This document shows, piece after piece, positions 1-64,000 of a DNA stretch of 64,000 nt. The notes beneath the pieces are model-generated. The model ran no database searches. It was given only the letters and a program-made list of their open reading frames with translations, and was not told the origin of the DNA. The position numbers and the translations under genes are program-made. The stretch covers positions 3,906,001 through 3,970,000 of the forward strand of contig NZ_CP007139.1 in the NCBI RefSeq assembly GCF_000724625.1. Reading direction: 5' to 3'. Every line of letters begins with the position of its first letter. Position 1 is the stretch's first letter. The stretch is from Fimbriimonas ginsengisoli Gsoil 348. GTDB taxonomy: Bacteria > Armatimonadota > Fimbriimonadia > Fimbriimonadales > Fimbriimonadaceae.

Positions 1-52
1 GCTCCGGAGAGCGGCGGTCCGCCGGACGGGACTCCCTCACCCTCACCCCCAA

Positions 53-99
53 CCCCCTCTCCCTCGTTCGGCACATACATCCGAAGGAGGGAGAGGGGG
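53..99. repeat. Long pyrimidine/purine hairpin upstream of fumC
   Basis: Arms at 53-70 and 82-99 pair over 18 bp with one mismatch around an 11-nt loop. The left arm is C/T-rich and the right arm G/A-rich. No T-run follows. It could be a terminator for a gene to the left of the window or a dispersed repeat: a related CCTCTCCC/GGGAGAGG hairpin occurs at 42385-42409. Confidence 0.6.
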
Positions 100-148
100 C
101 TCCGGTCGGATTCTAGAGAGGTCCTTCGGAGTAACCTTTGGGGAAGGT

Positions 149-1540
149 ATGAGCACTCGGATTGAGAAGGATACGATGGGTGATGTCGCGGTGGACGACT
201 CGCGATATTGGGGAGCGCAGACTCAGCGGTCCATTCAAAATTTTCCAATCGGGCAGGACCGGTTTAAGATGCTTCCTTCCATCGTTCGTGCGATGGGGAT
301 TCTCAAGAAAGGGGCGGCCCAGGCGAATGCGGATCTGGGGGAGTTGCCGGCCGATATCGCCGAATTGATCGTGAAGGCGGCCCAAGAGGTGATCGAGGGG
401 AAGCTGGACGATCATTTTCCGCTCGTCGTGTTCCAGACGGGGTCGGGGACTCAGAGCAATATGAACGCCAACGAGGTGATGTCGAACCGCGCGATCGAGA
501 TGGCCGGGGGGACAATGGGCAGTAAGAGTCCGGTCCATCCGAACGACCATGTAAACCGGGGGCAGAGCAGCAACGATACGTTCCCAACGGCGATGCACAT
601 CGCGGTCGTCGAGGAACTGCACCGGCAGCTCTATCCGAAGGTGCAGAAGCTGCGGGACACGCTGGCTCAGAAGTCGGAAGAGTTCAAGTCGATCGTGAAG
701 GTTGGGCGCACGCACCTTCAGGACGCGACGCCGATAACACTGGGTCAGGAAATCGGGGCATGGGTCGCGCAGATCGACTACTGCCTGGGTCAGGTAAGGC
801 ATGCGGAACAGGGGTTATACGAGCTGGCGATCGGCGGAACGGCAGTAGGCACTGGGCTTAACGCGCATCCGAAATTCGGTGATTTGGCGGCAAGCTATTT
901 CGCAAAGGAAACGGGGTATCCGTTCGTTTCGGCCGAGAATAAGTTTGCCGCGCTCGCCGCGCACGATGCGCTGGTGACGACCTCGGCTTCGCTACGTACT
1001 TTGGCCGGGACTTTGATGAAGATGGCGAACGACGTGCGATGGCTCGCTTCCGGGCCGCGCAACGGTATCGGCGAGATCACGATTCCTGAGAACGAACCCG
1101 GCAGCTCGATCATGCCGGGGAAGGTGAATCCGACTCAGAGTGAGGCGCTGACGATGGTCGCGGTACAGGTCTTCGGGTGCGACGCGGCAGTGGCGTTCGC
1201 GGGGTCACAGGGGAACTTTCAGCTCAACGTGTTCAAGCCGGTGATGGTGCACAACGTGCTGACCTCGATCCAATTGCTTGGCGACGCGTCGGAGGCGTTT
1301 AACGATAATTGTGCGGCCGGTATCGAGCCGGACTTGGCGAAGATCGGGGAGAACCTCGATTCCAACTTAATGCAGGTGACGGCGCTCAACCGGCACATCG
1401 GTTATGACAAGGCGGCGGCGATCGCGAAGAACGCTCATAAGAAGGGACTGACGCTCCGGGAGTCGGCCCTAGCATCGGGCGACGTGAACGAAGAGGAGTA
1501 CGCTAAGTGGGTCGTTCCACTCGACATGACCCACCCGTAA
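149..1540 (+). CDS. fumC: Class II fumarate hydratase
   Basis: This 463-residue protein has the normal length of class II fumarases, homotetrameric cytosolic enzymes that interconvert fumarate and L-malate in the citric acid cycle. Family motifs are all present: [12 protein letters not shown] (residues 99-110), SSNDTFPT (140-147), GRTHLQD with the conserved His (186-192), and the flexible-loop signature [10 protein letters not shown] (318-327) carrying the catalytic Ser. The ATG at 149 is preceded by a G-rich GGGGAAGG. The N-terminal IEKDTMGDV and YWGAQTQRS segments match the family start. Aspartase and argininosuccinate lyase share the fold, but [10 protein letters not shown] together with SGTQSNMN favours fumarase. 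A Uma2 gene begins 9 bp downstream. Very confident. Confidence 0.97.
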
Positions 1541-1549
1541 AAGAGATCT

Positions 1550-2107
1550 ATGGCTGCCCAACGTGCTCTAGTTTCTCCGCGGGATTATTTGCAGCTTGAA
1601 AGAGCTGCCCAGGTCCGGCACGAATACGTCTCCGGAATTGTTTGCCAGATGGCGGGAGCTAGCCGTAACCAACTGGAGCTTCAGTCTGCACTGGCTACCG
1701 AAATCGGAGCGGCCTTAAAGGGCCGTCCTTGCCGCCTCCTTGGCCAGGACACAAAAGTCTGGATCGATAAAACAAACGTTTACTTCTATCCCGACGCCAC
1801 GATAGCCTGCCCGCCTAATTTTGTCGACGACGCGAACGGCGTCATCGACAATCCGACGGTTATTTTCGAAGTGCTTTCGACTGGAACCGCGACTTTCGAT
1901 CGGAGCGCGAAGTTTGCGGATTATCGATCGCTGTCCTCCTTGAGAGACTATGTGCTGATCGACAGCGAGCGTCGGGTGGTCGAGGTTTTCAGCCTTGAGG
2001 ACGGTGAGTGGCTCGTTCGGTCATACGAATCCGGCTCGATGAGGATTCCATCCGTGAACGTCGATGTCGACCTAGACGAGTTGTATCGTCACGTCGTTTT
2101 GAAGTGA
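1550..2107 (+). CDS. Uma2 family (DUF820) putative endonuclease
   Basis: This 185-residue protein matches the Uma2/DUF820 family, which has the PD-(D/E)XK restriction-endonuclease fold. Visible core features are the N-terminal helix with HEYVSGIV (residues 24-31), the YPDATIAC strand with the likely metal-binding Asp, the VIFEVLS strand with the acidic Glu, and the K-FADYRS segment after it. These proteins are abundant in cyanobacteria, Planctomycetes and Armatimonadota, usually as many scattered copies; their biological role is unresolved. The gene starts 9 bp after fumC, so it may be read from the same transcript. It converges on a minus-strand operon across a large hairpin. Confidence 0.85.
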   Translation: MAAQRALVSPRDYLQLERAAQVRHEYVSGIVCQMAGASRNQLELQSALATEIGAALKGRPCRLLGQDTKVWIDKTNVYFYPDATIACPPNFVDDANGVIDNPTVIFEVLSTGTATFDRSAKFADYRSLSSLRDYVLIDSERRVVEVFSLEDGEWLVRSYESGSMRIPSVNVDVDLDELYRHVVLK

Positions 2108-2210
2108 CTTTGGGAGTGCGCGAAGCTCTTCGCGCTTTTTAAGTGCGCGGAGCGCATAAGGCCGCTCCGCGGCGGATACAAAGCGCGAAGAGCTTCGCGC
2201 ATTCCCAAAG
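2108..2210. terminator. Composite long hairpin between convergent genes
   Basis: Arms of 31 nt at 2108-2138 and 2180-2210 pair with only one G.T position. A second stem, CGCGGAGCG (2146-2154) with CGCTCCGCG (2163-2171), sits inside the loop. Each outer arm also contains GCGCGAAG-CT-CTTCGCGC, so each arm can fold on itself and the whole could form a multi-armed structure. It starts directly after the Uma2 stop codon and ends 2 bp before the stop of the opposing gene, so a bidirectional terminator role is plausible. It may equally be a REP-like mobile palindrome. Confidence 0.75.
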
Positions 2211-2211
2211 G

Positions 2212-2697
2212 TTAGACGGTTTGCTCGATATATCTTCGCGACCGCTCGTCGAGGGCAGTGACGTCGACGATTTCGAAGCGGTTGCCGTCGACGTCGATCA
2301 GCATGAGGTGGGTGGGGGAGAGCCACTGGGCGTTCTCCTGCAGGCTCTGAGTCACGAAGTCGCGAGGGCCGCGGTCAGTTTCGACGTGCCAGTAGGTTGA
2401 CCCGAACTCGCCTTTGGCGTGAAGGATGGAGGTTACGGTTGCGGTGAGGTAGCGACGCGCAAGCTCTTCCTTGGCCGCTTCAAGCGAGGCCGCAGGGAGG
2501 CTCGTCGGATCTTCGATCATGACGATCTCCTCACCCTTGCCGTTAAGGAAGGCGAGGTATCGGTTCGGATAGGTGAGCGGGGAAGCCCACACCGGCTTTA
2601 CGGCCACGTAGGAGCGGTCCTCGCCCACGGTCATTCGGAGAGTGTCCTTTGGGTGATGAAATAGGGAAATGGTTTCGGGTTGTATTGCGTTAGGCAC
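2212..2697 (-). CDS. DUF1854 family protein
   Basis: The 161-residue protein resembles DUF1854 proteins, seen in other bacteria beside an ABC exporter and sometimes cyanophycin genes. Visible family-like segments are YVAVKPVWASPLTYPNRYLA near residue 30, a central Glu-rich helix (EEELARR-like, about 75-85), and a C-terminal block with TYWHVET, GPRDFVTQSL, HLMLIDVDGNRFEIVD and a DERSRRYIE end. No signal peptide or membrane segment is seen. It is the last gene of a four-gene overlapping operon headed by an ABC transporter, which supports the family call. No biochemical function is established. Its start overlaps the preceding GNAT gene by 8 bp. Confidence 0.7.
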   Translation of the reverse strand: MPNAIQPETISLFHHPKDTLRMTVGEDRSYVAVKPVWASPLTYPNRYLAFLNGKGEEIVMIEDPTSLPAASLEAAKEELARRYLTATVTSILHAKGEFGSTYWHVETDRGPRDFVTQSLQENAQWLSPTHLMLIDVDGNRFEIVDVTALDERSRRYIEQTV

Positions 2698-3256
2698 TGG
2701 GCAGCTCCTTCCAGTTCGGGTTGATTTTGGAGGCGATGGCGTGGTCTTCCCAGACTCCGTTGAGGTGCATGAGACCGCGGAGAACCCCCTCTACTTCGAA
2801 GCCGAGCTTGGCGAGAACTCGGGCAGAGACGGTGTTACGGGGCATGTAGCATGCTTCGACGCGATGCATGTGTAAGGAATCGAAACAGAACTCGACCAGA
2901 GCCGCGGTCGCCTCGGAGGCGAGACCGGCGCCGCAGTATCGTTGGTCGAACCCGTAGCCGATCTCGCAGGATGAGTTCGGATATTTGTTGACGCTGCGTA
3001 CGACGACCATACCGACCGGCCCGACGCCGTCCAGCAGGTACGCCCAGAAGCGATACACGCTCCCCTCTTGGGCGAGCTGGCGTTCCTTTTCGATTCGCTC
3101 GGCCCAAAACTCTAGCGTGTGCGAGTTGTCGGGGAGGGGAGGGAGGTACGCCTTGAAGTGCTCGTCGTTGCGAGCGTAGAACTCGGCAATAGCCGATGCA
3201 TCCTCGGCAACGGCGCTGCAGAGGACCATACGCTCGGTTCTGAACTCCGGAATCAC
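2690..3256 (-). CDS. GNAT family N-acetyltransferase (RimJ/RimL-like)
   Basis: This 188-residue protein has the Acetyltransf_3/RimJ layout: the N-terminal TERMVLCSAVAEDASAIAEFY, the central strand GVGPVGMVVVRSV, EIGYGFDQRYCGAGLASEA, which contains the acetyl-CoA pyrophosphate loop (QRYCGAGLA), and the C-terminal RVEACYMPRNTVSARVLAKLGFE, the usual closing motif. The family transfers acetyl from acetyl-CoA to amino groups such as ribosomal protein N-termini or antibiotics; the substrate here cannot be told. It overlaps the methyltransferase upstream by 4 bp (ATGA) and DUF1854 downstream by 8 bp, so it is translationally coupled within the ABC operon. Confidence 0.9.
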   Translation of the reverse strand: MIPEFRTERMVLCSAVAEDASAIAEFYARNDEHFKAYLPPLPDNSHTLEFWAERIEKERQLAQEGSVYRFWAYLLDGVGPVGMVVVRSVNKYPNSSCEIGYGFDQRYCGAGLASEATAALVEFCFDSLHMHRVEACYMPRNTVSARVLAKLGFEVEGVLRGLMHLNGVWEDHAIASKINPNWKELPSA

Positions 3257-4041
3257 TTGCCCCTCTCCAGCACAACCAAGTAATGCCAGGCTTCCCGCAA
3301 TCGATCCGATGACAATGGAGCGCCGTCGATCTCCATCAGCGACGTCTGCAGGCCGGCGCTACTGGCCAGACGCACAAAGTCGGCGGGGAAGTAGCAGCGG
3401 ATGAACTGGGTGATCCTTAGATCCTCCAGCCGGCGGCCGTCCTCATCGCTGAGAGGGCACCACTCGTCTTGGGCCACGGCCGTAATTGGATCGAACCACA
3501 TGCGCCGATTCTGCCGGTAGGCATGGGTCGAGTGATTTCGATCCAGCGTTTGGTCGCGGCCGTGCGCGGCCGCCCAGGGTAGGGGGCAGAAAATGTCGAG
3601 AATCGCGATTCCGCCGGGCGCGAGCCAGTCGTTGGCGATTCGGTGAAGAAGGCGTAGATTGTCTTCGTCGTCTCCGATGCCGAATCCGTCCCAGCAGGCG
3701 ACGACGTCAAACCGTTGCCCGAGGTCGACGGTGTGTTGATCTTCCGCCACTACCGTCAGGCGGCCGGGAGCCGCCTGATTGACGAGACGGCGGGCGTTCT
3801 CGGACTGGATGGGCGCGAAGTCCAGCGCGGTCACGTCGTAACCGGCTTGGGCGGTTGCCAAGGCGGCGCCTCCGTGGCCGCTCTGGATCTCCAGGACGGC
3901 GCGCCGGTCCGGGCCGGCCAAGCGGGCGATGGTCTGCGCTCGCTTGCGGCCCGATTCGGCGTTTTCTTCGCCGCTCCAGAACGAGCCACCGGTCGTGTAG
4001 TACGCCTTCGCCCATTCGGAGTTTTTTGGAGGGGCGATCAT
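3253..4041 (-). CDS. Class I SAM-dependent methyltransferase
   Basis: The 262-residue protein has a Rossmann methyltransferase core. Motif I is VLEIQSGHGGAALATAQAG (about residues 50-68), where GxGxG is degenerate (SGHGGA). It is followed by the acidic strand VTALDFAP and a post-motif-II strand VVACWDGFGIGDDEDN. The C-terminal part has RCYFPADFVRLASSAGL, as in small-molecule methyltransferases. The substrate is unknown. The start overlaps the ABC transporter stop by 4 bp (ATGA), and its own stop overlaps the GNAT start by 4 bp. Methyltransferase plus acetyltransferase plus exporter suggests modification and export of a compound; that is inference. Confidence 0.88.
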   Translation of the reverse strand: MIAPPKNSEWAKAYYTTGGSFWSGEENAESGRKRAQTIARLAGPDRRAVLEIQSGHGGAALATAQAGYDVTALDFAPIQSENARRLVNQAAPGRLTVVAEDQHTVDLGQRFDVVACWDGFGIGDDEDNLRLLHRIANDWLAPGGIAILDIFCPLPWAAAHGRDQTLDRNHSTHAYRQNRRMWFDPITAVAQDEWCPLSDEDGRRLEDLRITQFIRCYFPADFVRLASSAGLQTSLMEIDGAPLSSDRLREAWHYLVVLERGK

Positions 4042-6230
4042 GCGCCGGCTCCGATTCCGAGAATCTCGTTGAGAGCGGTTTGCGACTCGACGAGTTTGAA
4101 GAAGACCCCTTGCTTCTCCATTAGCTCCTCATGGGTGCCGATCTCGGCGATCTCGCCTTTTTCGAGCACCACGAGGCGCGAAGCGTTGCGAAGGGTCGAC
4201 AGCCGGTGAGCGATCGCAAACGTCGTCCTGCCCTTGATGAGCCGTCCAATCGCTTCTTGGATCTGCTTTTCCGTTTCGACATCCACGGACGAGGTTGCTT
4301 CGTCGAGGATGAGGATGCGGGGGTTGTGCAGGATCGCGCGGGCGATCGACACGCGCTGGCGCTCGCCGCCCGAGAGCTTCGACCCTCGCTCGCCGACCAT
4401 GGAGTCGTAGCCGTCCGGCTTCGCGAGGATGAAGTGATGCGCGTTGGCCGCCTTGGCGGCTTCTACGACCTCTTCGAACGACGCCCCGGGTTTGCCGTAG
4501 GCGATGTTCTCACCCACGGTGCCGTTGAACAGGAAAGGCTCCTGGAGCACGATTCCGATCTGCTGGCGCATGTCCTGGAGCGCGATGTCGCGGTAATCGA
4601 CGCCGTCGATCTTGAGGGTGCCGGCGTCCGGCTCGTAGAAACGGCAGATCAGATTGATCGTGGTCGATTTTCCGGCTCCGCTCTTGCCGACGAGGCCGAT
4701 CATCTCGCCTGGCGCGGCGGTGAAGGTGATCCCTTTTAGGACCGGATTCGACTTGTCGTAACCGAACCGGACGTTCTCGAACGCCACCTCGCCTTCGATC
4801 GCGTGGTGGGATCCCTGGTCGCCGTACTTCTCGGTGTCGGTGTCCATCACCTCGAAGATCCGCTCGGCGCCGGCCATGGCTCGACTGAACCATTGGTTGA
4901 CGGCGGAAAACCATTGAAGCGGTCCGTATACGAGAGCCATGTAGGCGTTGATCCGCCAGAACTCGCCCAACGTGAGCTTGCTTTGGTAGACCATGTAGCC
5001 GCCGACCGTCCAAAGAATCAGGTTCCCGAGGGCGGTGAAGAACGTCATTGCGCCGAAGATCGTGTACCAGCGAGCGTCTACGCGGATGCCCGCGTCTCTT
5101 AGCTCTTGGTTCCGGGTTCGGAACTTGTCGTACTCGGTGTCTTCCTTGGCGAACGCTTTGACGACGCGAATCCCTTGCAGCGACTCGTTGAGGTGAGTGT
5201 GGAAGCGAGCCCACTTCTGACCCACGCGGTGGAACATCTGGGACATCGGCTTCCAGAAGAAAGCACCGATGCCGATGACTACGGGGACCGGAGCCAGGAT
5301 GCAGGCGGCCAGGAAGGCGTTGGTCCAGAAGAGGAAACCAACGATACCGATAAGGGTAAGTCCGTTCAAAAGCAGGTACGGCACCCCTTCGACGAGGAAG
5401 CCCCACACCCGGTCGGTATCGCTGGTAACTCGCGACGCGATGGCGCCGACCTGTTTCTTGTCGAAGAATGTGAGCTGCAGGAATTCGATCGCGCGGTAGA
5501 CCGCGGAGCGGAGATCGGCGGCGATGTTACCGGCTAGATAGGCGATGGTGCGGCCATTCACGATTTGAATGGTCGAGTTCACAATGAGCACTCCCAGCCA
5601 GCACGCCATGAGGGTCCAGAGGAGACCCAGGTCGCGGTGAGCGGTGAGAACACTATCGATCAGCTTGCCTTGGATAAGCGGAGGCAAGAGGTTCAGCAGG
5701 GTGGTGGCAAGCGACAGGGCCGCCAGGCTCCATGCCTGCTTTCGGTACGGCTTCATGAAGCCGCTGATGCGCAGCATCGTTTTTCCGCGGTTTACACAGG
5801 CGGGGCAGACGCCGTCTTTCTCCGGTAACAGCCGGTTGCACTTGGCGCATCGAAGCCGCTCCTCCTTCAGAGTGATGAGAAGGGGCTCGCCTTTCGCGAG
5901 CTGCTCGATTCCGCGGGCGGCCTCGCTGAACTTGGCGGCGATGGTTAAAGAGTAGGAAAGCAGAACGATGAGCTCGCCCGACTTGGTGACGACCTCGAGG
6001 CGTCCACCGCCGACAAGCGGTTCGTTCCGGGCAGATTTGATTTCTGCGATCGGCACGCGACACGATATGGCGCCGTTCGGCTCCACCACTTGGGCGGCCT
6101 CGCGGCTTACTTCCAGGGTTCGGTGGCCGAAAACGCCGTCGCCGGCAAAGTCGGCCACCAAACGTATAAGTACCTCGTCTTGGGGCGAAGGGAGCTTCTC
6201 GGGCTCGCTCGCCAGGGTAACGGTTTCCAT
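4038..6230 (-). CDS. ABC transporter, fused membrane and ATPase domains, with N-terminal zinc-ribbon region
   Basis: The chosen ATG (6228-6230) has a strong AAGGAGG ribosome site 5-12 nt upstream; an in-frame extension to 6335 lacks one. The 730-residue protein has three parts. An N-terminal soluble region (1-120) is followed by a four-Cys zinc ribbon (C128, C131, C142, C145). A six-helix type-I exporter domain spans about 160-450. An ATPase domain carries Walker A GLVGKSGAGKSTT, signature LSGGERQRVSIARA, Walker B ILILDEATS and the AHRLST switch. The soluble plus zinc-ribbon N-terminus resembles the ABC proteins found with DUF1854 partners, and a DUF1854 gene ends this operon. It probably works as a homodimeric exporter; the substrate is unknown. 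Confidence 0.93.
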   Translation of the reverse strand: METVTLASEPEKLPSPQDEVLIRLVADFAGDGVFGHRTLEVSREAAQVVEPNGAISCRVPIAEIKSARNEPLVGGGRLEVVTKSGELIVLLSYSLTIAAKFSEAARGIEQLAKGEPLLITLKEERLRCAKCNRLLPEKDGVCPACVNRGKTMLRISGFMKPYRKQAWSLAALSLATTLLNLLPPLIQGKLIDSVLTAHRDLGLLWTLMACWLGVLIVNSTIQIVNGRTIAYLAGNIAADLRSAVYRAIEFLQLTFFDKKQVGAIASRVTSDTDRVWGFLVEGVPYLLLNGLTLIGIVGFLFWTNAFLAACILAPVPVVIGIGAFFWKPMSQMFHRVGQKWARFHTHLNESLQGIRVVKAFAKEDTEYDKFRTRNQELRDAGIRVDARWYTIFGAMTFFTALGNLILWTVGGYMVYQSKLTLGEFWRINAYMALVYGPLQWFSAVNQWFSRAMAGAERIFEVMDTDTEKYGDQGSHHAIEGEVAFENVRFGYDKSNPVLKGITFTAAPGEMIGLVGKSGAGKSTTINLICRFYEPDAGTLKIDGVDYRDIALQDMRQQIGIVLQEPFLFNGTVGENIAYGKPGASFEEVVEAAKAANAHHFILAKPDGYDSMVGERGSKLSGGERQRVSIARAILHNPRILILDEATSSVDVETEKQIQEAIGRLIKGRTTFAIAHRLSTLRNASRLVVLEKGEIAEIGTHEELMEKQGVFFKLVESQTALNEILGIGAGA

Positions 6231-6680
6231 GTGGGTTCCTCCTTGGGGGAACTCCAAGCGGTATGGGCGCCGCGGAAACCCGAGCGGCAAGCGGCGAAGG
6301 CTGGGGGCGAGCGCGTACACTTTCGCGCTTCGCACGGGCAGCGGGCCGCTCGAACCGAAAGGGCCCGAGGTGCGGAGGGTCTGAACTATGACGGGATATC
6401 GTCGGCCGTTCGGCCGCTTCGCTTCCCTTTCCTTGTCGTGGAGCTCAACTCGCGGAAACGAGGAACCCTAAAGATCGTCCAGGCAGAACACGTTTTTATA
6501 GCTCCGGCGAAAGCGCGTGCCCTTGGGAAAGAAACCTTACCGCAATTTCGCCGCCAGCAGAAAGTGTTTGGAAGCATTTTTTGCGCGATAACTCGAATAC
6601 CCCAATCATTGGCCTCATGAATCTAGGAAGATACGCCAAGTTGTAAGGGAGACATTCAGTTTTCCTGAAACGAATTCGAT
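6231..6680. other. 450-bp divergent intergenic region
   Basis: This stretch separates the minus-strand ABC operon from the plus-strand diguanylate cyclase. I see only the AAGGAGG site just upstream of the ABC start. It becomes A/T-richer toward 6600-6680. I looked for a c-di-GMP riboswitch in front of the GGDEF gene and found no convincing conserved core. Confidence 0.5.
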
Positions 6681-8099
6681 ATGGTTTCATTGCCTGCCGA
6701 CGCGCTACCCCCTGTTCTGGTGGTAGAGGATGATCCTGTAACCGCAATTCTATTGCGAAGGCATCTGGAGGCGCAGGGGTACGCCGTAGACGAGGCGACC
6801 GACGGAATCCTCGCCTTGGAGATGCACCGGAAGAAGCCTTACCGCATCGTGGTTTCCGACTGGATGATGCCGAGCATGGACGGCGTCTCGTTGTGTCGAG
6901 AATTTCGCAGCCTTGGGGGCTCGTACGTTTATTTCGTCTTGTGCTCGGCTCGTACGGACCGGTCGGATCGGACAGAGGCGTTCGAGGCGGGAGTGGACGA
7001 CTTTCTCACCAAGCCAATCGACCGGGGAGAACTCGCGTCGCGGCTGATCGTCGCGCGAAGGATCCTCTCTTCGGAAGACGTTCTTCGACGCCAACGCAAG
7101 CAGCTTGAAGAAACGGCTCGCCGGTTGGCAGAAGGAAACGTGGAGCTTCGGGCTCTTTCAAGAAAGTATGCGGGGCTATTCGACGGATTGCCGGTCGCGT
7201 GTTTTACCTTCGATTCCGAAGGGCTCGTCCGGGAGTGGAATCGGGAGGCGGAAGTGGCTTTTGGCATTCGGGCGGACGTTGCCGCGGGCGCGCCGGTTTG
7301 GAATGTTCTGGGAGGAGCGGACGAAGACGCTTGGTCGGAGGAGCGAGCGCGGCTTCTTATGCTCGGCTCGGGAGGAGACGCCCTCGACTGGTCGCTACGT
7401 AGCTCGGATGGTCAGGAAAAGAACTTTGCGGCGAATATCATTTGCGTCCGAGACGACGCGGGCCGGCCGATCGGAGTGGTCTGCGCAAATGTCGATATTA
7501 CGGCGCGGAAGCGGGCGGAGGCGCAAATCGCCGATTTTGCCCGCCAAGTAAATGCGCAGAAGGTGGAGTTGGAGGCGATGAATCACCAACTCAACCATTT
7601 GGTTATCACAGACGAACTCACGGGCCTCGCCAACCGGCGGCACTTCCGCGAGATGCTGATCAGCATCATCGCCGGGCATAAGGAGGTTCCGATCTCGCTG
7701 CTGCTGCTCGACTTGGACCATTTTAAGCGGGTCAACGATGCGCGAGGGCACCTCGCGGGTGACCAGGTGCTTCGACAATTCGCGCAGGTTTTGCGCCGCA
7801 ATGCGAACGAGGGTGAACTGCTGGTTCGATACGGCGGGGAAGAGTTCGCGGTTCTCATCGTTGGCGCCGACCAAGAGTCGGCCGAGCTGGCGGGGGAGCG
7901 ATATCGAAGGTCGGTGGAAAAGGAAGATTTGGCCGGTCTGGGAGTGACCACCAGCGTTGGGGTCGCAACCGCTTTCGCCTCGGAGACGAGTATCGACGAC
8001 CTTGTGGGGCGAGCTGACGCGGCACTCTATACCGCCAAAGAGTCGGGCCGAAACCGAGTTTGCACGGCCGATCCGGCATTCGCTGCGCGATTCTATTGA
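6681..8099 (+). CDS. Response regulator-PAS-GGDEF diguanylate cyclase
   Basis: The 472-residue protein has three domains. A receiver (about 10-128) carries acidic pocket EDD (16-18), phospho-acceptor D60 in VVSDWMMP and K111 in LTKPID. A short coiled region leads into a PAS domain (about 160-280, ending in VDITARKRAEAQ). A GGDEF domain (about 305-465) has DELTGLANRRHF, DLDHFKRVND and active-site GGEEF (385-389). It should make c-di-GMP from two GTP when phosphorylated. At the inhibitory RxxD site five residues before GGEEF the sequence reads NEGE, so product feedback at that site is probably lost. No histidine kinase lies nearby. No Shine-Dalgarno precedes the ATG. Confidence 0.95.
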   Translation: MVSLPADALPPVLVVEDDPVTAILLRRHLEAQGYAVDEATDGILALEMHRKKPYRIVVSDWMMPSMDGVSLCREFRSLGGSYVYFVLCSARTDRSDRTEAFEAGVDDFLTKPIDRGELASRLIVARRILSSEDVLRRQRKQLEETARRLAEGNVELRALSRKYAGLFDGLPVACFTFDSEGLVREWNREAEVAFGIRADVAAGAPVWNVLGGADEDAWSEERARLLMLGSGGDALDWSLRSSDGQEKNFAANIICVRDDAGRPIGVVCANVDITARKRAEAQIADFARQVNAQKVELEAMNHQLNHLVITDELTGLANRRHFREMLISIIAGHKEVPISLLLLDLDHFKRVNDARGHLAGDQVLRQFAQVLRRNANEGELLVRYGGEEFAVLIVGADQESAELAGERYRRSVEKEDLAGLGVTTSVGVATAFASETSIDDLVGRADAALYTAKESGRNRVCTADPAFAARFY

Positions 8100-8186
8100 T
8101 GGTACGCCGTTGCCTATTGCATTTTTTCCTTCGGAACAGAGAATCTGTTGGTGCACTCTATCGTTAGAGACCATGGAGGTAATTGG

Positions 8187-8702
8187 ATGAGGAAGTCTTG
8201 GATCGCGAAGGCGGCAGTGGCCGCATCGGTTTTGGCATGTGTCGGAGTTGCGAATGCGCAGACGAACGGCCCTTCGGGCATTTCGGCTCGCATCGGCGTT
8301 TTCTTTCCGACGAACGATTTGGCGAGAGACATCGGCAAGACCTGGTTTGCCTTCGGCGCGGACTATAAGTTGAAGGAGATTCCGGCCCCGGAAGCGAACG
8401 GCCACGTTTCTTACATAAGCATCACGGGCGACTACTATGAGAAGGATGGCGTCCGGGCGATTCCGATCGCGCTGAACTATAACATCCGCGTGAACCAACT
8501 CGTGTTCTCGGCAGGTCTAGGCGTGGATTTCGTGCGCATCGGCACGAGCTCGACCGGTCTTAGTGGCCAATTGGGTGCGACGTACGAGTTCGCGAACAGC
8601 GGCTCCACGAGCTACAACCCGTTCTTCGTCCAGGCGAAGTACTTCTTCAGCTCCAAGAGCGACCTGAACGGATTCGGCGTTTACGCCGGCTATCGCTTCT
8701 AA
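8187..8702 (+). CDS. Small secreted outer-membrane beta-barrel-like protein (paralogue A)
   Basis: The 171-residue product begins with a clear Sec signal peptide (MRKSWIAKAAVAASVLACVG, cleavage near ANA-Q). The start at 8187 is set by GGAGGT six nt upstream. After cleavage it reads PSGISARIGVFFPTNDLARD, then alternating hydrophobic/polar strands, and ends in GYRF, an aromatic C-terminus as in outer-membrane barrels. It is clearly paralogous to the protein at 41863-42369 (shared PSGIS-R-G-F-PT pattern, WFA-G-DYK, IP-ALNY and a LNGFG-G-R ending). No named family is recognised. A perfect hairpin follows the stop. Confidence 0.85.
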   Translation: MRKSWIAKAAVAASVLACVGVANAQTNGPSGISARIGVFFPTNDLARDIGKTWFAFGADYKLKEIPAPEANGHVSYISITGDYYEKDGVRAIPIALNYNIRVNQLVFSAGLGVDFVRIGTSSTGLSGQLGATYEFANSGSTSYNPFFVQAKYFFSSKSDLNGFGVYAGYRF

Positions 8703-8717
8703 GCGAAGCTAAACGAC

Positions 8718-8766
8718 CAAAAGAGAGAGGGAGCGAAACGCGGTTTCGCTCCCTCTCTCTTTTGGT
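8718..8766. terminator. Perfect 23-bp bidirectional terminator hairpin
   Basis: Arms at 8718-8740 and 8744-8766 pair perfectly over 23 bp with a 3-nt loop (GCG). The left arm starts with CCAAAA and the right arm ends in TTTTGG, giving a T-tract on either strand. It lies between the barrel gene and the oppositely oriented aldo-keto reductase, so it can terminate both. Confidence 0.9.
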
Positions 8767-8767
8767 G

Positions 8768-9709
8768 TTAGTTGCCCGAAACAGAGTCGATTCCACGAAA
8801 CATGGCCCGTAGCCGGTCGACGATCTCGGTTGGCAGGGGTGGGAGGTTGATTGCGCGCGCATTCTCCCGTAAATGGTCGATGCTTCCGGTGCCGGTCAAG
8901 ATCACGTCGAGGCCGGGTTCCCAGCGACAGAACCGGTAAGCAGCTTCGGTGACGCTGGAGGCGCCACCTTCTTTCACTAAGAAGCCGAGCGGGTCTTCGG
9001 GGTTGAAGCTCTTCGGATCGATGAGTCCTTCGGCGGCGAGCTTTGACATTAGGTCGCTAAGCGCTGCCGGATGGCTTAGGGCGCGCCGAACGGCGAACAT
9101 GCATAACATACCAACGCTCCGTTCCAAATACGGCTTCAAGGCGATTTCACGGGCCGATTGATTGAGAATGTTGAACCCGACCATGACCACGTCCCAGCAG
9201 TCGTCGCGCACGGCCAGTTTGAGCATCTCATGGGTTGGATCCGGGCCAAACGCCTCAGTGACCCCGACGAAGCGGATCTTGCCTTGGCGTTGAGAGTCTT
9301 TGAGGACCGGTACGAGGGCGTCTCGGGCGTAGTCGTAATCCTCGACTCGGGCGCCGTGAATGTGAAAGATATCGATATAGTCGGTTTGCAGTCTCTCGAG
9401 GCAGGCGTCGATTCGATTACGGTATTCGTCCGGCGTCGATCGCCGCTCCTGCCAGCCAACGCCGGCTTTGGTGGAGATTACGATCTGGTGGCGGGGCACG
9501 TCCCTTAGCCCCCGTCCGACGACTTCCTCGGTCCGATATCCTTCGGCGGTGTCGAAGAAGTTGACTCCCAAGTCGAGAGCGGCTCGAACGACGGCTTCGG
9601 CATCCACCTCGCTGCGGCCGTAAGAGAGTCCGAGGCGGCTATGGCCACCGGCTCCCAAACCGAGCCGGGAGACTCGTAAGCCGGTTCGGCCGAGCGTGGT
9701 GAAGTCCAT
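8768..9709 (-). CDS. Aldo/keto reductase
   Basis: The 313-residue protein is a TIM-barrel NADPH-dependent oxidoreductase. It shows the family N-terminus TLGRTGLRVSRLGLGAGG, the catalytic Asp/Tyr segment FFDTAEGYRTEE (near residue 52), the Lys in ISTKAG (near 82), and the His of the tetrad in IFHIHG. It resembles the L-fucose dehydrogenase or galactose dehydrogenase-like branch, but the substrate cannot be assigned. The stop/start junction with the upstream DUF5655 gene is a 1-nt TGATG overlap, so the two are co-translated. It ends against the perfect terminator at 8718-8766. Confidence 0.93.
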   Translation of the reverse strand: MDFTTLGRTGLRVSRLGLGAGGHSRLGLSYGRSEVDAEAVVRAALDLGVNFFDTAEGYRTEEVVGRGLRDVPRHQIVISTKAGVGWQERRSTPDEYRNRIDACLERLQTDYIDIFHIHGARVEDYDYARDALVPVLKDSQRQGKIRFVGVTEAFGPDPTHEMLKLAVRDDCWDVVMVGFNILNQSAREIALKPYLERSVGMLCMFAVRRALSHPAALSDLMSKLAAEGLIDPKSFNPEDPLGFLVKEGGASSVTEAAYRFCRWEPGLDVILTGTGSIDHLRENARAINLPPLPTEIVDRLRAMFRGIDSVSGN

Positions 9710-10053
9710 CAGCCGCTTGTAACCCGGGAGTAGGCTTCAGAGATCCAAGCGCGAAGCTCCTCGTCGATCTCTCCGACGTCTTTGATATCGACTTCGTTGT
9801 GGTAGCGCTTCGCGGAAACCTGCTCCGCTTTCGCTACCCGCGGTCCCGCGAGTTGGCGCGCGAGGACGAGGTTCAACCGAAGTCCGTCCTTTCGCGGATG
9901 GACTCCGAGGAAAGCGGCTCGTCCGGCCACAACGTGCAAGGAGCTCTTCTTCTCTTCGACCGAGTGGGCTCCCAAGGCATTCAAGACCGGAACGAGACTC
10001 CCGTAAATCTCGGAAGCCTTGGGGCGCCCCTCGAAGAGACTGGGAATCATCAT
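9709..10053 (-). CDS. DUF5655-like domain protein
   Basis: This 114-residue cytosolic protein resembles DUF5655 domains: an N-terminal F-EGRPKASEIYGSLVP helix, SSLHVVAGRAAFLGVHPRKDGLRLNL in the centre, and the conserved closing pattern KRYHNEVDIKDVGEIDEELRAWISEAY. The function is unknown; relatives occur alone or fused to DUF4287. Two ATGs (10053 and 10050) are possible. TAAGAT lies at 10057-10062, 6 nt before the second, with no Shine-Dalgarno, so the message may be leaderless and start at 10050. It forms a two-gene unit with the aldo-keto reductase. Confidence 0.75.
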   Translation of the reverse strand: MMIPSLFEGRPKASEIYGSLVPVLNALGAHSVEEKKSSLHVVAGRAAFLGVHPRKDGLRLNLVLARQLAGPRVAKAEQVSAKRYHNEVDIKDVGEIDEELRAWISEAYSRVTSG

Positions 10054-10081
10054 CCCATCTTACAACTCGGGGCTCAGAGTC

Positions 10082-11650
10082 TTACTTCTTTTTGGGGGTA
10101 GATCTTGGAACGACCAGGTAGACCCCTTTGTCGAGCCGGTAGGTCGCATTGCTGTTCTTGAGAAGGGTCGTCAGGGCAACGTCTAGGGTCACCTCCCGAA
10201 CAGAGACCGTCACGACGCCTTGAACCGCGGGGTCGATCGTGTAGTTCGTTGGCCTTAGCTGGAACAGCATGCGTAGAGCGGCGCGCAAATCCATGCGGTC
10301 GCACTTGAAGGTCACCGGTTTCGAGGGCGCGACATGGCCGGAGAAGGTTGGGCCGGAGAAGGGAGGAGCCGTGACCGAAGGGCCTTGGTAGGTCATTACG
10401 TACACGCCCTTCTTATTTCTAAACGTTCCGTCGATCTGTCGGAGAAGCATTTGCAAGGCGGTTTCGAACGTCACGTTTCTCAGGTCGACCGTTACCGTTC
10501 CTTTTAAGACCGGATCTATGCTGTAGCTCTTGTGCGAGTACTCACAAAGCATTTGGAGAGCAGTACGGGCGTCGTACGATTGGAACTCGGCAGAGATCAC
10601 ATCGGGGCGGCCCGCGTCCCCTGCTTCAACTCGCCCGCGGACTTCCAAAGGAGGACCCTGTTGAGGAGAAGAAGCTTCCGCGAGGTTGTACATGGGGAGG
10701 GCGCACAGGGTCACAAGGGCGAGTGCGCCAATTGCCGATTTCCGGGCGAGGGAGGGTTTCGAGTCGAAGTGTTTCATGGCATTCAATCTTCGGCGGATCG
10801 TTCGGTACGACTCGGACATCGGAAGGGCTCCGGGAACGAGCGACGGGCGCGCCACCACCGAAGCGCGCAATAACATGTCGGCGTAGGTTTGGATCGGCAC
10901 GCCGGACCATTGGGCCGTGTGCCGATCCGTAGCAGATTCGTGGTCCTGCCTCGCGCATCGAGCCGCGAGCCAAACGATGGGGTTGAAAAAGAATAGTGAC
11001 TGGACCAGCCAAATGAGACCGAGCCAACTGAGATCCCGCCGACGAACGTGGGCCAGCTCGTGCAGCAGCATGAGCTTTGCGTCGGAAGGAGAGCCGCTTT
11101 CAAGGGTCGAGGCAGGCAGCACGATCGTAGCCTTGCGACCACCGACGACCATTGGGCTCTGAATCGAGCGGCTGCAGACAAGCGCCAGTTGGTCGGCGGT
11201 TCCGGAGGCGCCTCCGAACTCTTGGAGCAAGTCAAGCAGATATGCGTCCGTCACGGGTCTCGCATGGAGGACGATATGGCCGGCGCGGAGCCGGCCCACA
11301 ATGCCCGCGCCCAACATGCCGGCGGCTCCCAGGAGCCAGAGGAGAGAGAGCGGATCGAAAGTTAGGTTCTCCGCCTTTTGAGTGATGGGAATGGGTGGGC
11401 CGCTGATCAACGGCATGCTTTCGACCACCGGAGCTTTCGCAAGGATGACTTCCGGTATTCCTGCCGGCAATAGGTGGAGGGTGATCGCGGCGAAGGGAAG
11501 CAAGCTCACGATCGGCTTAAGGAAAGCCAATCGCCAGATCCATGCCTTTGCGTTGGCGGGAATGGCCGGAGCCAGTTGAAAGATCGCCCACACCATGAGG
11601 AAGAGGAGGCTGCTTTGAAGCACCAAGGCAACAAACAGGTCACGTGTCAT
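10082..11650 (-). CDS. M56 (BlaR1/MecR1-like) membrane metallopeptidase with two C-terminal STN/secretin-like domains
   Basis: The 522-residue protein starts at the ATG at 11650, eleven bp inside the end of the repressor gene. Hydrophobic helices (about 5-30, 37-65, 100-120 and one near 230-250) flank the gluzincin motif HELAH (197-201). After a further hydrophobic segment near 340, the C-terminus does not carry a penicillin-binding sensor. Instead it has two related segments of about 70 residues: ALQMLCEYSHKSYSIDP...VTVDLRNVTFETALQ and ALRMLFQLRPTNYTIDP...VTVSVREVTLDVALT, each ending in GVY-V. These resemble the STN/secretin N-domain. By analogy with BlaR1 it senses a signal outside the membrane and cleaves BlaI-like repressor; the ligand is unknown. 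Confidence 0.88.
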   Translation of the reverse strand: MTRDLFVALVLQSSLLFLMVWAIFQLAPAIPANAKAWIWRLAFLKPIVSLLPFAAITLHLLPAGIPEVILAKAPVVESMPLISGPPIPITQKAENLTFDPLSLLWLLGAAGMLGAGIVGRLRAGHIVLHARPVTDAYLLDLLQEFGGASGTADQLALVCSRSIQSPMVVGGRKATIVLPASTLESGSPSDAKLMLLHELAHVRRRDLSWLGLIWLVQSLFFFNPIVWLAARCARQDHESATDRHTAQWSGVPIQTYADMLLRASVVARPSLVPGALPMSESYRTIRRRLNAMKHFDSKPSLARKSAIGALALVTLCALPMYNLAEASSPQQGPPLEVRGRVEAGDAGRPDVISAEFQSYDARTALQMLCEYSHKSYSIDPVLKGTVTVDLRNVTFETALQMLLRQIDGTFRNKKGVYVMTYQGPSVTAPPFSGPTFSGHVAPSKPVTFKCDRMDLRAALRMLFQLRPTNYTIDPAVQGVVTVSVREVTLDVALTTLLKNSNATYRLDKGVYLVVPRSTPKKK

Positions 11651-12029
11651 CGCGTGTTTTCTCCAAGGCTTGAACCAGTTTTCGGAGCTCTTCGAATTGC
11701 CGTTCGTCGACCTCGGTGCGACTGCCCAGGTAGGCCACCAGCGGGGCAACCGAGCCCCCCAGCACGCCATCCACGAAGTCCTCTACGAACGATTGGAGGA
11801 GCCGTTCTTTCTCCTGCGAAGGGAAATAGTGGTAGACGCCGTCCACCTTTTTCCGCGCGACAAATCCCTTCTGACGTAGTCGCTCCATCATGTTGAGGGC
11901 GGTATTCCGGGTCTGCCCCTTCGTCGCAGCGAGGTAGTCGCCAACCTCGGTGACGGATGCTCCACCGCTTTCGGCGATGAATCTCAGAACGTCGCTTTCC
12001 GACCTGCCAATGCTCGGTTTCTTCTTCAT
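11640..12029 (-). CDS. BlaI/MecI/CopY family transcriptional repressor
   Basis: The 129-residue protein has the Penicillinase_R winged helix: SESDVLRFIAESGGASVTEV, the recognition-helix region TKGQTRNTALNMMERLRQKGFV and the wing KVDGVYHYFP, followed by a C-terminal dimerisation helix (VEDFVDGVLGG-like). Family members repress their own operon and are inactivated by proteolysis by the linked M56 protein, here the next gene (11-bp overlap). Two near-identical palindromes upstream fit autoregulation. No beta-lactamase or other obvious target is adjacent, so the regulon beyond the pair is unknown. Confidence 0.93.
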   Translation of the reverse strand: MKKKPSIGRSESDVLRFIAESGGASVTEVGDYLAATKGQTRNTALNMMERLRQKGFVARKKVDGVYHYFPSQEKERLLQSFVEDFVDGVLGGSVAPLVAYLGSRTEVDERQFEELRKLVQALEKTRDDT

Positions 12030-12035
12030 TTGCTT

Positions 12036-12085
12036 ACCGACAATTGTCGTTGCATGATCTTACAGCAGAAACGACAAATGTCGGT
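12036..12085 (-). promoter_or_regulatory. Repressor operator pair and promoter of the BlaI/M56 operon
   Basis: ACCGACAATTGTCGTT (12036-12051) and AACGACAAATGTCGGT (12070-12085) match 15 of 16 positions when one is reverse-complemented. Their cores, CGACAATTGTCG (12038-12049) and CGACAAATGTCG (12072-12083), are palindromic, with centres 34 bp apart, about three helical turns. A minus-strand -10 candidate TAAGAT lies at 12057-12062, so one operator falls between -35 and -10 and the other near the transcription start. The GACA/TGTC half sites resemble MecI/BlaI ACA/TGT half sites. Confidence 0.85.
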
Positions 12086-12169
12086 AGAGTTTTTTGAGTG
12101 GTGGTTGGTTTGTGAATCGGGAGGATTGGAGAGGCGGCGAGGCTGCCGGGCGTATCCTGTAAGGGAACG

Positions 12170-14428
12170 ATGAGAAAGGTTAAGAGCGGCGGGGGTTGGC
12201 AGGCGGTGCGGTATGGGCTGCGGAAGGCTCAGGAACTGGGGCCTCTGCGATTCTATCGGGCGTTAAGCTCGCGGAACGCTTGCAAAACCTGCGCGCTCGG
12301 CATGGGCGGGCAGCTTGGTGGGATGCGAAACGAAGCCGGACGCTTTCCCGAGGTCTGCAAGAAGTCGTTCCAGGCGATGGCGGCGGACATGCAGGGCCGC
12401 ATCGAGCCGCGCTTTTTTGAGACCTACTCTATCGATCAGCTCAAGGGGCTTTCTTCCCGGGAGTTGGAAATGTGCGGACGGATCGTCGATCCGCTCATCG
12501 CCGGCCCGGGCGATACTCACTACCGGGTGGCGACCTGGGACGAGGCTCTCGACCTGATCGGAGGCAGACTCAAGGACGCGCCGCCGGAGCGGAGCTTCTT
12601 CTATTGCAGCGGGCGCAGCTCCAACGAAGCGGGCTTCCTGCTGAATCTGCTGGCTCGCGCCTACGGTACGAACCATATCAGCAACTGCTCGTACTACTGC
12701 CACCAAGCGAGCGGTGTCGGGCTCACCGATTCATTAGGCACCGGAACGAGCACCGTTGCTTTAGAGGACGTCGAGCACTGCGACATGCTGTTCCTCATCG
12801 GTGGCAATCCGGCATCGAACCACCCGAGACTGATGACGCTTCTGATGAAGCTGAGAAGCCGGGGCGGCAAGGTCATCGTCGTCAATCCGGTCAAGGAGAC
12901 GGGGCTCGTCAACTTCAAAGTACCGTCCAACGTCGTCAGCATGTTGTTCGGAACGGAGATCGCCTCGGGGTACTTGCAGCCGACGATCGGCGGCGACATC
13001 GCGCTATTCGCCGGGATGGCTAAGCGGCTTATCGAGCGCGACGCGGTATCCAAGGAGTACATCTCCGAACACACCTTGCGCTACGAAGAGGTGCGGCAAT
13101 ACGTCGCCTCGCTCACGTGGGAGGAGGTAGAGGCGGCAAGCGGCCTCAGCCGCGCGCAGGTTCAAGACGTTGCCGATCAGTATGCGAAGTCCAAACGGGC
13201 GATCTTCAGTTGGACGATGGGGATCACTCACCACGAGCACGGGGTCGAAAATGTCCAGTGGATCGTCAACCTCGCCCTCTTGCGTGGGATGATCGGCAAG
13301 GACGGAGCCGGAGTTATGCCGATACGCGGCCATAGCAACGTTCAGGGTCTCGGCTCGGTCGGAGTCAGCCCCATTCTGAAGAAGGCGGCGTTGGAGCGAC
13401 TGGAGACGATCGGTCTTAAGTCGCCGGATTTCAGCGGCCACGATACGCTCGCGGCCATGGAAGCGGGTGAGCGAGGCGAAATGGACTTCGGCCTGTGCCT
13501 AGGCGGCAATCTCTACGGCGCTAATCCCGACTCCAACTTCGCGGCGAAATCGCTGGGTCAGCTCGAAGTGTTGGTCTACATGAACACGACCCTTAACACG
13601 GGCCACGCGCACGGGTTAGGGAAGACGACCGTCATCCTTCCGGTGTTGGCGCGCGACGAAGAGCCGCAGAGCACGACCCAGGAGTCGATGTTCAACTACG
13701 TGCGATTAAGCGACGGAGGCCCGGCGCGGCATGAGGGGCCAAGGAGCGAAGTTGCCGTTCTGGCCGATATCGCCTTCCGAGCGCTCGGCGAGGGCGGTCC
13801 GCTGGACTGGTCGAAGCTCCATGACCACGACGAGATCCGGAAGCTCATTGCCCGCTTGGTCCCGGGATTTGAGGAGCTCGAGTCGATCGGCGAGACGAAG
13901 CGCGAATTTCACATCCCCGGCCGCATTTTGCACGAGCCGAAGTTCCCGACCCCGAGCGGTCGGGCACTGTTCCGGGCTCATCCAATCCCGAAGAATGCTC
14001 CGCTAGGAGAGCGGCAGCTTCGGCTGATGACGGTGCGCTCCGAAGGGCAGTTCAACTCGGTGGTGTACGAGGAACAGGACATCTATCGGGGTCAGGAGCG
14101 GCGCGACGTGATCCTGATGAACGCGCGAGATATCGAGCGGTTAGACCTCCATGCCGATCAACCGGTGACGGTGCGGAACGAGGTCGGCACGATGCGAAAC
14201 ATCGTGGTCCGACCGTTCGATATCGCGGAGGGCTGCGCGCTGATGTACTACCCAGAGGCGAATGTCTTGGTCCCGCGCAAGACGGATCCCCGGTCCCGAA
14301 CCCCTGCGTTCAAGGCGGCGGTGGTCACGGTCGAGCCGAGCACGTTCGGGACGATGTTCGAGCTGATCCGACCCGGCACGTTGACGTCGCACCAAGCTTC
14401 GTCGCGGGATCGGATGAAGTCTTGCTAG
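12170..14428 (+). CDS. FdhF/YdeP family molybdopterin oxidoreductase
   Basis: The 752-residue protein belongs to the formate-dehydrogenase-like YdeP branch of the Mo-bisPGD (DMSO reductase) superfamily. N-terminal NACKTCALGMGG (36-47) has only two Cys, so the four-Cys Fe-S motif of classical formate dehydrogenases is not seen. NCSYYCHQASGVGL (172-185) aligns by eye with the Sec/Cys-His segment of E. coli FdhF, putting C177-H178 at the metal-ligand position. Further pterin-binding segments are LIGGNPASNHPR, the QGLGSVGV region and RSEGQFNSVVYEE at the C-terminal molydopterin-binding domain. AAGGGA precedes the ATG. In E. coli YdeP has been linked to acid resistance; the substrate here is unknown. 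No redox partner gene is adjacent. Confidence 0.9.
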   Translation: MRKVKSGGGWQAVRYGLRKAQELGPLRFYRALSSRNACKTCALGMGGQLGGMRNEAGRFPEVCKKSFQAMAADMQGRIEPRFFETYSIDQLKGLSSRELEMCGRIVDPLIAGPGDTHYRVATWDEALDLIGGRLKDAPPERSFFYCSGRSSNEAGFLLNLLARAYGTNHISNCSYYCHQASGVGLTDSLGTGTSTVALEDVEHCDMLFLIGGNPASNHPRLMTLLMKLRSRGGKVIVVNPVKETGLVNFKVPSNVVSMLFGTEIASGYLQPTIGGDIALFAGMAKRLIERDAVSKEYISEHTLRYEEVRQYVASLTWEEVEAASGLSRAQVQDVADQYAKSKRAIFSWTMGITHHEHGVENVQWIVNLALLRGMIGKDGAGVMPIRGHSNVQGLGSVGVSPILKKAALERLETIGLKSPDFSGHDTLAAMEAGERGEMDFGLCLGGNLYGANPDSNFAAKSLGQLEVLVYMNTTLNTGHAHGLGKTTVILPVLARDEEPQSTTQESMFNYVRLSDGGPARHEGPRSEVAVLADIAFRALGEGGPLDWSKLHDHDEIRKLIARLVPGFEELESIGETKREFHIPGRILHEPKFPTPSGRALFRAHPIPKNAPLGERQLRLMTVRSEGQFNSVVYEEQDIYRGQERRDVILMNARDIERLDLHADQPVTVRNEVGTMRNIVVRPFDIAEGCALMYYPEANVLVPRKTDPRSRTPAFKAAVVTVEPSTFGTMFELIRPGTLTSHQASSRDRMKSC

Positions 14429-14490
14429 TTTTGTAGCGGACAGCGGGGACGTTTCGGCTCTTCCAAGTCCCAATTTGCCGGAGGAGGATC

Positions 14491-14515
14491 ACGCAAAGGC
14501 GCGAAGACGCAAAGG
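14491..14515. repeat. ACGCAAAG-type tandem oligonucleotide repeat
   Basis: ACGCAAAGG-CGCGAAG-ACGCAAAGG is a short run of near-identical units in the 180-bp gap after the YdeP gene. Similar runs are scattered in intergenic DNA of many environmental bacteria; no function is known. A small stem TTAGAC/GTCTAA follows at 14545-14559. Confidence 0.6.
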
Positions 14516-14572
14516 ATCCTCGCCCGGGAGTTAGGCTCGGGGGATTAGACTCCGTCTAACCACGGTTTATGG

Positions 14573-14603
14573 GGCGCCTCCTCTCCCGAAGACAGGAGGC
14601 GCC
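14573..14603 (-). terminator. Hairpin downstream of GH44 gene 1
   Basis: GGCGCCTCCT (14573-14582) and AGGAGGCGCC (14594-14603) form a perfect 10-bp stem with an 11-nt loop, 8 bp beyond the stop of the minus-strand GH44 gene. There is no strong T-run, so it may act as an mRNA-stabilising or weak terminator hairpin, and may also face YdeP transcription from the other side. Confidence 0.6.
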
Positions 14604-14610
14604 GGGCGCA

Positions 14611-16695
14611 TTACCAACTGACTGCGTCGATGTAGCAGGTGGTAGTGGAGGTGGCGTTGGTGGTGAACTGGCAACCCAATTGGTACATTGGGTTTACCGC
14701 GTTGGCGGGGACAGCGACGGTGATCGTGTTCCAGCCCCCCTTGGTAAGGGTCGAGATGTCCTTCCAGGTACCGGACCAAGTCCAACCACCGCTCGCGCCT
14801 TGTTGGACGTACGGTTGAATGGAAGTGATCGAGCTGGTGGCCGGGATCCACACGTGGAAGGTGACCGTGCTGCCGGCGGCAACCGTTGGGCCGCCAACGA
14901 ACGCGTTGCCGGTGCCCGCCGCCCCATTGATATTTACGGCGAGAGAGTGGGTTCCGGCGAAGTGTTGGGTTGTGGACCAAGAGACGGACGCGACCGGGAC
15001 TCCGCTCGATGTCCAGCCCTGAGTATTCGACTCGAAGTCGTACTGGGGGCCGCTCGCCGTCGATTTGGCGATGACGTAAAGAGTGACGCTCTGCGCGGGC
15101 ACTGTCGCGGAGAGGGAGTTGCCGCTCAACGTGGCATTCGCCAGATGGTTAATCGAGGTTTGGGTCGCCGATGAAATCTGCCACACCGTGGCCGTACCGC
15201 TGGGTGTGAAGTTCGACAGGTCGATCCTAATCGGCGCGCTCGAGCCGAGCTTGTTGACGACCATCACCGTGGTTGCGCCGTCCGAAGTTCGCTGGGAGGC
15301 AAACGCGGACAGGTTATCCGGGTTCGGGACGGTGCACGAGACGCTCGTTTCGCCAAAGGTCGACTTCGATCCATCGTAGTTTCGATAGATCTTCATCGCA
15401 AGGTACGTCGGACAGTTGGTCGCCGGCGTCGTCCACCGGGTCGCCATGTCGAGTCCTTCGCGGCCGAAGATGCCGAAGATGTCGGCTTGGGCGGTGGCGC
15501 CGTTTAGCTGGGCTTCGTCGCCCCAGTTGTATTCGGTAATCGCCGTTTGGAGACCCGGGTAGTAGGTGCTAACCCAGGACTTCATGCGCGGGATGAGCTG
15601 CACATTGGAGTTGATCCAAGAAGTGTCGACGTAGCTAGGATCCCATAGGGAGCGAGTCGACCGGTTTCGAATCGTTCGCATAGCGGCAGAGTCGTCGTTG
15701 CTGAATTCGCCCTGCTGCGGGTAGTAGTGGAGGCTGAAGACGTTTAGAAGCTGCTTGCCCGAGCTGGTCTGGTACGCCTTCAACTGCTGCAGCAGCCAGG
15801 GAATATGGTCCATGTTGCCGTGGGCGCTTTTATCGGGGAAGGGGCCGCCCCAGCCGTGCGTGTTCGCCCAGGCGGCGTCGCTTCCGCTATAGAAGTAGCC
15901 GGTCCAACCCCACTCCTCCGGTCCAACGATCTGGGCGTTGGCATCCGCGTTGCGGATTGCGAGGGCGTAGGTCTTGTAGAGGTTGAGGATTTCGTCGTAC
16001 GTCTCGCCGGCCGGATGGACGTCGCGGTGGGTGCTGTTCCAGAGCGCCGGCTCGTTGTCCATGATGTAGTACTTGACTCCGCCGGCACTCGAGGAGCCCC
16101 AGGTGGCGATCAGGTGGTTTACCCACGCGGTCTGGGTGGCTACGCTGTTCGCCACATTCGCGTCGAGAGGATTATTCCCGGTGATGTAAGGATTGCCGGA
16201 GGCGGTGCTGATGCCGTTTCCCGAGTCTGGATTGAAGGAGTCGTAGGCGGTTTGATTGCCGTACTTCGCCTTTGAGAACGACCAGAGCTTATTCCTTCCC
16301 GATGCTAGATTGGCGATGTAGGGAACCATAGGAATCGTAATCAACGCTTGCGCGCCGGCGGTTTTGGCGGTGGAGAAGAAGGTGTCTCCTCGCTCGCCCG
16401 CCACCGCGCTTGTGTCGGCGATGCTTTGGAAGAACCAGTCGCTCCCGCGATTGTCCGCGTTCAGATTCCAGTTGTAGCGGCTGGAGTTATTTCCTCCATA
16501 CCGGTTGACCGGACAGTTCAGATCGGGAAGTTGGGCGGCCGTCGCGTAGGCGGTGCCGTAGATGTTCGGATTGATCGCTTTGCGGTTCCCCGTGACGTTT
16601 ACCGTGATTACGGTTTGAGCAATTGCGGCGAAGGGAACTGCGGTCGCCAGGGAGGCGAGGGCAAGGCGAAGTAAAGGACTAGACGTACCTGTCAT
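14611..16695 (-). CDS. Secreted GH44 family glycosidase with C-terminal accessory domain (copy 1)
   Basis: The 694-residue protein starts at the ATG at 16695, which gives a Sec signal peptide (LLRLALASLATAVPFAAIAQ). The catalytic domain has the GH44 pattern: NPNIYGTAYA, VNRYGGNNSSRYNWNLNADN and SDWFFQS. The presumed acid/base is E215 in IMDNEPALWN and the nucleophile E388 in AITEYNWGDE. GH44 enzymes cut beta-1,4-glucans and xyloglucan in the periplasm or outside the cell. After a beta-sandwich region, a terminal domain (about 555-694, from GPQYDFESNTQGW) looks like a carbohydrate-binding module and ends ATSTTTCYIDAVSW. It is a close paralogue of the gene at 17061-19142. Confidence 0.93.
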   Translation of the reverse strand: MTGTSSPLLRLALASLATAVPFAAIAQTVITVNVTGNRKAINPNIYGTAYATAAQLPDLNCPVNRYGGNNSSRYNWNLNADNRGSDWFFQSIADTSAVAGERGDTFFSTAKTAGAQALITIPMVPYIANLASGRNKLWSFSKAKYGNQTAYDSFNPDSGNGISTASGNPYITGNNPLDANVANSVATQTAWVNHLIATWGSSSAGGVKYYIMDNEPALWNSTHRDVHPAGETYDEILNLYKTYALAIRNADANAQIVGPEEWGWTGYFYSGSDAAWANTHGWGGPFPDKSAHGNMDHIPWLLQQLKAYQTSSGKQLLNVFSLHYYPQQGEFSNDDSAAMRTIRNRSTRSLWDPSYVDTSWINSNVQLIPRMKSWVSTYYPGLQTAITEYNWGDEAQLNGATAQADIFGIFGREGLDMATRWTTPATNCPTYLAMKIYRNYDGSKSTFGETSVSCTVPNPDNLSAFASQRTSDGATTVMVVNKLGSSAPIRIDLSNFTPSGTATVWQISSATQTSINHLANATLSGNSLSATVPAQSVTLYVIAKSTASGPQYDFESNTQGWTSSGVPVASVSWSTTQHFAGTHSLAVNINGAAGTGNAFVGGPTVAAGSTVTFHVWIPATSSITSIQPYVQQGASGGWTWSGTWKDISTLTKGGWNTITVAVPANAVNPMYQLGCQFTTNATSTTTCYIDAVSW

Positions 16696-16799
16696 CACAA
16701 CATATCTCCATCGATACGGTCGGCCATCGAGCCGACATTGCAAAGGCATGCGACGTTAGGGAGGGCGCTCTCCCCTGCGTCGAGACGACGAACAAAACC

Positions 16800-16837
16800 A
16801 TCATATCGCGATTCTTGCTAAATCTAATCGATTAGAT
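16800..16837 (-). promoter_or_regulatory. Palindromic operator over the -35 of GH44 gene 1
   Basis: ATCTAATCGATTAGAT (16822-16837) is a perfect 16-bp palindrome with a central CG. Read on the minus strand, ATTAGA from its half (16823-16828) lies exactly 17 bp before TATGAT (16800-16805), a good -10. The palindrome therefore overlaps the presumed -35 element. Central-CG palindromes are typical of LacI-family operators. A near copy sits in the same geometry before GH44 gene 2. Confidence 0.75.
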
Positions 16838-16967
16838 GCAGTGGTCCGGACATTTTTGGGGCGGCGGTTAAGTTGAACGTGAAAGCTTGGAAGCGACGGG
16901 GGCGGTTGTGGCTTTCCCGACCCGGGAAACAGAAGACTTTCACACGGGCGGGATGGTTGTGGGGGTC

Positions 16968-17037
16968 ATCGGCTGGGAGCCGATGCTACGTTTACACGAC
17001 CAGGATGGTCGTGATACACATGGGCTGGAAGCCCATG
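16968..17037. repeat. Cluster of three mini-palindromes
   Basis: Within the roughly 360-bp gap between the GH44 genes lie three short stems: ATCGGCT/AGCCGAT (16968-16984), CACGACCA/TGGTCGTG (16995-17013) and CATGGGCT/AGCCCATG (17019-17037), joined by TGCTACG- or TGCCACG-type spacers. They are downstream of GH44 gene 2. Similar mini-palindromes occur at 20661-20703. They look like dispersed intergenic repeats that may act as terminators. Confidence 0.7.
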
Positions 17038-17060
17038 CCACGTTGACTGGGGGATTCGGG

Positions 17061-19142
17061 TTACCAACTTATGGCGTCGACGTAGCAGGTTCCGGTCCAA
17101 GTGGCGCTGGTGACGAACTGAACTCCCAACTTGGCGAGAGGAGTCTTCGCGTTCGCGGGAACCGTGACCGTGATCGTATTCCAAGCCCCGGCGGTGAGTT
17201 GGGCGAGCGTCTTGATCGTGCCCGTGAAGGTGTTATTCCCCGATGCCGGCTGCATCACCCATGCCTGCACCGATTTGATCTTGCTTCCGGTGGGTATCCA
17301 CACATGGTAGATAACCGTCTTTCCGGCGGGAGTCGTGGGGTTCGCCACCACGACCGAAGCAGCGCCCGCGGCACCGTTTAGGTTCACGGCCAAGGAGTGG
17401 GTTCCGCTGGAGTGCTGAGCGGTCGACCACGCCACCGATGAGATTGGAGCCCCCGAACCTCCCCAACTCTGGGTATTCGCTTCGAAATCGTACTGCGGGC
17501 CGGTGGTCGCCTTGGCGAAGACGTAGAGGGTGATGCTCTGGGCGGGCACCGTCGTTGCGAGCGAATTGGACTTAACGGAGACGTCGGCCAAATGGTTGAT
17601 GGAGGTCTGCGTCGCCGACGAAATCTGCCACGACGAGGCGACGTCGGCCGAGGAGAAGTTTGAAAGGTCGATGCGAATCGAGGCGGCCGAAGCGAGCTTG
17701 TTGATCACCATCACCCGAACCGAGCCGTCGGCGGTCTTCTCGGCGGCGAAGGCAGACAGGTTGTCGGGATTGGGCACCGTGCACCCTACGCTCGTATCAC
17801 CGAAGGTCGACTTCGCTCCGTCGTAGTTACGGTAGATCTTCATCGCCAGGTACGTAGGCGTCTTTGTATCCGGAGTACCCCAGCGAGCTCCCATGTCCAG
17901 CCCTTCACGGCCGAAGATGCCGTAAATGTCCGCTTGGGTCGTTGCCCCGTTGAGCTGAGATTCATCGCCCCAGTTGTATTCCGTGATGGCGGTCTGCAGC
18001 CCCGGATAGTACGTGCTCACCCATGACTTCATCCGAGGGATAAGCTGAACGTTCGAACCGATCCACGACGTGTCCGTGTAGGAAGGGTCCCAAAGCGATC
18101 TCGTCGAACGGTTACGGATCGCGCGCATTCCCGCCGAGTCATCATCACCGAATTCTCCCTGCTGCGGATAGTAGTGGAGGCTGAAGACGTTCAGAAGCTG
18201 CTTGCCCGAGCTGGTTTGATATGCCTTTAGAGTCTTCAACAGCCAAGGCACGTGGTCCATGTTGGAGTGGGCCGTCTTGTCCGGGAATGGGCCGCCCCAG
18301 CCGTGGCTCGATCCGTACGCCGCGTCCGCGCCGCTGAAGAAGTAACCAGTCCAACCCCACTCTTCAGGGCCTACGATGAGTGCGTTCGGATCTGCGTTCC
18401 GAATTCCTAGAGCGTAAGTTTTATAAGCGTTAAAGAGCTCGTCGTAGGTTTCTCCGGCCGGGTGCACATCCCGATGGGTGCTGTTCCACAGCGATGGCTC
18501 GTTGTCCATGATGTAGTACTTGACCCCGCCGGCGTTGGACGCTCCCCACTTGGAGATGAGGTGGTTCACCCATGCGGTTTGGGTGGCGGGGCTGTTCGCG
18601 ACGTTGGCATCCAGAGGATCGTTGCCGGTAATGTACGGATTCCCGGCGGCGGCGCTGACCCCGTTGCCCGAGTCGGAATGCCACGGATCGTAATTCGTCT
18701 GGTTCCCGTATTTCGCCTTGGAGAACGACCAGATCATGCCTCGGTTGGCCCCCAACTTGGCGATGTACGGAACCATGGGAATCGTGATCATCGCCTGCAC
18801 GCCGACATTCTTAGCTGCCCCAACGATCGTGTCGCCTCGCTCTCCGGCGACCGAGCTGGTGTCGGCGATGCTCTGGAAGAACCAGTCGCTGCCTCGATTG
18901 TCCGCGTTCAAATTCCAGTTGTAGCGGCTAGAGTTATTTCCGCCGTACCGATTGATCGGCGCATTGAGATCGCCTAATTGGACCTGGGTGGCCCATGCGG
19001 TGCCGTAGATGTTCGGATTGATTGGGTGACGGTTGGCCTGCACATTAACCGAGATAACGGTTTGCGCGAATCCGGCCAACGGATGAGCAGCCGCGAGGAT
19101 GGCAATAACAAGACGAGTTGTTGGCAGGGAGCGAGCTTTCAT
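17061..19142 (-). CDS. Secreted GH44 family glycosidase with C-terminal accessory domain (copy 2)
   Basis: The 693-residue protein starts at the ATG at 19142, which opens a signal peptide (LVIAILAAAHPLAGFAQ). It aligns with copy 1 almost without gaps: catalytic residues fall at the same positions, E215 in IMDNEPSLWN and E388 in AITEYNWGDE, and long identical stretches occur through the catalytic domain. The C-terminal module (from GPQYDFEANTQSW) is more diverged, which suggests a different binding preference. Substrate class as copy 1 (beta-glucan or xyloglucan, by family). The upstream palindrome at 19203-19218 suggests shared control with copy 1. Confidence 0.93.
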   Translation of the reverse strand: MKARSLPTTRLVIAILAAAHPLAGFAQTVISVNVQANRHPINPNIYGTAWATQVQLGDLNAPINRYGGNNSSRYNWNLNADNRGSDWFFQSIADTSSVAGERGDTIVGAAKNVGVQAMITIPMVPYIAKLGANRGMIWSFSKAKYGNQTNYDPWHSDSGNGVSAAAGNPYITGNDPLDANVANSPATQTAWVNHLISKWGASNAGGVKYYIMDNEPSLWNSTHRDVHPAGETYDELFNAYKTYALGIRNADPNALIVGPEEWGWTGYFFSGADAAYGSSHGWGGPFPDKTAHSNMDHVPWLLKTLKAYQTSSGKQLLNVFSLHYYPQQGEFGDDDSAGMRAIRNRSTRSLWDPSYTDTSWIGSNVQLIPRMKSWVSTYYPGLQTAITEYNWGDESQLNGATTQADIYGIFGREGLDMGARWGTPDTKTPTYLAMKIYRNYDGAKSTFGDTSVGCTVPNPDNLSAFAAEKTADGSVRVMVINKLASAASIRIDLSNFSSADVASSWQISSATQTSINHLADVSVKSNSLATTVPAQSITLYVFAKATTGPQYDFEANTQSWGGSGAPISSVAWSTAQHSSGTHSLAVNLNGAAGAASVVVANPTTPAGKTVIYHVWIPTGSKIKSVQAWVMQPASGNNTFTGTIKTLAQLTAGAWNTITVTVPANAKTPLAKLGVQFVTSATWTGTCYVDAISW

Positions 19143-19179
19143 GTTTCGAGTCGCCAAGTTGGCACGACGATCCGCGCCC

Positions 19180-19218
19180 ATTCTAACGTGAATCGCAGAT
19201 TGCTCTAAACGATTAGAT
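19180..19218 (-). promoter_or_regulatory. Palindromic operator over the -35 of GH44 gene 2
   Basis: CTCTAAACGATTAGAT (19203-19218) is an imperfect copy of the perfect palindrome upstream of GH44 gene 1. On the minus strand its TTTAGA half (19204-19209) is 18 bp before TAGAAT (19180-19185), so again the operator sits on the -35. The start codon is about 37 bp beyond the -10. No Shine-Dalgarno is obvious before the ATG. Confidence 0.7.
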
Positions 19219-19248
19219 CTTGTCCATGGGTCAAAAGGCCTGTACTGC

Positions 19249-19725
19249 CTACGGGTCGCCAAGCGCCTTCATCCGAATCTGTCTCTGCCAGGAAGAGTCC
19301 GTGATCATCGATTCGAGGGCGACCAACGAGATAACCGTTCGGTTCGCCTGTCTCCACACTTGGCCGAAAGACAACCCACGTGGCGGGGAGTCTGAGCCAG
19401 TCCAATAGAATTCGGCGTAGTCTTTGCTTTTCATCTCGAAAGCCCAGTTAGGGCCTGCATGCTTCTCAAGATCCTTTAGGGAACTGCGCGAAGGGTATTC
19501 AAATATCTCGACCCCGGAATCGAGTTCGATCCATCGGACTCTTAGGTGGGACGGATTTTCCGTCACTAGGGAACCGAACTCGGCGCGCGCCCGGGCATGG
19601 TCCCCTTCGCGAATTCGCGGTTGGTTGACGTGCAGGACCTGGTCGAAAACCTGGAGTCCAATCCAAGCGACCGCAGCCAAACAGATCAAGCCGGCCGCAA
19701 GACAAACCTTGGTTCCACTCGTCAT
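19249..19725 (-). CDS. Hypothetical single-pass membrane protein
   Basis: The 158-residue protein begins at the ATG at 19725. One N-terminal hydrophobic segment (KVCLAAGLICLAAVAWIGLQVF, about 6-27) is either an uncleaved signal anchor or signal peptide. The rest is soluble and shows no motif I recognise: ARAEFGSLVTENPSHLRVRWIEL, WAFEMKSKDYAEFYWTGS and WRQANRTVISLVALE. It stands alone upstream of the GH44 gene 2 operator, and its start is 23 bp from the divergent esterase start. Confidence 0.6.
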   Translation of the reverse strand: MTSGTKVCLAAGLICLAAVAWIGLQVFDQVLHVNQPRIREGDHARARAEFGSLVTENPSHLRVRWIELDSGVEIFEYPSRSSLKDLEKHAGPNWAFEMKSKDYAEFYWTGSDSPPRGLSFGQVWRQANRTVISLVALESMITDSSWQRQIRMKALGDP

Positions 19726-19748
19726 CGACTTAGGGACGCGACCGCTTT

Positions 19749-20537
19749 GTGAGAGGGTTCTCGGCCAAATGGATTGAACCTTGGACCCAAGGCTTCGTCT
19801 GTCTACCCATGGTAGCAATGCTGTTGCTTTTGGCTGGGCAGGATTCCGCGGTTCAGATATTTAAGGTTGGGGCGCTCGATCGACAGGCGATCGTGGTTGC
19901 TCCGAAATCCGCCAAACCGCCATTGGTCTTCGTCTTCCACGGACACGGCGGCAATATGCGCCAGGCCCAGCGCAGCTTTGGGATCGAGGGTAAGTGGCCA
20001 GAGGCGATGGTCGTGTACCCGCAAGGGTTGCCCACCAAAGGAATCACCGATCCAGAGGGGAAGCTGAACGGCTGGCAGCAGAAGAAAGGGGATTATGAGG
20101 ACCGCGACCTGGCGTTCTTTGACGCGATGATGAGGTCTTTTCATGGCAAGTTCGATCCCAAAAGGGTGTACGTCACCGGCCACTCCAACGGGGGGCGCAT
20201 GACGTATCTCCTTTGGTCGGAGCGAGGCAATATATTGGCAGCGGTGGCTCCCTCGGCCAGCCCAGCCGTGCTCGGTATCCGCAACGCCAAGGCGATCCCC
20301 GCCTTCATTGTCGCGGGGACGGAGGACAAGATCGTTCCTTATCGCATTCAGGAAATGAGCATCAATGCGGTGCGGCGACATCTGGGGACCGACGCCTCGA
20401 AGGGGAGAACAGACGGTTACACCCGGCTGGAGCCGGGGGCGGATGGTTTGGAACTCGGGACGTATATCTTTCCAGGACCCCATTCGATCCCAAAGCCCGC
20501 GATCGAGCAGATCGTTGCGTTCTTTAAGCGGCACTAG
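19749..20537 (+). CDS. Secreted alpha/beta hydrolase (LpqC/PHB-depolymerase/feruloyl-esterase-like)
   Basis: The 262-residue protein has the layout of LpqC-type polyester or feruloyl esterases. These are LVFVFHGHGGNMRQA (oxyanion region, near 59-73), MVVYPQGLP, the GW-Q stretch, nucleophile elbow VTGHSNGGRM (Ser near 146), an acidic residue in AGTEDKIVPY, and a C-terminal GPHSIPKPA containing the likely catalytic His. A hydrophobic N-terminal segment (CLPMVAMLLLLAG) suggests export. The GTG at 19749 is the first start; an internal ATG at 19809 would shorten the signal region and neither has a good Shine-Dalgarno. Next to two GH44 genes, a role in plant cell-wall ester cleavage is plausible but inferred. 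Confidence 0.85.
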   Translation: MRGFSAKWIEPWTQGFVCLPMVAMLLLLAGQDSAVQIFKVGALDRQAIVVAPKSAKPPLVFVFHGHGGNMRQAQRSFGIEGKWPEAMVVYPQGLPTKGITDPEGKLNGWQQKKGDYEDRDLAFFDAMMRSFHGKFDPKRVYVTGHSNGGRMTYLLWSERGNILAAVAPSASPAVLGIRNAKAIPAFIVAGTEDKIVPYRIQEMSINAVRRHLGTDASKGRTDGYTRLEPGADGLELGTYIFPGPHSIPKPAIEQIVAFFKRH

Positions 20538-20882
20538 TAGAGCGGCAACTCTAGTGGAAGGATGTTCCGTGAGATTCTACGACGCCCCCCCCCCCGGGTC
20601 GGAGCGGATCGGGATCCCTACCCCAATACGGTCTAAATATGGATGAACGGGAGGCTTCTACTCGGGCGGGCCGCCCGAGATACCCACGGGCAAGCCGCCC
20701 GTGCCACTTTAACTAAACGGTATTGATCCCTATCCGAGGTCTTCGACCACCGGGCTACGTTCTGTGACCTCTCCGAGGTCGGGAGGGAAGGCATTTATCC
20801 ATCAAATGGGGCTTAACGGTCTAGTAGCGGGCACGCCGAACTCGGGATGGGTTTAGAACTTGGCCGTGGGGCAGCACGGCCA
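20538..20882. repeat. Repeat-rich intergenic region with a C11 tract and mini-palindromes
   Basis: No gene is seen in this stretch. It holds an 11-C homopolymer at 20585-20595, a stem CTCGGGCGG/CCGCCCGAG (20661-20679) and a stem CACGGGC/GCCCGTG (20685-20703), followed by GCCAC, as in the 16968-17037 cluster. It separates an esterase gene from a convergent acyltransferase gene, so the stems may serve as terminators. Confidence 0.65.
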
Positions 20883-22235
20883 TCACCGCCGCGCTAGCCA
20901 GCCGTATGCGGCCACCGCGCCGTACCCCAGCACGAGGTAAGCGAACAGGGCGTTCAGCAACGCATGGCCGACTTTGAACTCCTCTCCGGCTGGCCAGTCT
21001 TCGCTTCGAAAGTAGAAAGCGTCAAACACAAGCCGCAATGCCCAGAAACCGCACATAAAGCTTGCCAGGCCGATCGCCGCAGTTTCACCACGCAAGAACG
21101 AGTCGTGAAGGACGAGCGTGAGGATCGCGAACGAAACGATGGTGGTGACGATGAAGATCCCGTAGGTCCACATCAGTTTCCGGTTGAATGGGGAGAGCCG
21201 AGGCAACTCCTCGCTCCAATTCAGCTTTTTCGGCACTTGAGAGCTGGCCAGCAGAACGCAGAGCTGCATCGCGCCCAGCGACCAAAGCAAGGCGCCGACA
21301 TACCAAGTGAGGGGCTGACTAGTTATTTGATGGTGCAGCCAAACGAATAGCGGGACGATCAGCTGGTTCCGGAAAGGGGTGTGGAACAGGAGAGGCAAGG
21401 GGACAAAGATCCAGGCCAGTGTCCATAGCTTCGATCTGACTCGCCATCGTCGTTCGAGACCCAGACCAAGACACTGGATGGCGAAGTAGAGCATTGGACC
21501 GCCCCAACCGGCGCCAACCGAGTAACTGATCGCCATTTCGTGTAGCAGCCCGGAGATCAGGAAGACCGCGAAGATGGCACGCCTTAGTCCGATCCGACCG
21601 ACCAGCGCCGGTAGGAACAGGCGTCGGTCCATCTCGACGAAAGCAAGATTCCAGCGGCGGGTCCAAAACTCGCTCAAGGTCCGGCTCGCATACGGCCGAT
21701 CGAAGAGAGGGCGGACGGGGCGACCGAGCATCCAGAGGGCGCTCGTCATTACTTCGCTGGCCCCGAAATGAACTGTCAAGAGGATGCCGGCGATGCCAAG
21801 CCAGCCGACGGCCATAGGAGGAATCCACGGAAGAAAGATCGCGGTCGCGCCAGCAACCGCGATTCCGAACAGCATAAGTGTCAAACCTCGTCCAAATCGG
21901 GCACCCGTGCCGTTGGGCGCCGGTGCACGCTGGGCGAAGCTTTCCGCGTCCATCCCGGGCCAGATCGTGACGAACAGCAGGTGGTCGAGAAGGCGAAGGC
22001 GAACCGGCGGCGATTGGAGGGTGACGGCTCCCTTCATCAAATAGAGGAAAAGCAAGCTGGAAGCCAGTAGTCGCAACCCGGCAGGCTCGGATCGAAAAAC
22101 GATGAGGAGTGCGATTCCGGCGGCAGGAAAGAGCCAAGCGAACCCGCGTGCTCGCGGAGTTCGGGGTAGGCCAGGAATGAGGGCGGCAATCAACCATGCT
22201 AGTGTCCAAGCGGCGACAAAGCCCAGCGTGCCCAT
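20883..22235 (-). CDS. MBOAT/wax-synthase-like membrane acyltransferase
   Basis: The protein of about 450 residues has roughly ten hydrophobic segments. The central block carries the wax-synthase/MBOAT_2 hallmarks: SRTLSEFWTRRWNLAF, then R-LFLPALVGRIG and SGLLHEMAISY, in which the His is the presumed catalytic residue. Such enzymes transfer acyl groups to alcohols or glycans within the membrane. Two start codons are possible. TATAAT (22243-22248, minus strand) overlaps the first ATG (22244) and lies 7 nt before the second (22235), so 22235 is preferred and the mRNA may be leaderless. It is divergent from the DUF1592 gene. Confidence 0.85.
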   Translation of the reverse strand: MGTLGFVAAWTLAWLIAALIPGLPRTPRARGFAWLFPAAGIALLIVFRSEPAGLRLLASSLLFLYLMKGAVTLQSPPVRLRLLDHLLFVTIWPGMDAESFAQRAPAPNGTGARFGRGLTLMLFGIAVAGATAIFLPWIPPMAVGWLGIAGILLTVHFGASEVMTSALWMLGRPVRPLFDRPYASRTLSEFWTRRWNLAFVEMDRRLFLPALVGRIGLRRAIFAVFLISGLLHEMAISYSVGAGWGGPMLYFAIQCLGLGLERRWRVRSKLWTLAWIFVPLPLLFHTPFRNQLIVPLFVWLHHQITSQPLTWYVGALLWSLGAMQLCVLLASSQVPKKLNWSEELPRLSPFNRKLMWTYGIFIVTTIVSFAILTLVLHDSFLRGETAAIGLASFMCGFWALRLVFDAFYFRSEDWPAGEEFKVGHALLNALFAYLVLGYGAVAAYGWLARR

Positions 22236-22349
22236 CGAGAACATTATAGTTTCAGAACTTACTGAAAATTAAGAACTTAGCAAGAATCAAAGAAAATTCG
22301 AGAGTTCGATGTAGAGCACACTACACTGATAAGGGCTAAGAAGAATTGA

Positions 22350-24647
22350 ATGGGAAGACGAACTAGCATCGGCTTGGTGGGGGCAACCGGGCTGTTGGCC
22401 GTTGGGTTGTGGCCTTTGACGCCTTCGGCGGCTCAGCAGGCAAAAGCCAAGCCTCAAAAGGGGGTCCCGACGTTTGCGCGAGACGTGCGCCCGGTAATCA
22501 AGCAGTTCTGCATCCGATGCCACTCGGGACCGTCCGCGAGCGGAGGCATCGCCCTCGACAAGGTAGCCACCGAAGCGGCGGCACGGGCGAATTCGCAGAT
22601 CTGGGACAAAGTCGCGGTGAACGTCGGCTCCGGACATATGCCGCCGGCAGGGGCTCCGGCTCCAAGCAAGGCTCAGCGGCAGGCGCTCGTCAACTGGTCG
22701 CAAGCACTTCTTGCAAGCTGTGAATTGGCGAACCCCGGCCGGGTTACGATGCGGCGGCTGAATCGGATGGAGTACGACAACACCATTCGGGACCTTACTG
22801 GGCTCGACCTCCATCTTTCGTCGGATTTTCCGTCGGACGACGTGGGATACGGATTCGACAACGTCGGGGACGTGTTGTCGATCTCGCCGCTCCTTATGGA
22901 GAAGTATCTGCGAGCGGCCGGGGAGGTCGCCAAGCAGGCGATCGTATTGCCGAGCAAGCCGGCCGGGCACTACGACGCGGATGCCCTGAGGAACACCACC
23001 GGGGGATCGGTCGAGCAGGGAGGATGGATCCTCTTCTCCGCGGGAGCGATGGTGGCCACCCACAACTTTCCGCATACGGGGATGTACCGGGTGAAGATCG
23101 GCGCGTACGGTCAGCAGGCGGGGCCTGAGGCGCCGAAGATGGCGGTTCGGGTGGACAAGCAACTTATCGATACCGTCGAGGTGAAAGCGGTCGAGGCAAA
23201 GCCGGGCGTGTACGAGTTTCCGGTAAGGGTGGAAGCGGGGAAGCACGAGATCTCGGCCGAGTACACGAACGATTACTACACGGCCGGGCCGCCTCCGCAA
23301 GACCGCAACTTGGCGATCGATTACATCGAAGTGGTGCAGCCGGAAGCCGGTTACGACGGATTGCCGGATTCGCATAAGAGAATCATTCCTCCCGATACGG
23401 CCGCGGGCCGACCGCCGATTCGGGAAGTCCTGAAGGCGTTTGCCAACCGTGCGTTCCGACGGCCGGCAACGTCCACTGAGGTGGACCGGTTGACGCAGAT
23501 CGCCAATTTAGTGATGAAGGATGGCGAGTCGTACGAACGCGCGGTTCAAGTCGGAGTTCAGGCCGTGCTCTCATCGCCGAATTTCCTTTTCCGGGTCGAG
23601 CGAGAGGACTCCAAGGCGGCGGTGGGACCGTACGAACTGGCGTCGCGCCTCAGCTATTTCCTGTGGGGCTCGATGCCGGACGATCGGCTTCAGCGACTCG
23701 CCGCCAGCGGCGAGTTGGCGAAGGTAGCGATCTTGGAGCGCGAGGCGCGGCGGATGTTGGCCGACCCGAAGAGCGAGGCGCTCGCGGATGGATTTGCGGC
23801 CCAGTGGCTAAACCTTCGGAAGCTGTCGGACATCGCTCCGGATCCGAAAGAGTTTCCGGAATTTAGCGACAAGCTTCGCGACGATATGATGACGGAGACC
23901 AAGACGTTCTTCGACGGGATCGTGCGGAACGACCGGAGCGTCTTGGACTTCTTGGGCGCCAGGTACTCCTACATGAATGAGCGGTTGGCCAAGCATTACG
24001 GAATCGAGGGGGTCCAGGGGGACCAGTTCCGCAGGGTTTCGCTCCAGGGAACGCCGCGCGGCGGCCTACTTTCGCAAGCAAGCATTCTGACGTTGACCTC
24101 GAATCCTACGCGAACCTCACCGGTGAAGCGAGGGAAGTGGGTACTTGACGAGCTGCTCAACCAGCCGCCGCCTCCTCCGCCTCCCGGCGTCGGCGACCTT
24201 AGCGCTACTGGGAAGATGCTAACGGGGACCTTGCGGCAGAAGATGGAACAGCACCGCAAGGATCCTTCTTGTGCCTCGTGCCATCGCCGCATGGATCCGA
24301 TTGGATTTAGCCTGGAAAACTTCGATCCCACCGGGAAGTGGCGGACGAAGGAAGGGGAGGCGACGATCGACGCGTCGGGCGTTCTAACCGACGGAACCAA
24401 GTTTAGTGGACCCACCGAGCTTCGAAATATACTTCTTGGCAGAAAGAATGAATTTGTCGCCTGCTTGGCGGATAAGATGCTGACGTACGCAATCGGACGT
24501 GGAATGGAATCTACCGACCGGTGTTACATCGACCGCATCTCAACGACGGTGCGACAGAATGGATATAGATTTTCGTCGCTTGTCGCGGCTATCGTGACAA
24601 GTGAACCGTTCCGAATGCGGCGACCCGCCGCCAAAGGATCCAAATGA
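22350..24647 (+). CDS. Cytochrome-like DUF1587/DUF1595/DUF1592/DUF1588/DUF1585 protein
   Basis: The 765-residue protein starts with a signal peptide and then a c-type heme motif C54-x-x-C57-H58 (FCIRCHSG). MRRLNRMEYDNTIRDLTGLDL marks DUF1587. A beta-rich insert (about 230-330) with VEAGKHEISAEYTNDYY resembles a carbohydrate-binding fold. FANRAFRRPAT marks DUF1595, ELASRLSYFLWGSMPDDRL DUF1592, GGLLSQASILTLTSNPTRTSP with CASCHRRMDPIGFSLENFD DUF1588, and the C-terminal region from LADKMLTYAIGRGMESTDR DUF1585. The set is typical of Planctomycetes and relatives; function is unknown, probably periplasmic redox or polysaccharide-related. The stop overlaps the DUF1552 start by 4 bp (ATGA). Confidence 0.93.
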   Translation: MGRRTSIGLVGATGLLAVGLWPLTPSAAQQAKAKPQKGVPTFARDVRPVIKQFCIRCHSGPSASGGIALDKVATEAAARANSQIWDKVAVNVGSGHMPPAGAPAPSKAQRQALVNWSQALLASCELANPGRVTMRRLNRMEYDNTIRDLTGLDLHLSSDFPSDDVGYGFDNVGDVLSISPLLMEKYLRAAGEVAKQAIVLPSKPAGHYDADALRNTTGGSVEQGGWILFSAGAMVATHNFPHTGMYRVKIGAYGQQAGPEAPKMAVRVDKQLIDTVEVKAVEAKPGVYEFPVRVEAGKHEISAEYTNDYYTAGPPPQDRNLAIDYIEVVQPEAGYDGLPDSHKRIIPPDTAAGRPPIREVLKAFANRAFRRPATSTEVDRLTQIANLVMKDGESYERAVQVGVQAVLSSPNFLFRVEREDSKAAVGPYELASRLSYFLWGSMPDDRLQRLAASGELAKVAILEREARRMLADPKSEALADGFAAQWLNLRKLSDIAPDPKEFPEFSDKLRDDMMTETKTFFDGIVRNDRSVLDFLGARYSYMNERLAKHYGIEGVQGDQFRRVSLQGTPRGGLLSQASILTLTSNPTRTSPVKRGKWVLDELLNQPPPPPPPGVGDLSATGKMLTGTLRQKMEQHRKDPSCASCHRRMDPIGFSLENFDPTGKWRTKEGEATIDASGVLTDGTKFSGPTELRNILLGRKNEFVACLADKMLTYAIGRGMESTDRCYIDRISTTVRQNGYRFSSLVAAIVTSEPFRMRRPAAKGSK

Positions 24648-25984
24648 GCCAACTCATCGCGCGACGGACGTTTCTGAAAGGTCTTGGCACTGCCATGGCA
24701 ATTCCGCTGCTGGAGGGAATGCTGCCGATTACCGCAATGGCGGCTTCACCCAAGGCACGAGTGGTCCGGATGGGATTTGTGTTCGTTCCGAATGGGATTC
24801 GCATGTCCGAGTGGACCCCGGAGATCGAGGGGACGAGCTACGTGCTGCCGTCGACGCTGGAGCCGTTGCACGCGGTTCGAAGCTCGGTTTCGGTGCTCAC
24901 CGGTTTGACCCAGAAGAACGCGTTCGCGCTCGGCGACGGACCGGGCGACCACGCGCGATCGGCGGCGGCTTGGCTTACCGGGGTGCATCCCAAGAAGACG
25001 GCGGGCGCGGATATTAAGAATGGGATCTCCGCCGACCAGCTTGCTGCGATGCATATCGGCAAGAACACTTTGTTCCCATCGATCGAGCTCGGTTGCGAGC
25101 GCGGGGCTCAGGCCGGAAACTGCGACTCTGGTTACTCGTGCGCCTATTCGTCCAGCATCTCGTGGCGGGGCGAAGCGACGCCGGTGGCCAAGGAAGTTAA
25201 TCCGCGGTTGGTCTTCGAGCGGTTGTTCGGAAACGGCGACAGCAAGGAGAGCGCGGAGAGCCGGCTTCGCCGCGCCCGTTACAACCACAGTATCTTGGAC
25301 TTCGTCCTCGAGGATGCGAGCAACCTTCGCGGCCAGCTTGGCAAGCGGGACCAGCTTAAGCTGGATGAATACCTAACGTCGGTCCGGGAGATCGAGCTCC
25401 GAATTTCGAAATACGACCAGGCGACGGCGGTAATGGTGGAGGGCGGCGTTCGAATCCCGTCCGGAGTGCCAAAGGATTATGCCGACCACATCAAGTTAAT
25501 GGGCGACATGATGGTCCTTGCTTTCCAGGCCGACCTCACGCGGGTTGGAACGCTGATGTACGCCAATGAGGGGAGCAACCGCAGCTACGCCCAGATCGGC
25601 GTTCCGGAGGGGCACCATGACATTTCGCACCACGGCAACGAGCCGGCGAAGCTAGAGAAGAAGCGGCAGATCGACCGATTCCACGTCGAGCAGCTTGCCT
25701 ATATGCTGGAGCGGATGCAGGGGATCAAGGAGGTCGACGGAACGCTTCTCGACAACTCCATGATCGTGTACGGCGGGGGAATCAGCGACGGTAACCGGCA
25801 CAACCACGACGATCTGCCGATCCTTTTGGCAGGTAAGGGCGGTGGTACGGTTCACACGGGAGAGCACAAGCGGTACGCGAATGGGACCCCGATGAACAAT
25901 TTGTTCCTGTCGATGCTCGATAAAGTAGGGGTTCCCGTCGAAACGCTGGGTGACAGCACGGGTAAGTTACAGGGATTGTTCTAA
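24644..25984 (+). CDS. DUF1552 family secreted protein
   Basis: The 446-residue protein begins with a Tat-like leader (RRTFLKG, residues 7-13, then GTAMAIPLLEGMLP). DUF1552 features include GFVFVPNGIRMSEWTP, DGPGDHARSAAAWLTG, SIELGCE, the long helical SILDFVLEDASNLRGQLG region, SYAQIGVPEGHHDISHH and a C-terminal VYGGGISDGNRHNHDDLPIL. It looks like the alkaline-phosphatase-superfamily-like DUF1501/1552 proteins that accompany the DUF1592 cytochromes, possibly as the partner catalytic subunit. Function is unproven. Four-bp overlap with the upstream gene implies coupled translation. Confidence 0.93.
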   Translation: MSQLIARRTFLKGLGTAMAIPLLEGMLPITAMAASPKARVVRMGFVFVPNGIRMSEWTPEIEGTSYVLPSTLEPLHAVRSSVSVLTGLTQKNAFALGDGPGDHARSAAAWLTGVHPKKTAGADIKNGISADQLAAMHIGKNTLFPSIELGCERGAQAGNCDSGYSCAYSSSISWRGEATPVAKEVNPRLVFERLFGNGDSKESAESRLRRARYNHSILDFVLEDASNLRGQLGKRDQLKLDEYLTSVREIELRISKYDQATAVMVEGGVRIPSGVPKDYADHIKLMGDMMVLAFQADLTRVGTLMYANEGSNRSYAQIGVPEGHHDISHHGNEPAKLEKKRQIDRFHVEQLAYMLERMQGIKEVDGTLLDNSMIVYGGGISDGNRHNHDDLPILLAGKGGGTVHTGEHKRYANGTPMNNLFLSMLDKVGVPVETLGDSTGKLQGLF

Positions 25985-26097
25985 GGGACGCCGGCATGGG
26001 CCTATTGTTTCCATGCTGCGAATAGGTCATTGTGCCTCAGTTGCGGCCGGCTGAGGAACTACCTCAACCTTGGCAGTAGTCCATCGGTTGTAAGTAA

Positions 26098-26601
26098 GTG
26101 CAACCCATGGTGAGTTTACGGGACCCGATTATGAACGTCCAAGACGCGATTCGCGAGAGTTACCTCGCCCAAGGCTTTACCGAAGAGCAGCTCGAGCAGC
26201 TCTACGCGATCGCCGAGGAGCGAAGTTACGTCGACGGCGAGCCGATTTTGCGTCAGTTCGACGACAGCCAAGATCTTCTTATCTTGGCGAGCGGCCGGGC
26301 CAACATCCTCACGGTGATCGGCGAGCCGATCGGGGTCGTAAAGCCAGGCATGCCATTGGGCGAGATCTCGTTCTTAGACAGTAAGCCTCGGTCGGTTTCC
26401 GTCGTTAGCAGTGGACCTAGCGATGCGGTGGTGCTGCCCGCCGGCCCCTTGCGAAAGATCTTGCAAGAGCGTCCGGACATCGCACTTCGAGCCTTGCTAA
26501 ATATTAGTAGAGTCCTATGCGCGAGATTGCGTGCAGCTAACAACAATATCGCTGCGTTAATGGCAATCGATGAGAGCGAGACGTCGCTGAGCCGAGGTTA
26601 G
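26098..26601 (+). CDS. Cyclic-nucleotide-binding domain protein without DNA-binding domain
   Basis: The up to 167-residue protein contains one cNMP-binding beta-roll: GEPILRQFDDSQDLLILASGRANIL, then MPLGEISFLDSKPRSVSVVS, which corresponds to the phosphate-binding cassette (GE-SFL--KPRSVSV), and a C-terminal helix. The Crp/FNR helix-turn-helix is absent: the chain ends soon after the C-helix. It may regulate a partner protein or be a stand-alone sensor. Start is uncertain: GTG 26098, ATG 26107 or ATG 26131 (MNVQDAIRE) are all in frame and none has a convincing Shine-Dalgarno; 26131 gives the most family-like N-terminus. Confidence 0.82.
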   Translation: MQPMVSLRDPIMNVQDAIRESYLAQGFTEEQLEQLYAIAEERSYVDGEPILRQFDDSQDLLILASGRANILTVIGEPIGVVKPGMPLGEISFLDSKPRSVSVVSSGPSDAVVLPAGPLRKILQERPDIALRALLNISRVLCARLRAANNNIAALMAIDESETSLSRG

Positions 26602-26720
26602 TTGTCCTCATTTAAGTTTTTGCACGTTTTTTCGTGCCCCCGGTGTCGATGACTCGCACCAATTAGACGTTTCATGGCGTCTACTGCATTGGGTTTGCCC
26701 CAGGTTGTCGTGGCTTGTTC

Positions 26721-26726
26721 TATAAT
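26721..26726 (+). promoter_or_regulatory. Consensus -10 element upstream of the large repeat protein
   Basis: A perfect TATAAT lies here, placing the transcription start near 26733 and giving a leader of about 107 nt before the GTG at 26840. No TTGACA-like -35 is found at 16-18 bp; TTGCCC is 20 bp upstream. Confidence 0.55.
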
Positions 26727-26839
26727 GGGCTCGCTCCGGCACTGTCTCCATATGGCAGCGTCGCCGTAGAGGTTCGCCTCGCCGGCTTCGGATCTTGGTG
26801 CATTCGTCGGTTTTTACTCGGTTAAGAGGTGTCGTACTT

Positions 26840-29800
26840 GTGTTCTTGAGAAGGAACTGCTTTAGAGGAGCCGCTCTCGCGGGCGCTTTGGGACTTACCC
26901 TGGGCGTATTTGCGAGTGGCACTCCGCCGCAGTCGTTGAAAAAGCCCGTGGCGTCGAAGGCTGAACTAAGCCAGAAACTCCGTGCGGCAGCGGCTGGATT
27001 TACAGAAAATTTAGGTCAATGGGACGCGCGCGCCAAATTCTTGTCGCGAACGCGCAACCTCGATGTTTGGATCACATCCCAGGGTGCGATCTACGACTAC
27101 TACACGGTAGTTGGCTCTGAGGGCCAGCGCACCGGCCAGGCGATTCGTATGTCGTTCGATGGATCCAAGAACTCGAGGGTAATGCCCGAAGGTTTGGCTC
27201 TCCCGGGCGGCGCGGCCTACCGCACCAACACGGGGAATACGCCAGGAACCGCCCATCGATACGGCGCGGTCGTCCAAAAGGACATCTATTCCGGAATCGA
27301 CGCTCGGTACTACGTTGATGGCAGCAAGCCTCGCTACGACCTGATCGTCGCACCAAACGCGGATCCGTCGACGGTACGCGTTCGCTTTGATGGCGCCAGT
27401 GCGGTCAAGGTTCGTGGCAATGAAGTCGTTCTGGGAACGACGCTCGGCGCCCTGAAGAATGGCCATCCGGTGGCCTATCAGGCGAACGGCAAGGGTAAGA
27501 CGCTTGTCGCGGCCAAGTATTTCCAGCGTCCGGACGGAAGCATCGGGATCAAGCTTGGCGGCTACGATAAGTCGCGAACGCTGGTCATCGACCCGCTGGT
27601 TTACGGCAGCTACTACGGAGGCGAAAGCGGTAACGACGAGGTTCGAAACGTGGTTTCGGACTCCGACGGCGTGTTTCTCGTCGGTCGCACCTTGGCGCCA
27701 GACTTTCCTGCCCTTACCGGTCCGTACGGATTCAATCTGAAGGGCGGATACGATGCATTCGTCGCGAAGCTCCGAGGCGACGCTTACAGCAATGTCTACT
27801 CGGCGTACTTCGGCGGAAGCCAGAACGACATCGCCCAGTTCTGCACGTTGGACCCGTTCGGAAATCTGTGGATCGCCGGTCGAACCGCGAGCACGGACTT
27901 CCCGAACAACCCCCGGGACAATATTCAGTTCCTGACGGGCGATCCCCAGGCGAATGGCGGAACATTTGTACTCTCCTACCTTGGTCGGAGAACCACCCCG
28001 CTTCCGTTCAATGCGACGACTACCCAGGTCTTCAACGCGCTGAGCGCGATTCCCGCCCTCTCGGGCGGAGTCCTGAAGTCCGTGACGGCGGTTCGTGGGA
28101 CGCAGTTGCCGGGCACCTTCCAGGGCACGATCTATAGGATCGTGACGGACGGCGACCTCGGTCCTGCGATCATCACTCCGGTGACGGAGGATAATGTCCC
28201 CGGAAACAAGTCGGTGTTCGGCTTAAGGCCGCACGTCTTTACGACCGGAACGGGGCAGTTCCCGAACCCCGACGCTTTTACGACGCGCGCATTCGTGACG
28301 CGAACGTTCCCGAAGACCGGTTCTTGGACCCTGACGTACACCGATCCGATCGGAGGTCCTCTCGCCGCGCAAACGACCGCCTTCCTGTCGGTGGCCGCGA
28401 ATGCGGCAACAGTCCAGGCGGCGCTGAATGCGCTCACCAATCTCAATGGTGGAACGTTTAAGGTAACTGGCACACCGTTCTCCACGGGCGGGGTCTTTGA
28501 TATCCAGTTCACTCCGCAGAACTCTCCGACGCCGGGACCGGCTCCCACGCTGGAGTCAATCACGCAACTGCTAGGCCCGGTTCCAAGCTATACGCAATCC
28601 AAATTCACCGACATCTTTGTGATGCGCTGGGCGAAGAGTTCGAGCAAAGTGCTCGACCCAGCCGGCGACATCGTCCAGATCTTCGGTGGAGAAGGAAACG
28701 AACTCCTCTCTGGGTTCGCCGTTAAGCAGAACGACAATCCAGGCCCTAACGATCCTGTCTTGTTTGGATTTGCCGGCGACTATACGCCGCCTTTCGGCGG
28801 CGCAGCGACGGGAATTCCCGGAGTCGGCGGTACGCAGGATAACTTCTCCTTCATTGCTTTGTCGTCGTTCAGCAACGGCGTGATCACGCCCAATACCGCT
28901 GCCACAAAGTGGGTTGCCGGCACGCTGGTCACAACCCTCGGCGGCTTCGCGATGGATCGGAACGGCGATGCCTACATCTGCGGCAACGTTGGATTCGACG
29001 GATTCAACGACGATAACCCTGGCAGTAACGGGGAGTTCCCAACCACGCCGGGCATCTTCGAGAACGGAGATAAGCTTCGCTACATCGACACCTTCATGCG
29101 CAAGTACGACCAGCAGGGCAACATCGTCCTGTCGGGAATCTTGGGTGGAAATGGAGATGACACGATCGGCGGTATCGATACCGATCCGCACGGCGTGACC
29201 GATAAGGTCGGCTCCGCCATCTACGTGGATGCACAAAACAGCATCTACATGACCGGTATTGCTCGTTCTTTCAACTTCCCGAGGACAAGTAACGTCTTCG
29301 GCGAGACGTTCGACGCCAATGCGGTCGTGTTCGTGACGAAGATCAGCGCCGACGGCGCCACGATTATTCAGTCGACGAACCTGAAGACGACGGGAAATAT
29401 TGTTCCGTCGGGCATCAGCGTAGATCCGAGCGGAAATACGTGGGTGGCCGGTACGGCTCACCCGAATTTCCTGGACTTCCCCCAGACGAACGGCCAAGCG
29501 CCGGGCGACCCGAACGAGCCGATTGCGACTGCGTTCCCGACCCTCCCGATTCCGCTTCCGCTTCCGACGCCGACAACTCCAGAACCCAGATATCCGCTCG
29601 ACTACACCTATTCCTCACCGGCGGTGCCTGAGATGCCGACGACGGAAGGGTGGGTTTTCGGACTCAATCAAACGTTCTCCAATTGGCTCTACATGTCGTG
29701 GACCGGTGGACTTTACGACGAGATGGTCTTCGGGCCGTACGTCGACAAGTTTGGAGACGTGTGGGTCAACGGTTGGACCGACTCGGCCCGCCGGTACATT

Positions 29801-31843
29801 ACGGTCAGCTCCACGGGAACCGTCAAGCAGTACGGACACACCGGAGAGGGCTTGCCCGTGCAAGCCGGTCAGAATCCGTATCCGCCGCAGAACCTGATCT
29901 CGCCCTTGGCTTTCAAGGCTACTCCGGCGGCAGGCGGCGATACGAACATGACTATGGTCTACGGCGCCTATGGCGACCATAACGGCAACACGTGGGGTCC
30001 TGGCACTCTCACAGCTGCCTACCGCCGTGACGGCTTCGTCACGAAGCTCCGGTACACGTCGGTAGCGAGCATCCAGGCCGTCAACTTGAACCCGAGTACG
30101 GTTCCGGGTGGGCTTGGCGCTACTAGCACGGGAACGGTCACCCTTTCGGGCCCGGCGCCGGGTGATGGGGCTCAGGTCGAGATCACTCTCGATAACGCGA
30201 GCGCTTCGTTCAGCCCAACGTCTCCTCAGTCGAGCATGGTCCTCACGATCGCCGGCGGTCAGACCACCGGTAATTTCACCATCTACACGAACGCGGTTAC
30301 GGCGAACACGGCGGTGAATGTGAAGGCTACGTATCTCGGCACGTTCCAGAGCACGCGTCTCAACGTAGTGCCTTGGCTGCAGGGAATCGGCGTCACGCCG
30401 AATACTCTCGTCGGTGGAAACGTTACGAGCGGCCGCATCAGCCTCTCGGCTCCGGCTCTGGTGGGTGGCGGCGGCGTCGTCGTCAACCTCACGACCGACA
30501 CGCCGAGCCTGATCTCCTTCCCCGGAGGCAGTCAGGTCACGGTTCCGGAGGGTCTCTCCTCGGTGAACTTCACGGTCAAGACGGCGGGCGTCGATAAGAA
30601 GACGTTTGCCAACGTGACTGCTTCGGTTCTGGGAGTCAACCGCACAGCGGCCATGACGCTCACGACGGCTAACCTTCTGAACCTCACCTTCAACCCTCAG
30701 GTTGTGGCGGGTCTAAGCTCCACTACGGGAACGTTGGTTCTCGATGGCGAAGCAGGGCCGAACGGGTTCGACGTCACCTTGGGTGGCGCTCCGGCCGGGT
30801 TCGTGATCAATCCGACGACGATCCACTTCGGAAACGCCGAGACGTCGCACACCTTTACGGTGACGACGCCGAACGTGACCAGCAACGCAACGGTTCGCGT
30901 CACCGCGAATCGGGCGGCGAGTGGCGAGTACCAGGCAGGGTCGGTCTCGAACACCTTCACGGTGGTTACGGCGACGATCGCTTCGATTAGCATCGATCCG
31001 AGCACCGTCAACGGTGGCGATACGGCAACGCTCACGGTCAACTTGAGCGCGCCGGCGCCGGCTAGCGGCGTTCTGGTCAACCTTGCTTCTAGCGATCCGG
31101 CTACCGCGACCATCGCGTCGTCGGTAACCATTCCTGCTGGGGCTCAGACGGCTACCGTCGACGTGCCAACGCAGGTGATCTCGAAGACGAAGGTGGTGAC
31201 GATTACCGCCTCTCGATCTGCCACGGACTCCAAGTCAGCCACGCTGACAGTGACCGGGGTAGACATCGCGCTCTCGCTCAATCCGGCTTCGGTCTCGGGT
31301 GGGCAGAGTGTGACGGGCACGGTGACTTCCGCCCGACCGGCCGGAGCCGGCGGCTTGGTGGTGGCGCTCTCTTCGAGCAACACCGCCGTGGCTAATCCGG
31401 CGGTTGCTACGGTGACGATCCCTGCGGGTCAGACCACGGCAACCTTCACGGTGAACACCTTCTCGGTGGACGCTAATACTAACGTGACGATTACAGCCAG
31501 CCTTGGGGCAGGAACCACTCCTGCGACCGCGGTGCTCGAAGTTCGATCGATTGGCGTGCTAAGCGTGGCGTTCAACAAGGCGTCGGTTACCGGCGGCCAG
31601 ACGGTCAGTGTGACGATCACGCTGGATGCTCCGGCGAAGGCCGGTGGGACTTCGGTCAACATCAGCGTGGTGAACAACCAGTTCGTCGCGATCCCCGCGG
31701 CCATCACGGTACCGGCCGGACAGACCACGTACACGTTCACCTTAACGACTCGGCGCGTATCGCGCGACCAAAGGACGACGCTCATCGCGTCGGCTGCGGG
31801 CGCATCGGCACAAGCCTCCCTCCTCGTCAAGTTCGGCTTCTAG
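26840..31843 (+). CDS. Large secreted SBBP-repeat/DUF7948 protein with six C-terminal Ig-like repeats
   Basis: I start this at GTG 26840 because AAGAGGTG (26823-26830) lies 9 nt upstream and the product then begins with an ideal signal peptide (MFLRRNCFRGAALAGALGLT). A TTG at 26795 is in frame but lacks a ribosome site. The 1667-residue protein has an N-terminal DUF7948-like domain (about 50-260: FTENLGQWDARAKFL, IDARYYVDGSKPRYDLIV). SBBP-type beta-propeller repeats follow (YGSYYGGESGNDEVRNVVSD, YFGGSQNDIAQFCTLDPFGN, ILGGNGDDTIGGI). From about 1075 come six repeats of about 95 residues with NPSTVPGG-, VTIPAGQTTATFTV- and TI-A-type motifs. Probably a cell-surface or extracellular adhesin or scaffold; the function is unknown. 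Confidence 0.9.
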   Translation: MFLRRNCFRGAALAGALGLTLGVFASGTPPQSLKKPVASKAELSQKLRAAAAGFTENLGQWDARAKFLSRTRNLDVWITSQGAIYDYYTVVGSEGQRTGQAIRMSFDGSKNSRVMPEGLALPGGAAYRTNTGNTPGTAHRYGAVVQKDIYSGIDARYYVDGSKPRYDLIVAPNADPSTVRVRFDGASAVKVRGNEVVLGTTLGALKNGHPVAYQANGKGKTLVAAKYFQRPDGSIGIKLGGYDKSRTLVIDPLVYGSYYGGESGNDEVRNVVSDSDGVFLVGRTLAPDFPALTGPYGFNLKGGYDAFVAKLRGDAYSNVYSAYFGGSQNDIAQFCTLDPFGNLWIAGRTASTDFPNNPRDNIQFLTGDPQANGGTFVLSYLGRRTTPLPFNATTTQVFNALSAIPALSGGVLKSVTAVRGTQLPGTFQGTIYRIVTDGDLGPAIITPVTEDNVPGNKSVFGLRPHVFTTGTGQFPNPDAFTTRAFVTRTFPKTGSWTLTYTDPIGGPLAAQTTAFLSVAANAATVQAALNALTNLNGGTFKVTGTPFSTGGVFDIQFTPQNSPTPGPAPTLESITQLLGPVPSYTQSKFTDIFVMRWAKSSSKVLDPAGDIVQIFGGEGNELLSGFAVKQNDNPGPNDPVLFGFAGDYTPPFGGAATGIPGVGGTQDNFSFIALSSFSNGVITPNTAATKWVAGTLVTTLGGFAMDRNGDAYICGNVGFDGFNDDNPGSNGEFPTTPGIFENGDKLRYIDTFMRKYDQQGNIVLSGILGGNGDDTIGGIDTDPHGVTDKVGSAIYVDAQNSIYMTGIARSFNFPRTSNVFGETFDANAVVFVTKISADGATIIQSTNLKTTGNIVPSGISVDPSGNTWVAGTAHPNFLDFPQTNGQAPGDPNEPIATAFPTLPIPLPLPTPTTPEPRYPLDYTYSSPAVPEMPTTEGWVFGLNQTFSNWLYMSWTGGLYDEMVFGPYVDKFGDVWVNGWTDSARRYITVSSTGTVKQYGHTGEGLPVQAGQNPYPPQNLISPLAFKATPAAGGDTNMTMVYGAYGDHNGNTWGPGTLTAAYRRDGFVTKLRYTSVASIQAVNLNPSTVPGGLGATSTGTVTLSGPAPGDGAQVEITLDNASASFSPTSPQSSMVLTIAGGQTTGNFTIYTNAVTANTAVNVKATYLGTFQSTRLNVVPWLQGIGVTPNTLVGGNVTSGRISLSAPALVGGGGVVVNLTTDTPSLISFPGGSQVTVPEGLSSVNFTVKTAGVDKKTFANVTASVLGVNRTAAMTLTTANLLNLTFNPQVVAGLSSTTGTLVLDGEAGPNGFDVTLGGAPAGFVINPTTIHFGNAETSHTFTVTTPNVTSNATVRVTANRAASGEYQAGSVSNTFTVVTATIASISIDPSTVNGGDTATLTVNLSAPAPASGVLVNLASSDPATATIASSVTIPAGAQTATVDVPTQVISKTKVVTITASRSATDSKSATLTVTGVDIALSLNPASVSGGQSVTGTVTSARPAGAGGLVVALSSSNTAVANPAVATVTIPAGQTTATFTVNTFSVDANTNVTITASLGAGTTPATAVLEVRSIGVLSVAFNKASVTGGQTVSVTITLDAPAKAGGTSVNISVVNNQFVAIPAAITVPAGQTTYTFTLTTRRVSRDQRTTLIASAAGASAQASLLVKFGF

Positions 31844-31900
31844 CCGAACTTGACGAGGGAAACGGGCTCCGGTGGATTTCCACGGGAGCCCGTTTTTCTT
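31823..31900 (+). terminator. Two tandem hairpins, the first spanning the stop codon, the second Rho-independent
   Basis: CTCGTCAAGTTCGGC (31823-31837) pairs perfectly with GCCGAACTTGACGAG (31843-31857), so the TAG stop lies in and beside the 5-nt loop. A second stem, 31861-31875 with 31880-31894, pairs over 15 bp with one mismatch and is followed by TTTTTCTTT (31892-31900), a classical intrinsic terminator for the 5-kb gene. Confidence 0.9.
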
Positions 31901-31953
31901 TCCCCAGAGACCGTTGACCGATGGCCGACGTCGTGCTCGGGTAAAACCTGGGG

Positions 31954-32136
31954 GTGAGTCGGGGCCACGTTCTATTGCTGGGGATCGCGGTTGGAGCGCT
32001 GGGTGCGGTGATGTGCATACGGTTGCGAACCGTCGTCGAGCATGAGGACCCGGAAAAGCTCGTCGATCAACTCGGCAAACAGCTCGAGACGCTCGAATCT
32101 CACATTCGCCGCGGCGGCTCTTCCGAAGAAGCTTAA
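31954..32136 (+). CDS. Small single-pass membrane protein
   Basis: The 60-residue product has one N-terminal transmembrane helix (HVLLLGIAVGALGAVMCI) and an acidic/basic amphipathic tail (HEDPEKLVDQLGKQLETLESHI) likely to form a coiled coil. The stop shares a base with the start of the next gene (TAATG at 32134-32138), which is the main reason to accept it. The GTG start follows CTGGGG, and TAAAAC lies 6 nt upstream. No family is recognised. Confidence 0.6.
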   Translation: MSRGHVLLLGIAVGALGAVMCIRLRTVVEHEDPEKLVDQLGKQLETLESHIRRGGSSEEA

Positions 32137-33566
32137 TGCGTAAGCAGGTCGTGGTGGTCGGTGGCGGCCAAGGCGGGCTTTCCGCCGCGATTTACGCCCG
32201 GCTTCGAGGCCACGACGTAATGCTCCTCGAGCGGAGTGGGGTACTTGGGGGAAAGGCGGCGGGGATTGAATTGTCGGGGTACCGGCTGGACCCTGGGCCT
32301 TCCATCGTCATCCTCCCGCGTATTTACGAACAGGTCTTTCAGGACGCGGGGCGCAATATGGCCGACTACCTGCGGTTTCAGCGCCTGGACCCAATCTCGC
32401 GGGTCTGTTTTGAAGGTCAGCCGGCATTGGATCTTCCGGCTGGGCGAGCGGAAATCGAACGGTTGGTGAGGGAGATCGCGCCCGGCGACGCGCCGAATTT
32501 CACCCGACTCATGGCCAATCTGGACCATGTGACTCCTCATATCGACCGGTCCATATTCGCCCATCCGTACGATCGACCCTGGCAATTGGCCGATCCCCAT
32601 CTGGTCGCGTTCGCGATGCGCTTCGATTTGAGGGCCACCTATAAAGAGCTCGTCGACGGGTGGTTTCAATCGCCTCTCCTACGGGCGTTCTTTTACGGTT
32701 TCCCTTCCTATGGCGGGCAAACCTACGACAGCAAGGCTCCCGGCGCGCTTATGATCCCTTACCTGATGCTTCAGGAAGGGGTGTTCTATCCCGAGGGAGG
32801 GGTATCGGCGATTCCCGCCGCGTTCGAGCGCTTGGCGCGAGAACTCGGGGTGGAGTTCAGGACGTCGGCGAACGTGACGAAGTTGAAGATGGACGGACCG
32901 CGCCTCGGGGGCGTCCATCTGGAAAGTGGAGAAGTGGTGGCGGCCGACGCGGTAATCAGCAACGTGGATCGATCTACGACGCGCGAGTGGCTGGGGGATA
33001 TCGACCGACGACCGCCGAGCCTGAGCTACTTTACGGTCCATCTCGGCGTTCGCCGCCGCCTTCCCGGACTGCGGCACCATACGCTCCTCATTCCATCTGA
33101 CTTCGAGCGCGGATTCGAGACGCTGTATCGGCATCGCCAGTTTCCAGAGCCTCCGATCGTTTACCTGAACGACACGACATCGACCGACGCCTCGACAGCG
33201 CATCCCGGTTGCACTAACCTATTTGCGGTAGTGACCTCGCCCGCCGAAGAGGATCATCTGGACTGGGCGGGGGATTACCGATCCAGGGTGATAGCCACAC
33301 TTGCCAGGTTCGGCATCGTCATCGATGAGGCGGAGATCGATTTCGAACGAACTCAAACCCCGACGTACTTCCGGGAAATGCACGGGAATTATCGCGGGTC
33401 GCTTTACGGAGTCGACGAGAAGTCTCGTCTTTTCGGCGGCCTCTTCCCCCTGAGGAACCGCGATGAGCAGATCGATAACCTCTTCTATTGCGGCGGCTCG
33501 GTCCAACCCGGAGCCGGACTGCCGATGGTAACCCTAAGCGGTCGCTTCGCGGCTTCCTACCTGTAG
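32136..33566 (+). CDS. CrtI-like FAD-dependent phytoene-desaturase-family oxidoreductase
   Basis: The 476-residue protein has the N-terminal dinucleotide-binding motif VVVVGGGQGGLSAAIYARLRG with the downstream ERSGVLGGKAAG, the CrtI-type segment YRLDPGPSIVILP, EGGVSAIPAAFERLARELGVE in the middle, DAVISNVD, and the C-terminal FAD motif NLFYCGGSVQPGAGLPMVTLSGRFAA. This family desaturates, isomerises or oxidises carotenoids. No phytoene synthase lies in the window, so another isoprenoid or lipid substrate is possible. It overlaps the small membrane gene by one base and is followed 53 bp later by an Lnt-like gene. Confidence 0.9.
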   Translation: MRKQVVVVGGGQGGLSAAIYARLRGHDVMLLERSGVLGGKAAGIELSGYRLDPGPSIVILPRIYEQVFQDAGRNMADYLRFQRLDPISRVCFEGQPALDLPAGRAEIERLVREIAPGDAPNFTRLMANLDHVTPHIDRSIFAHPYDRPWQLADPHLVAFAMRFDLRATYKELVDGWFQSPLLRAFFYGFPSYGGQTYDSKAPGALMIPYLMLQEGVFYPEGGVSAIPAAFERLARELGVEFRTSANVTKLKMDGPRLGGVHLESGEVVAADAVISNVDRSTTREWLGDIDRRPPSLSYFTVHLGVRRRLPGLRHHTLLIPSDFERGFETLYRHRQFPEPPIVYLNDTTSTDASTAHPGCTNLFAVVTSPAEEDHLDWAGDYRSRVIATLARFGIVIDEAEIDFERTQTPTYFREMHGNYRGSLYGVDEKSRLFGGLFPLRNRDEQIDNLFYCGGSVQPGAGLPMVTLSGRFAASYL

Positions 33567-33619
33567 GGCCCAGCTCGTCGGTCTTGAACGAATGGGCCAG
33601 GTTCATCGTCCACACTCAC

Positions 33620-35038
33620 ATGAAGAGGGCCGTGTTCGGCGTCTTTGGCGCGGCGGCTTCAGGCTTTCTGCTACTTCTCGCGATGCCTCTCGTTGGCTTT
33701 TGGCCGGTGGGCTGGGTGGCGCTCGTGCCTCTCTTCCTTGCTTGCCGCGGGCAGCGGTTCATCGTCGGGTTCGGCCTTGGCGTGGTCACCGCATTTACGC
33801 TAGCGGCATTAACAATTTCGGGCGTGTTTTTCGCCGATCACGATAGCACAGGGGAAGTCACTTGGATAAAGCTGGGCTGCGCGATCTTCGGCGCCGTGGT
33901 CGGTGTCGTTTCGGCGTTCCTGGCTGAGGTTCGCTTGGGAGATTCCCGGCGCCTCATAGGACTCGCGGCTTTCGCCGTGTTGTTCGAGGCGGCAACGTTG
34001 CGCGTATTGCCGGTGACCCTCGCACTGACTCAGCCGAACGTGGCTGGAATGAGAATGGTTGCCAGCTTGGTGGGGATCTGGGGAGTAGCCTTTCTACTCT
34101 GGCTCGTCAACCTCTTCATCGCCGAGTGCCTTTTGCGCCGCGACTGGCGTCCGCTCCTTCCGGTTGCGGTCGGTTTGCCGGTGACGCTATTGGTCGGCTG
34201 GTCATGGTCAACGCGGGATGGGAATCGGAATCGCGTCCCAATCGTGCTCGTCCAGAGCGAAAGCGAGCCACCACGATTGGCGGCAATGAGCGGGCATAAC
34301 CCGTTAGCTCTCGCAGTCTGGCCGGAATTCGGCGGACTAAGCACCGCGCCGGGAGGAAATTCGAAGGAGCTCAGAGAGTTTTCGCAACGGGCCAACGCGC
34401 CCGCGATCGTGACAAGCTTCAGGGATGACTTCCGCCCGTTGCCGCACAATGTCGCGGCTTTGTTTTTTCGAGGAGCCGAGTCCGACCGCTATGCCAAGCG
34501 GCTACTTTTCGGCTCCGAAAAGCAAATGCACTCGGCGGGCGATCAGGCGGTCTCGGTGCCGTGGCAAGGGACCAAAGTCGGACTAAACATCTGCTTCGAC
34601 TCCTGCTGGCCCGGTTTGCTTAGGCAGACCGCGATGCCGGGCGATGTACGATTGATCGTCGTTCCTGCCATCGATCCGCCGTCGCCCTACCACTGGGTCG
34701 CCGCCATGCACGCCGCGTTTACGCCGTTTCGCGCCGCCGAGAATGGCGTCTCGATCGCCCGCGCCGACGGAATCGCCTACTCGACGGTGGTAGATGGCAG
34801 CGGAAACGTCTTGCAAACCCTCTTACCCGGCGAAGCAAGCATCCAGGTTCCAACACCCATCGGTCGCCGGTGGACGCTGTACCGCCTCATCGGCGACCTT
34901 CTCTTGTGGATTTTCGGCGGGTTGGTTCTTTACGCGCTGATACCCAAAAAGAACAGAGCTAGCTCAGAACCTCTTTCGAAAGGACCTCTCCCTCCGGAGA
35001 CAGGTCGTACACCACCGGAATCGCCGTGCCCAAGTTGA
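33620..35038 (+). CDS. Apolipoprotein N-acyltransferase (Lnt)-like protein
   Basis: The 472-residue protein starts at ATG 33620. About six hydrophobic helices (1-195) are followed by a periplasmic nitrilase-type domain with a Glu-Lys-Cys arrangement as in Lnt: E236 in AVWPEFGG, K293 in [13 protein letters not shown] and C325 in [12 protein letters not shown] last helix ([16 protein letters not shown]) closes it. Lnt N-acylates outer-membrane lipoproteins, and a lipoprotein gene is present at 39082. The domain is shorter and more diverged than a typical Lnt, so it may be a paralogue with another acceptor. The final 30 residues are Pro/Ser-rich and overlap the 3' end of gpmA by 80 bp. Confidence 0.82.
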
Positions 35039-35564
35039 GGGCGAGCACCTCTTCGTTGGAAAGTTTGTCCAGGCTCATTACGATCGAGCGGTTGGAGTTT
35101 CCGTGGGCTACCACGAGGACGTTTTTGCCCTGCTGGATATCGCCGAGGATGCATCGCTCGAAGAACGGGAGAGTGCGCGCCGCCGTCATCTCCAGCGATT
35201 CGCCATTGGGGGGCGGAACGTCAAAGCTGCGCCGCCAGATGTGCACCTGCTCTTTGCCGTATTTCTCCGCCGTTCGGGCTTTGTTCAACCCCTGCAAGTC
35301 GCCGTAGTGGCGTTCGTTCAGCGCTTGGTCGCGGATGGTGGGAAGGGTGACGCCCATTGTCTCCGTCATGACCTTCAGCGTTTCCTGCGCGCGCGCCAAG
35401 GTGCTGGTGTAGGCCACATTGATCTCGAAGCCGGCGAGCTTTTGACCGGCGCGCCGCGCTTCCTCTCGCCCTAGATCGGTTAGGGGAACGTCGACCCACC
35501 CGGTGAACCGGTCTTCGAGGTTCCACAACGACTGTCCATGGCGAACGAGAATCAGCTTCGGCAT
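34959..35564 (-). CDS. gpmA: 2,3-bisphosphoglycerate-dependent phosphoglycerate mutase
   Basis: The 201-residue protein opens with the phosphohistidine motif [10 protein letters not shown] and continues [18 protein letters not shown], the dPGM-specific [37 protein letters not shown] and the second catalytic His in [12 protein letters not shown]. It interconverts 3- and 2-phosphoglycerate in glycolysis and gluconeogenesis. It is shorter than the 250-residue E. coli enzyme, like other compact GpmA forms. The ATG at 35564 starts directly before the motif ([10 protein letters not shown]). It lies 10 bp after the DinB gene and its 3' end overlaps the convergent Lnt-like gene by 80 bp. Confidence 0.95.
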
Positions 35565-35574
35565 CTGGGCGATT

Positions 35575-36075
35575 TTACCGTTCGGCAAAGAAGCCGATGA
35601 GGTCAGTGTTCGGCAAGCCGGTTGGACGGACGGCTCCGATGATTTCCCGGAGCTGACCTCGGTGGTAAGTGCCGTGATTCACCACGTGCCGGGCGATCTC
35701 CGCCAACGAACGCTCGAAAGGACGGCCAGAACTGTTGCGGTAGGCGATTCGCTCCTCCGGGTCCCTGCTTTGAAGCTCGTCTACCCATCCCTGGTGCAAC
35801 GCTTCGACCCACTTATATCCGTCCGCCTTTTCCGGTGCGACCGAAGTCCCAACCCGTTCGAGCCATATTCGTTGTGCCCACAACAGGTGGGCGAAGACCT
35901 CACCCGCGCGGCTCAGGGGATGGTTGGTGGGGAAGTCGGGCCAGGGGCCGGCGATGGCGACCCGGACCAGGGCGGCGGGGGCGATGATGTTCGGCTCGAC
36001 CCGCTTAAGCATGTCGACCCATTGCCGGTTTGCCCACAGGTCGTATTGGAATCCCTCGATCAGCGAGTCTCTCAT
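35575..36075 (-). CDS. DinB family protein
   Basis: The 166-residue protein has the four-helix DinB/YfiT-like fold signature: [15 protein letters not shown] at the N-terminus, [17 protein letters not shown] with the first metal-ligand His, and [14 protein letters not shown] with the C-terminal His pair. Family members bind a divalent metal and many are thiol-dependent transferases (bacillithiol or mycothiol S-transferases); the substrate here is unknown. The start overlaps the dihydroorotase stop by 4 bp (ATGA), so it is coupled to that gene, and gpmA follows after 10 bp. Confidence 0.9.
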
Positions 36076-37397
36076 TGGAATACGAGCATTCTGCCATGCG
36101 GATCGCCGACGACGCCTCCATCACGCACGGCCACCAGCCCGCCAAGAACGACGTGCTCCACTGCCCCGGTGAACATTTCTCCTTCGTAGGGACTCCACCC
36201 GCACTTACTGCGGACCATCGAGCGCTCGAAGATGTATTTGCGGTTCGGGTCGATGATGGCGAGATCCGCGTCGGCTCCGACCGTTATTCGCCCCTTATTG
36301 GCGATTCCGTACAAGGCAGCCGGACGTTCGCAGGCCATGCGAACGACGGTTTGAAGGCCAAGGCGGCCTTGGGCTACGAAGGTTAACAGGACGGGCAGCA
36401 GCGTCTGTACTCCCGGCATGCCGCTTGGGCTCTGTGGGTAGGGAAGGGATTTCTCCTCCAGCGTATGGGGGGCATGATCGCTTCCGAAGACGTCGAAGAC
36501 ATCCTCGCCTAGAGCTCGCCAAAGCGCTTCCCGGTGCTCTGCCGATCGAATCGGTGGATTCATTTGGGCAAGGGTTCCGAGCCGCTCGTAGCATTCCGGG
36601 GCGAAAAACCAGAGGTGCTGGGGGGTGACTTCGGCAGTCGTCCCGAGCCTTTGCCGCTTTGCCTCGGCGATCATGGGCGGTTCCTCTAGGGTGGAAACGT
36701 GAAGGATGTGTACGGGGCGGCCGGTTTCTTTGGAGAGTCGGAGGATTCGCTCGGTGGCCAGTCTTGCGCTCTCGGAGTCGCGCAGGAAAGGGTGCTCTCG
36801 GGGGTGGGGAGACTCGCTGAGGAGGGCTTTCCGCTCCCGGTTTCGTGGTTCGTCTTCGGCATGGATCGGGCAGCGCTTGCGACCGCTCATGAGCACACGG
36901 CGCAGATGCTCGTCGTCTCCGACGAGCAACGGACCGGTGGAGGAGCCCATGAAGATCTTGATGCCGGGGGTGCCGGGAAGCTGCTCGTAGGCTGCAAGCT
37001 GGTCGATGTTCTCCGTGGTAGCGCCGACGAAGAACCCGTAGTTACACCAAGCCCGGCCACTCGCCCGCGAAAGTTTGTCTTGAAGGGCGATCGCGTCGGT
37101 CGTGGTTGGGTTTGTGTTGGGCATCTCGAGAATGCCAGTGACGCCGCCAAGGAGGGCAGCGAGGGTTCCGGTCGCCAGATCTTCCTTCTGCTCGAGCCCC
37201 GGCTCGCGAAAGTGCACTTGAGTGTCGATGACGCCGGGCATCACGACGAGACCCTTGGCGTCGATCGTTTCGGCGGCTTCTGCGCCATTCAGATTGCCGA
37301 TTTCGGCGATTTTTCCTTCGCGAATGCCGACGTCGGCTCGCTCGGAGCGCGATGAAGTGGTGACAAGGCCATCGCGAATCACAAGATCGAACGCCAT
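36072..37397 (-). CDS. pyrC: Dihydroorotase/allantoinase-type cyclic amidohydrolase
   Basis: The 441-residue protein is an amidohydrolase: VVMPGVIDTQVHFREPGLEQ, GVTGILEMPNTNP, the Lys in GIKIFMGSSTG, CPIHAEDE, VHILHVST, and VFGSDHAPHTLEEK with the catalytic Asp. It ends GADADLAIIDPNRKYIFERS and KCGWSPYEG. Dihydroorotase closes N-carbamoyl-aspartate in pyrimidine synthesis. In place of the usual His-x-His the first ligand position is Gln (TQVHFREP), a variant I recall from Bacteroidetes-type dihydroorotases. Allantoinase cannot be excluded. CATAAT (37404-37409) lies 6 nt before the ATG without a Shine-Dalgarno, so the operon message may be leaderless. Confidence 0.85.
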   Translation of the reverse strand: MAFDLVIRDGLVTTSSRSERADVGIREGKIAEIGNLNGAEAAETIDAKGLVVMPGVIDTQVHFREPGLEQKEDLATGTLAALLGGVTGILEMPNTNPTTTDAIALQDKLSRASGRAWCNYGFFVGATTENIDQLAAYEQLPGTPGIKIFMGSSTGPLLVGDDEHLRRVLMSGRKRCPIHAEDEPRNRERKALLSESPHPREHPFLRDSESARLATERILRLSKETGRPVHILHVSTLEEPPMIAEAKRQRLGTTAEVTPQHLWFFAPECYERLGTLAQMNPPIRSAEHREALWRALGEDVFDVFGSDHAPHTLEEKSLPYPQSPSGMPGVQTLLPVLLTFVAQGRLGLQTVVRMACERPAALYGIANKGRITVGADADLAIIDPNRKYIFERSMVRSKCGWSPYEGEMFTGAVEHVVLGGLVAVRDGGVVGDPHGRMLVFQ

Positions 37398-37438
37398 AGC
37401 CGGATTATGGTCCCACTTGGCAGCGGCATCTTGCTACG

Positions 37439-39028
37439 TTAGATCGCTGGACCGCGTTTGGCGTAGACGACGTCGGCGATGGCGGCGTTGTCGCCGATTT
37501 TGGCCGCGGGGAGGGTTACGGAGGCGCCGGTGAGGGTTTGGTAGGCTTCGGCGGCCCGAGAGTTGGCCCAGGGGAGAAAGAGGGTGTAGAGCTCGTTGGC
37601 GACGCCACCGACCTGTTTGGCGCGGAGTCGGGCGGATTGCTCAGCGTAGGCGAGCATTAGGAGGTCGGAAAGCGCTCCGGTTGAGATCTGATCGGGGGTC
37701 GGAAGGTCGATTGCCTTACCGGCGAGTTCGCTGATGAACGAATCGCCCGCAGCGGCACCTTCCACTCGGCCGTCCTTGATTCGACGGCGAAGCCGGTCGG
37801 CGATGAAGAGGCGGTTGATCTCGTTGGTCCCCTCGTAAATCCGGCTGACCCGGGCGTCGCGGTAGTGGCGCGCGATGGGGAACTCTTCGGTGAATCCGTA
37901 GCCGCCGTACACTTGGAGCGCTTCGTCCACGATCAGCGATTCGGCCTCGGTGGCAAAGACTTTGCACGCCGAGCACTCGATCGCGTACTCCTCGGCCGCC
38001 TTGCGGTTGCCGTCGACGGTGCCGCCATACTCGTCAAACGCCGAGTCGATGAGCGCGCCCGTTCGGTAGATCATCGATTCCGCAGCGTAAAACCAGGCGG
38101 CCATCATGGCAAATTTCTTTTGGATGAGGCCAAATGTGGAGATCGACTGACCGAACTGTTTGCGGTCGAGGGCGTAGGCGGCGGCCAGACCCATGGCGTC
38201 GCGAGCGGGACCAATAGACATGGAGGCTAGCTTGAACCGGCCGATGTTGAGCGCGTTGAATGCGACGTGGTGACCTTGCCCGACTTGGTGCAGCAGGTTT
38301 TCCTGCGGTACCTCCGCATTCTCCAGCACTAGCCGCGCGGTGGAGGAGCCCTTGAGGCCCATCTTGTGCTCCTCTCGGGAAACGGAGACGCCGGGGAAGT
38401 CTTTTTCGACCAAGAATGCGGAGAACTTGTCCCCGTCGATCTTTGCCAACACCAGGAACAGGTCGGCCCATTTGGCGTTGGATATCCACATCTTCGTGCC
38501 GTTAAGCACGTACTTCCCATCGCGCAGGTCGGCCCGGGTGGTGGCCGAGAGTGCATCGCTTCCACTGTTCGGCTCGGAGAGCGCGTATGCCCCGATCCAT
38601 TCACCGCTGGTCAGGCGGGGGAGGTACTTCGCTTTTTGCTCGTCGGTGCCGAAGAGGGAGAGGCCGACCTGGCTGATTCCGCTTGTGATGCCGTAGGTGA
38701 CCGAAAACGAGCCGTTGAGGCTCATGAATTCGAGGATCCGCGCGGCAAGATTTTTGCCCAGTCCGAGCCCGCCGAATTCGTCTGGACTGTCGACTCCGCA
38801 GAGGCCCAGATCGCCCGCTTGCCGGATCAGGCCGGGCATCAACCCTTCTTCTTGATGGTCGAGCCGTTCGACAAGAGGAAGTACCTCGCCACGGCTGAAC
38901 TCTTCGGCGACCCGAATCATGAGGGCTTCGTCACCCACGAACTGCTCGGGAGTAAAGATGCTGTCCGGGGTAGTCGAGAAAAATGCGCAGCCGGCAGGGG
39001 AAGAGTTATCGATAGTGGAAGACCTCAT
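37439..39028 (-). CDS. Acyl-CoA dehydrogenase
   Basis: The 529-residue protein has the acyl-CoA dehydrogenase architecture: an N-terminal helical domain (DEALMIRVAEEFSRGEVLPL), the middle beta domain with YALSEPNSGSDALSATTRA and TKMWISNAKWADLFLVLAKI, and a C-terminal helical domain with RKQFGQSISTFGLIQKKFA, LQVYGGYGFTEEFPIAR and RIYEGTNEINRLFI, whose Glu is the usual catalytic base. A C-terminal extension of about 110 residues after that, with EQSARLRAKQVGG, resembles the VLCAD-like or FadE branch. It oxidises fatty acyl-CoA to enoyl-CoA with FAD. GAGGA and TACAAT lie upstream of the ATG. No electron-transfer flavoprotein genes are nearby. Confidence 0.93.
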   Translation of the reverse strand: MRSSTIDNSSPAGCAFFSTTPDSIFTPEQFVGDEALMIRVAEEFSRGEVLPLVERLDHQEEGLMPGLIRQAGDLGLCGVDSPDEFGGLGLGKNLAARILEFMSLNGSFSVTYGITSGISQVGLSLFGTDEQKAKYLPRLTSGEWIGAYALSEPNSGSDALSATTRADLRDGKYVLNGTKMWISNAKWADLFLVLAKIDGDKFSAFLVEKDFPGVSVSREEHKMGLKGSSTARLVLENAEVPQENLLHQVGQGHHVAFNALNIGRFKLASMSIGPARDAMGLAAAYALDRKQFGQSISTFGLIQKKFAMMAAWFYAAESMIYRTGALIDSAFDEYGGTVDGNRKAAEEYAIECSACKVFATEAESLIVDEALQVYGGYGFTEEFPIARHYRDARVSRIYEGTNEINRLFIADRLRRRIKDGRVEGAAAGDSFISELAGKAIDLPTPDQISTGALSDLLMLAYAEQSARLRAKQVGGVANELYTLFLPWANSRAAEAYQTLTGASVTLPAAKIGDNAAIADVVYAKRGPAI

Positions 39029-39081
39029 TGTCGCTGGTCCTCATTGTATCTTTTCGCGTCCCCGCTCTACGGAAGTTAACG

Positions 39082-39465
39082 CTACTTGAAGGTGATCGCG
39101 ATCACGTGGATGGAGGTCTTGCCAGCTTCCGGCGCGGCGGTCACCGTCACTGAGTTTCCCTTCGGCGAGCTTCCCATGATCCCACCCATTCCTTTTTGGG
39201 CGTTCTGAAGCTTGCCTCGATAGAATGCGAGCACCTTGTCGGGAGCATCGGCGGTGGTCATGATGAGCTCGTAGCGACTCTCTTTGTCCGTCTCCTTTAC
39301 GTTGCTTTTTCCGTCGGGGGCGTCGGAGCTTGGGTAGAGCGGGACGTCCGCTTTGGCGGCCATCTCCGTCGGAGTCATAAACTTGCCCTCCAACTCGGGC
39401 TTCGCCTCAGGAGCCCGCGAGCATCCGGCTGCTAGAATCAGGGCAGAGCCAAGGACAAGGTGCAA
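39082..39465 (-). CDS. Putative lipoprotein
   Basis: I place the start at the TTG at 39465, because GAGAGG with a TGAAA spacer precedes it and the protein then begins M-HLVLGSALILAAGC, a classical lipobox (L-A-A-G-C). GTG 39471 and TTG 39501 are alternatives. The mature part of about 110 residues has VPLYPSSDAPDG, SRYELIMTTADAPDKVLAFYRGKL, similar to small secreted proteins whose domain predicts a residual pressure on a helix ending in YR-KL, and a Gly-rich loop (KGMGGIMGSSPKG). The C-terminus is a beta strand (SIHVIAITFK). Function is unknown. Confidence 0.75.
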   Translation of the reverse strand: MHLVLGSALILAAGCSRAPEAKPELEGKFMTPTEMAAKADVPLYPSSDAPDGKSNVKETDKESRYELIMTTADAPDKVLAFYRGKLQNAQKGMGGIMGSSPKGNSVTVTAAPEAGKTSIHVIAITFK

Positions 39466-39551
39466 TTTCACCTCTCGATGGTAGCACTGACGTCTGCGCA
39501 ACTATCCGCTCCTTCCAGGGAGAGGACCGGGCGACGTAATGGACCTCTTCA

Positions 39552-40238
39552 ATGTTGGAAGAACACTCAATCTCCAGCCTCGCCCTGAGGGGGACGCGTC
39601 GGGTTTGGGTCCGCCGTTCGGTCGGTGACGAAACTCGGCGCTGCTGCATCTTCTTAGATGGGGAACTCTATCTAGAGCGGGTCAAGGCATCGGAAGTGAT
39701 TGATGGTAGTTGCTTCCCATCTATCACTTGCGTGTACCTCTCGTACGGCGACGCGACTGAGCGGCATATCGACTTCACCTGCAACTTGGATTTTTCCGAC
39801 TTTCTCATCTCCGAGCTATTGCCGTCGGTTGAGGACTTGGCCGGTCCCCACCTGGAAACCTTCTTATGCGGCCTCAGCCTCAGCGGCTTGGCGGCGGCGT
39901 ACACCGTCTTATCGAAGCCGGGCCGTTTTTCCGGAGCTCTATGCCAGTCGCCCTCGGCATGGTGGAGAGACGAATGGTTAGCGGAGAACTGCGGATCTAT
40001 GGGAGAGTCCCGCCTCTGGATTAGCGTCGGAACGGAAGAGGTCCAGGAGAACGTGGCGCACGGCCCGTCGGACCTCTTCCAGAAGGTGAGTCAGATCGAG
40101 TCGTGCCGCCGACTTGCGGATGCCCTACGGAACGGTGGATCCCGGGTGGCCTTTAACGTATTTGAGGGTGGGCACGATCCAGCATGTTGGGCAACCGAGC
40201 TACCTTCGGGATTACGCTGGCTTCTGAGTCAGGCGTAG
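39552..40238 (+). CDS. Alpha/beta-hydrolase esterase (enterochelin-esterase-like)
   Basis: The 228-residue cytosolic protein has the esterase-D/enterochelin-esterase pattern: RRVWVRRSV, CIFLDGELYLERV, the nucleophile elbow CGLSLSGLAAAY (Ser near 109), QSPSAWWRDEW, RLWISVGTEEVQ and a C-terminal FEGGHDPACW carrying the likely catalytic His. There is no signal peptide. The substrate cannot be deduced. It converges with the ferredoxin gene, leaving only 6 bp between the stop codons. Confidence 0.85.
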   Translation: MLEEHSISSLALRGTRRVWVRRSVGDETRRCCIFLDGELYLERVKASEVIDGSCFPSITCVYLSYGDATERHIDFTCNLDFSDFLISELLPSVEDLAGPHLETFLCGLSLSGLAAAYTVLSKPGRFSGALCQSPSAWWRDEWLAENCGSMGESRLWISVGTEEVQENVAHGPSDLFQKVSQIESCRRLADALRNGGSRVAFNVFEGGHDPACWATELPSGLRWLLSQA

Positions 40239-40244
40239 CTTGCC

Positions 40245-40568
40245 TTATGGTTCTGGGGTGGGGCCGGGTTCCCAGCCTTGCTCGCTGGCTCGCATGAGGA
40301 CTTCGACTTTCATGTCGCGGTCGACTCGGATTTGACAGGAAAGGCGGAACTGGCCGAGGACGCCGTCTTCTTCAAGGGAGGCGCGCTCCTTCTCGCCCTG
40401 CGGCGGCTCTTCCGATTCGAACTTGACTCGGCAGGTGGTACACCTTGCCTCGCCACCGCAGCGATGGCTAACGTCGACGCCATTCCCCTCAAGGGCGAGG
40501 ACGAGCTTCGTCCCCTCCTCGACTTCGAACGGCGGGAAACCTTTGGCTTGGATGGTGTGGGTGGCCAT
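40245..40568 (-). CDS. [2Fe-2S] ferredoxin
   Basis: The 107-residue protein begins at the ATG at 40568 (MATHTIQAKGFPPFEVEEG). It has the plant-type/adrenodoxin-like cluster pattern CGGEARCTTC (C-x5-C-x2-C) followed by a fourth Cys in FRLSCQIRV. This is an electron carrier for oxygenases or other redox enzymes; the partner is not identifiable here. The C-terminal tail MRASEQGWEPGPTPEP is hydrophilic. A 64-bp divergent promoter region separates it from the M20 peptidase. Confidence 0.92.
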   Translation of the reverse strand: MATHTIQAKGFPPFEVEEGTKLVLALEGNGVDVSHRCGGEARCTTCRVKFESEEPPQGEKERASLEEDGVLGQFRLSCQIRVDRDMKVEVLMRASEQGWEPGPTPEP

Positions 40569-40632
40569 GATGTTTTGGGGACTGGGAGCTTTTACCCGAA
40601 TAGCGGGTCTGTTCTCCCGGTAGATTAGCCTT

Positions 40633-41766
40633 GTGATCAATGAAGCACGATTGGCCGAGCTATTCCTCGACCTGATCCGGATCAACGCCCCCGCATTGGA
40701 AGAGCGAGAGGTCGTCGCATGGACCAAGCGGTACCTCGAGGAGATGGGGCTCGAGGTTCACGAGGATCGGGCAGGAGAGAAAATCGACGGCAACGCCAAT
40801 AACATCATCGCCTGGCTAAGGGGCAATCGTCCTAACGCGCCTCGTATCTTTTTGTCCGCCCACTTCGACACGGTAGAACCGACCGCCGGTCTCATCGTGG
40901 CGGAACAGGACGGCGTCTTTTACTCCGCGTCCGACACGATTCTTGGAGCCGACGACAAGGGGGGAATGGCCCCCGCGATCGAGGCGGTCCGGGCGCTTAT
41001 GGAGAGCGGCGAGTCGCATGGCGATATCTGCCTCCTCTTTACGGTGGCCGAGGAGATCGGTCTAAAAGGGGCGGTCGCGGTCGACTTGGAGGAACTCAAT
41101 CTGGACTTCGGCTACGTGCTCGATACAGGCCCTCCAGTCGGCTCTTTCGTCAACCGAACCGCAACTCACGACAAGCTCGACGTGACGATTTTTGGCAAAC
41201 CCGCCCACTCGGGGAAGGATCCGGAAAACGGGATTAATGCCATTCAAGTGGCGGCGTCAGCGATCTCCGGCATGCGGTTGGGACGAATTGGGCCGGAAAC
41301 TACCGCCAATTTGGGAGTCATCGAAGGGGGAACCGCCGTAAATGTGGTTTGTCCGTGCGTGAAGATCCGTGGGGAGGCCCGCAGTACCAGCGTCGAGGAG
41401 CTCGATGCCCAGGTCGGACACATGATCGACCGGTTCGAGTCGGCGGCGAGGGAATGGGGGACGACGGTATCGATCGATCATCATCGACATTACGTGAGCT
41501 TTCAGGTTGCGGAGAACGAGCCGGTGGTGCGGATTGCCCGCGAAGCCAGCCTCGCGCTTGGTTTGGAACCTACCTTGCGAACCACCTTGGGTGGGAGCGA
41601 CGCGAACATCTACAACGCGCGGGGCGTTCCCGCCATCGTCGTGGCAACCGGCATGGACAAGATCCACACGCACGAGGAGCGAATCTCCCGCAAAGACCTT
41701 GTAGATACGGCAAGACTGACGCTAGAGATTCTTCGTGCAGCGGCCCGCACCGAAAGGGGTGCGTAA
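40633..41766 (+). CDS. M20-family metallopeptidase (peptidase T-like)
   Basis: The 377-residue protein has all M20 zinc-binding elements: SAHFDTVEP (His and Asp), GADDKGGMAPAIEAV (bridging Asp), FTVAEEIGLKGA (catalytic Glu-Glu), LDTGPPVGS (Asp) and a C-terminal HTHEERISRKDL (His). The dimerisation insert includes GKPAHSGKDPENGINAIQVA. It resembles the tripeptidase T/PepT-2 branch and should release N-terminal residues from short peptides. The GTG start has no Shine-Dalgarno, but TAGATT lies 6 nt upstream (40621-40626), again suggesting a leaderless message. Confidence 0.92.
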   Translation: MINEARLAELFLDLIRINAPALEEREVVAWTKRYLEEMGLEVHEDRAGEKIDGNANNIIAWLRGNRPNAPRIFLSAHFDTVEPTAGLIVAEQDGVFYSASDTILGADDKGGMAPAIEAVRALMESGESHGDICLLFTVAEEIGLKGAVAVDLEELNLDFGYVLDTGPPVGSFVNRTATHDKLDVTIFGKPAHSGKDPENGINAIQVAASAISGMRLGRIGPETTANLGVIEGGTAVNVVCPCVKIRGEARSTSVEELDAQVGHMIDRFESAAREWGTTVSIDHHRHYVSFQVAENEPVVRIAREASLALGLEPTLRTTLGGSDANIYNARGVPAIVVATGMDKIHTHEERISRKDLVDTARLTLEILRAAARTERGA

Positions 41767-41862
41767 CGCGTCTCTTTTCGCGAGTGCATCCAAGGTGCTA
41801 TCTTTGGGGGTGCTACGCGAATGGCGGACTCAAAAGGCCGCCAACGTCATGGAGGATATCGA

Positions 41863-42369
41863 ATGAAACGAACAATCACGATGATGCTCGGTACGGCGCT
41901 ACTTCTTGGAGTCGCCTCGTCTGCCCTCGCTCAAGACAACAAGCCGTCCGGTATTTCGCTACGCGCCGGTCTGTTTCTGCCCACGGATCGCGGCGCTCGC
42001 GATGTGTCGGACTCCTGGTTTGCCGGAGGTATCGACTACAAGATCAAGGATATGGGGGACATGAACGGCAACAGCTCGCTCGGTCTTTCCCTCGACTTCA
42101 CCGGCAAAGGTGGATTCCGCACGGTGCCGCTACTGTTGAACTACATCGTTCACCGCGACCAGCTTTACTTCTTCGGGGGAGCCGGGATCAGCTTCTCTCG
42201 CTTCGCCTCCGGCGGCGGTTCGGAGGACAAGACGGAGTTCGCCTACCAGGCGGGCGCGGGCTACGAATTCCAGAAGGGGCAAACCCCTCTCTTCTTCGAA
42301 GCGAAGTTCATGGGGAACGGCCGCAGCGCTCTGAACGGCTTCGGCTTCTTTATCGGCGCACGCCTGTAA
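41863..42369 (+). CDS. Small secreted outer-membrane beta-barrel-like protein (paralogue B)
   Basis: The 168-residue protein starts at the ATG at 41863 behind GGAGG (41851-41855). The signal peptide is MKRTITMMLGTALLLGVASS with cleavage near ALA-Q. The mature chain, PSGISLRAGLFLPTDRGARD, WFAGGIDYKIKD and LNGFGFFIGARL, mirrors paralogue A at 8187-8702 segment by segment over most of its length, although the genes are 33 kb apart. Alternating strands and a final ARL suggest an eight-stranded barrel. The function is unknown. Confidence 0.85.
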   Translation: MKRTITMMLGTALLLGVASSALAQDNKPSGISLRAGLFLPTDRGARDVSDSWFAGGIDYKIKDMGDMNGNSSLGLSLDFTGKGGFRTVPLLLNYIVHRDQLYFFGGAGISFSRFASGGGSEDKTEFAYQAGAGYEFQKGQTPLFFEAKFMGNGRSALNGFGFFIGARL

Positions 42370-42384
42370 ACGGCTCTGGAAGGA

Positions 42385-42409
42385 CCTCTCCCTCGCAACG
42401 GGGGAGAGG
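42385..42409. terminator. CCTCTCCC hairpin after barrel paralogue B
   Basis: CCTCTCCC (42385-42392) pairs with GGGAGAGG (42402-42409) around a 9-nt loop, 15 bp after the stop codon. The same pyrimidine/purine motif forms the hairpin at 53-99. No T-run follows. The rest of the 148-bp gap to the sigma gene shows nothing else. Confidence 0.6.
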
Positions 42410-42517
42410 CCGAGCCCGTCTTTCGTTCACGGGCGGAGGGGCCATTGTGCCCACCGGCTATGTTGCGCCATTGGCCAGTGAACCTTTACCGTTTCGATCC
42501 GTTAAAGCCCATTACCT

Positions 42518-43135
42518 ATGGAGCTTACGGTCCGAGCAACCCGAGCAAGCATGACGGATCCGCGTGAGAGCACGGAGCGGTCGCTTGTAGACCGATGCCG
42601 GAAGCAAGACCTTGAGGCGTTTGGCAAGTTAGTCGACGCGTACCAGAACCGGGTTTTCGGCTTTGTACGACGGATGGTTCCGAACCCCGATGAGGCGGCC
42701 GACGTCACGCAGGAAGTGTTCATCCGCGCTTTTCAGAACTTCGCGCGTTTCGATGGACGCTCGTCGGTACGGACTTGGCTGTTTCGAATAGCCCACAACC
42801 TTTGCATCGATCGAGCCCGTAAGGGCCATCGAGCGCCGGTTGAAGTCGGTTTGGTAGATCCGACGGAAGGCGAGGAGATCGAGGTTTCCGACAGCCGGTG
42901 GCAGCCGGACCAGATCGCGTTGGACGAGGAACTCATGACGGTCGTCGAGTCGGCGATTATGTCGATGAGCGAAAAACTTAGGAGCGTGCTTTTGCTGCAC
43001 GATAGAGAAGATATGGCCTACGAGGAGATCGCCGACATGCTGAATCTCCCGGTGGGTACGGTGAAGAGCCGGCTGTTCCTCGCGCGCTCGCACTTGCAGA
43101 GTGCCTTGCGGAAGTATTCGGAGGAAGAGGCGTGA
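42518..43135 (+). CDS. ECF RNA polymerase sigma factor (SigE/RpoE-like)
   Basis: The 205-residue protein has sigma region 2 (AFGKLVDAYQNRVFGFVRRM, DEAADVTQEVFIRAFQNFARF, RTWLFRIAHNLCIDRARK) and region 4 (LRSVLLLHDREDMAYEEIADMLNLPVGTVKSRLFLARSHLQ), the RpoE-type ECF layout. The ATG at 42518 is the first; an internal ATG at 42551 (MTDPREST) begins nearer the conserved part and is equally likely. The next genes are an anti-sigma-like membrane protein and an RseB-like protein, so it probably controls an envelope-stress regulon that may include the penicillin-binding proteins downstream. Confidence 0.95.
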   Translation: MELTVRATRASMTDPRESTERSLVDRCRKQDLEAFGKLVDAYQNRVFGFVRRMVPNPDEAADVTQEVFIRAFQNFARFDGRSSVRTWLFRIAHNLCIDRARKGHRAPVEVGLVDPTEGEEIEVSDSRWQPDQIALDEELMTVVESAIMSMSEKLRSVLLLHDREDMAYEEIADMLNLPVGTVKSRLFLARSHLQSALRKYSEEEA

Positions 43136-43155
43136 GATTTAAGAAAGGCGACGAA

Positions 43156-43605
43156 ATGAACCGAGACGAAAAGCATCTAATGGACGACCGCCTTCAGAGC
43201 GCAGCCCAGCAGGCGATGCGCTCGGTGGTCAAAGGGTTGCCGGAAGAGACGGTGAGCATGACCTGGAGAAGCGAGCTTAACGAGCGGCTTCTCGCGGAGA
43301 GTGCTCAGCGCGCTCGCCGGCCGCGCGTTGCTTGGTACATGCGTCCCGCGCTCGGGCTCGGGCTTGCAGGAGCCTTGGCGGTTGCGGTGTTGTTACGGGG
43401 TCCGGGGGTTTCTCCGACGGTGTCTCCCAACAATCTGTCTTCTTCGGGAAGGCTCGAGGCCGAACTGGTGAGCACGCACCGCCAGGCCAGCTTTGCGATG
43501 GACGTTGCTGGGGTTGGAGTTAATCCGACGGAGGTTTCTTACGATTCGACGCCGGTTCAACGAAGCTCTTCGGGCTGGACCGAGGAAGACCTAGACACTT
43601 TATGA
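43156..43605 (+). CDS. Putative membrane anti-sigma factor
   Basis: The 149-residue protein begins at the ATG at 43156, with AAAGGCG about 8 nt upstream; an upstream GTG at 43132 (overlapping the sigma stop) is possible. A hydrophilic N-terminal cytosolic part (about 1-55) precedes one transmembrane helix (PALGLGLAGALAVAVLL, near 60-80) and a periplasmic tail (STHRQASFAMDVAGVG). No His-x3-Cys-x2-Cys zinc anti-sigma motif is seen. Anti-sigma identity is inferred from position between an ECF sigma gene and an RseB-like gene. Its stop overlaps the next start by 4 bp (ATGA). Confidence 0.7.
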   Translation: MNRDEKHLMDDRLQSAAQQAMRSVVKGLPEETVSMTWRSELNERLLAESAQRARRPRVAWYMRPALGLGLAGALAVAVLLRGPGVSPTVSPNNLSSSGRLEAELVSTHRQASFAMDVAGVGVNPTEVSYDSTPVQRSSSGWTEEDLDTL

Positions 43606-44585
43606 GTCGCCGAGCCTTTGTTCTTTGCGGGGTGACCCCCGGTCTTTGCCTCACCATGGCGGCGGCCATGGCGCAAGGCCCGGGAGGGGCGGCAATCCAG
43701 GGGCCGCCGATCCTTCGGAAGGCGATCAGCGCGTCGGAGAATCTTCGTTACATCGGGACGCGGACGGTCGAGTTTCGCCGCAACGGCGATACCAAGCAGC
43801 ATACGGAGACGATCACGCGCGAGGGGCGTAGGCTCCGGATCGATTTTCCGGAGGGAAGCCCGTTGGCCGGGCAAGTTATCGTTGAGAACGGCTTCGAACG
43901 CCGGCACTACTTCCCCGAAAAGAACGAGATCCATGTCTCCCCGCCGCGTCGCGAAGAGGTTCTCGGCCGATTGGGCCGGATGATGTCGCACGGCAACCGC
44001 TTTTCGTTCGTCGTGGCCGCCGGCCAACCGGTGGCCGGGATTCGAACAGAGCAGGTGGTGGTTTCCGATCGAGCCGGCAATGTGCTCCAGCGGCTCTACA
44101 TCGATCCCGAGTCGGGCCTCATCTTGAAGCGTTCCCTTTTCGATCCGGTGGGAACGCCGGTAGGAGGGTTCGAATACACCCGGATCGATTTAGACCCGCG
44201 CATCGACCCACGTGTTTTCCGCCTCTTCCGTCGCGGGGCAACGTTCGTTACGCCGTTCAACTTGCTGGAGCGGCTCGCCCGTGAGCACGGATTCCCGGCG
44301 ATTGCGCTTCCCGCTTCCTCGATGTTCCGGTTGGAGGGGTCTCAAGTTCACAAGATCGAGGGGAACGAGGTGCTGATTCAGAACTACGCCTCCCGCGACG
44401 GCGTGCATCTGACGTTGTTCCAACTGAAAACGAACGTTAGTCCGGACAAAATGCGGGAGTTCGCCCGGAAGCAAAATCTCCATTCGCTTTCCTGGTACGC
44501 GCAGGGAAATACGTTCGTTCTTATCGGAAATGTGGACGAAGCGACCCTCAATCGGATCGCTCGGCCCCTCATGGGTGGAACTTAG
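43602..44585 (+). CDS. MucB/RseB-like sigma regulatory protein
   Basis: The 327-residue protein has a signal peptide (FVLCGVTPGLCLTMAAAMAQ). The large N-terminal domain resembles LolA/RseB: ISASENLRYIGTRTVEFR, ETITREGRRLRIDFPEG, VIVENGFERRHYFPEKNEIH and RTEQVVVSDRAGNVLQRLYIDPESGLILKRSLFD. It ends with a C-terminal domain HLTLFQLKTNVSPD. In E. coli RseB binds the anti-sigma factor RseA and senses mislocalised lipopolysaccharide or lipoprotein. Here it is translationally coupled to the presumed anti-sigma gene (ATGA overlap at 43602-43605). Confidence 0.87.
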   Translation: MSRRAFVLCGVTPGLCLTMAAAMAQGPGGAAIQGPPILRKAISASENLRYIGTRTVEFRRNGDTKQHTETITREGRRLRIDFPEGSPLAGQVIVENGFERRHYFPEKNEIHVSPPRREEVLGRLGRMMSHGNRFSFVVAAGQPVAGIRTEQVVVSDRAGNVLQRLYIDPESGLILKRSLFDPVGTPVGGFEYTRIDLDPRIDPRVFRLFRRGATFVTPFNLLERLAREHGFPAIALPASSMFRLEGSQVHKIEGNEVLIQNYASRDGVHLTLFQLKTNVSPDKMREFARKQNLHSLSWYAQGNTFVLIGNVDEATLNRIARPLMGGT

Positions 44586-44608
44586 CCCTAGGTCGGCTAA
44601 GTTATAAT
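44581..44608 (+). promoter_or_regulatory. -10 element of the PBP1A gene with preceding small hairpin
   Basis: TATAAT (44603-44608) ends only 5 nt before the GTG start at 44614, so transcription should begin at or within one or two bases of the start codon (leaderless). A stem CTTAGCC (44581-44587)/GGCTAAG (44595-44601) covers the spacer and the preceding stop codon. The -35 is weak. Confidence 0.6.
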
Positions 44609-44613
44609 CCTAC

Positions 44614-46964
44614 GTGGCATCGCGTTCTCGCGCTCGCAGCCGACGCTCCCCGTGGATCCGGCGAATCAAGTTGGCGATCGCATTTCTGGCGATTGTCTTC
44701 TTCGGCGCCTTTATCACCCTCTTCGTGATGTTCTTCTCGGCCATCAAAGAGGCCGAGGCGCAAGCCGGAACGATCGAGGAAAAGTTTGTCGAGGTGGCTA
44801 GGCCCCCGACGCGCATCCTTACCGCCGACGGGGTCGAGCTCTATCGGGTCAGCGAAGAAAACCGGATTCCCTTAAAGTTGGCGGAAATTCCGGACCACGT
44901 CAAGAACGCGATCATCGCCGCCGAGGACAAGCGGTTCTATCAGCACAACGGCGTGGATGAGCAAAGCCTTCTCCGGGCGTTCGTCTCGGTGTTCAAGCAA
45001 GGTCACGTTGGGCAGGGTGGCAGCACGCTCACGATGCAGCTCGCCAAGCGTCTCTACAACGGCAATGAAAAGTCGTTCCGCCGGAAATTGCAAGACATCG
45101 CCTTCGCCTACGTGATGGAGCGAGAGGTGGCCAGCAAGAACCGGATTCTCGAGCTGTACCTAAACCAGGTCTATTTCGGGGAGGGGGCGCATGGGATCGG
45201 CGCGGCGGCGCGGACCTATCTGAGCAAGAACGTCAAGGACCTGACGATTTCCGATGCGGCGTTGCTGGCCCGGTGTGTCCGAAGTCCGAGCCGAGAAAAC
45301 CCGATCAAAGATCCTAAAGGGTCGCTGGAGAACCGGGACGTCGTGCTGCACATCATGCACGACGAGCACATGATCACCGACTCCGAGTACGACAAGGCGC
45401 TCGCGGAGGTGCCCAAGCTCAATCCGCACCCTCCGGAAACCACGGCTGCCTATTCCGCCGGGTATGCGATGCACTTTGTGCAGCACGTGTTGCAGACCCT
45501 GCAAGAAGACGATCCAACCTTGGACCTGAAGGGGGGCGGCTACACGATTTATACAACCATCGACAGCCACCTCCAGCGCCTGGCGGAGAAAACCGTACAG
45601 AGGATCGTCGAAGAAAACCGCCGCATGAAAATCAATCAGGGCGCGTTCATGGCGATGGATCGCGATGGGCACATTCTCTGCGAGGTCGGAGGCGTCTCTT
45701 ACAAGCGCACTCAGTACAACATCATCTCCCAGGGGCACCTCCAGCCCGGTTCGGGCTTCAAGCCCTTCGTCTATGCCACCGCCCTCCGTGAGGGGACGAT
45801 TGGAATGGGGGATTATCTTTCCAACGCGCCGATTCGACTGCCGAACGGTTCTGGTGGCTATTGGGAACCGAAGAATTCTAGCCCCAGGGAAAACGCTTCC
45901 GGATACTCTCTCGAAGACGCCCTCGCCCTATCGGTAAACCGTCCGGCTATCTGGACGATCCTCAAGGTGACGCCGCGGGTGGTCGCGGATACGGCTCGCG
46001 ACGCTTTCGGTTTCCGGACCAAGCTCGAAGCGTATCCACCGCTCGCATTAGGCGCCACTGCGGTAAGCCCGCTGGAAATGGCGGAAGGGTATTCCACGTT
46101 TATGCTGAGGGGCGATCGAGTGCGCCCCTACCCGCTCGCCAAGATCGTAGGGCCGGATGGAGAGGTCAAGAAGGAATACACGCCGCAGAAATTCGGAGGA
46201 GTGTTCGACCCGCGTGTCTGCGAGGATATCGACACGCTCCTCCGAGCAGTGGTCCAAAAGGGTACCGGCACGGCCGCCCAGGACGTACCGGACGCTCGCG
46301 GGAAAACGGGAACTACCAACGATGCCAAGGACGCTTGGTTTACGGGCTATTCCGACGGCGTTCTCGGCGTCGCCTGGGTGGGCAACCAGAAGATCGTGAA
46401 AGGGAAGTGGACGGTGCTTCCGATGGCGGATCGGGTTTTCGGCGGTACAACCGCTATCCACATCTGGCGAGCCGTTATCAAAGAGGCGCGGCAGCGGTAT
46501 GGACATCGAATGGAGCCGGACAACACACCTCCGGTGGCGCAAGACGATACGGTCCCCGCGCTTCACGAAAAGAAGGAGAAGCCGCCCCGCATCACCGACG
46601 CCGACATGCCGGCGGGAACACCGGTAGACGATCCGAACGCTGGAAAGGCGAAGCCTCCCGAGCACACGATTCCTCCGGCACCGGTGGTAAATCCTGCCGC
46701 TCATCCGGACACGATCCAGAACGACCCCGGCTCCGGGGGCGGGGCGGGGGCGGAGACGGGGACCTCGGAACGATCGATGCGGGCAAGGTCGATAAGCCGA
46801 AGTCGAAACCGAAGAGGGAGCGGCACGAGGAAACGGTGTCGGTGGAAGTGTGTGCCGATTCCGGCCTGCTTGCCAATCCGTATTGCCCGGAGACGGTTAC
46901 TCGTACGTTCCCGCGGAGCCAAGCTCCGAAGCGAGTTTGCCGGATTCACCGGCCGGGAGACTAG
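44614..46964 (+). CDS. Class A penicillin-binding protein (PBP1A type), frameshifted near the 3' end
   Basis: After a Lys/Arg-rich cytosolic start and one membrane helix (about 18-43) comes the GT51 transglycosylase domain: AAEDKRFYQHNGVD (E104), GGSTLTMQLAKRLYNG and RKLQDIAFAYVMERE. The transpeptidase domain has QPGSGFKPFVYATAL (SxxK Ser), ALSVNRPA (SxN) and RGKTGTTNDAKDAWF (KTG). It polymerises and cross-links peptidoglycan. The frame running from 44614 ends in an Arg-rich tail and reaches 47010 inside the next gene. The family-typical C-terminus, VEVCADSGLLANPYCPETVTRTFPRS-type, is in the -1 frame and stops at 46964. The break lies within 46725-46775, in a G-rich tract. Sequencing error, mutation or programmed shift are all possible. 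Confidence 0.93.
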
Positions 46965-46967
46965 GCG

Positions 46968-48821
46968 ATGTCGGTTATCCATACCCCGCGCAAACCGGAA
47001 CTGGATCTGAGGATTCTTGCTTTTCCGGCGGTCATGGTGGGGGCGCTCTCGGTGCTTTTTCTTCGGCTCTGGTACTTCCAGGTCGTAGAGGCACCTACGC
47101 TGGTGGAAAAGGCGGAAGCCTCGCGCGTGGTACCGGTGATGAAGCCGGCCCCCCGGGGGCTCATTTTCGACCGGAACGGAGTTCCAATCGCGATCGTCCG
47201 GCCGGAGATCGTCGTCACCGCGATTCCCAACAAGATAAAGGCGAACCCATGGGTTCTCGACCGGGTGGCCAAGATCCTCGGCGTCGAGGTGGAGAAGCTC
47301 GAGCGGAAGGTAAGGGATGCAACCTGGCGTCCCTTCTTGCCTACCCCAATCTACGTGGGGGCGGACATCAAGGCGGGTACCCGCATCGCGGAAGAAGGGG
47401 AAGAGCTGCCGGGGATCGGTGTGGAAACCCAGCCGATGCGTCACTATCCGGATAGCACGAGCTTTACTCATGTGCTGGGCTACGTTTGGGTTCCCAGCGA
47501 TAAGGACGTGGCCCGAATCGAGAAATCGGGCAAACCGGTTCCAGATTTCGTCGGCAAGGGTGGAATCGAACGTGCCTATGACGACGAGCTGATGGGGTTG
47601 CCGGGCGCTGAGCGGATGGCGATCGATGCGCGGCGGCAACCGATCCGAGTAGAGGGGCGGGATGCGGCTACCCCGGGGAACCAGCTTGTGTTGACCCTGG
47701 ATGGGGATCTACAGCGTTACGTGACCCAGCTCTTCAAGGAGAGCCACTTCATGGGGGGTGCGGTGGCGCTCGATCCCCGCACGGGCGAGGTCCTTTGTTT
47801 GGTAAGCAGCCCCACGTTCGACCAGTCGCTTTTCAGCGGTGGAATCTCGGACGAAGAGTGGAAGGTGCTCAACGATAATCCGGAGAAGCCCCAGATCGAC
47901 CGAGCGATCTTCGGCGCCTATGCCCCGGGGTCGACGTTCAAAATCGTGACGACGGTCGCCGCCGCCCGTACCGGCAAGTTCAACGTGAACGACACGTACT
48001 ACTGCCCGGGAGGGTATTTCAAGCGGGGCGTGCACCTGAGATGCCTAGGGCAACATGGGGCGATCTCGTTTGAAAACGCGATGGCGAAGTCTTGCAACAC
48101 CTATTTCTGCAATTTAGGGGTTGCGGTCGGACCCGAGGCGATTCGGAGCGCAGCCTTGGACATGGGTTTGGGGCAGCGAAGCGGGATTGAGATCGGCGGG
48201 CCGATGGAGGTCGGGACGGTGCCCACCCTCGACTGGCTTCGAAAGGTCTCCAAAAAGAAGAACCCGCCCTGGTATCTGGGCGACACGGCGAACCTATCGA
48301 TCGGACAGGGATATCTCGCGACGACTCCCCTACAAATGGCCGAGGTGGCGGCGATGGTGGCAAACGACGGGGTGAGCTATAAGCCGCATCTCGTTCGCGC
48401 GATCAAGGATCCGACGGGTCAGCAGGCGATTAGGCAGATCGCGCCGGAAGTTGCTCACAAGGTCGATCTCCCCGCCTCGTTCTGGGCCGAGCTGAGGAAA
48501 GCGTTGGTCGGGGTCGTAGACCATGGCACGGCGCAAAGAGCGCGGATTAACGGGGTTTCGTGGGGCGGCAAGACGGGAAGTGCGGAGCACTTGCATGGCG
48601 GAAAGAAAACGCATGGCTGGTTCGTTGGGTTCGCCCCGGCGGAAGCGCCGAAGATCGTGATCTGCGTTCTATGGGAAGAAGGTGGTCACGGCGGCGACTC
48701 CGTGGCTCCGATCGCCAAGGAGATCGTCCAGCGCTACTTGATGCCGCCCAAGAAGGCGGTTTCCGCAGCCACGTCGTCGTCGGCGGCGGCTTTGTCGCCG
48801 GCGGCAAGATCTAAGCCTTGA
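46968..48821 (+). CDS. Class B penicillin-binding protein (PBP2/MrdA type transpeptidase)
   Basis: The 617-residue protein has a short cytosolic start, one membrane helix (ILAFPAVMVGALSVLFLRLW), the PBP dimerisation domain (PRGLIFDRNGVPIAIVRPE, LGVEVEKLERKV, RHYPDSTSFTHVLGYVWVP) and a transpeptidase domain with APGSTFKIVTT (SxxK), KSCNTYF (SxN) and WGGKTGSAEH (KTG). The overall order fits PBP2, the elongation transpeptidase that works with RodA in the periplasm, though no mreC/mreD/rodA are near. It begins 4 bp after the corrected PBP1A stop. Its 3' end overlaps the convergent ligase gene by 88 bp. Confidence 0.93.
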   Translation: MSVIHTPRKPELDLRILAFPAVMVGALSVLFLRLWYFQVVEAPTLVEKAEASRVVPVMKPAPRGLIFDRNGVPIAIVRPEIVVTAIPNKIKANPWVLDRVAKILGVEVEKLERKVRDATWRPFLPTPIYVGADIKAGTRIAEEGEELPGIGVETQPMRHYPDSTSFTHVLGYVWVPSDKDVARIEKSGKPVPDFVGKGGIERAYDDELMGLPGAERMAIDARRQPIRVEGRDAATPGNQLVLTLDGDLQRYVTQLFKESHFMGGAVALDPRTGEVLCLVSSPTFDQSLFSGGISDEEWKVLNDNPEKPQIDRAIFGAYAPGSTFKIVTTVAAARTGKFNVNDTYYCPGGYFKRGVHLRCLGQHGAISFENAMAKSCNTYFCNLGVAVGPEAIRSAALDMGLGQRSGIEIGGPMEVGTVPTLDWLRKVSKKKNPPWYLGDTANLSIGQGYLATTPLQMAEVAAMVANDGVSYKPHLVRAIKDPTGQQAIRQIAPEVAHKVDLPASFWAELRKALVGVVDHGTAQRARINGVSWGGKTGSAEHLHGGKKTHGWFVGFAPAEAPKIVICVLWEEGGHGGDSVAPIAKEIVQRYLMPPKKAVSAATSSSAAALSPAARSKP

Positions 48822-50833
48822 AGCATCCGAGCCGCCTCGGCCGCTTTCTGCAAAATCTCTTTCGCTCCCTCCACCGTCCTTCCGTTGTAAGTTCCGTTGG
48901 CCACGATCTGCGGAACGGTGCTGGCCAAGAACGACTTGAACCCTTGGACGGCGGGACGTAGCAGGGTCCGCTGCTCCTTCGCGTCGGAACTTGCCTTTGC
49001 CAGCTCGAGCCGCGCGATGAACGTCTGCACCTCGACGTCCTCCGGTACCGATCTGACCTTGAAATAGGGCGTGTTCTCGGTGGCGACGAGCCGCTTGAGA
49101 AGGCTCGCGTATCTATCTTGATCGCCGCCTTTAAGGGCAAGTTGGGCAGCTTGGTACAGAGTGTCCGGATTGTTTGGATCGGTGGCTAGAGCCTGGTCGA
49201 GCGTAGCCATCGCCTCGGCGGTTTGGCCAGACTGAGCCTGCAGGAGAGCGAGGCGGCGAAGGTATTTCGTTCTTGGGGCAAATGCGGCGGCTTGCCGAGC
49301 ATCTTCGAGACGCCCGCTAAGGTTGGAAGTCAGGTACCACGCCTCGCCATCGTTCGGGGCGATCGAGTGGAGAGTGTCGAGCGTTGCCTGGGCTTCGGCC
49401 ACTTTGCCGGCCTGGATATCTCCCCGCACTTCGGACCGCAGGAGCTCCGTGTACGCGCTGTAGAGCATCACGAGGAGCAGCAGCGACACAAAGCCAGCGC
49501 CGAGCCGGCGCAGGGCGGGGAAGAGGAATTCGGGGGCGACCGAGTCTCCACTGAGCAGAAGTCCGGTTCCGAGCAGCATAAAGACGGAAAGGCCAAGACC
49601 GTAGTAGTAAAAGTCGCTGTCGAACACACTGTGACCGCATGCTGCGCCCACGGCGACGACGACGGAGATAAGGAGCGCTCGGTTTTTGGGCGGTAGCGAT
49701 TTCGATGCCCGAAGGGCCAAGAAAACCCAGTAGCCGATGGCGATCACAAGCAACAGCGGCACCAGCGGACTCGCCTCGGCCAGAAGCTGAGCGTAGGTGC
49801 TGTGGGCGAATACCGTCTGCGTGGTCAGGCCCGGTCTTCCCGATTCAAACCGAAACGTTCCGGGACCGGAACCGACCGGGTTGCGTAAGAAGAGCTTGCC
49901 CGCCGTTAACCAGAGGTTCCAGCGAAAGTGCGCCGACTGCTCGACGGTAGCGCCCGCATTGGCGATCCGGCTCATCGCCCCGGTACCCCCTTTCTGCCCC
50001 GATTGAGACATGACGAGCACGGCGACGGCAACGATGGCGCAACCGACCACGGCGACAATTCGGCCCAATGCGGCTTTCGTCTGCTCTTTCGGCGACAGGA
50101 ACGCGGTCAGGACCAGGTGAGCTACGAGGCAGATCGCGAGGATCGCCATCGCTCCTTTCGATCCGGTGAGGGCGAGGGCGAAGCTGATGAGGAGCAAGCC
50201 AGACGCGGTGGCGAGCATGGCCCCCTGCTCCGTCACCGTCAGGACGCCCAGGCCGAGGCAGAACCCGACCAGAAGGATCGCGGCGAGCGCGTTCGGGTTA
50301 ACCCAGAAGCTGAAGATGCGCCACGAGGGGTCGGCCGCCTTGGTAGCGCCGTACTCCAAGATCCCGTAGATCGCGGTGACGGCGGACCCGGCGAAGATGG
50401 CGGAGATGATCGCCATCGGCCCTGCCTTCCGCCCGGCGACCGCGACTACGGCATAAAGCGCAACTCCGTAGCTAAGCCACTCGGCTGCGATCGCGATCGA
50501 CAACGGCTTGTAGTTGGAGAAAGCGCAGGTGGCGGCGAAAACCCCGAGCATCACCAGGATGAATCCCGCGAACAGGTTATTCGGTACCTGAACCACTCGG
50601 CGGCCGAGAAATGCGGCCATGAAGGCGGCGCCGCATAGAAGTGCTAGGAGGGTATGGGAGGTGTAGGGAGCGCCGGGCGACGTAAAGAAGCTGCCGACAA
50701 CTTCACCGAAGCCGGAGGTTAGACTGGTGGCGTCAGTCGAAACCTGCCCCCCAATGATTGGAGCGAGAAAGGCGGCGATCACCAGAAGGATCGCGGGGAT
50801 GCCCAGAGGGGCTCGTTTGGCGTCCCGCTTCAC
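48734..50833 (-). CDS. O-antigen ligase/polymerase-like membrane protein with C-terminal TPR region
   Basis: The 699-residue protein has about 12 transmembrane segments (from ILLVIAAFLAPIIGGQ to GAGFVSLLLLVMLYSAY near 450). It contains the Wzy_C region: a periplasmic loop with FRWNLWLTAGKLFLRNPVGSGPGTF and HSTYAQLLAEASPLVPLLL, as in O-antigen ligases. The soluble C-terminus has TPR-like helices (AEAQATLDTLHSIAPNDGEAWYL, AEAMATLDQALATDPNNPDTLYQAAQLAL). It probably ligates or polymerises a surface glycan made by the glycosyltransferases upstream, whose last gene overlaps its start by 4 bp. Its final 29 codons lie opposite the end of PBP2. Confidence 0.87.
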   Translation of the reverse strand: MKRDAKRAPLGIPAILLVIAAFLAPIIGGQVSTDATSLTSGFGEVVGSFFTSPGAPYTSHTLLALLCGAAFMAAFLGRRVVQVPNNLFAGFILVMLGVFAATCAFSNYKPLSIAIAAEWLSYGVALYAVVAVAGRKAGPMAIISAIFAGSAVTAIYGILEYGATKAADPSWRIFSFWVNPNALAAILLVGFCLGLGVLTVTEQGAMLATASGLLLISFALALTGSKGAMAILAICLVAHLVLTAFLSPKEQTKAALGRIVAVVGCAIVAVAVLVMSQSGQKGGTGAMSRIANAGATVEQSAHFRWNLWLTAGKLFLRNPVGSGPGTFRFESGRPGLTTQTVFAHSTYAQLLAEASPLVPLLLVIAIGYWVFLALRASKSLPPKNRALLISVVVAVGAACGHSVFDSDFYYYGLGLSVFMLLGTGLLLSGDSVAPEFLFPALRRLGAGFVSLLLLVMLYSAYTELLRSEVRGDIQAGKVAEAQATLDTLHSIAPNDGEAWYLTSNLSGRLEDARQAAAFAPRTKYLRRLALLQAQSGQTAEAMATLDQALATDPNNPDTLYQAAQLALKGGDQDRYASLLKRLVATENTPYFKVRSVPEDVEVQTFIARLELAKASSDAKEQRTLLRPAVQGFKSFLASTVPQIVANGTYNGRTVEGAKEILQKAAEAARMLQGLDLAAGDKAAADDDVAAETAFLGGIK

Positions 50834-51732
50834 TTTCGCATCCTTCGGCGATTCAACTCGTCGATCTTGTTCTTAGTAATGAATAGGCTCGCCCGTGCCA
50901 CGAGAGCGGTGGCAGCCCCGGCGAGGGCGAATGGCCGGAGCGGGGCGGCAACCTTGGGAAGCATGTTCTTCTTATAGAATCGAAACATCGAGCGATGGAA
51001 GCGGCCGATCATGCGATTTGGGGCTTTGTCGGTGCTACGGCCGATGGCGTGAGTGATTACCGCGGTGGGAAGGTAAATCACTTCGAAATCTGCTTCCCAG
51101 CTTCGAAAGCAGAAGTCGACATCCTCGCTGTACATAAAGAATTCGGGATCTAGAAAGCCGATCTTCTCGAGGAGCTCCTCGCGGGCAAGGAGGGCGGCTC
51201 CGCTCACCCAGTCGACCTTGGTGACCTCTTCGTGCCCCCAATCCTGCATCAGGTATTCGCGGGTGTATCGGTTCTTCGGAAAGAGTCGACCCAAGGGGGT
51301 GTTTCGGAAGAGAGCGGCGCCAGGGGTGGGGAATCGTCGCGCGGAGAATTGGAGCGAGCCGTCCGGGTTTAAGAGTTTCGGGCCGAGCACTCCGATCTTG
51401 GGGTGGGACTCCAGATACTCCATCAGGGTCCGGATCGCGCCGGGGTGAACTACGGTATCTGAATTCAGAAGTAGGGCGTGGCGGCCGCGGCGGTGTTCGA
51501 GCATGTGATTTTGGCCGCCGGTGAACCCAAGGTTCCGGCTCATTCGCATGAGTCGAACCCACTTGAACTCTTCTTCCACCATGTCCGGCGACTCGTCTTC
51601 GGAGTTGTTGTCGAGGACGATGACCTCCATTTCCGCTTCGTCCCGCACCCGTTCAAGGCTGGCAAGGCAGGCGCGAAGGTCCTCCTTGGTGTTCCAGCTA
51701 CAGATCGTGATGCTAAGGTCGAAATCCGGCAT
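50830..51732 (-). CDS. Family 2 glycosyltransferase (rhamnosyltransferase-like), copy 1
   Basis: The 300-residue protein starts at the ATG at 51732 (MPDFDLSITICSWNTKEDL). GT2 landmarks are VIVLDNNSEDESPDMVEEEF, RNLGFTGGQNHMLE, the metal-binding LLLNSDTVVHPGA, GSLQFSARRFPTP, GAALLAREELLEKIGFLDPEFFMYSEDVDFCFRSW and HAIGRSTDKAP. A C-terminal hydrophobic segment (PFALAGAATALVARASLFI) suggests membrane association. It resembles WbbL-type rhamnosyltransferases, but sugar and acceptor are unknown. It overlaps the second glycosyltransferase by 20 bp and the ligase by 4 bp. Confidence 0.9.
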   Translation of the reverse strand: MPDFDLSITICSWNTKEDLRACLASLERVRDEAEMEVIVLDNNSEDESPDMVEEEFKWVRLMRMSRNLGFTGGQNHMLEHRRGRHALLLNSDTVVHPGAIRTLMEYLESHPKIGVLGPKLLNPDGSLQFSARRFPTPGAALFRNTPLGRLFPKNRYTREYLMQDWGHEEVTKVDWVSGAALLAREELLEKIGFLDPEFFMYSEDVDFCFRSWEADFEVIYLPTAVITHAIGRSTDKAPNRMIGRFHRSMFRFYKKNMLPKVAAPLRPFALAGAATALVARASLFITKNKIDELNRRRMRK

Positions 51733-52579
51733 CGAAGCCTCGGGCGCGAAAAAATGCGGCGGAGTAGATCGCTGCCGCAAGAAATGGTAACCCTACCCGC
51801 ATTAGCCCCGTTCCGTGATGTTTTTGAAGGTACCGCACAAGGCTTCGGTGCGACTCCCAGATCATGCTCTTGCGAACCTGCTTGGTGCTCTCGCCGCCGT
51901 AGTGGAGAATGCGGGCATCTGGGGCGTAGAGGCATTCCCAGCCGGCTTGCTTCATCCTGTACAGCAGATCGACCTCGTTAAAGAAAATCGGAAACCGCTC
52001 GTCGAAAGGGGATGAGGGATCGCCGGCGGCAGCGAGCGCCTCCCTTCGAAAGAGAAGGAATGTGCCCATGGGTTGGGGCGCGGGGCCGGAATTCTCGTAA
52101 TCGAACCGGCTCAGGCGGTAGGAATCCCATGCGCCGCCAAGCCGCTTTCCTAGACCGGTCACGTCTCCGAGGATGCCTAGGACGGTCGGGAAGCCTCGCA
52201 CTGAGTTCTGGGTATTGCCATCTAGCCCGACCTGCCTGATGCCGACGCAGCCGGCTTTCGGATGGGCATCGAGGAACGCGATCGCCTTGTCGATCGAGTC
52301 GTCGACGAACTCGGTGTCCGGATTTAGCGTGAGCAGGTGGTCTCCGGTTGCCCGCTCGAAGGCAAGATTGTTGCCTCGGGCGTAGCCGGTGTTCTTGTCG
52401 CTGGCGACGAGGATGGCGTTTGGGAATTCGGACCGCACCATGTCCGCACTGCCGTCCGAGGAGGCATTGTCGACGACGACGACCTCGAATTCCTCAGAGG
52501 GAGGGTGACGCTCGATCGAGCTCAGACAAGCCCTCAGCAGGTCGCGCGTGTTCCAATTCACGACCAGGATGCTGAGCAC
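51713..52579 (-). CDS. Family 2 glycosyltransferase (rhamnosyltransferase-like), copy 2
   Basis: The 288-residue protein is related to its downstream neighbour: MLSILVVNWNTRDLLRACL, VVVVDNASSDGSADMV, KNTGYARGNNLAFERA, metal-binding LTLNPDTEFVD, RFPIFFNEVDLLYRMKQAGWE and ARILHYGGESTKQ. It starts with GTG at 52579; TAGAAT lies about 9 nt upstream and no Shine-Dalgarno is visible. It heads a three-gene minus-strand unit (two glycosyltransferases and the O-antigen-ligase-like protein), which points to assembly of a surface polysaccharide or lipid-linked glycan. Confidence 0.9.
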   Translation of the reverse strand: MLSILVVNWNTRDLLRACLSSIERHPPSEEFEVVVVDNASSDGSADMVRSEFPNAILVASDKNTGYARGNNLAFERATGDHLLTLNPDTEFVDDSIDKAIAFLDAHPKAGCVGIRQVGLDGNTQNSVRGFPTVLGILGDVTGLGKRLGGAWDSYRLSRFDYENSGPAPQPMGTFLLFRREALAAAGDPSSPFDERFPIFFNEVDLLYRMKQAGWECLYAPDARILHYGGESTKQVRKSMIWESHRSLVRYLQKHHGTGLMRVGLPFLAAAIYSAAFFRARGFDAGFRP

Positions 52580-52807
52580 GGTGAAACGATTCTACACGAC
52601 TCGGAAGTTGCGGTAATAACCGCTTCAGATTCCGGCAAAATCACCAGGGAAAAGGGAACTTTGAACCTAAATGGTCCTAATTTGTGGATGTATTGCACAT
52701 TATGCGGGGTTGACCAGGTCGAAAGCGGGCTGGTAAGGTGCCTTAGATTGCCAAGGGACCCGTTCAAGGGTAGGCACCGCGCATGAATTGTGGCGCGAAG
52801 GAGATTG

Positions 52808-54226
52808 ATGCCGATCAAGAATCTAACCTTGGGGCTTTGTCTGGTTTTATCAGGCACCGCTCTGGCCCAACACCAGACGTACCGGATCAAAGAGGGTGAT
52901 ACTCTCTCCGGCATCGCTGAGCGGTTTAATATCCGCACCCATTCACTCGTCAAAGCCAACGACCTCGATCGTAATTCGGCCTTGAAGGTCGGTCGTGTCC
53001 TCACGATTCCGAGCGCAACCGTTACTTCAGACCACCACAAGACCTCCGCGGTTCCTTCCTCAAAGGGGGGATACTTCGTTCGCGAGGGCGATAACGACGA
53101 GGCGCTCGCCCACCGTTTCCACCTCACCACCCATCAACTACATCTCCTTAACCCGGGTGTGAAGTGGCGTGCGCTCAAGCTTCATCAGGCGCTCCGCGTC
53201 ACCGGTGGGCATTCCGACACCCGAGTCGCCAAGGCGTCAAAGCCTTCGAAAGTTTCTTCCCATGGCGCCCACGTCGTTCGCGAGGGCGAAAACGACTGGA
53301 TCATCGCTCATCGCCTTGGAACCACGACTGTGGTGCTCAAGCGGTTGAATCCGGGTGTAAACCTGGCCCGGCTTCGCACCGGCCAGAAGATCAACGTCCC
53401 GGGCGGTCTCGTAGCTAAGGCGGCCGCGGCTCCTCGACTTCACTCACGCTATGCAGTGATCAACGGCGATGCGGTCACCATCCGTCGCGAGCCGTCCCGC
53501 GGGGCAGATTCGATCGCGCAGGTCGATGCAGGTACCCGGGTCGTGGTGCTCGATCGAGACGGCGACTGGTATCGTTTGCGGTTTCCGAAGGGAACCGAGG
53601 GTTGGGTCCGCAGCGACCTGCTGAAATCGGCGGCGGCGCCCCGTGTCGCGAGTCGTGCTCGCCGCCATCATGAGGAGCGGGTCGCTAGCCGGCCTCGTCA
53701 CCACCGGGAGTTGGTCGCGACCCGTTCGCACCACAGCCGACGGCATGAGTCGAGCCAGCGGATGGTTGCTTTCGAGACCTCGAGCAAGGGAGACGGCTCC
53801 GGAATCCTGGCGAAAGCGCAGGCTTATCGGGGTGTCCGGTATCGATGGGGCGCTATGTCCCGGTCGGCGACGGACTGCAGCGGCTTCACTTCGCAAGTAT
53901 TCGGCAGCCAAGGGTATCGACTTCCTCGAACTTCGAGTGAGCAGTCTCATGCCGGTACCCCGGTTAAAGCCAAGGATCTAAAGAAGGGAGACCTCGTCTT
54001 CTTCCACACCCACCGTGGCGCTCGCGTCACCCACGTCGGCATCTACATGGGGAACGGTAAGTTCATCCATGCCAGCAGCGGCGGCGGCAAGGTGCAGATC
54101 AACAGCCTTAACGATGGCTACTACAAAAAGCGACTGGTGGCCGCTCGGCGGCTGGTGAAGAGCTCCAAGCCCGCCAAGCAAGAGGAGCCGGCTGTAACCG
54201 CTCCTGCAGCCGACGGCGACAACTAG
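52808..54226 (+). CDS. Secreted LysM-SH3b-NlpC/P60 cell-wall hydrolase
   Basis: The 472-residue protein starts at the ATG at 52808 behind AAGGAG. A signal peptide (NLTLGLCLVLSGTALAQ) is followed by three LysM modules: YRIKEGDTLSGIAERFNIR (24-68), FVREGDNDEALAHRFHL (about 88-130) and VVREGENDWIIAHRLGT (about 153-197). Next is a bacterial SH3 domain (VTIRREPSRGADSIAQV, WYRLRFPKGTEGWV), then a His/Arg-rich linker, and an NlpC/P60 domain with Cys in ATDCSGFTSQVF, His in THVGIYMGNGKFIH and a third polar residue. These enzymes cut gamma-D-glutamyl bonds in peptidoglycan stem peptides. It is divergent from the glycosyltransferase operon. Confidence 0.95.
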   Translation: MPIKNLTLGLCLVLSGTALAQHQTYRIKEGDTLSGIAERFNIRTHSLVKANDLDRNSALKVGRVLTIPSATVTSDHHKTSAVPSSKGGYFVREGDNDEALAHRFHLTTHQLHLLNPGVKWRALKLHQALRVTGGHSDTRVAKASKPSKVSSHGAHVVREGENDWIIAHRLGTTTVVLKRLNPGVNLARLRTGQKINVPGGLVAKAAAAPRLHSRYAVINGDAVTIRREPSRGADSIAQVDAGTRVVVLDRDGDWYRLRFPKGTEGWVRSDLLKSAAAPRVASRARRHHEERVASRPRHHRELVATRSHHSRRHESSQRMVAFETSSKGDGSGILAKAQAYRGVRYRWGAMSRSATDCSGFTSQVFGSQGYRLPRTSSEQSHAGTPVKAKDLKKGDLVFFHTHRGARVTHVGIYMGNGKFIHASSGGGKVQINSLNDGYYKKRLVAARRLVKSSKPAKQEEPAVTAPAADGDN

Positions 54227-54234
54227 AGGAAACG

Positions 54235-54301
54235 CTCGGCGGCTTCGGTCGCCGAGACTTTCGTCTAAAAGGAGGGGAGTTACACCCCTTCTAACCCCTC
54301 C
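54235..54301 (+). terminator. Two hairpins after the NlpC/P60 gene
   Basis: CTCGGCGGC (54235-54243)/GTCGCCGAG (54248-54256) is a 9-bp stem closed by a TTCG tetraloop, 8 bp past the stop, followed by ACTTTCGTCT. A second stem GGAGGGG (54271-54277)/CCCCTCC (54295-54301) lies just before the tRNA. The first is the likelier terminator. Confidence 0.7.
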
Positions 54302-54344
54302 GACTTGAGTTTTGGGCCTCGGTTCGTCCACACTAGTCGGGTTC

Positions 54345-54420
54345 GGCCCGGTCGTCTAGTGGTTAGGATGCCGCCCTTTCAAGGCGGAGGTCGCGGGTTC
54401 AAGTCCCGTCCGGGCTACCA
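54345..54420 (+). tRNA. tRNA-Glu (anticodon TTC)
   Basis: A 76-nt cloverleaf is clear. The acceptor is GGCCCGG/CCGGGCT (first pair a G.T), the anticodon stem CCGCC/GGCGG with loop CTTTCAA gives anticodon TTC (54378-54380), and the T arm is CGCGGGTTCAAGTCCCG. The discriminator is A and CCA is encoded (54418-54420). The D-arm GTCTAGTGGTTAGGAT is typical of tRNA-Glu. Confidence 0.97.
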
Positions 54421-54433
54421 CCTACAAATGACA

Positions 54434-54465
54434 TTGGACAGATTTTTAGTTAAAAATCTGTCCAA
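54434..54465 (+). terminator. Perfect A/T-rich hairpin after tRNA-Glu
   Basis: TTGGACAGATTTTTA (54434-54448) pairs perfectly with TAAAAATCTGTCCAA (54451-54465) around a 2-nt loop, 14 bp after the tRNA. It is flanked by the direct repeat TGACATT (54429-54435 and 54479-54485). It may terminate the tRNA transcript or be a small insertion or recombination relic; no T-run follows. Confidence 0.65.
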
Positions 54466-54486
54466 CGCTCTTCTTGAATGACATTT

Positions 54487-54745
54487 TGTGAATACGAAGG
54501 CTCCTGATGTTGTTAGGTTGATGTCGCCGCTTTCAGGGCTCGGAGGGTTGGTCGGCCTTTACCCAGGGCTAACGCCCTGGGCTGTAGGATTTCGCCCCCT
54601 TGGGGCTGGCTTCGGGCCCGCGGGTTGGAGGCACCTTCGATCGTTAGACGACCCGATTGGGTGACAGGGTTTTGAGACGGCCTGTTTAGCTGCGGTTCAA
54701 GGTTCCTCCGGGGTAAATCCCTGGGCTACGGGCAAACCATCACTG
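54487..54745. repeat. Dispersed intergenic repeat, copy 1
   Basis: Most of the 370-bp gap between tRNA-Glu and the Nif3 gene is a degenerate element sharing several blocks with 58000-58380. GTCGCC-CTTTCAGGGCTC is at 54523-54542, and GTTTTGAGA--G-CTGTTTAGCTGCGG with AAGGTTCCTCCGGGG at 54669-54712. The palindrome CCCAGGGC/GCCCTGGG lies at 54562-54581. It can be read as short broken reading frames, but nothing supports a real gene. Confidence 0.65.
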
Positions 54746-54789
54746 TCAGCGTATTTTCTCGATGACGATCCACGCTCTGCGCTTCCGAC

Positions 54790-55911
54790 CTACATCGGTC
54801 TTCCGTGGAATCCCGGGCGGGGAGTGAAGAGGTTCCATTCGATAGATGGCATCTCGTTTGCCATTCGGTCGCGTAGGGCGGCGGAGCCGGGGTGCTCGGT
54901 GGCGTAGTGGCCGCTGGAGAGGATGCACATGCCCGATTCGCTCGCCTCGAGGGCGACGTGTTGCTTGACCTCCCCGGTTACCATGACGTCGGCGTCGGCC
55001 CGCTGGGCGGCCATCCAGTCGCCATCGGCGGCCCCTCCTACGACGGCGACCTTTCGTATCCGCTTCGCGGGATCGCCCCAGGCGAGGGAGCGGGTGGATA
55101 GCACTCGATCGGTCAACGCTACGAATTCTCCGAGGGTCATCGGCTCTGGCATCACTCCGATTCGCGCCAACGGTTGTTCCGGGACTGGAGCCAACGAGAG
55201 GTAGTCGAAGGCCGGCCCCTCGTAGGGATGGGCTTTCCTTAACGCACGGGCCACCGCAGTCGCGCGATCTTCTGGTAGCACCATCTCCACCCGCACCTCG
55301 TCTACGGTCGTTCTCTCCCCGGGCGCTCCGATGTGCGGATCGGAATCCGGTGCGGCTTCGAAGTCGCCTTGTCCCGAGCTCCTAAAAGCGCAACGCCGAT
55401 AGGCGCCGATTACGCCGGCTCCTTCGGCGGAGACGGCATCGATGATCCGATCGGCTGCCTCGGCGGGGCAAAAGAAGACGAGCTTGAGGTTCTTCACATT
55501 TTCCGTCGTGCCGAAGGAGCGAACCTCTTGCAGGCCGAACATCTCCGCCAAGGTGTCGTTGATGCCTCCGATCGCCGCATCCCAATTCGTGTGGGCGGCA
55601 ATGAAGCTGGTCCCCTGCTGGATGAGCTTCACGATCGTTCGCCCTTCGTGGGAGCGAGTGTCGACGGACGAAATCGGGTTGAAGATCAGCGGGTGGTGGG
55701 TGAGAAGGAGCTGAGCCTCTCGTTCGCGCGCGAAATCGACGGCTCCGAGTGATCGGTCCATCGAAACTACGGCGCGACGAACCTCACCGTCGATGTTGCC
55801 GACCTGCAGGCCGATCTTGTCAAAGCTTAAGGCATGTCGCTTTGGGGCGATCTTCTCGATGACGGCAAGAACTTCTCTAACGGTAGCCACACCGTATTTT
55901 GCCGGACCCAC
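54790..55911 (-). CDS. Nif3-like dinuclear metal centre hexameric protein
   Basis: The roughly 373-residue protein is a long-form Nif3/YqfO: VREVLAVIEKIAPKRHALSFDKIGLQVG, LLLTHHPLIFNP and IAAHTNWDAAIGGINDTLAE form the N-terminal metal-binding half. A central inserted PII-like domain (about 135-240) has VFFCPAEAADRIIDAVSAEGAG and HPYEGPAFDYLSL. The C-terminal half ends VAVVGGAADGDWMAAQRADADVMVTGE and SSGHYATEHPGSAALRD. The family binds two metal ions; the cellular function is unsettled, though it is annotated as GTP cyclohydrolase I type 2. GTG starts at 55911 and 55890 are both possible. It follows a small gene on the same strand by 16 bp. Confidence 0.93.
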   Translation of the reverse strand: MGPAKYGVATVREVLAVIEKIAPKRHALSFDKIGLQVGNIDGEVRRAVVSMDRSLGAVDFAREREAQLLLTHHPLIFNPISSVDTRSHEGRTIVKLIQQGTSFIAAHTNWDAAIGGINDTLAEMFGLQEVRSFGTTENVKNLKLVFFCPAEAADRIIDAVSAEGAGVIGAYRRCAFRSSGQGDFEAAPDSDPHIGAPGERTTVDEVRVEMVLPEDRATAVARALRKAHPYEGPAFDYLSLAPVPEQPLARIGVMPEPMTLGEFVALTDRVLSTRSLAWGDPAKRIRKVAVVGGAADGDWMAAQRADADVMVTGEVKQHVALEASESGMCILSSGHYATEHPGSAALRDRMANEMPSIEWNLFTPRPGFHGRPM

Positions 55912-55920
55912 AAACGGAAA

Positions 55921-55938
55921 CGGGGGCTTACGCCCCCG
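55921..55938. terminator. Short GC hairpin overlapping a stop codon
   Basis: CGGGGGC (55921-55927) pairs with GCCCCCG (55932-55938) around TTAC. The loop contains the stop codon of the small minus-strand gene, just upstream of Nif3. It could reduce read-through into Nif3. Confidence 0.55.
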
Positions 55939-56164
55939 CCGTGCCTAGCTCTCGCGTCGACCGGAATCCAGACGGTCTGGATTTATTATTTATAGGATTG
56001 CTTCTGGAACTACATTGTTCTGATGTGCAATAGTCCGCCAGTTTCCGTAACGCCCGTTCTGAGACGGTATCCAATCCGTTGGGGCTTGTAAGACACAAGC
56101 TCAACAGCGCATACGCCTCATCTTCGGTGAGTCTCAGCCCCTCTGGATTGTGTCCAGCGTTCAT
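55928..56164 (-). CDS. Small hypothetical protein
   Basis: This 78-residue protein is supported by AAGGAGGGG five nt upstream of its ATG at 56164, one of the best ribosome sites in the window. The sequence is soluble, with an Asp/Glu-rich helical part (EGLRLTEDEAYALLSLCLTS, TVSERALRKLADYC) and a Ser/Asn-rich tail. No homologue comes to mind. It lies 133 bp from the divergent yqhQ gene and 16 bp before Nif3. Confidence 0.65.
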   Translation of the reverse strand: MNAGHNPEGLRLTEDEAYALLSLCLTSPNGLDTVSERALRKLADYCTSEQCSSRSNPINNKSRPSGFRSTRELGTAGA

Positions 56165-56296
56165 GAGAGCCCCTCCTTAAGCGGGTTTCGCTTATTATCA
56201 TGACTCCTAATTGATGGGTGAATACACACTACCGGGACCTTTTCCCTGGAAAATTCACCAGGGTCCGAATTTCCCCCCGGCTGTATACTGGTCCCC

Positions 56297-57355
56297 ATGC
56301 CTCAGGGCGAATATCTGCAGTACGGGGGCCAAGCCATCGTCGAAGGCGTGATGATGCGGTCTCCCCGTTTTTTCTGCATCGCATGCCGCGCGCCTAACGG
56401 CCAAATCGTCCTCCAAACCGAGGCGATCGAGAAAACCTGGATCGGACGCCAGAAGTGGCTGAAGAAGCCGCTCCTTCGCGGATCGCTGGCACTGCTCGAT
56501 GCCATGGCGTTGGGGTCGCGGGCGATGAAGTTCGCCACGCACATCCAGATCGATCCGGCTTATCTGCCAGTGGACGAGTCGGCGACGGCAACTCCCGCTG
56601 CCGCCCCGGCGGCGCAGGGGCCAAGCAAGAAGGTTCAAGACATCACCGTCGCCTCTACGATGGTCGTCGCCATCGTTTTCGGGTTGGTGCTGTTCAACTA
56701 TGTGCCGAACCTGATCGCCGAGTACACCCAGCGGGCGATGGGGAGCCACGACTCCACGCGGATCAACTTGGTCTCGGAGATCATTAAGATGGTGATCTTC
56801 CTCGGGTACGTGGGCTTGATTGGCTTGTTGCCCGATATCCGCCGCGTGTTTCAATATCATGGAGCGGAGCACAAGGCGATCAACACCCTGGAGGCGGAGC
56901 AGACGCTCAATATGGAGAACTGCAAGAATCAAACGCGGCTCCATCCCAGGTGCGGAACGAGCTTCGCGATCATCGTGCTGCTTCTCGGCCTTCTCACGTT
57001 CACTTTCGTGCCCCGTTACCCGATTACCGGAGGCAAGCAGGGAATTCCGATCGTCGACGTAAGCGTTCGATTCTTGATCGAGCTTATGATCCTGCCGCTT
57101 ATCGCGGGGGTAGCGTACGAACTACTAAGATTCGCCGGTAAGTTCCGGAACCAGGGATTGGTTAATCTTTTCTTCAAGCCCGGAATCTGGAGCCAGTATC
57201 TGACCACACGCGAACCGGACGAGACGCAGATCGAGGTATCGCTCGCCGCGCTTAAGTCGGTTTTGCGAGCCGAGGAGATGAACGGGGTCCATCCAGAAGA
57301 GGAAGTGAACGCCCTCGAAAGCGCTCCGATCGTCGTTCCAACGAATCCGTTATAG
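56297..57355 (+). CDS. yqhQ: DUF1385 (YqhQ family) membrane protein
   Basis: The 352-residue protein shows the DUF1385 pattern: YLQYGGQAIVEGVMMRSPRF at the start, KKPLLRGSLALLDAMALGSRAM, several transmembrane segments, the signature VFQYHGAEHKAINTLE, LHPRCGTSFAIIVLLLGLLTF and GKFRNQGLVNLFFKPGIWSQYLTTREPDETQIEV. The function is unknown (a metal-dependent membrane enzyme is often suggested). TATACT (56284-56289) ends 7 nt before the ATG and no Shine-Dalgarno exists, so the mRNA may be leaderless. The last 35 codons are duplicated at 57863-57967. Confidence 0.93.
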   Translation: MPQGEYLQYGGQAIVEGVMMRSPRFFCIACRAPNGQIVLQTEAIEKTWIGRQKWLKKPLLRGSLALLDAMALGSRAMKFATHIQIDPAYLPVDESATATPAAAPAAQGPSKKVQDITVASTMVVAIVFGLVLFNYVPNLIAEYTQRAMGSHDSTRINLVSEIIKMVIFLGYVGLIGLLPDIRRVFQYHGAEHKAINTLEAEQTLNMENCKNQTRLHPRCGTSFAIIVLLLGLLTFTFVPRYPITGGKQGIPIVDVSVRFLIELMILPLIAGVAYELLRFAGKFRNQGLVNLFFKPGIWSQYLTTREPDETQIEVSLAALKSVLRAEEMNGVHPEEEVNALESAPIVVPTNPL

Positions 57356-57361
57356 GTCGGT

Positions 57362-57733
57362 TTGAAAAAGACTACAGTTACGGATCTTGCGAAACTCGTA
57401 TCTGCCGCCACGTCGAGCGGGCCTCAGTGGGGCGAGGAGTGCGAGGACCTGGATATGACGTTGCTCGTCTGGAGACCTTCAGAGGGGATCGCCGAGCACG
57501 TTAACGAGGAGATGGACGTCCTAGTCGTTGGCTTCGCCGGCGAGGGTTTGATTTCCATCGACGATGAGAACCATTCCGTAAATGCAGGCCAGGCCATTCT
57601 GATTCCGAAGGGGAGCAAACGCTCCATTCTCGCGCTCGACGGCGGCTTCTCACACTTGAACGTGCATCAGCGGAGAAAGCGGCTCATGCCGGGATTAGGG
57701 ACGGATAGTTGGAAGAACCGGGTCTTGCCTTAG
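57362..57733 (+). CDS. Cupin domain protein
   Basis: The 123-residue protein is a single cupin barrel: MTLLVWRPSEGIAEHVNEEMDVLVVGFAGEG holds the first motif (H near residue 46, E nearby), and INDDENHSVNAGQAILIPKGSKRSI-like spacing gives the second. It starts with TTG at 57362, 6 bp after the yqhQ stop, and lies between yqhQ and a broken copy of the yqhQ 3' end. It probably binds a metal; the ligand is unknown. Confidence 0.82.
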   Translation: MKKTTVTDLAKLVSAATSSGPQWGEECEDLDMTLLVWRPSEGIAEHVNEEMDVLVVGFAGEGLISIDDENHSVNAGQAILIPKGSKRSILALDGGFSHLNVHQRRKRLMPGLGTDSWKNRVLP

Positions 57734-57862
57734 CCGATTCGACAGGAGCTTTCGGCGGTCCTCTATTTGCCTTTAAGTTGGGTTCGACGGTTTCGAAAAA
57801 TTGCGGGTGGTGAAGAATGCGGGCCCGTGTGGTTGTCCATTTCTGAGGTGGCGGCGCCTCTT

Positions 57863-57967
57863 CTTAAGTCGGTTTTGCGAGCCGAGGAGATGAACGGGGT
57901 CTATCCGGAAGAGGAGGTGAACGCCCTCGAAAGCGCTCCGATCATCATTCCCACCGGCCCGATTTGA
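57863..57967 (+). pseudogene. Duplicated 3' fragment of yqhQ
   Basis: This 105-bp segment repeats 57251-57355 at an offset of 612 bp with few changes, including the stop region. The translation LKSVLRAEEMNGVYPEEEVN...SAPIIIPTGPI matches the yqhQ C-terminus (HPEEEVN...SAPIVVPTNPL). Weaker similarity extends about 25 bp upstream. No start codon or ribosome site is associated. It looks like a remnant of a tandem duplication that spanned the cupin gene, or a trace of recombination. Confidence 0.9.
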
Positions 57968-57999
57968 CCCGTGGCAACGGCGGCTCGTGGTCATTGACA

Positions 58000-58380
58000 A
58001 TAAGATCTACATTCCCATGCCTGAATTGGCCCGTAGCCCGGGGATAAATTCCCGGGCTACGGGCGAGGCAATATTGTCACCCTGTTTTTTGATAACCGTT
58101 GCCCCAGAGGAACCTCGATTCGCAGCTAAACAGACAATCTCAAGACTCTGGTGCGTTCCGGTTCCTGAGATTCTTAACGGTAGGGACGGTGATTCTTTAG
58201 ATGAGGTCGCCACTTTCAGGGCTCAGAAGGTTTGGTGGCAATTACCAGGGTTCCGCTGCGCTGCACCCTTAGCTTTAGGAGGTCGCGCTTTCAGCGCTGA
58301 TGCGGGCTTTGGCGCCTACATCGGGTTCCAGAGTTTTGAGATTGTTTGTTTCGCTGGGGACCAGGGGGCAATCAGATAAG
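58000..58380. repeat. Dispersed intergenic repeat, copy 2, with inverted ends
   Basis: The 510-bp stretch 57968-58477 holds no convincing gene. GCCCGTAGCCCGGG (58029-58042) pairs perfectly with CCCGGGCTACGGGC (58051-58064). The segment 58108-58145, reverse-complemented, matches 54669-54712 in copy 1 and also 58333-58362, so this copy has inverted terminal segments (GTYTTGAGATTGTYTGTTT) about 225 bp apart. GTCGCCACTTTCAGGGCTC (58206-58224) matches copy 1. A 130-codon open frame across it is repeat-derived. Confidence 0.7.
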
Positions 58381-58477
58381 GGATATGCAAGTCCAATTCT
58401 GTCAAAGACCACAATCCCCAGCGACAGTTTTTGAACCGCGGCGGGAGATCACACCCGATGAGGGCCGCGAGAGACAA

Positions 58478-58873
58478 CTACGTTGGAGGCAGTCGGTGCG
58501 AGAAGGGCAATTCGCGCTGTGGCGCATGAAGTTCACGGTCATGGAGGACGGTCGCAATACCAAAGTGAAACATGATCACGGCCACGGCAGCAACTAGAAT
58601 CGTGGAATACAGGTTCGGAGAGCTACTCCGAATTCTCAGATACCACCACATCGCACCGACGGAAATACTGAGGGGCCAATCAAGCCACCGGTGCCCACTG
58701 ATTAAACTCACAGACCATAGGAATAATGCGACGTTGGGTGCGATCCGGAACACCAAATAGATCCCAAAAGAAGCGACCTCCCCTTTTGCCCTGACGCCAA
58801 ACGTGGCGCCAGTCCTCCAACCCTCGACGGTTTCGACGGCCTGCCGGTATCGCCCGAAAAGAGTCCGCCACAT
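58478..58873 (-). CDS. Hypothetical small membrane protein
   Basis: The 131-residue protein has three hydrophobic segments (IYLVFRIAPNVALFLWSVSLI, LDWPLSISVGAMWWYLRI and STILVAAVAVIMFHFGIATVL). No family is recognised. Support for expression is TATGAT (58880-58885, minus strand) exactly 6 nt before the ATG, the same arrangement as other leaderless candidates here. It may be a solitary accessory gene; its neighbours are repeat DNA and a tRNA. Confidence 0.6.
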   Translation of the reverse strand: MWRTLFGRYRQAVETVEGWRTGATFGVRAKGEVASFGIYLVFRIAPNVALFLWSVSLISGHRWLDWPLSISVGAMWWYLRIRSSSPNLYSTILVAAVAVIMFHFGIATVLHDRELHAPQRELPFSHRLPPT

Positions 58874-58982
58874 AGCACCATCATATCGCGAAGCCTCGAG
58901 CTCGCGGCCGAGCGCCGGAGTGGGCGAGGGTATGGAACTCCCTTATTCAGGGCACGTAAGGTATATTTTTGAGATCACCCAG

Positions 58983-59059
58983 GGTGCCGTGCCCAAGTGG
59001 CCTAAGGGGACGGTCTGCAAAACCGTTATTCGGCGGTTCGAATCCGCCCGGCACCTCCA
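58983..59059 (+). tRNA. tRNA-Cys (anticodon GCA)
   Basis: The acceptor GGTGCCG/CGGCACC is perfect, the anticodon stem ACGGT/ACCGT with loop CTGCAAA gives anticodon GCA (59017-59019), and the T arm is GGCGGTTCGAATCCGCC. The discriminator is T (U73), an identity element for tRNA-Cys, and CCA is encoded at 59057-59059. Confidence 0.96.
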
Positions 59060-59103
59060 ATTCCTCGCGACGTTTGGCCCGTCCGGGACGTCTCGAATTT
59101 CCG

Positions 59104-59854
59104 ATGGCTCCGCGCCAAGCCCTTCTTGAACGGAACGACCGAATTTGCGCGCTCGGCGTGATCGCCCCGCCGCCGATCCACGTTCAAACGCCTACCTTCG
59201 ATGGCTCGCTCGCGATGCTGTTCGCCTGCGTCCGCGACCACAAGGTCGACCTGATGGAGGTGCCTCTCTTTCCGATCTGTGAGGCTTACTTCACTTACAT
59301 CTTACAGGCAGAGGTGAAAGATCTCGACGAGGCGGCCGCGGCGCTAACCGCGCTCGCCTATCTTTTTGGAGAGGAAGGCGTGGCTGTTGCTCCCGGTTCC
59401 CGATCCGGAGCCGGACTACGAAGAGGCGATGGACCCGGTGGAGCCGACATCGCACGAGTACCGCGCGGCGATCGAAGCGCTTTCGATGTGGCAGCAAGAG
59501 CGCGACCGGCTGTTTTTCCGATCGCCCGACGTGGGACCGGACCCATACGAGCTTCCTTACACTCTTAGCAACGTTTCGCCAACCGATCTGGCTCGGGCGT
59601 TCGAGCGGCTGCTGAAGAAGGCGCAGCCGGAACAGATGGAGCATTTGAGCAAGCCGCGAAAGTCGCTGGCGGATCAGATGGAAGTCGTTTTACTGGCGAT
59701 TTCGTTCGAGTGGCGAAGTTTGGAGCAGCTTGTCGTGGAGCCATTTACACGATCCGACGCGGTCTACTGGTTTTTGGCCCTCCTGGAGTTGATCAGGCTC
59801 GGGCAGGTTCGCGCCCGGCTGAACGAAGACGGCGTGGAGTTCGCGAGAGCGTGA
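59104..59854 (+). CDS. scpA: Segregation and condensation protein A, frameshifted
   Basis: ScpA is the kleisin of the SMC-ScpA-ScpB condensin. The first frame encodes the N-terminal part PTFDGSLAMLFACVRDHKVDLMEVPL...EAAAALTALAYLF. The family-typical continuation ERKAWLLLPVPDPEPDYEEAMDP and the C-terminal winged helix (SLEQLVVEPFTRSDAVYWFLALLELIRLGQVRARL) are in the +1 frame, ending at 59854. The switch is at the T5 run CTTTTTGGAGAGG (59362-59374). Removing one T gives LLERKAWLLLP, the expected sequence. ATG 59104 is a guess for the start; GTG 59158 is possible. scpB follows after 6 bp. Confidence 0.88.
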
Positions 59855-59860
59855 GGCAAC

Positions 59861-60394
59861 TTGGACCCGGTTGATCAGATTCTTGCGCTTTTGTTCGTTG
59901 CCGATGCACCGGCATCGCTCGCCTCTCTGGCGGCTCCCCTGGGCTATACCGAGGGGCAAGTGGAGCAGGCGCTGGAGCTCCTGGATAAGCGGCTCAAGAA
60001 GTCGGGGCCATTGCAACTGGTAACGCTAGCAGGGGGCTATCAGATATCGACGAAGCCGGCATATGCGGAAATCGTCTCGGCGTTTCTCAAGCCGCAACGG
60101 CAACGGCTAAGCCGGAGTCTGATGGAAGTACTGGCGATCATCGCTTACAAGCAGCCTATGACGATGGCGGAAATCGATGCCGTGCGGGGCGTGCAGAGCG
60201 ATTACAGCGTGAAGGCATTGCTGGAGCGGCGGCTTGTTCAGGAGACCGGGCGCAGGGCAACTCCAGGCCGTCCCGTGCTTTACGGAACGTCTGCGCAGTT
60301 TTTACATCAATTCAATATGAGCGATCTTTCGCAGCTTCCTCCCTTGGAGAGCGAGCCGCGAGCCTTGGAAGCACGAGTCGACGAATTGGAATAG
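59861..60394 (+). CDS. scpB: Segregation and condensation protein B
   Basis: The 177-residue protein has the two winged-helix domains of ScpB: VDQILALLFVADAPASLASLA, VEQALELLDKRLKKSGPLQLVTLAGGYQISTKPAYAEIV, LSRSLMEVLAIIAYKQPMTMAEIDAVRGVQSDYSVKALLERRLVQETGRRATPGRPVLYGTS. It bridges ScpA and SMC in chromosome segregation. It begins with TTG at 59861, behind GTGAGG, six bp after the scpA stop, so the two are co-translated. Confidence 0.95.
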   Translation: MDPVDQILALLFVADAPASLASLAAPLGYTEGQVEQALELLDKRLKKSGPLQLVTLAGGYQISTKPAYAEIVSAFLKPQRQRLSRSLMEVLAIIAYKQPMTMAEIDAVRGVQSDYSVKALLERRLVQETGRRATPGRPVLYGTSAQFLHQFNMSDLSQLPPLESEPRALEARVDELE

Positions 60395-60481
60395 TGTTTG
60401 TTACCATTGCGGTCCTGAGCTTAACGGTTGTGTTAGGCTAGTGAAACGCCGGTATGATCCGGTCCGCTCCGAGAACTTGCC

Positions 60482-61690
60482 ATGAAAGGATTCCGCAATC
60501 TTCTCGTAACGGTGGCCCTCGCAATCCCCTTCACGGGGCACGCGCTGGACGTCGTTGCCAAAAGCGCCATCATCATCGACGCTACAACCGGGAAGGTCCT
60601 GTGGGCCAAAGATGCGGAGACTCCGCGCTACCCCGCCAGTACGACGAAGATCATGACGGGGCTTCTCCTGATCGAGAATCGTCTTCCCACGGACATCATC
60701 ACCGCGCCGGGCGACGTGATGAACGTGAAAGAGGCGAGCATGCATCTGAAGCCTTTTGAGAGGGTTTCGGCGCGCGATATGCTTTACGCTCTGATGCTGC
60801 GGAGTGCGAACGACGGCTGCTACGCAGTGGCGTGCGACATCGCGGGCTCCGTCCCCAAGTTTGCGCAGATGATGAACGAACGGGCGCGGCAGATCGGGTG
60901 CACCCATACGCACTTCGATAACCCCAACGGCCTGAACGATCCGCTCCACTACACATCGGCGCACGATCTGGCCCGGATCGCCCGAGAGGCGATGAAGAGG
61001 CCCGAATTCCGCGAGGTGGTGCGCACTTACAAAAAGTCGATTTCCCGAAGCATCAATTCCAAGGATTGCACGATGGTGAACCACAATAAGTGGCTTCCCA
61101 AGGACCCAACGGCGGACGGGATCAAGACCGGCTACACGGTGCCGGCCGGGCACTGCTACGTCGGGAGCGCGACCCGAAACGGGTACCGTGTCATTACCGT
61201 GGTGATGAACTCCCCTCATTGGCAGCAAGATCACCAGAACATGCTGAAGTGGGCCTTCGACGGCTACGCCCGACTTCCGCTGGTGCAAAAGGATTCAGAA
61301 GTTGGCACTCCCCCAGTATTGGGCGGAGTCAAGGATAAGGTGGCGGTGGCCACGGTTGAGAGCGTGGACAGCCTTGTATCACGGGCCAAGCTGCCCCCGA
61401 ACGGTCAGCCTCCAATGCGGACCGAGTTCGCAGAGCCGCTTAGGGCGCCGATCAAGCGTGGTCAGGTGGTCGGCACATTGGTCGTCACCGACCCTGAAGG
61501 GTTCGAGCAGAGAGTGCCCATCGCCGCGACGGAAGACGTCGCGGAAGCGACTCTCTTGCCTTCGCCCGGGAAAGGGTCGGGCAACTTTGCGATGCTGGGT
61601 GGAGCGCTGGTGCTCGGCGGCATCGTCTTTAGAGGACGCGCAAGGAGGTCTCGGTATAGCACGCAAGCAGTTCGACCGCGCAGCTCCTAA
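60482..61690 (+). CDS. D-alanyl-D-alanine carboxypeptidase (PBP5/6-type, S11 family)
   Basis: The 402-residue protein has a signal peptide (NLLVTVALAIPFTGHAL). The serine-peptidase domain has PASTTKIM (S53-x-x-K56), LRSANDG (SxN, 107-109) and GIKTGYTVP (KTG, 214-216), then a PBP5-type C-terminal domain (LPPNGQPPMRTEFAEPLRAPIKRGQVVGTLV). It ends in a hydrophobic segment (FAMLGGALVLGGIVF) plus a basic tail, a membrane anchor. It removes the terminal D-Ala from peptidoglycan pentapeptides. A -10 candidate TATGAT lies 24 nt upstream (60453-60458). Its 3' end overlaps the pseudouridine synthase start by about 35 nt. Confidence 0.95.
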   Translation: MKGFRNLLVTVALAIPFTGHALDVVAKSAIIIDATTGKVLWAKDAETPRYPASTTKIMTGLLLIENRLPTDIITAPGDVMNVKEASMHLKPFERVSARDMLYALMLRSANDGCYAVACDIAGSVPKFAQMMNERARQIGCTHTHFDNPNGLNDPLHYTSAHDLARIAREAMKRPEFREVVRTYKKSISRSINSKDCTMVNHNKWLPKDPTADGIKTGYTVPAGHCYVGSATRNGYRVITVVMNSPHWQQDHQNMLKWAFDGYARLPLVQKDSEVGTPPVLGGVKDKVAVATVESVDSLVSRAKLPPNGQPPMRTEFAEPLRAPIKRGQVVGTLVVTDPEGFEQRVPIAATEDVAEATLLPSPGKGSGNFAMLGGALVLGGIVFRGRARRSRYSTQAVRPRSS

Positions 61691-62555
61691 GCCTCGTCCG
61701 ACCGTCAACCGTGACCGCGTCGTCGCGCTTCGGCAGAACAAGCAAAAGGCGATCGAGCACGCCAAAGAGATGACCCAGCGGATGGGCGTCAAGCCGGCGC
61801 CTAAGCGGGAAACCGTCGACGACGGTATGGAGCGGCTTCACGTTCGAATCGCGCACTCGGGCCTCTGCTCTCGCCGGGCGGCGGAAAAGCTGATTCTAGA
61901 GGGGCGGGTCGAGGTGAACGGCAACATCGTCGCCGAGCTCGGCTACAAAGTCGCGGAAACCGACGAGGTACGGGTCGATGGACAGTCGATCCGGACGACG
62001 AAGACCTATACGATCTTACTGAATAAGCCGTCCGGGGTGGTGACGACGCTAAACGATCCGCAGGGACGGCCGACGATCGTCAAGTACATGCCCGACTACG
62101 GCGTCCAGCTCAAGCCGGTCGGCCGCCTCGACATGGACACCGAGGGGCTCCTCCTGTGTACTAACGACGGCGAGTTGGCGCATCGCCTATCGCACCCTCG
62201 CTACGGAGTTGAGAAGGAATATCAAGCGGTAGTGCTCGGCATTGTGGGCGAAGAGGCGATGGAGAAGCTGCGGACCGGCGTTTTCGTTGAAGGGAAGAAG
62301 ACCTCCCCGGCAAAGGTGGAGCTGATCCACGCCGAACCGAAGACAAACACCACCGGCTTGCGAATCACCATCCACGAGGGCCGGAAGCGCCAGGTGCGTC
62401 TGATGTGCGAAACCGTCGGACACTTGGTGAAATCGCTAAAGCGAACACGGTACGGCCCGCTGAAGCTAAAGGGAATGCGAGTTGGGGAGGCACGGTTGCT
62501 CGGTAAGAAAGAAGTCGACGACCTGCGACAACTTGTCGGGTTGGAAATCACTTAG
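61656..62555 (+). CDS. rluB: RluB/RsuA-type 23S rRNA pseudouridine synthase
   Basis: An S4 RNA-binding domain (RLHVRIAHSGLCSRRAAEKLILEGRVEVNG) precedes the RsuA/RluB catalytic domain: LNKPSGVVTTLNDPQGRPTI, GRLDMDTEGLLLCTNDGELAHRLSHPRYGVEKEY with the catalytic Asp in RLDMDTEG, and TIHEGRKRQVRLMCETVGHLVKSLKRTRYGPLKL. It modifies uridines in ribosomal RNA. The start is unresolved. A perfect AAGGAGGT (61642-61649) stands 6 nt before an in-frame ATA (61656), with no ATG, GTG or TTG near it. The first in-frame ATG is at 61770, just before the S4 domain, and lacks a good site. The basic N-terminal tail favours 61656. Confidence 0.92.
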   Translation: MARKQFDRAAPKPRPTVNRDRVVALRQNKQKAIEHAKEMTQRMGVKPAPKRETVDDGMERLHVRIAHSGLCSRRAAEKLILEGRVEVNGNIVAELGYKVAETDEVRVDGQSIRTTKTYTILLNKPSGVVTTLNDPQGRPTIVKYMPDYGVQLKPVGRLDMDTEGLLLCTNDGELAHRLSHPRYGVEKEYQAVVLGIVGEEAMEKLRTGVFVEGKKTSPAKVELIHAEPKTNTTGLRITIHEGRKRQVRLMCETVGHLVKSLKRTRYGPLKLKGMRVGEARLLGKKEVDDLRQLVGLEIT

Positions 62556-62584
62556 CGGCCCGTGCAAGGCTCAAATCTTGGGTC

Positions 62585-62611
62585 GCCGTAGCCTGCTTTG
62601 CAGGCTACGGC
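62585..62611. terminator. Perfect 12-bp hairpin between convergent genes
   Basis: GCCGTAGCCTGC (62585-62596) pairs perfectly with GCAGGCTACGGC (62600-62611) around TTT. It lies between the pseudouridine synthase and the oppositely oriented gene at 62629, so a shared terminator is likely. CGTAGCCTGC-TTT-GCAGGCTACG palindromes are also a common dispersed intergenic repeat type. Confidence 0.75.
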
Positions 62612-62628
62612 GCCGGAATGGCCGTTTG

Positions 62629-63771
62629 TCAGCCGCAATATTCCTTCAGAAGCATGTCGCCCAATTGGAAGTTGTTGTCCGAGGTTTCGACCACACCCGT
62701 GTTGCAGCAGGTGAAGCAAACGGGTGTGGCGAGCAGCTCCTTCCCGATCTTCGGTTTGGTGATTACAACCTTTGTTTCCTCATCCGATTCGGAGATGACA
62801 ACTTCAAAGGCCTGCTTTGAACGGACGGCTTGAGACCTGAAAGCCGATTCGGGAATGCGGTCGACGACGATTCTGGGGCCGTGGTAATTTGCCTCCGTGT
62901 GTCGGTCGTGGAACACCGGTCTAATCTTGGGGAACGCGGCTCCATTGGCGGGCTTTTCGTCGGTGAGGACGGCGTTGCCCACTTCGGTGTCGCGTCCATC
63001 GTTTAGGTGCGTAAGCATGAATTGCCGGCCCTGGATGCAATCAACGATAAAATGAGCTCGCTCTTCGTCCGTAGGTTTTGGTTCGCCCTGGGGCCCTTGC
63101 ACGTCGAAGTGCAAGGTGCCAAATCGTTGGGTCTTGAAAGGAGTGGCGCCGCTCACCTCGGCGGTAAGGAGCGCGACACGCGCCGGAGTCAGTTCGCCGG
63201 CGAAGTTCGTGACCGCGATATGGGGTCTCCAATACCAGATGGTCAGCATCCTCGTAAGAACCGCGAACTCGGCGAGAAAGGCCCCGCGATTCATCATCGC
63301 CTGCTGTATTACTCCCAGTAAATCGTCAAGTGCTTTAGCCTCGGCGTGGGCGATGCCCCGATAGAGCTGCGGCGAAAATTCGAAGATCTTTCTTTCCGCC
63401 ATCACCTGGGTCACGAGCGATTTCTGAGGGTCGGAAAGCCCCGGCTGCAGGATACAGGCGATGTCCTCGTTAAAGACCCAATCCGGGTCGAAGTCCCCGG
63501 CGCCCCACTGAGTTCGCCGGTCGTCGAAGAAGCCCGTAGGATCCTCCAACAACCTGGCTAGCTCGGACCAATCTTCGGAGAAGTATTGGATTGCGTACTC
63601 TGGGTCCGGGTGTCCGAGGTTGGAGAGCTGGAACACCCCGGCGTGACCCTTGGGAATTTTGACTAGCGTTTCGAGAAACTCGGAGAGTAGCTCCCGTAAT
63701 GGCCCGGGAAAGCTTTCAATCAGCTCGTTAAGGCGAAAGGATTCGGGATAGAGGTCTTCGGGCGAGGGCAT
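62629..63771 (-). CDS. Hypothetical protein with Cys-rich C-terminus
   Basis: The 380-residue protein is not recognised. It is soluble, with an acidic helical N-terminal half (ESFPGPLRELLSEFLETLVKI, EYAIQYFSEDWSELARLL, PTGFFDDRRTQWGAGDFDPDW) and a mixed C-terminal half (FGTLHFDVQGPQGEPKPTDEE, RPVFHDRHTEANYHGPRIVVD). The tail has VCFTCCNTGVVETSDNNFQLG and ends KEYCG, four Cys within about 32 residues. The ATG at 63771 is followed by coding-like composition throughout. The Cys tail could be a metal-binding site or a processed peptide-like extension; this is speculation. Confidence 0.75.
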   Translation of the reverse strand: MPSPEDLYPESFRLNELIESFPGPLRELLSEFLETLVKIPKGHAGVFQLSNLGHPDPEYAIQYFSEDWSELARLLEDPTGFFDDRRTQWGAGDFDPDWVFNEDIACILQPGLSDPQKSLVTQVMAERKIFEFSPQLYRGIAHAEAKALDDLLGVIQQAMMNRGAFLAEFAVLTRMLTIWYWRPHIAVTNFAGELTPARVALLTAEVSGATPFKTQRFGTLHFDVQGPQGEPKPTDEERAHFIVDCIQGRQFMLTHLNDGRDTEVGNAVLTDEKPANGAAFPKIRPVFHDRHTEANYHGPRIVVDRIPESAFRSQAVRSKQAFEVVISESDEETKVVITKPKIGKELLATPVCFTCCNTGVVETSDNNFQLGDMLLKEYCG

Positions 63772-63794
63772 TGAGTACTCCTTCGTGAGGGTTG

Positions 63795-64000
63795 TTAGGG
63801 GGTGGTTGGGGGATGGAGGCGGTCTCCGGCGGCGAGGGTGGTGGCGACGGAGCGCCAGTCTCGACGGACGGTGCAGGCTTCGGCGTCGGCGATGAGAGAG
63901 GAGCCGTGGCGGGAGGCGAAATCCTCACGATATTTTCGCGCTTCGGCCCGGGCTTGGGGGGAGGCGTGGCGGGGGATCATTTCCCCGGCGACGATGGCGG
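63795..64000 (-). CDS. 3' end of an unidentified gene (truncated by window edge)
   Basis: An open frame enters from beyond 64000 and stops at 63795. The visible C-terminal stretch contains AIVAGEMIPRHASPQARAEA-like helix, YREDFASRHGSSLIADAEA and RRDWRSVATTLAAG. This helical Arg/Ala-rich tail would fit the end of a glycosyltransferase, but I cannot identify it. It lies 24 bp upstream of the Cys-tail gene on the same strand, so the two may form an operon. Confidence 0.4.
   Translation of the reverse strand, partial: AIVAGEMIPRHASPQARAEARKYREDFASRHGSSLIADAEACTVRRDWRSVATTLAAGDRLHPPTTP

Follow-up and report, generated by a model that had tools for sequence, protein, structure and literature searches.

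In the soil bacterium Fimbriimonas ginsengisoli (strain Gsoil 348T), the gene for PBP1A, a class A penicillin-binding protein, raises the question of how its product is completed, since in the deposited sequence a conserved C-terminal module follows the body of the protein in another reading frame. A base might be missing from the record, the strain might have lost a base in a recent mutation, or ribosomes or RNA polymerase might change frame at a G-rich site. Most of the evidence points to the first of these possibilities, and we consider it very probable that the frame break in PBP1A is a residual homopolymer error of 454 sequencing and not a special translation signal.

Results

The PBP1A gene and its frame break

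PBP1A is encoded on the forward strand of the window, i.e., the whole stretch of 64,000 nucleotides analysed. Its frame-0 open reading frame (44614-47010) comprises 798 codons for amino acids, and its body (44614..46734) consists of a transmembrane segment, a transglycosylase domain (PF00912, E 7.6e-57), a transpeptidase domain (PF00905, E 4.8e-21) and the start of a disordered linker, the two Pfam domains together identifying a class A PBP. Besides these matches, the body shows homology along its length to other genomes of the family. The last approximately 80 residues of the 798-residue frame are nonsense. The remaining linker and a conserved Cys/His module (CADSG..A...C...C.IH) are encoded at 46762..46964 on the same strand in the -1 frame, as recognized by a profile match and by codon-position bias. 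This conserved tail (CADSGLLANPYC...; CADSGLLANPYCPETVTRTF) ends at a TAG stop codon (46962-46964); an example peptide of the module is VCADSGLLANPYCPETVTR. With a profile of the tails of relatives, the -1-frame module EETVSVEVCADSGLLANPYCPETVTRTF...CRIH obtains 79.8 bits (E 1.1e-24), the joint highest score in the family, and a Pfam search with the C-terminal module alone yielded no family. The next gene codes for a PBP2-type transpeptidase (PF03717 and PF00905; 46968..48821, forward strand), an arrangement found in most relatives.

The original prediction of a body and a conserved C-terminal segment in different frames, the latter in the -1 frame, is borne out, although the gap between the end of the segment and the PBP2-type start codon (ATG, 46968) measures three bases and not four, as had been proposed. 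The four G-runs with which the switch was said to coincide are also present, and an independent frame-switch HMM trained on the genome itself places the switch at 46765, directly after them.

The G-rich tract at the switch

The tract GGGGGCGGGGCGGGGGCGGAGACGGGG (46735..46761, forward strand) lies in the Gly-rich linker and is the place of the frame switch, where a G was probably under-called. Its runs consist of 5 (46735-46739), 4 (46741-46744), 5 (46746-46750) and 4 (46758-46761) G residues, so that the switch occurs at homopolymers of about five bases. Runs of at least five identical bases are found in 8.6% of coding 45-bp windows. Four runs of at least four G separated by loops of 1-7 nt are rare, occurring at 4 places when both strands of 1.2 Mb from the F. 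ginsengisoli genome are counted. Sense-strand G-quadruplex (G4) motifs are present 17 times within intact long open reading frames in 1.2 Mb, which shows that such a motif by itself does not disrupt reading frames here. In none of the 18 same-genus relatives is a G4 motif present in the 240 nt preceding the module.

PBP1A in relatives

The PBP1A body was found in 80 of 84 other genomes of the family. DNA was read for 69 of these relatives, including 18 same-genus genomes, and 62 of the 69 possess the C-terminal module. The module is in the frame of the body in 61 of these 62 (18 of 18 within the genus), and the sole exception is L020 of genome G001, in which an N gap separates the body from the module (about 3400-3770). 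All 61 module-bearing relatives free of an assembly gap therefore encode an intact frame, and the conserved break in relatives that would have favoured recoding was not found among the 69. The frame-broken PBP1A of L020 is an assembly artefact of another kind. An additional scan of genome contigs, mostly from distant relatives, added nothing decisive.

Seven relatives (L018, L023, L146, L156, L158, L171, and L175) have a PBP1A without the Cys/His module. Most of these proteins end in a Pro/Gly/Asp-rich tail instead, which indicates that some lineages have lost the module or substituted another tail for it.

Constraint on the C-terminal module

When the module is compared with those of five close relatives, differences fall on -1-frame codon positions 1, 2, and 3 in numbers of 43, 38, and 126, respectively, a bias which indicates that the -1 frame was kept until very recently. 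Judging from this pattern, the module is under strong constraint at the protein level, so that an old pseudogene can be dismissed. Since the frame has been maintained, a loss long ago is disfavoured, and the explanations to be considered are a sequencing error, a very recent mutation and a species-specific recoding.

Other frame breaks in the record

A second broken gene in the window, scpA (59104..59855, forward strand), is interrupted at a run of five T (59363-59367), 12.6 kb from the break in PBP1A. Its two halves, both of which match ScpA in Pfam weakly and below the curated cut-off, are in one frame in 18 of 18 same-genus copies found, and in most of these 18 the peptide LAYLLERKAW or a close variant reads across the break point. 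The scpA break is probably due to a homopolymer over-call, as the intact copies suggest.

In a test with 40 simulated one-base deletions, the frame-switch HMM detected 34, or 22 with a stricter filter. It was applied by regions to 1.2 Mb of the genome, consisting of 400 kb around the window and a further 800 kb. Under the stricter filter, 6 candidates were obtained in the 400 kb, two of which, PBP1A and scpA, are clear breaks on reading, whereas the other four resemble overlapping genes or genes of a prophage. The further 800 kb contributed one more clear break, beside a run of four C at about 78,999. It affects a lipoprotein-like gene outside the window (L281, G000:C1:78775-79526), the open frame of which has 191 amino acids versus 274 and 297 in two paralogues of the same genome (L282 and L283). 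Other HMM candidates, for example those at 3760038, 2177250, 2196658, and 3967632, resemble adjacent or overlapping genes on translation, and the candidates near 3.98-3.99 Mb resemble prophage genes that overlap; all of them were excluded from the count. When contigs of three same-genus genomes, 398 kb in all, were scanned as controls with the same stricter filter, no break was detected. The contrast between three clear breaks in 1.2 Mb and zero in the 0.4 Mb of controls is statistically modest, and the scan shows, for a small sample, that this record contains conserved genes with breaks linked to homopolymers.

Discussion

An under-called G as the most probable cause

The closed genome of strain Gsoil 348T (5,231,762 bp) was obtained by Roche GS FLX pyrosequencing at about 22x coverage and assembled with Newbler/Phrap, PCR and Sanger sequencing being applied to gaps and low-quality stretches (PMC4072686). 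Its stated accuracy of 99.994% (PMC4072686), taken at face value, corresponds to about 310 residual errors genome-wide and to about 4 expected in a window of 64 kb. For FLX Titanium, an indel error of 0.037 has been reported at a homopolymer length of 5, in comparison to about 0.001 or less at lengths of 1-4 (PMC3115854). The proposal of a missing G as the simplest cause is thus supported by the 454 origin of the data, the runs of five G, the intact frame in 61 of 61 gap-free module-bearing relatives and the second homopolymer break in the window. Presumably, the tract GGGGGCGGGGCGGGGG was read with one G fewer than it has, and the real gene would most likely be a single ordinary PBP1A reading frame that starts at 44614, includes the module and stops at the TAG (46962-46964). 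From the break, its location, the intact relatives and the sequencing method, we infer that the organism possesses this base and that the record lacks it. On the other side, the contrast with the control contigs is modest, and the seven relatives without the module indicate that its loss is tolerable, so that a true mutation is conceivable.

A genuine recent deletion as an unlikely alternative

Such a mutation would have removed one base from the G-tract in Gsoil 348T itself, so that PBP1A would end in the nonsense tail and lose its module. G-runs are prone to slippage during replication, and the module is dispensable in some lineages, as its absence from 7 of 69 relatives illustrates. However, the F. 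ginsengisoli module shows no decay and is constrained at the protein level in its own frame, and any deletion would therefore have occurred very recently. In addition, in view of the nearby homopolymer break in scpA, a technical cause shared by both genes is the more parsimonious explanation, and we regard a genuine deletion as very unlikely.

Frameshifting or slippage at the G-tract as an unlikely alternative

A similarly small probability is assigned to programmed or spontaneous -1 ribosomal frameshifting, or to transcriptional slippage, possibly aided by an mRNA G-quadruplex, which would give rise to a short and a full-length PBP1A. An RNA G4 located after a slippery heptamer is able to stimulate a -1 shift in the rabbit reticulocyte system and in mammalian cells (PMC3919603), the tract of PBP1A is a strong sense-strand G4 motif, and the direction of the shift fits. 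At 46746-46749 and 46758-46761, a single P-site codon could re-pair on GGG, but these candidate slip codons lie inside the tract itself. No canonical slippery heptamer (X_XXY_YYZ) is present in frame 0 between 46600 and 46770, leaving only such single-codon re-pairing, and the G4 motif consequently is not a stimulatory structure positioned 5-8 nt downstream of a slip heptamer. Furthermore, 17 sense G4 motifs are located in intact long frames, the break is absent from all relatives free of an assembly gap, and the in-frame relatives together with the lack of the G4 motif in all 18 same-genus relatives exclude a conserved recoding signal. Since neither the break nor the G-tract is conserved and a canonical heptamer is lacking, frameshifting at a G-rich structure, the alternative offered in the original prediction, is unsupported. 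A very unlikely reading is a slippage site particular to this species, at which the G-quadruplex-like tract would yield two forms of PBP1A, with and without the Cys/His module, by -1 frameshifting or transcriptional slippage.

Significance and comparison with known systems

In the first complete genome of the class Fimbriimonadia, conserved genes (PBP1A and scpA) are probably broken in frame by homopolymer errors, and apparent gene losses or claims of recoding derived from this record therefore need checking. If recoding were true, the cell-wall gene PBP1A would represent a rare bacterial case of a natural -1 frameshift driven by a G4.

In the known example of G4-stimulated -1 frameshifting, a UUUAAAC heptamer is followed by a G4 a few nucleotides downstream, and about 7% frameshifting is reached in the reticulocyte system (PMC3919603). 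PBP1A shares with it the strong sense-strand G4 motif and the -1 direction, but lacks the canonical slippery heptamer, the spacing and any conservation. The resemblance to 454 homopolymer indel errors (PMC3115854) is closer: the genome is a 454 genome, the one-base break occurs at runs of five identical bases, the gene is intact in relatives and a second such break exists in the window, although in PBP1A the error is deduced and not seen in reads. Compared with the class A PBPs of the Fimbriimonadaceae, PBP1A of F. ginsengisoli has the same domain order, the same C-terminal Cys/His module and, as in most of them, the PBP2 gene directly downstream; besides the G-tract in its linker, seen in F. 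ginsengisoli only, it differs from them in the deposited frame alone.
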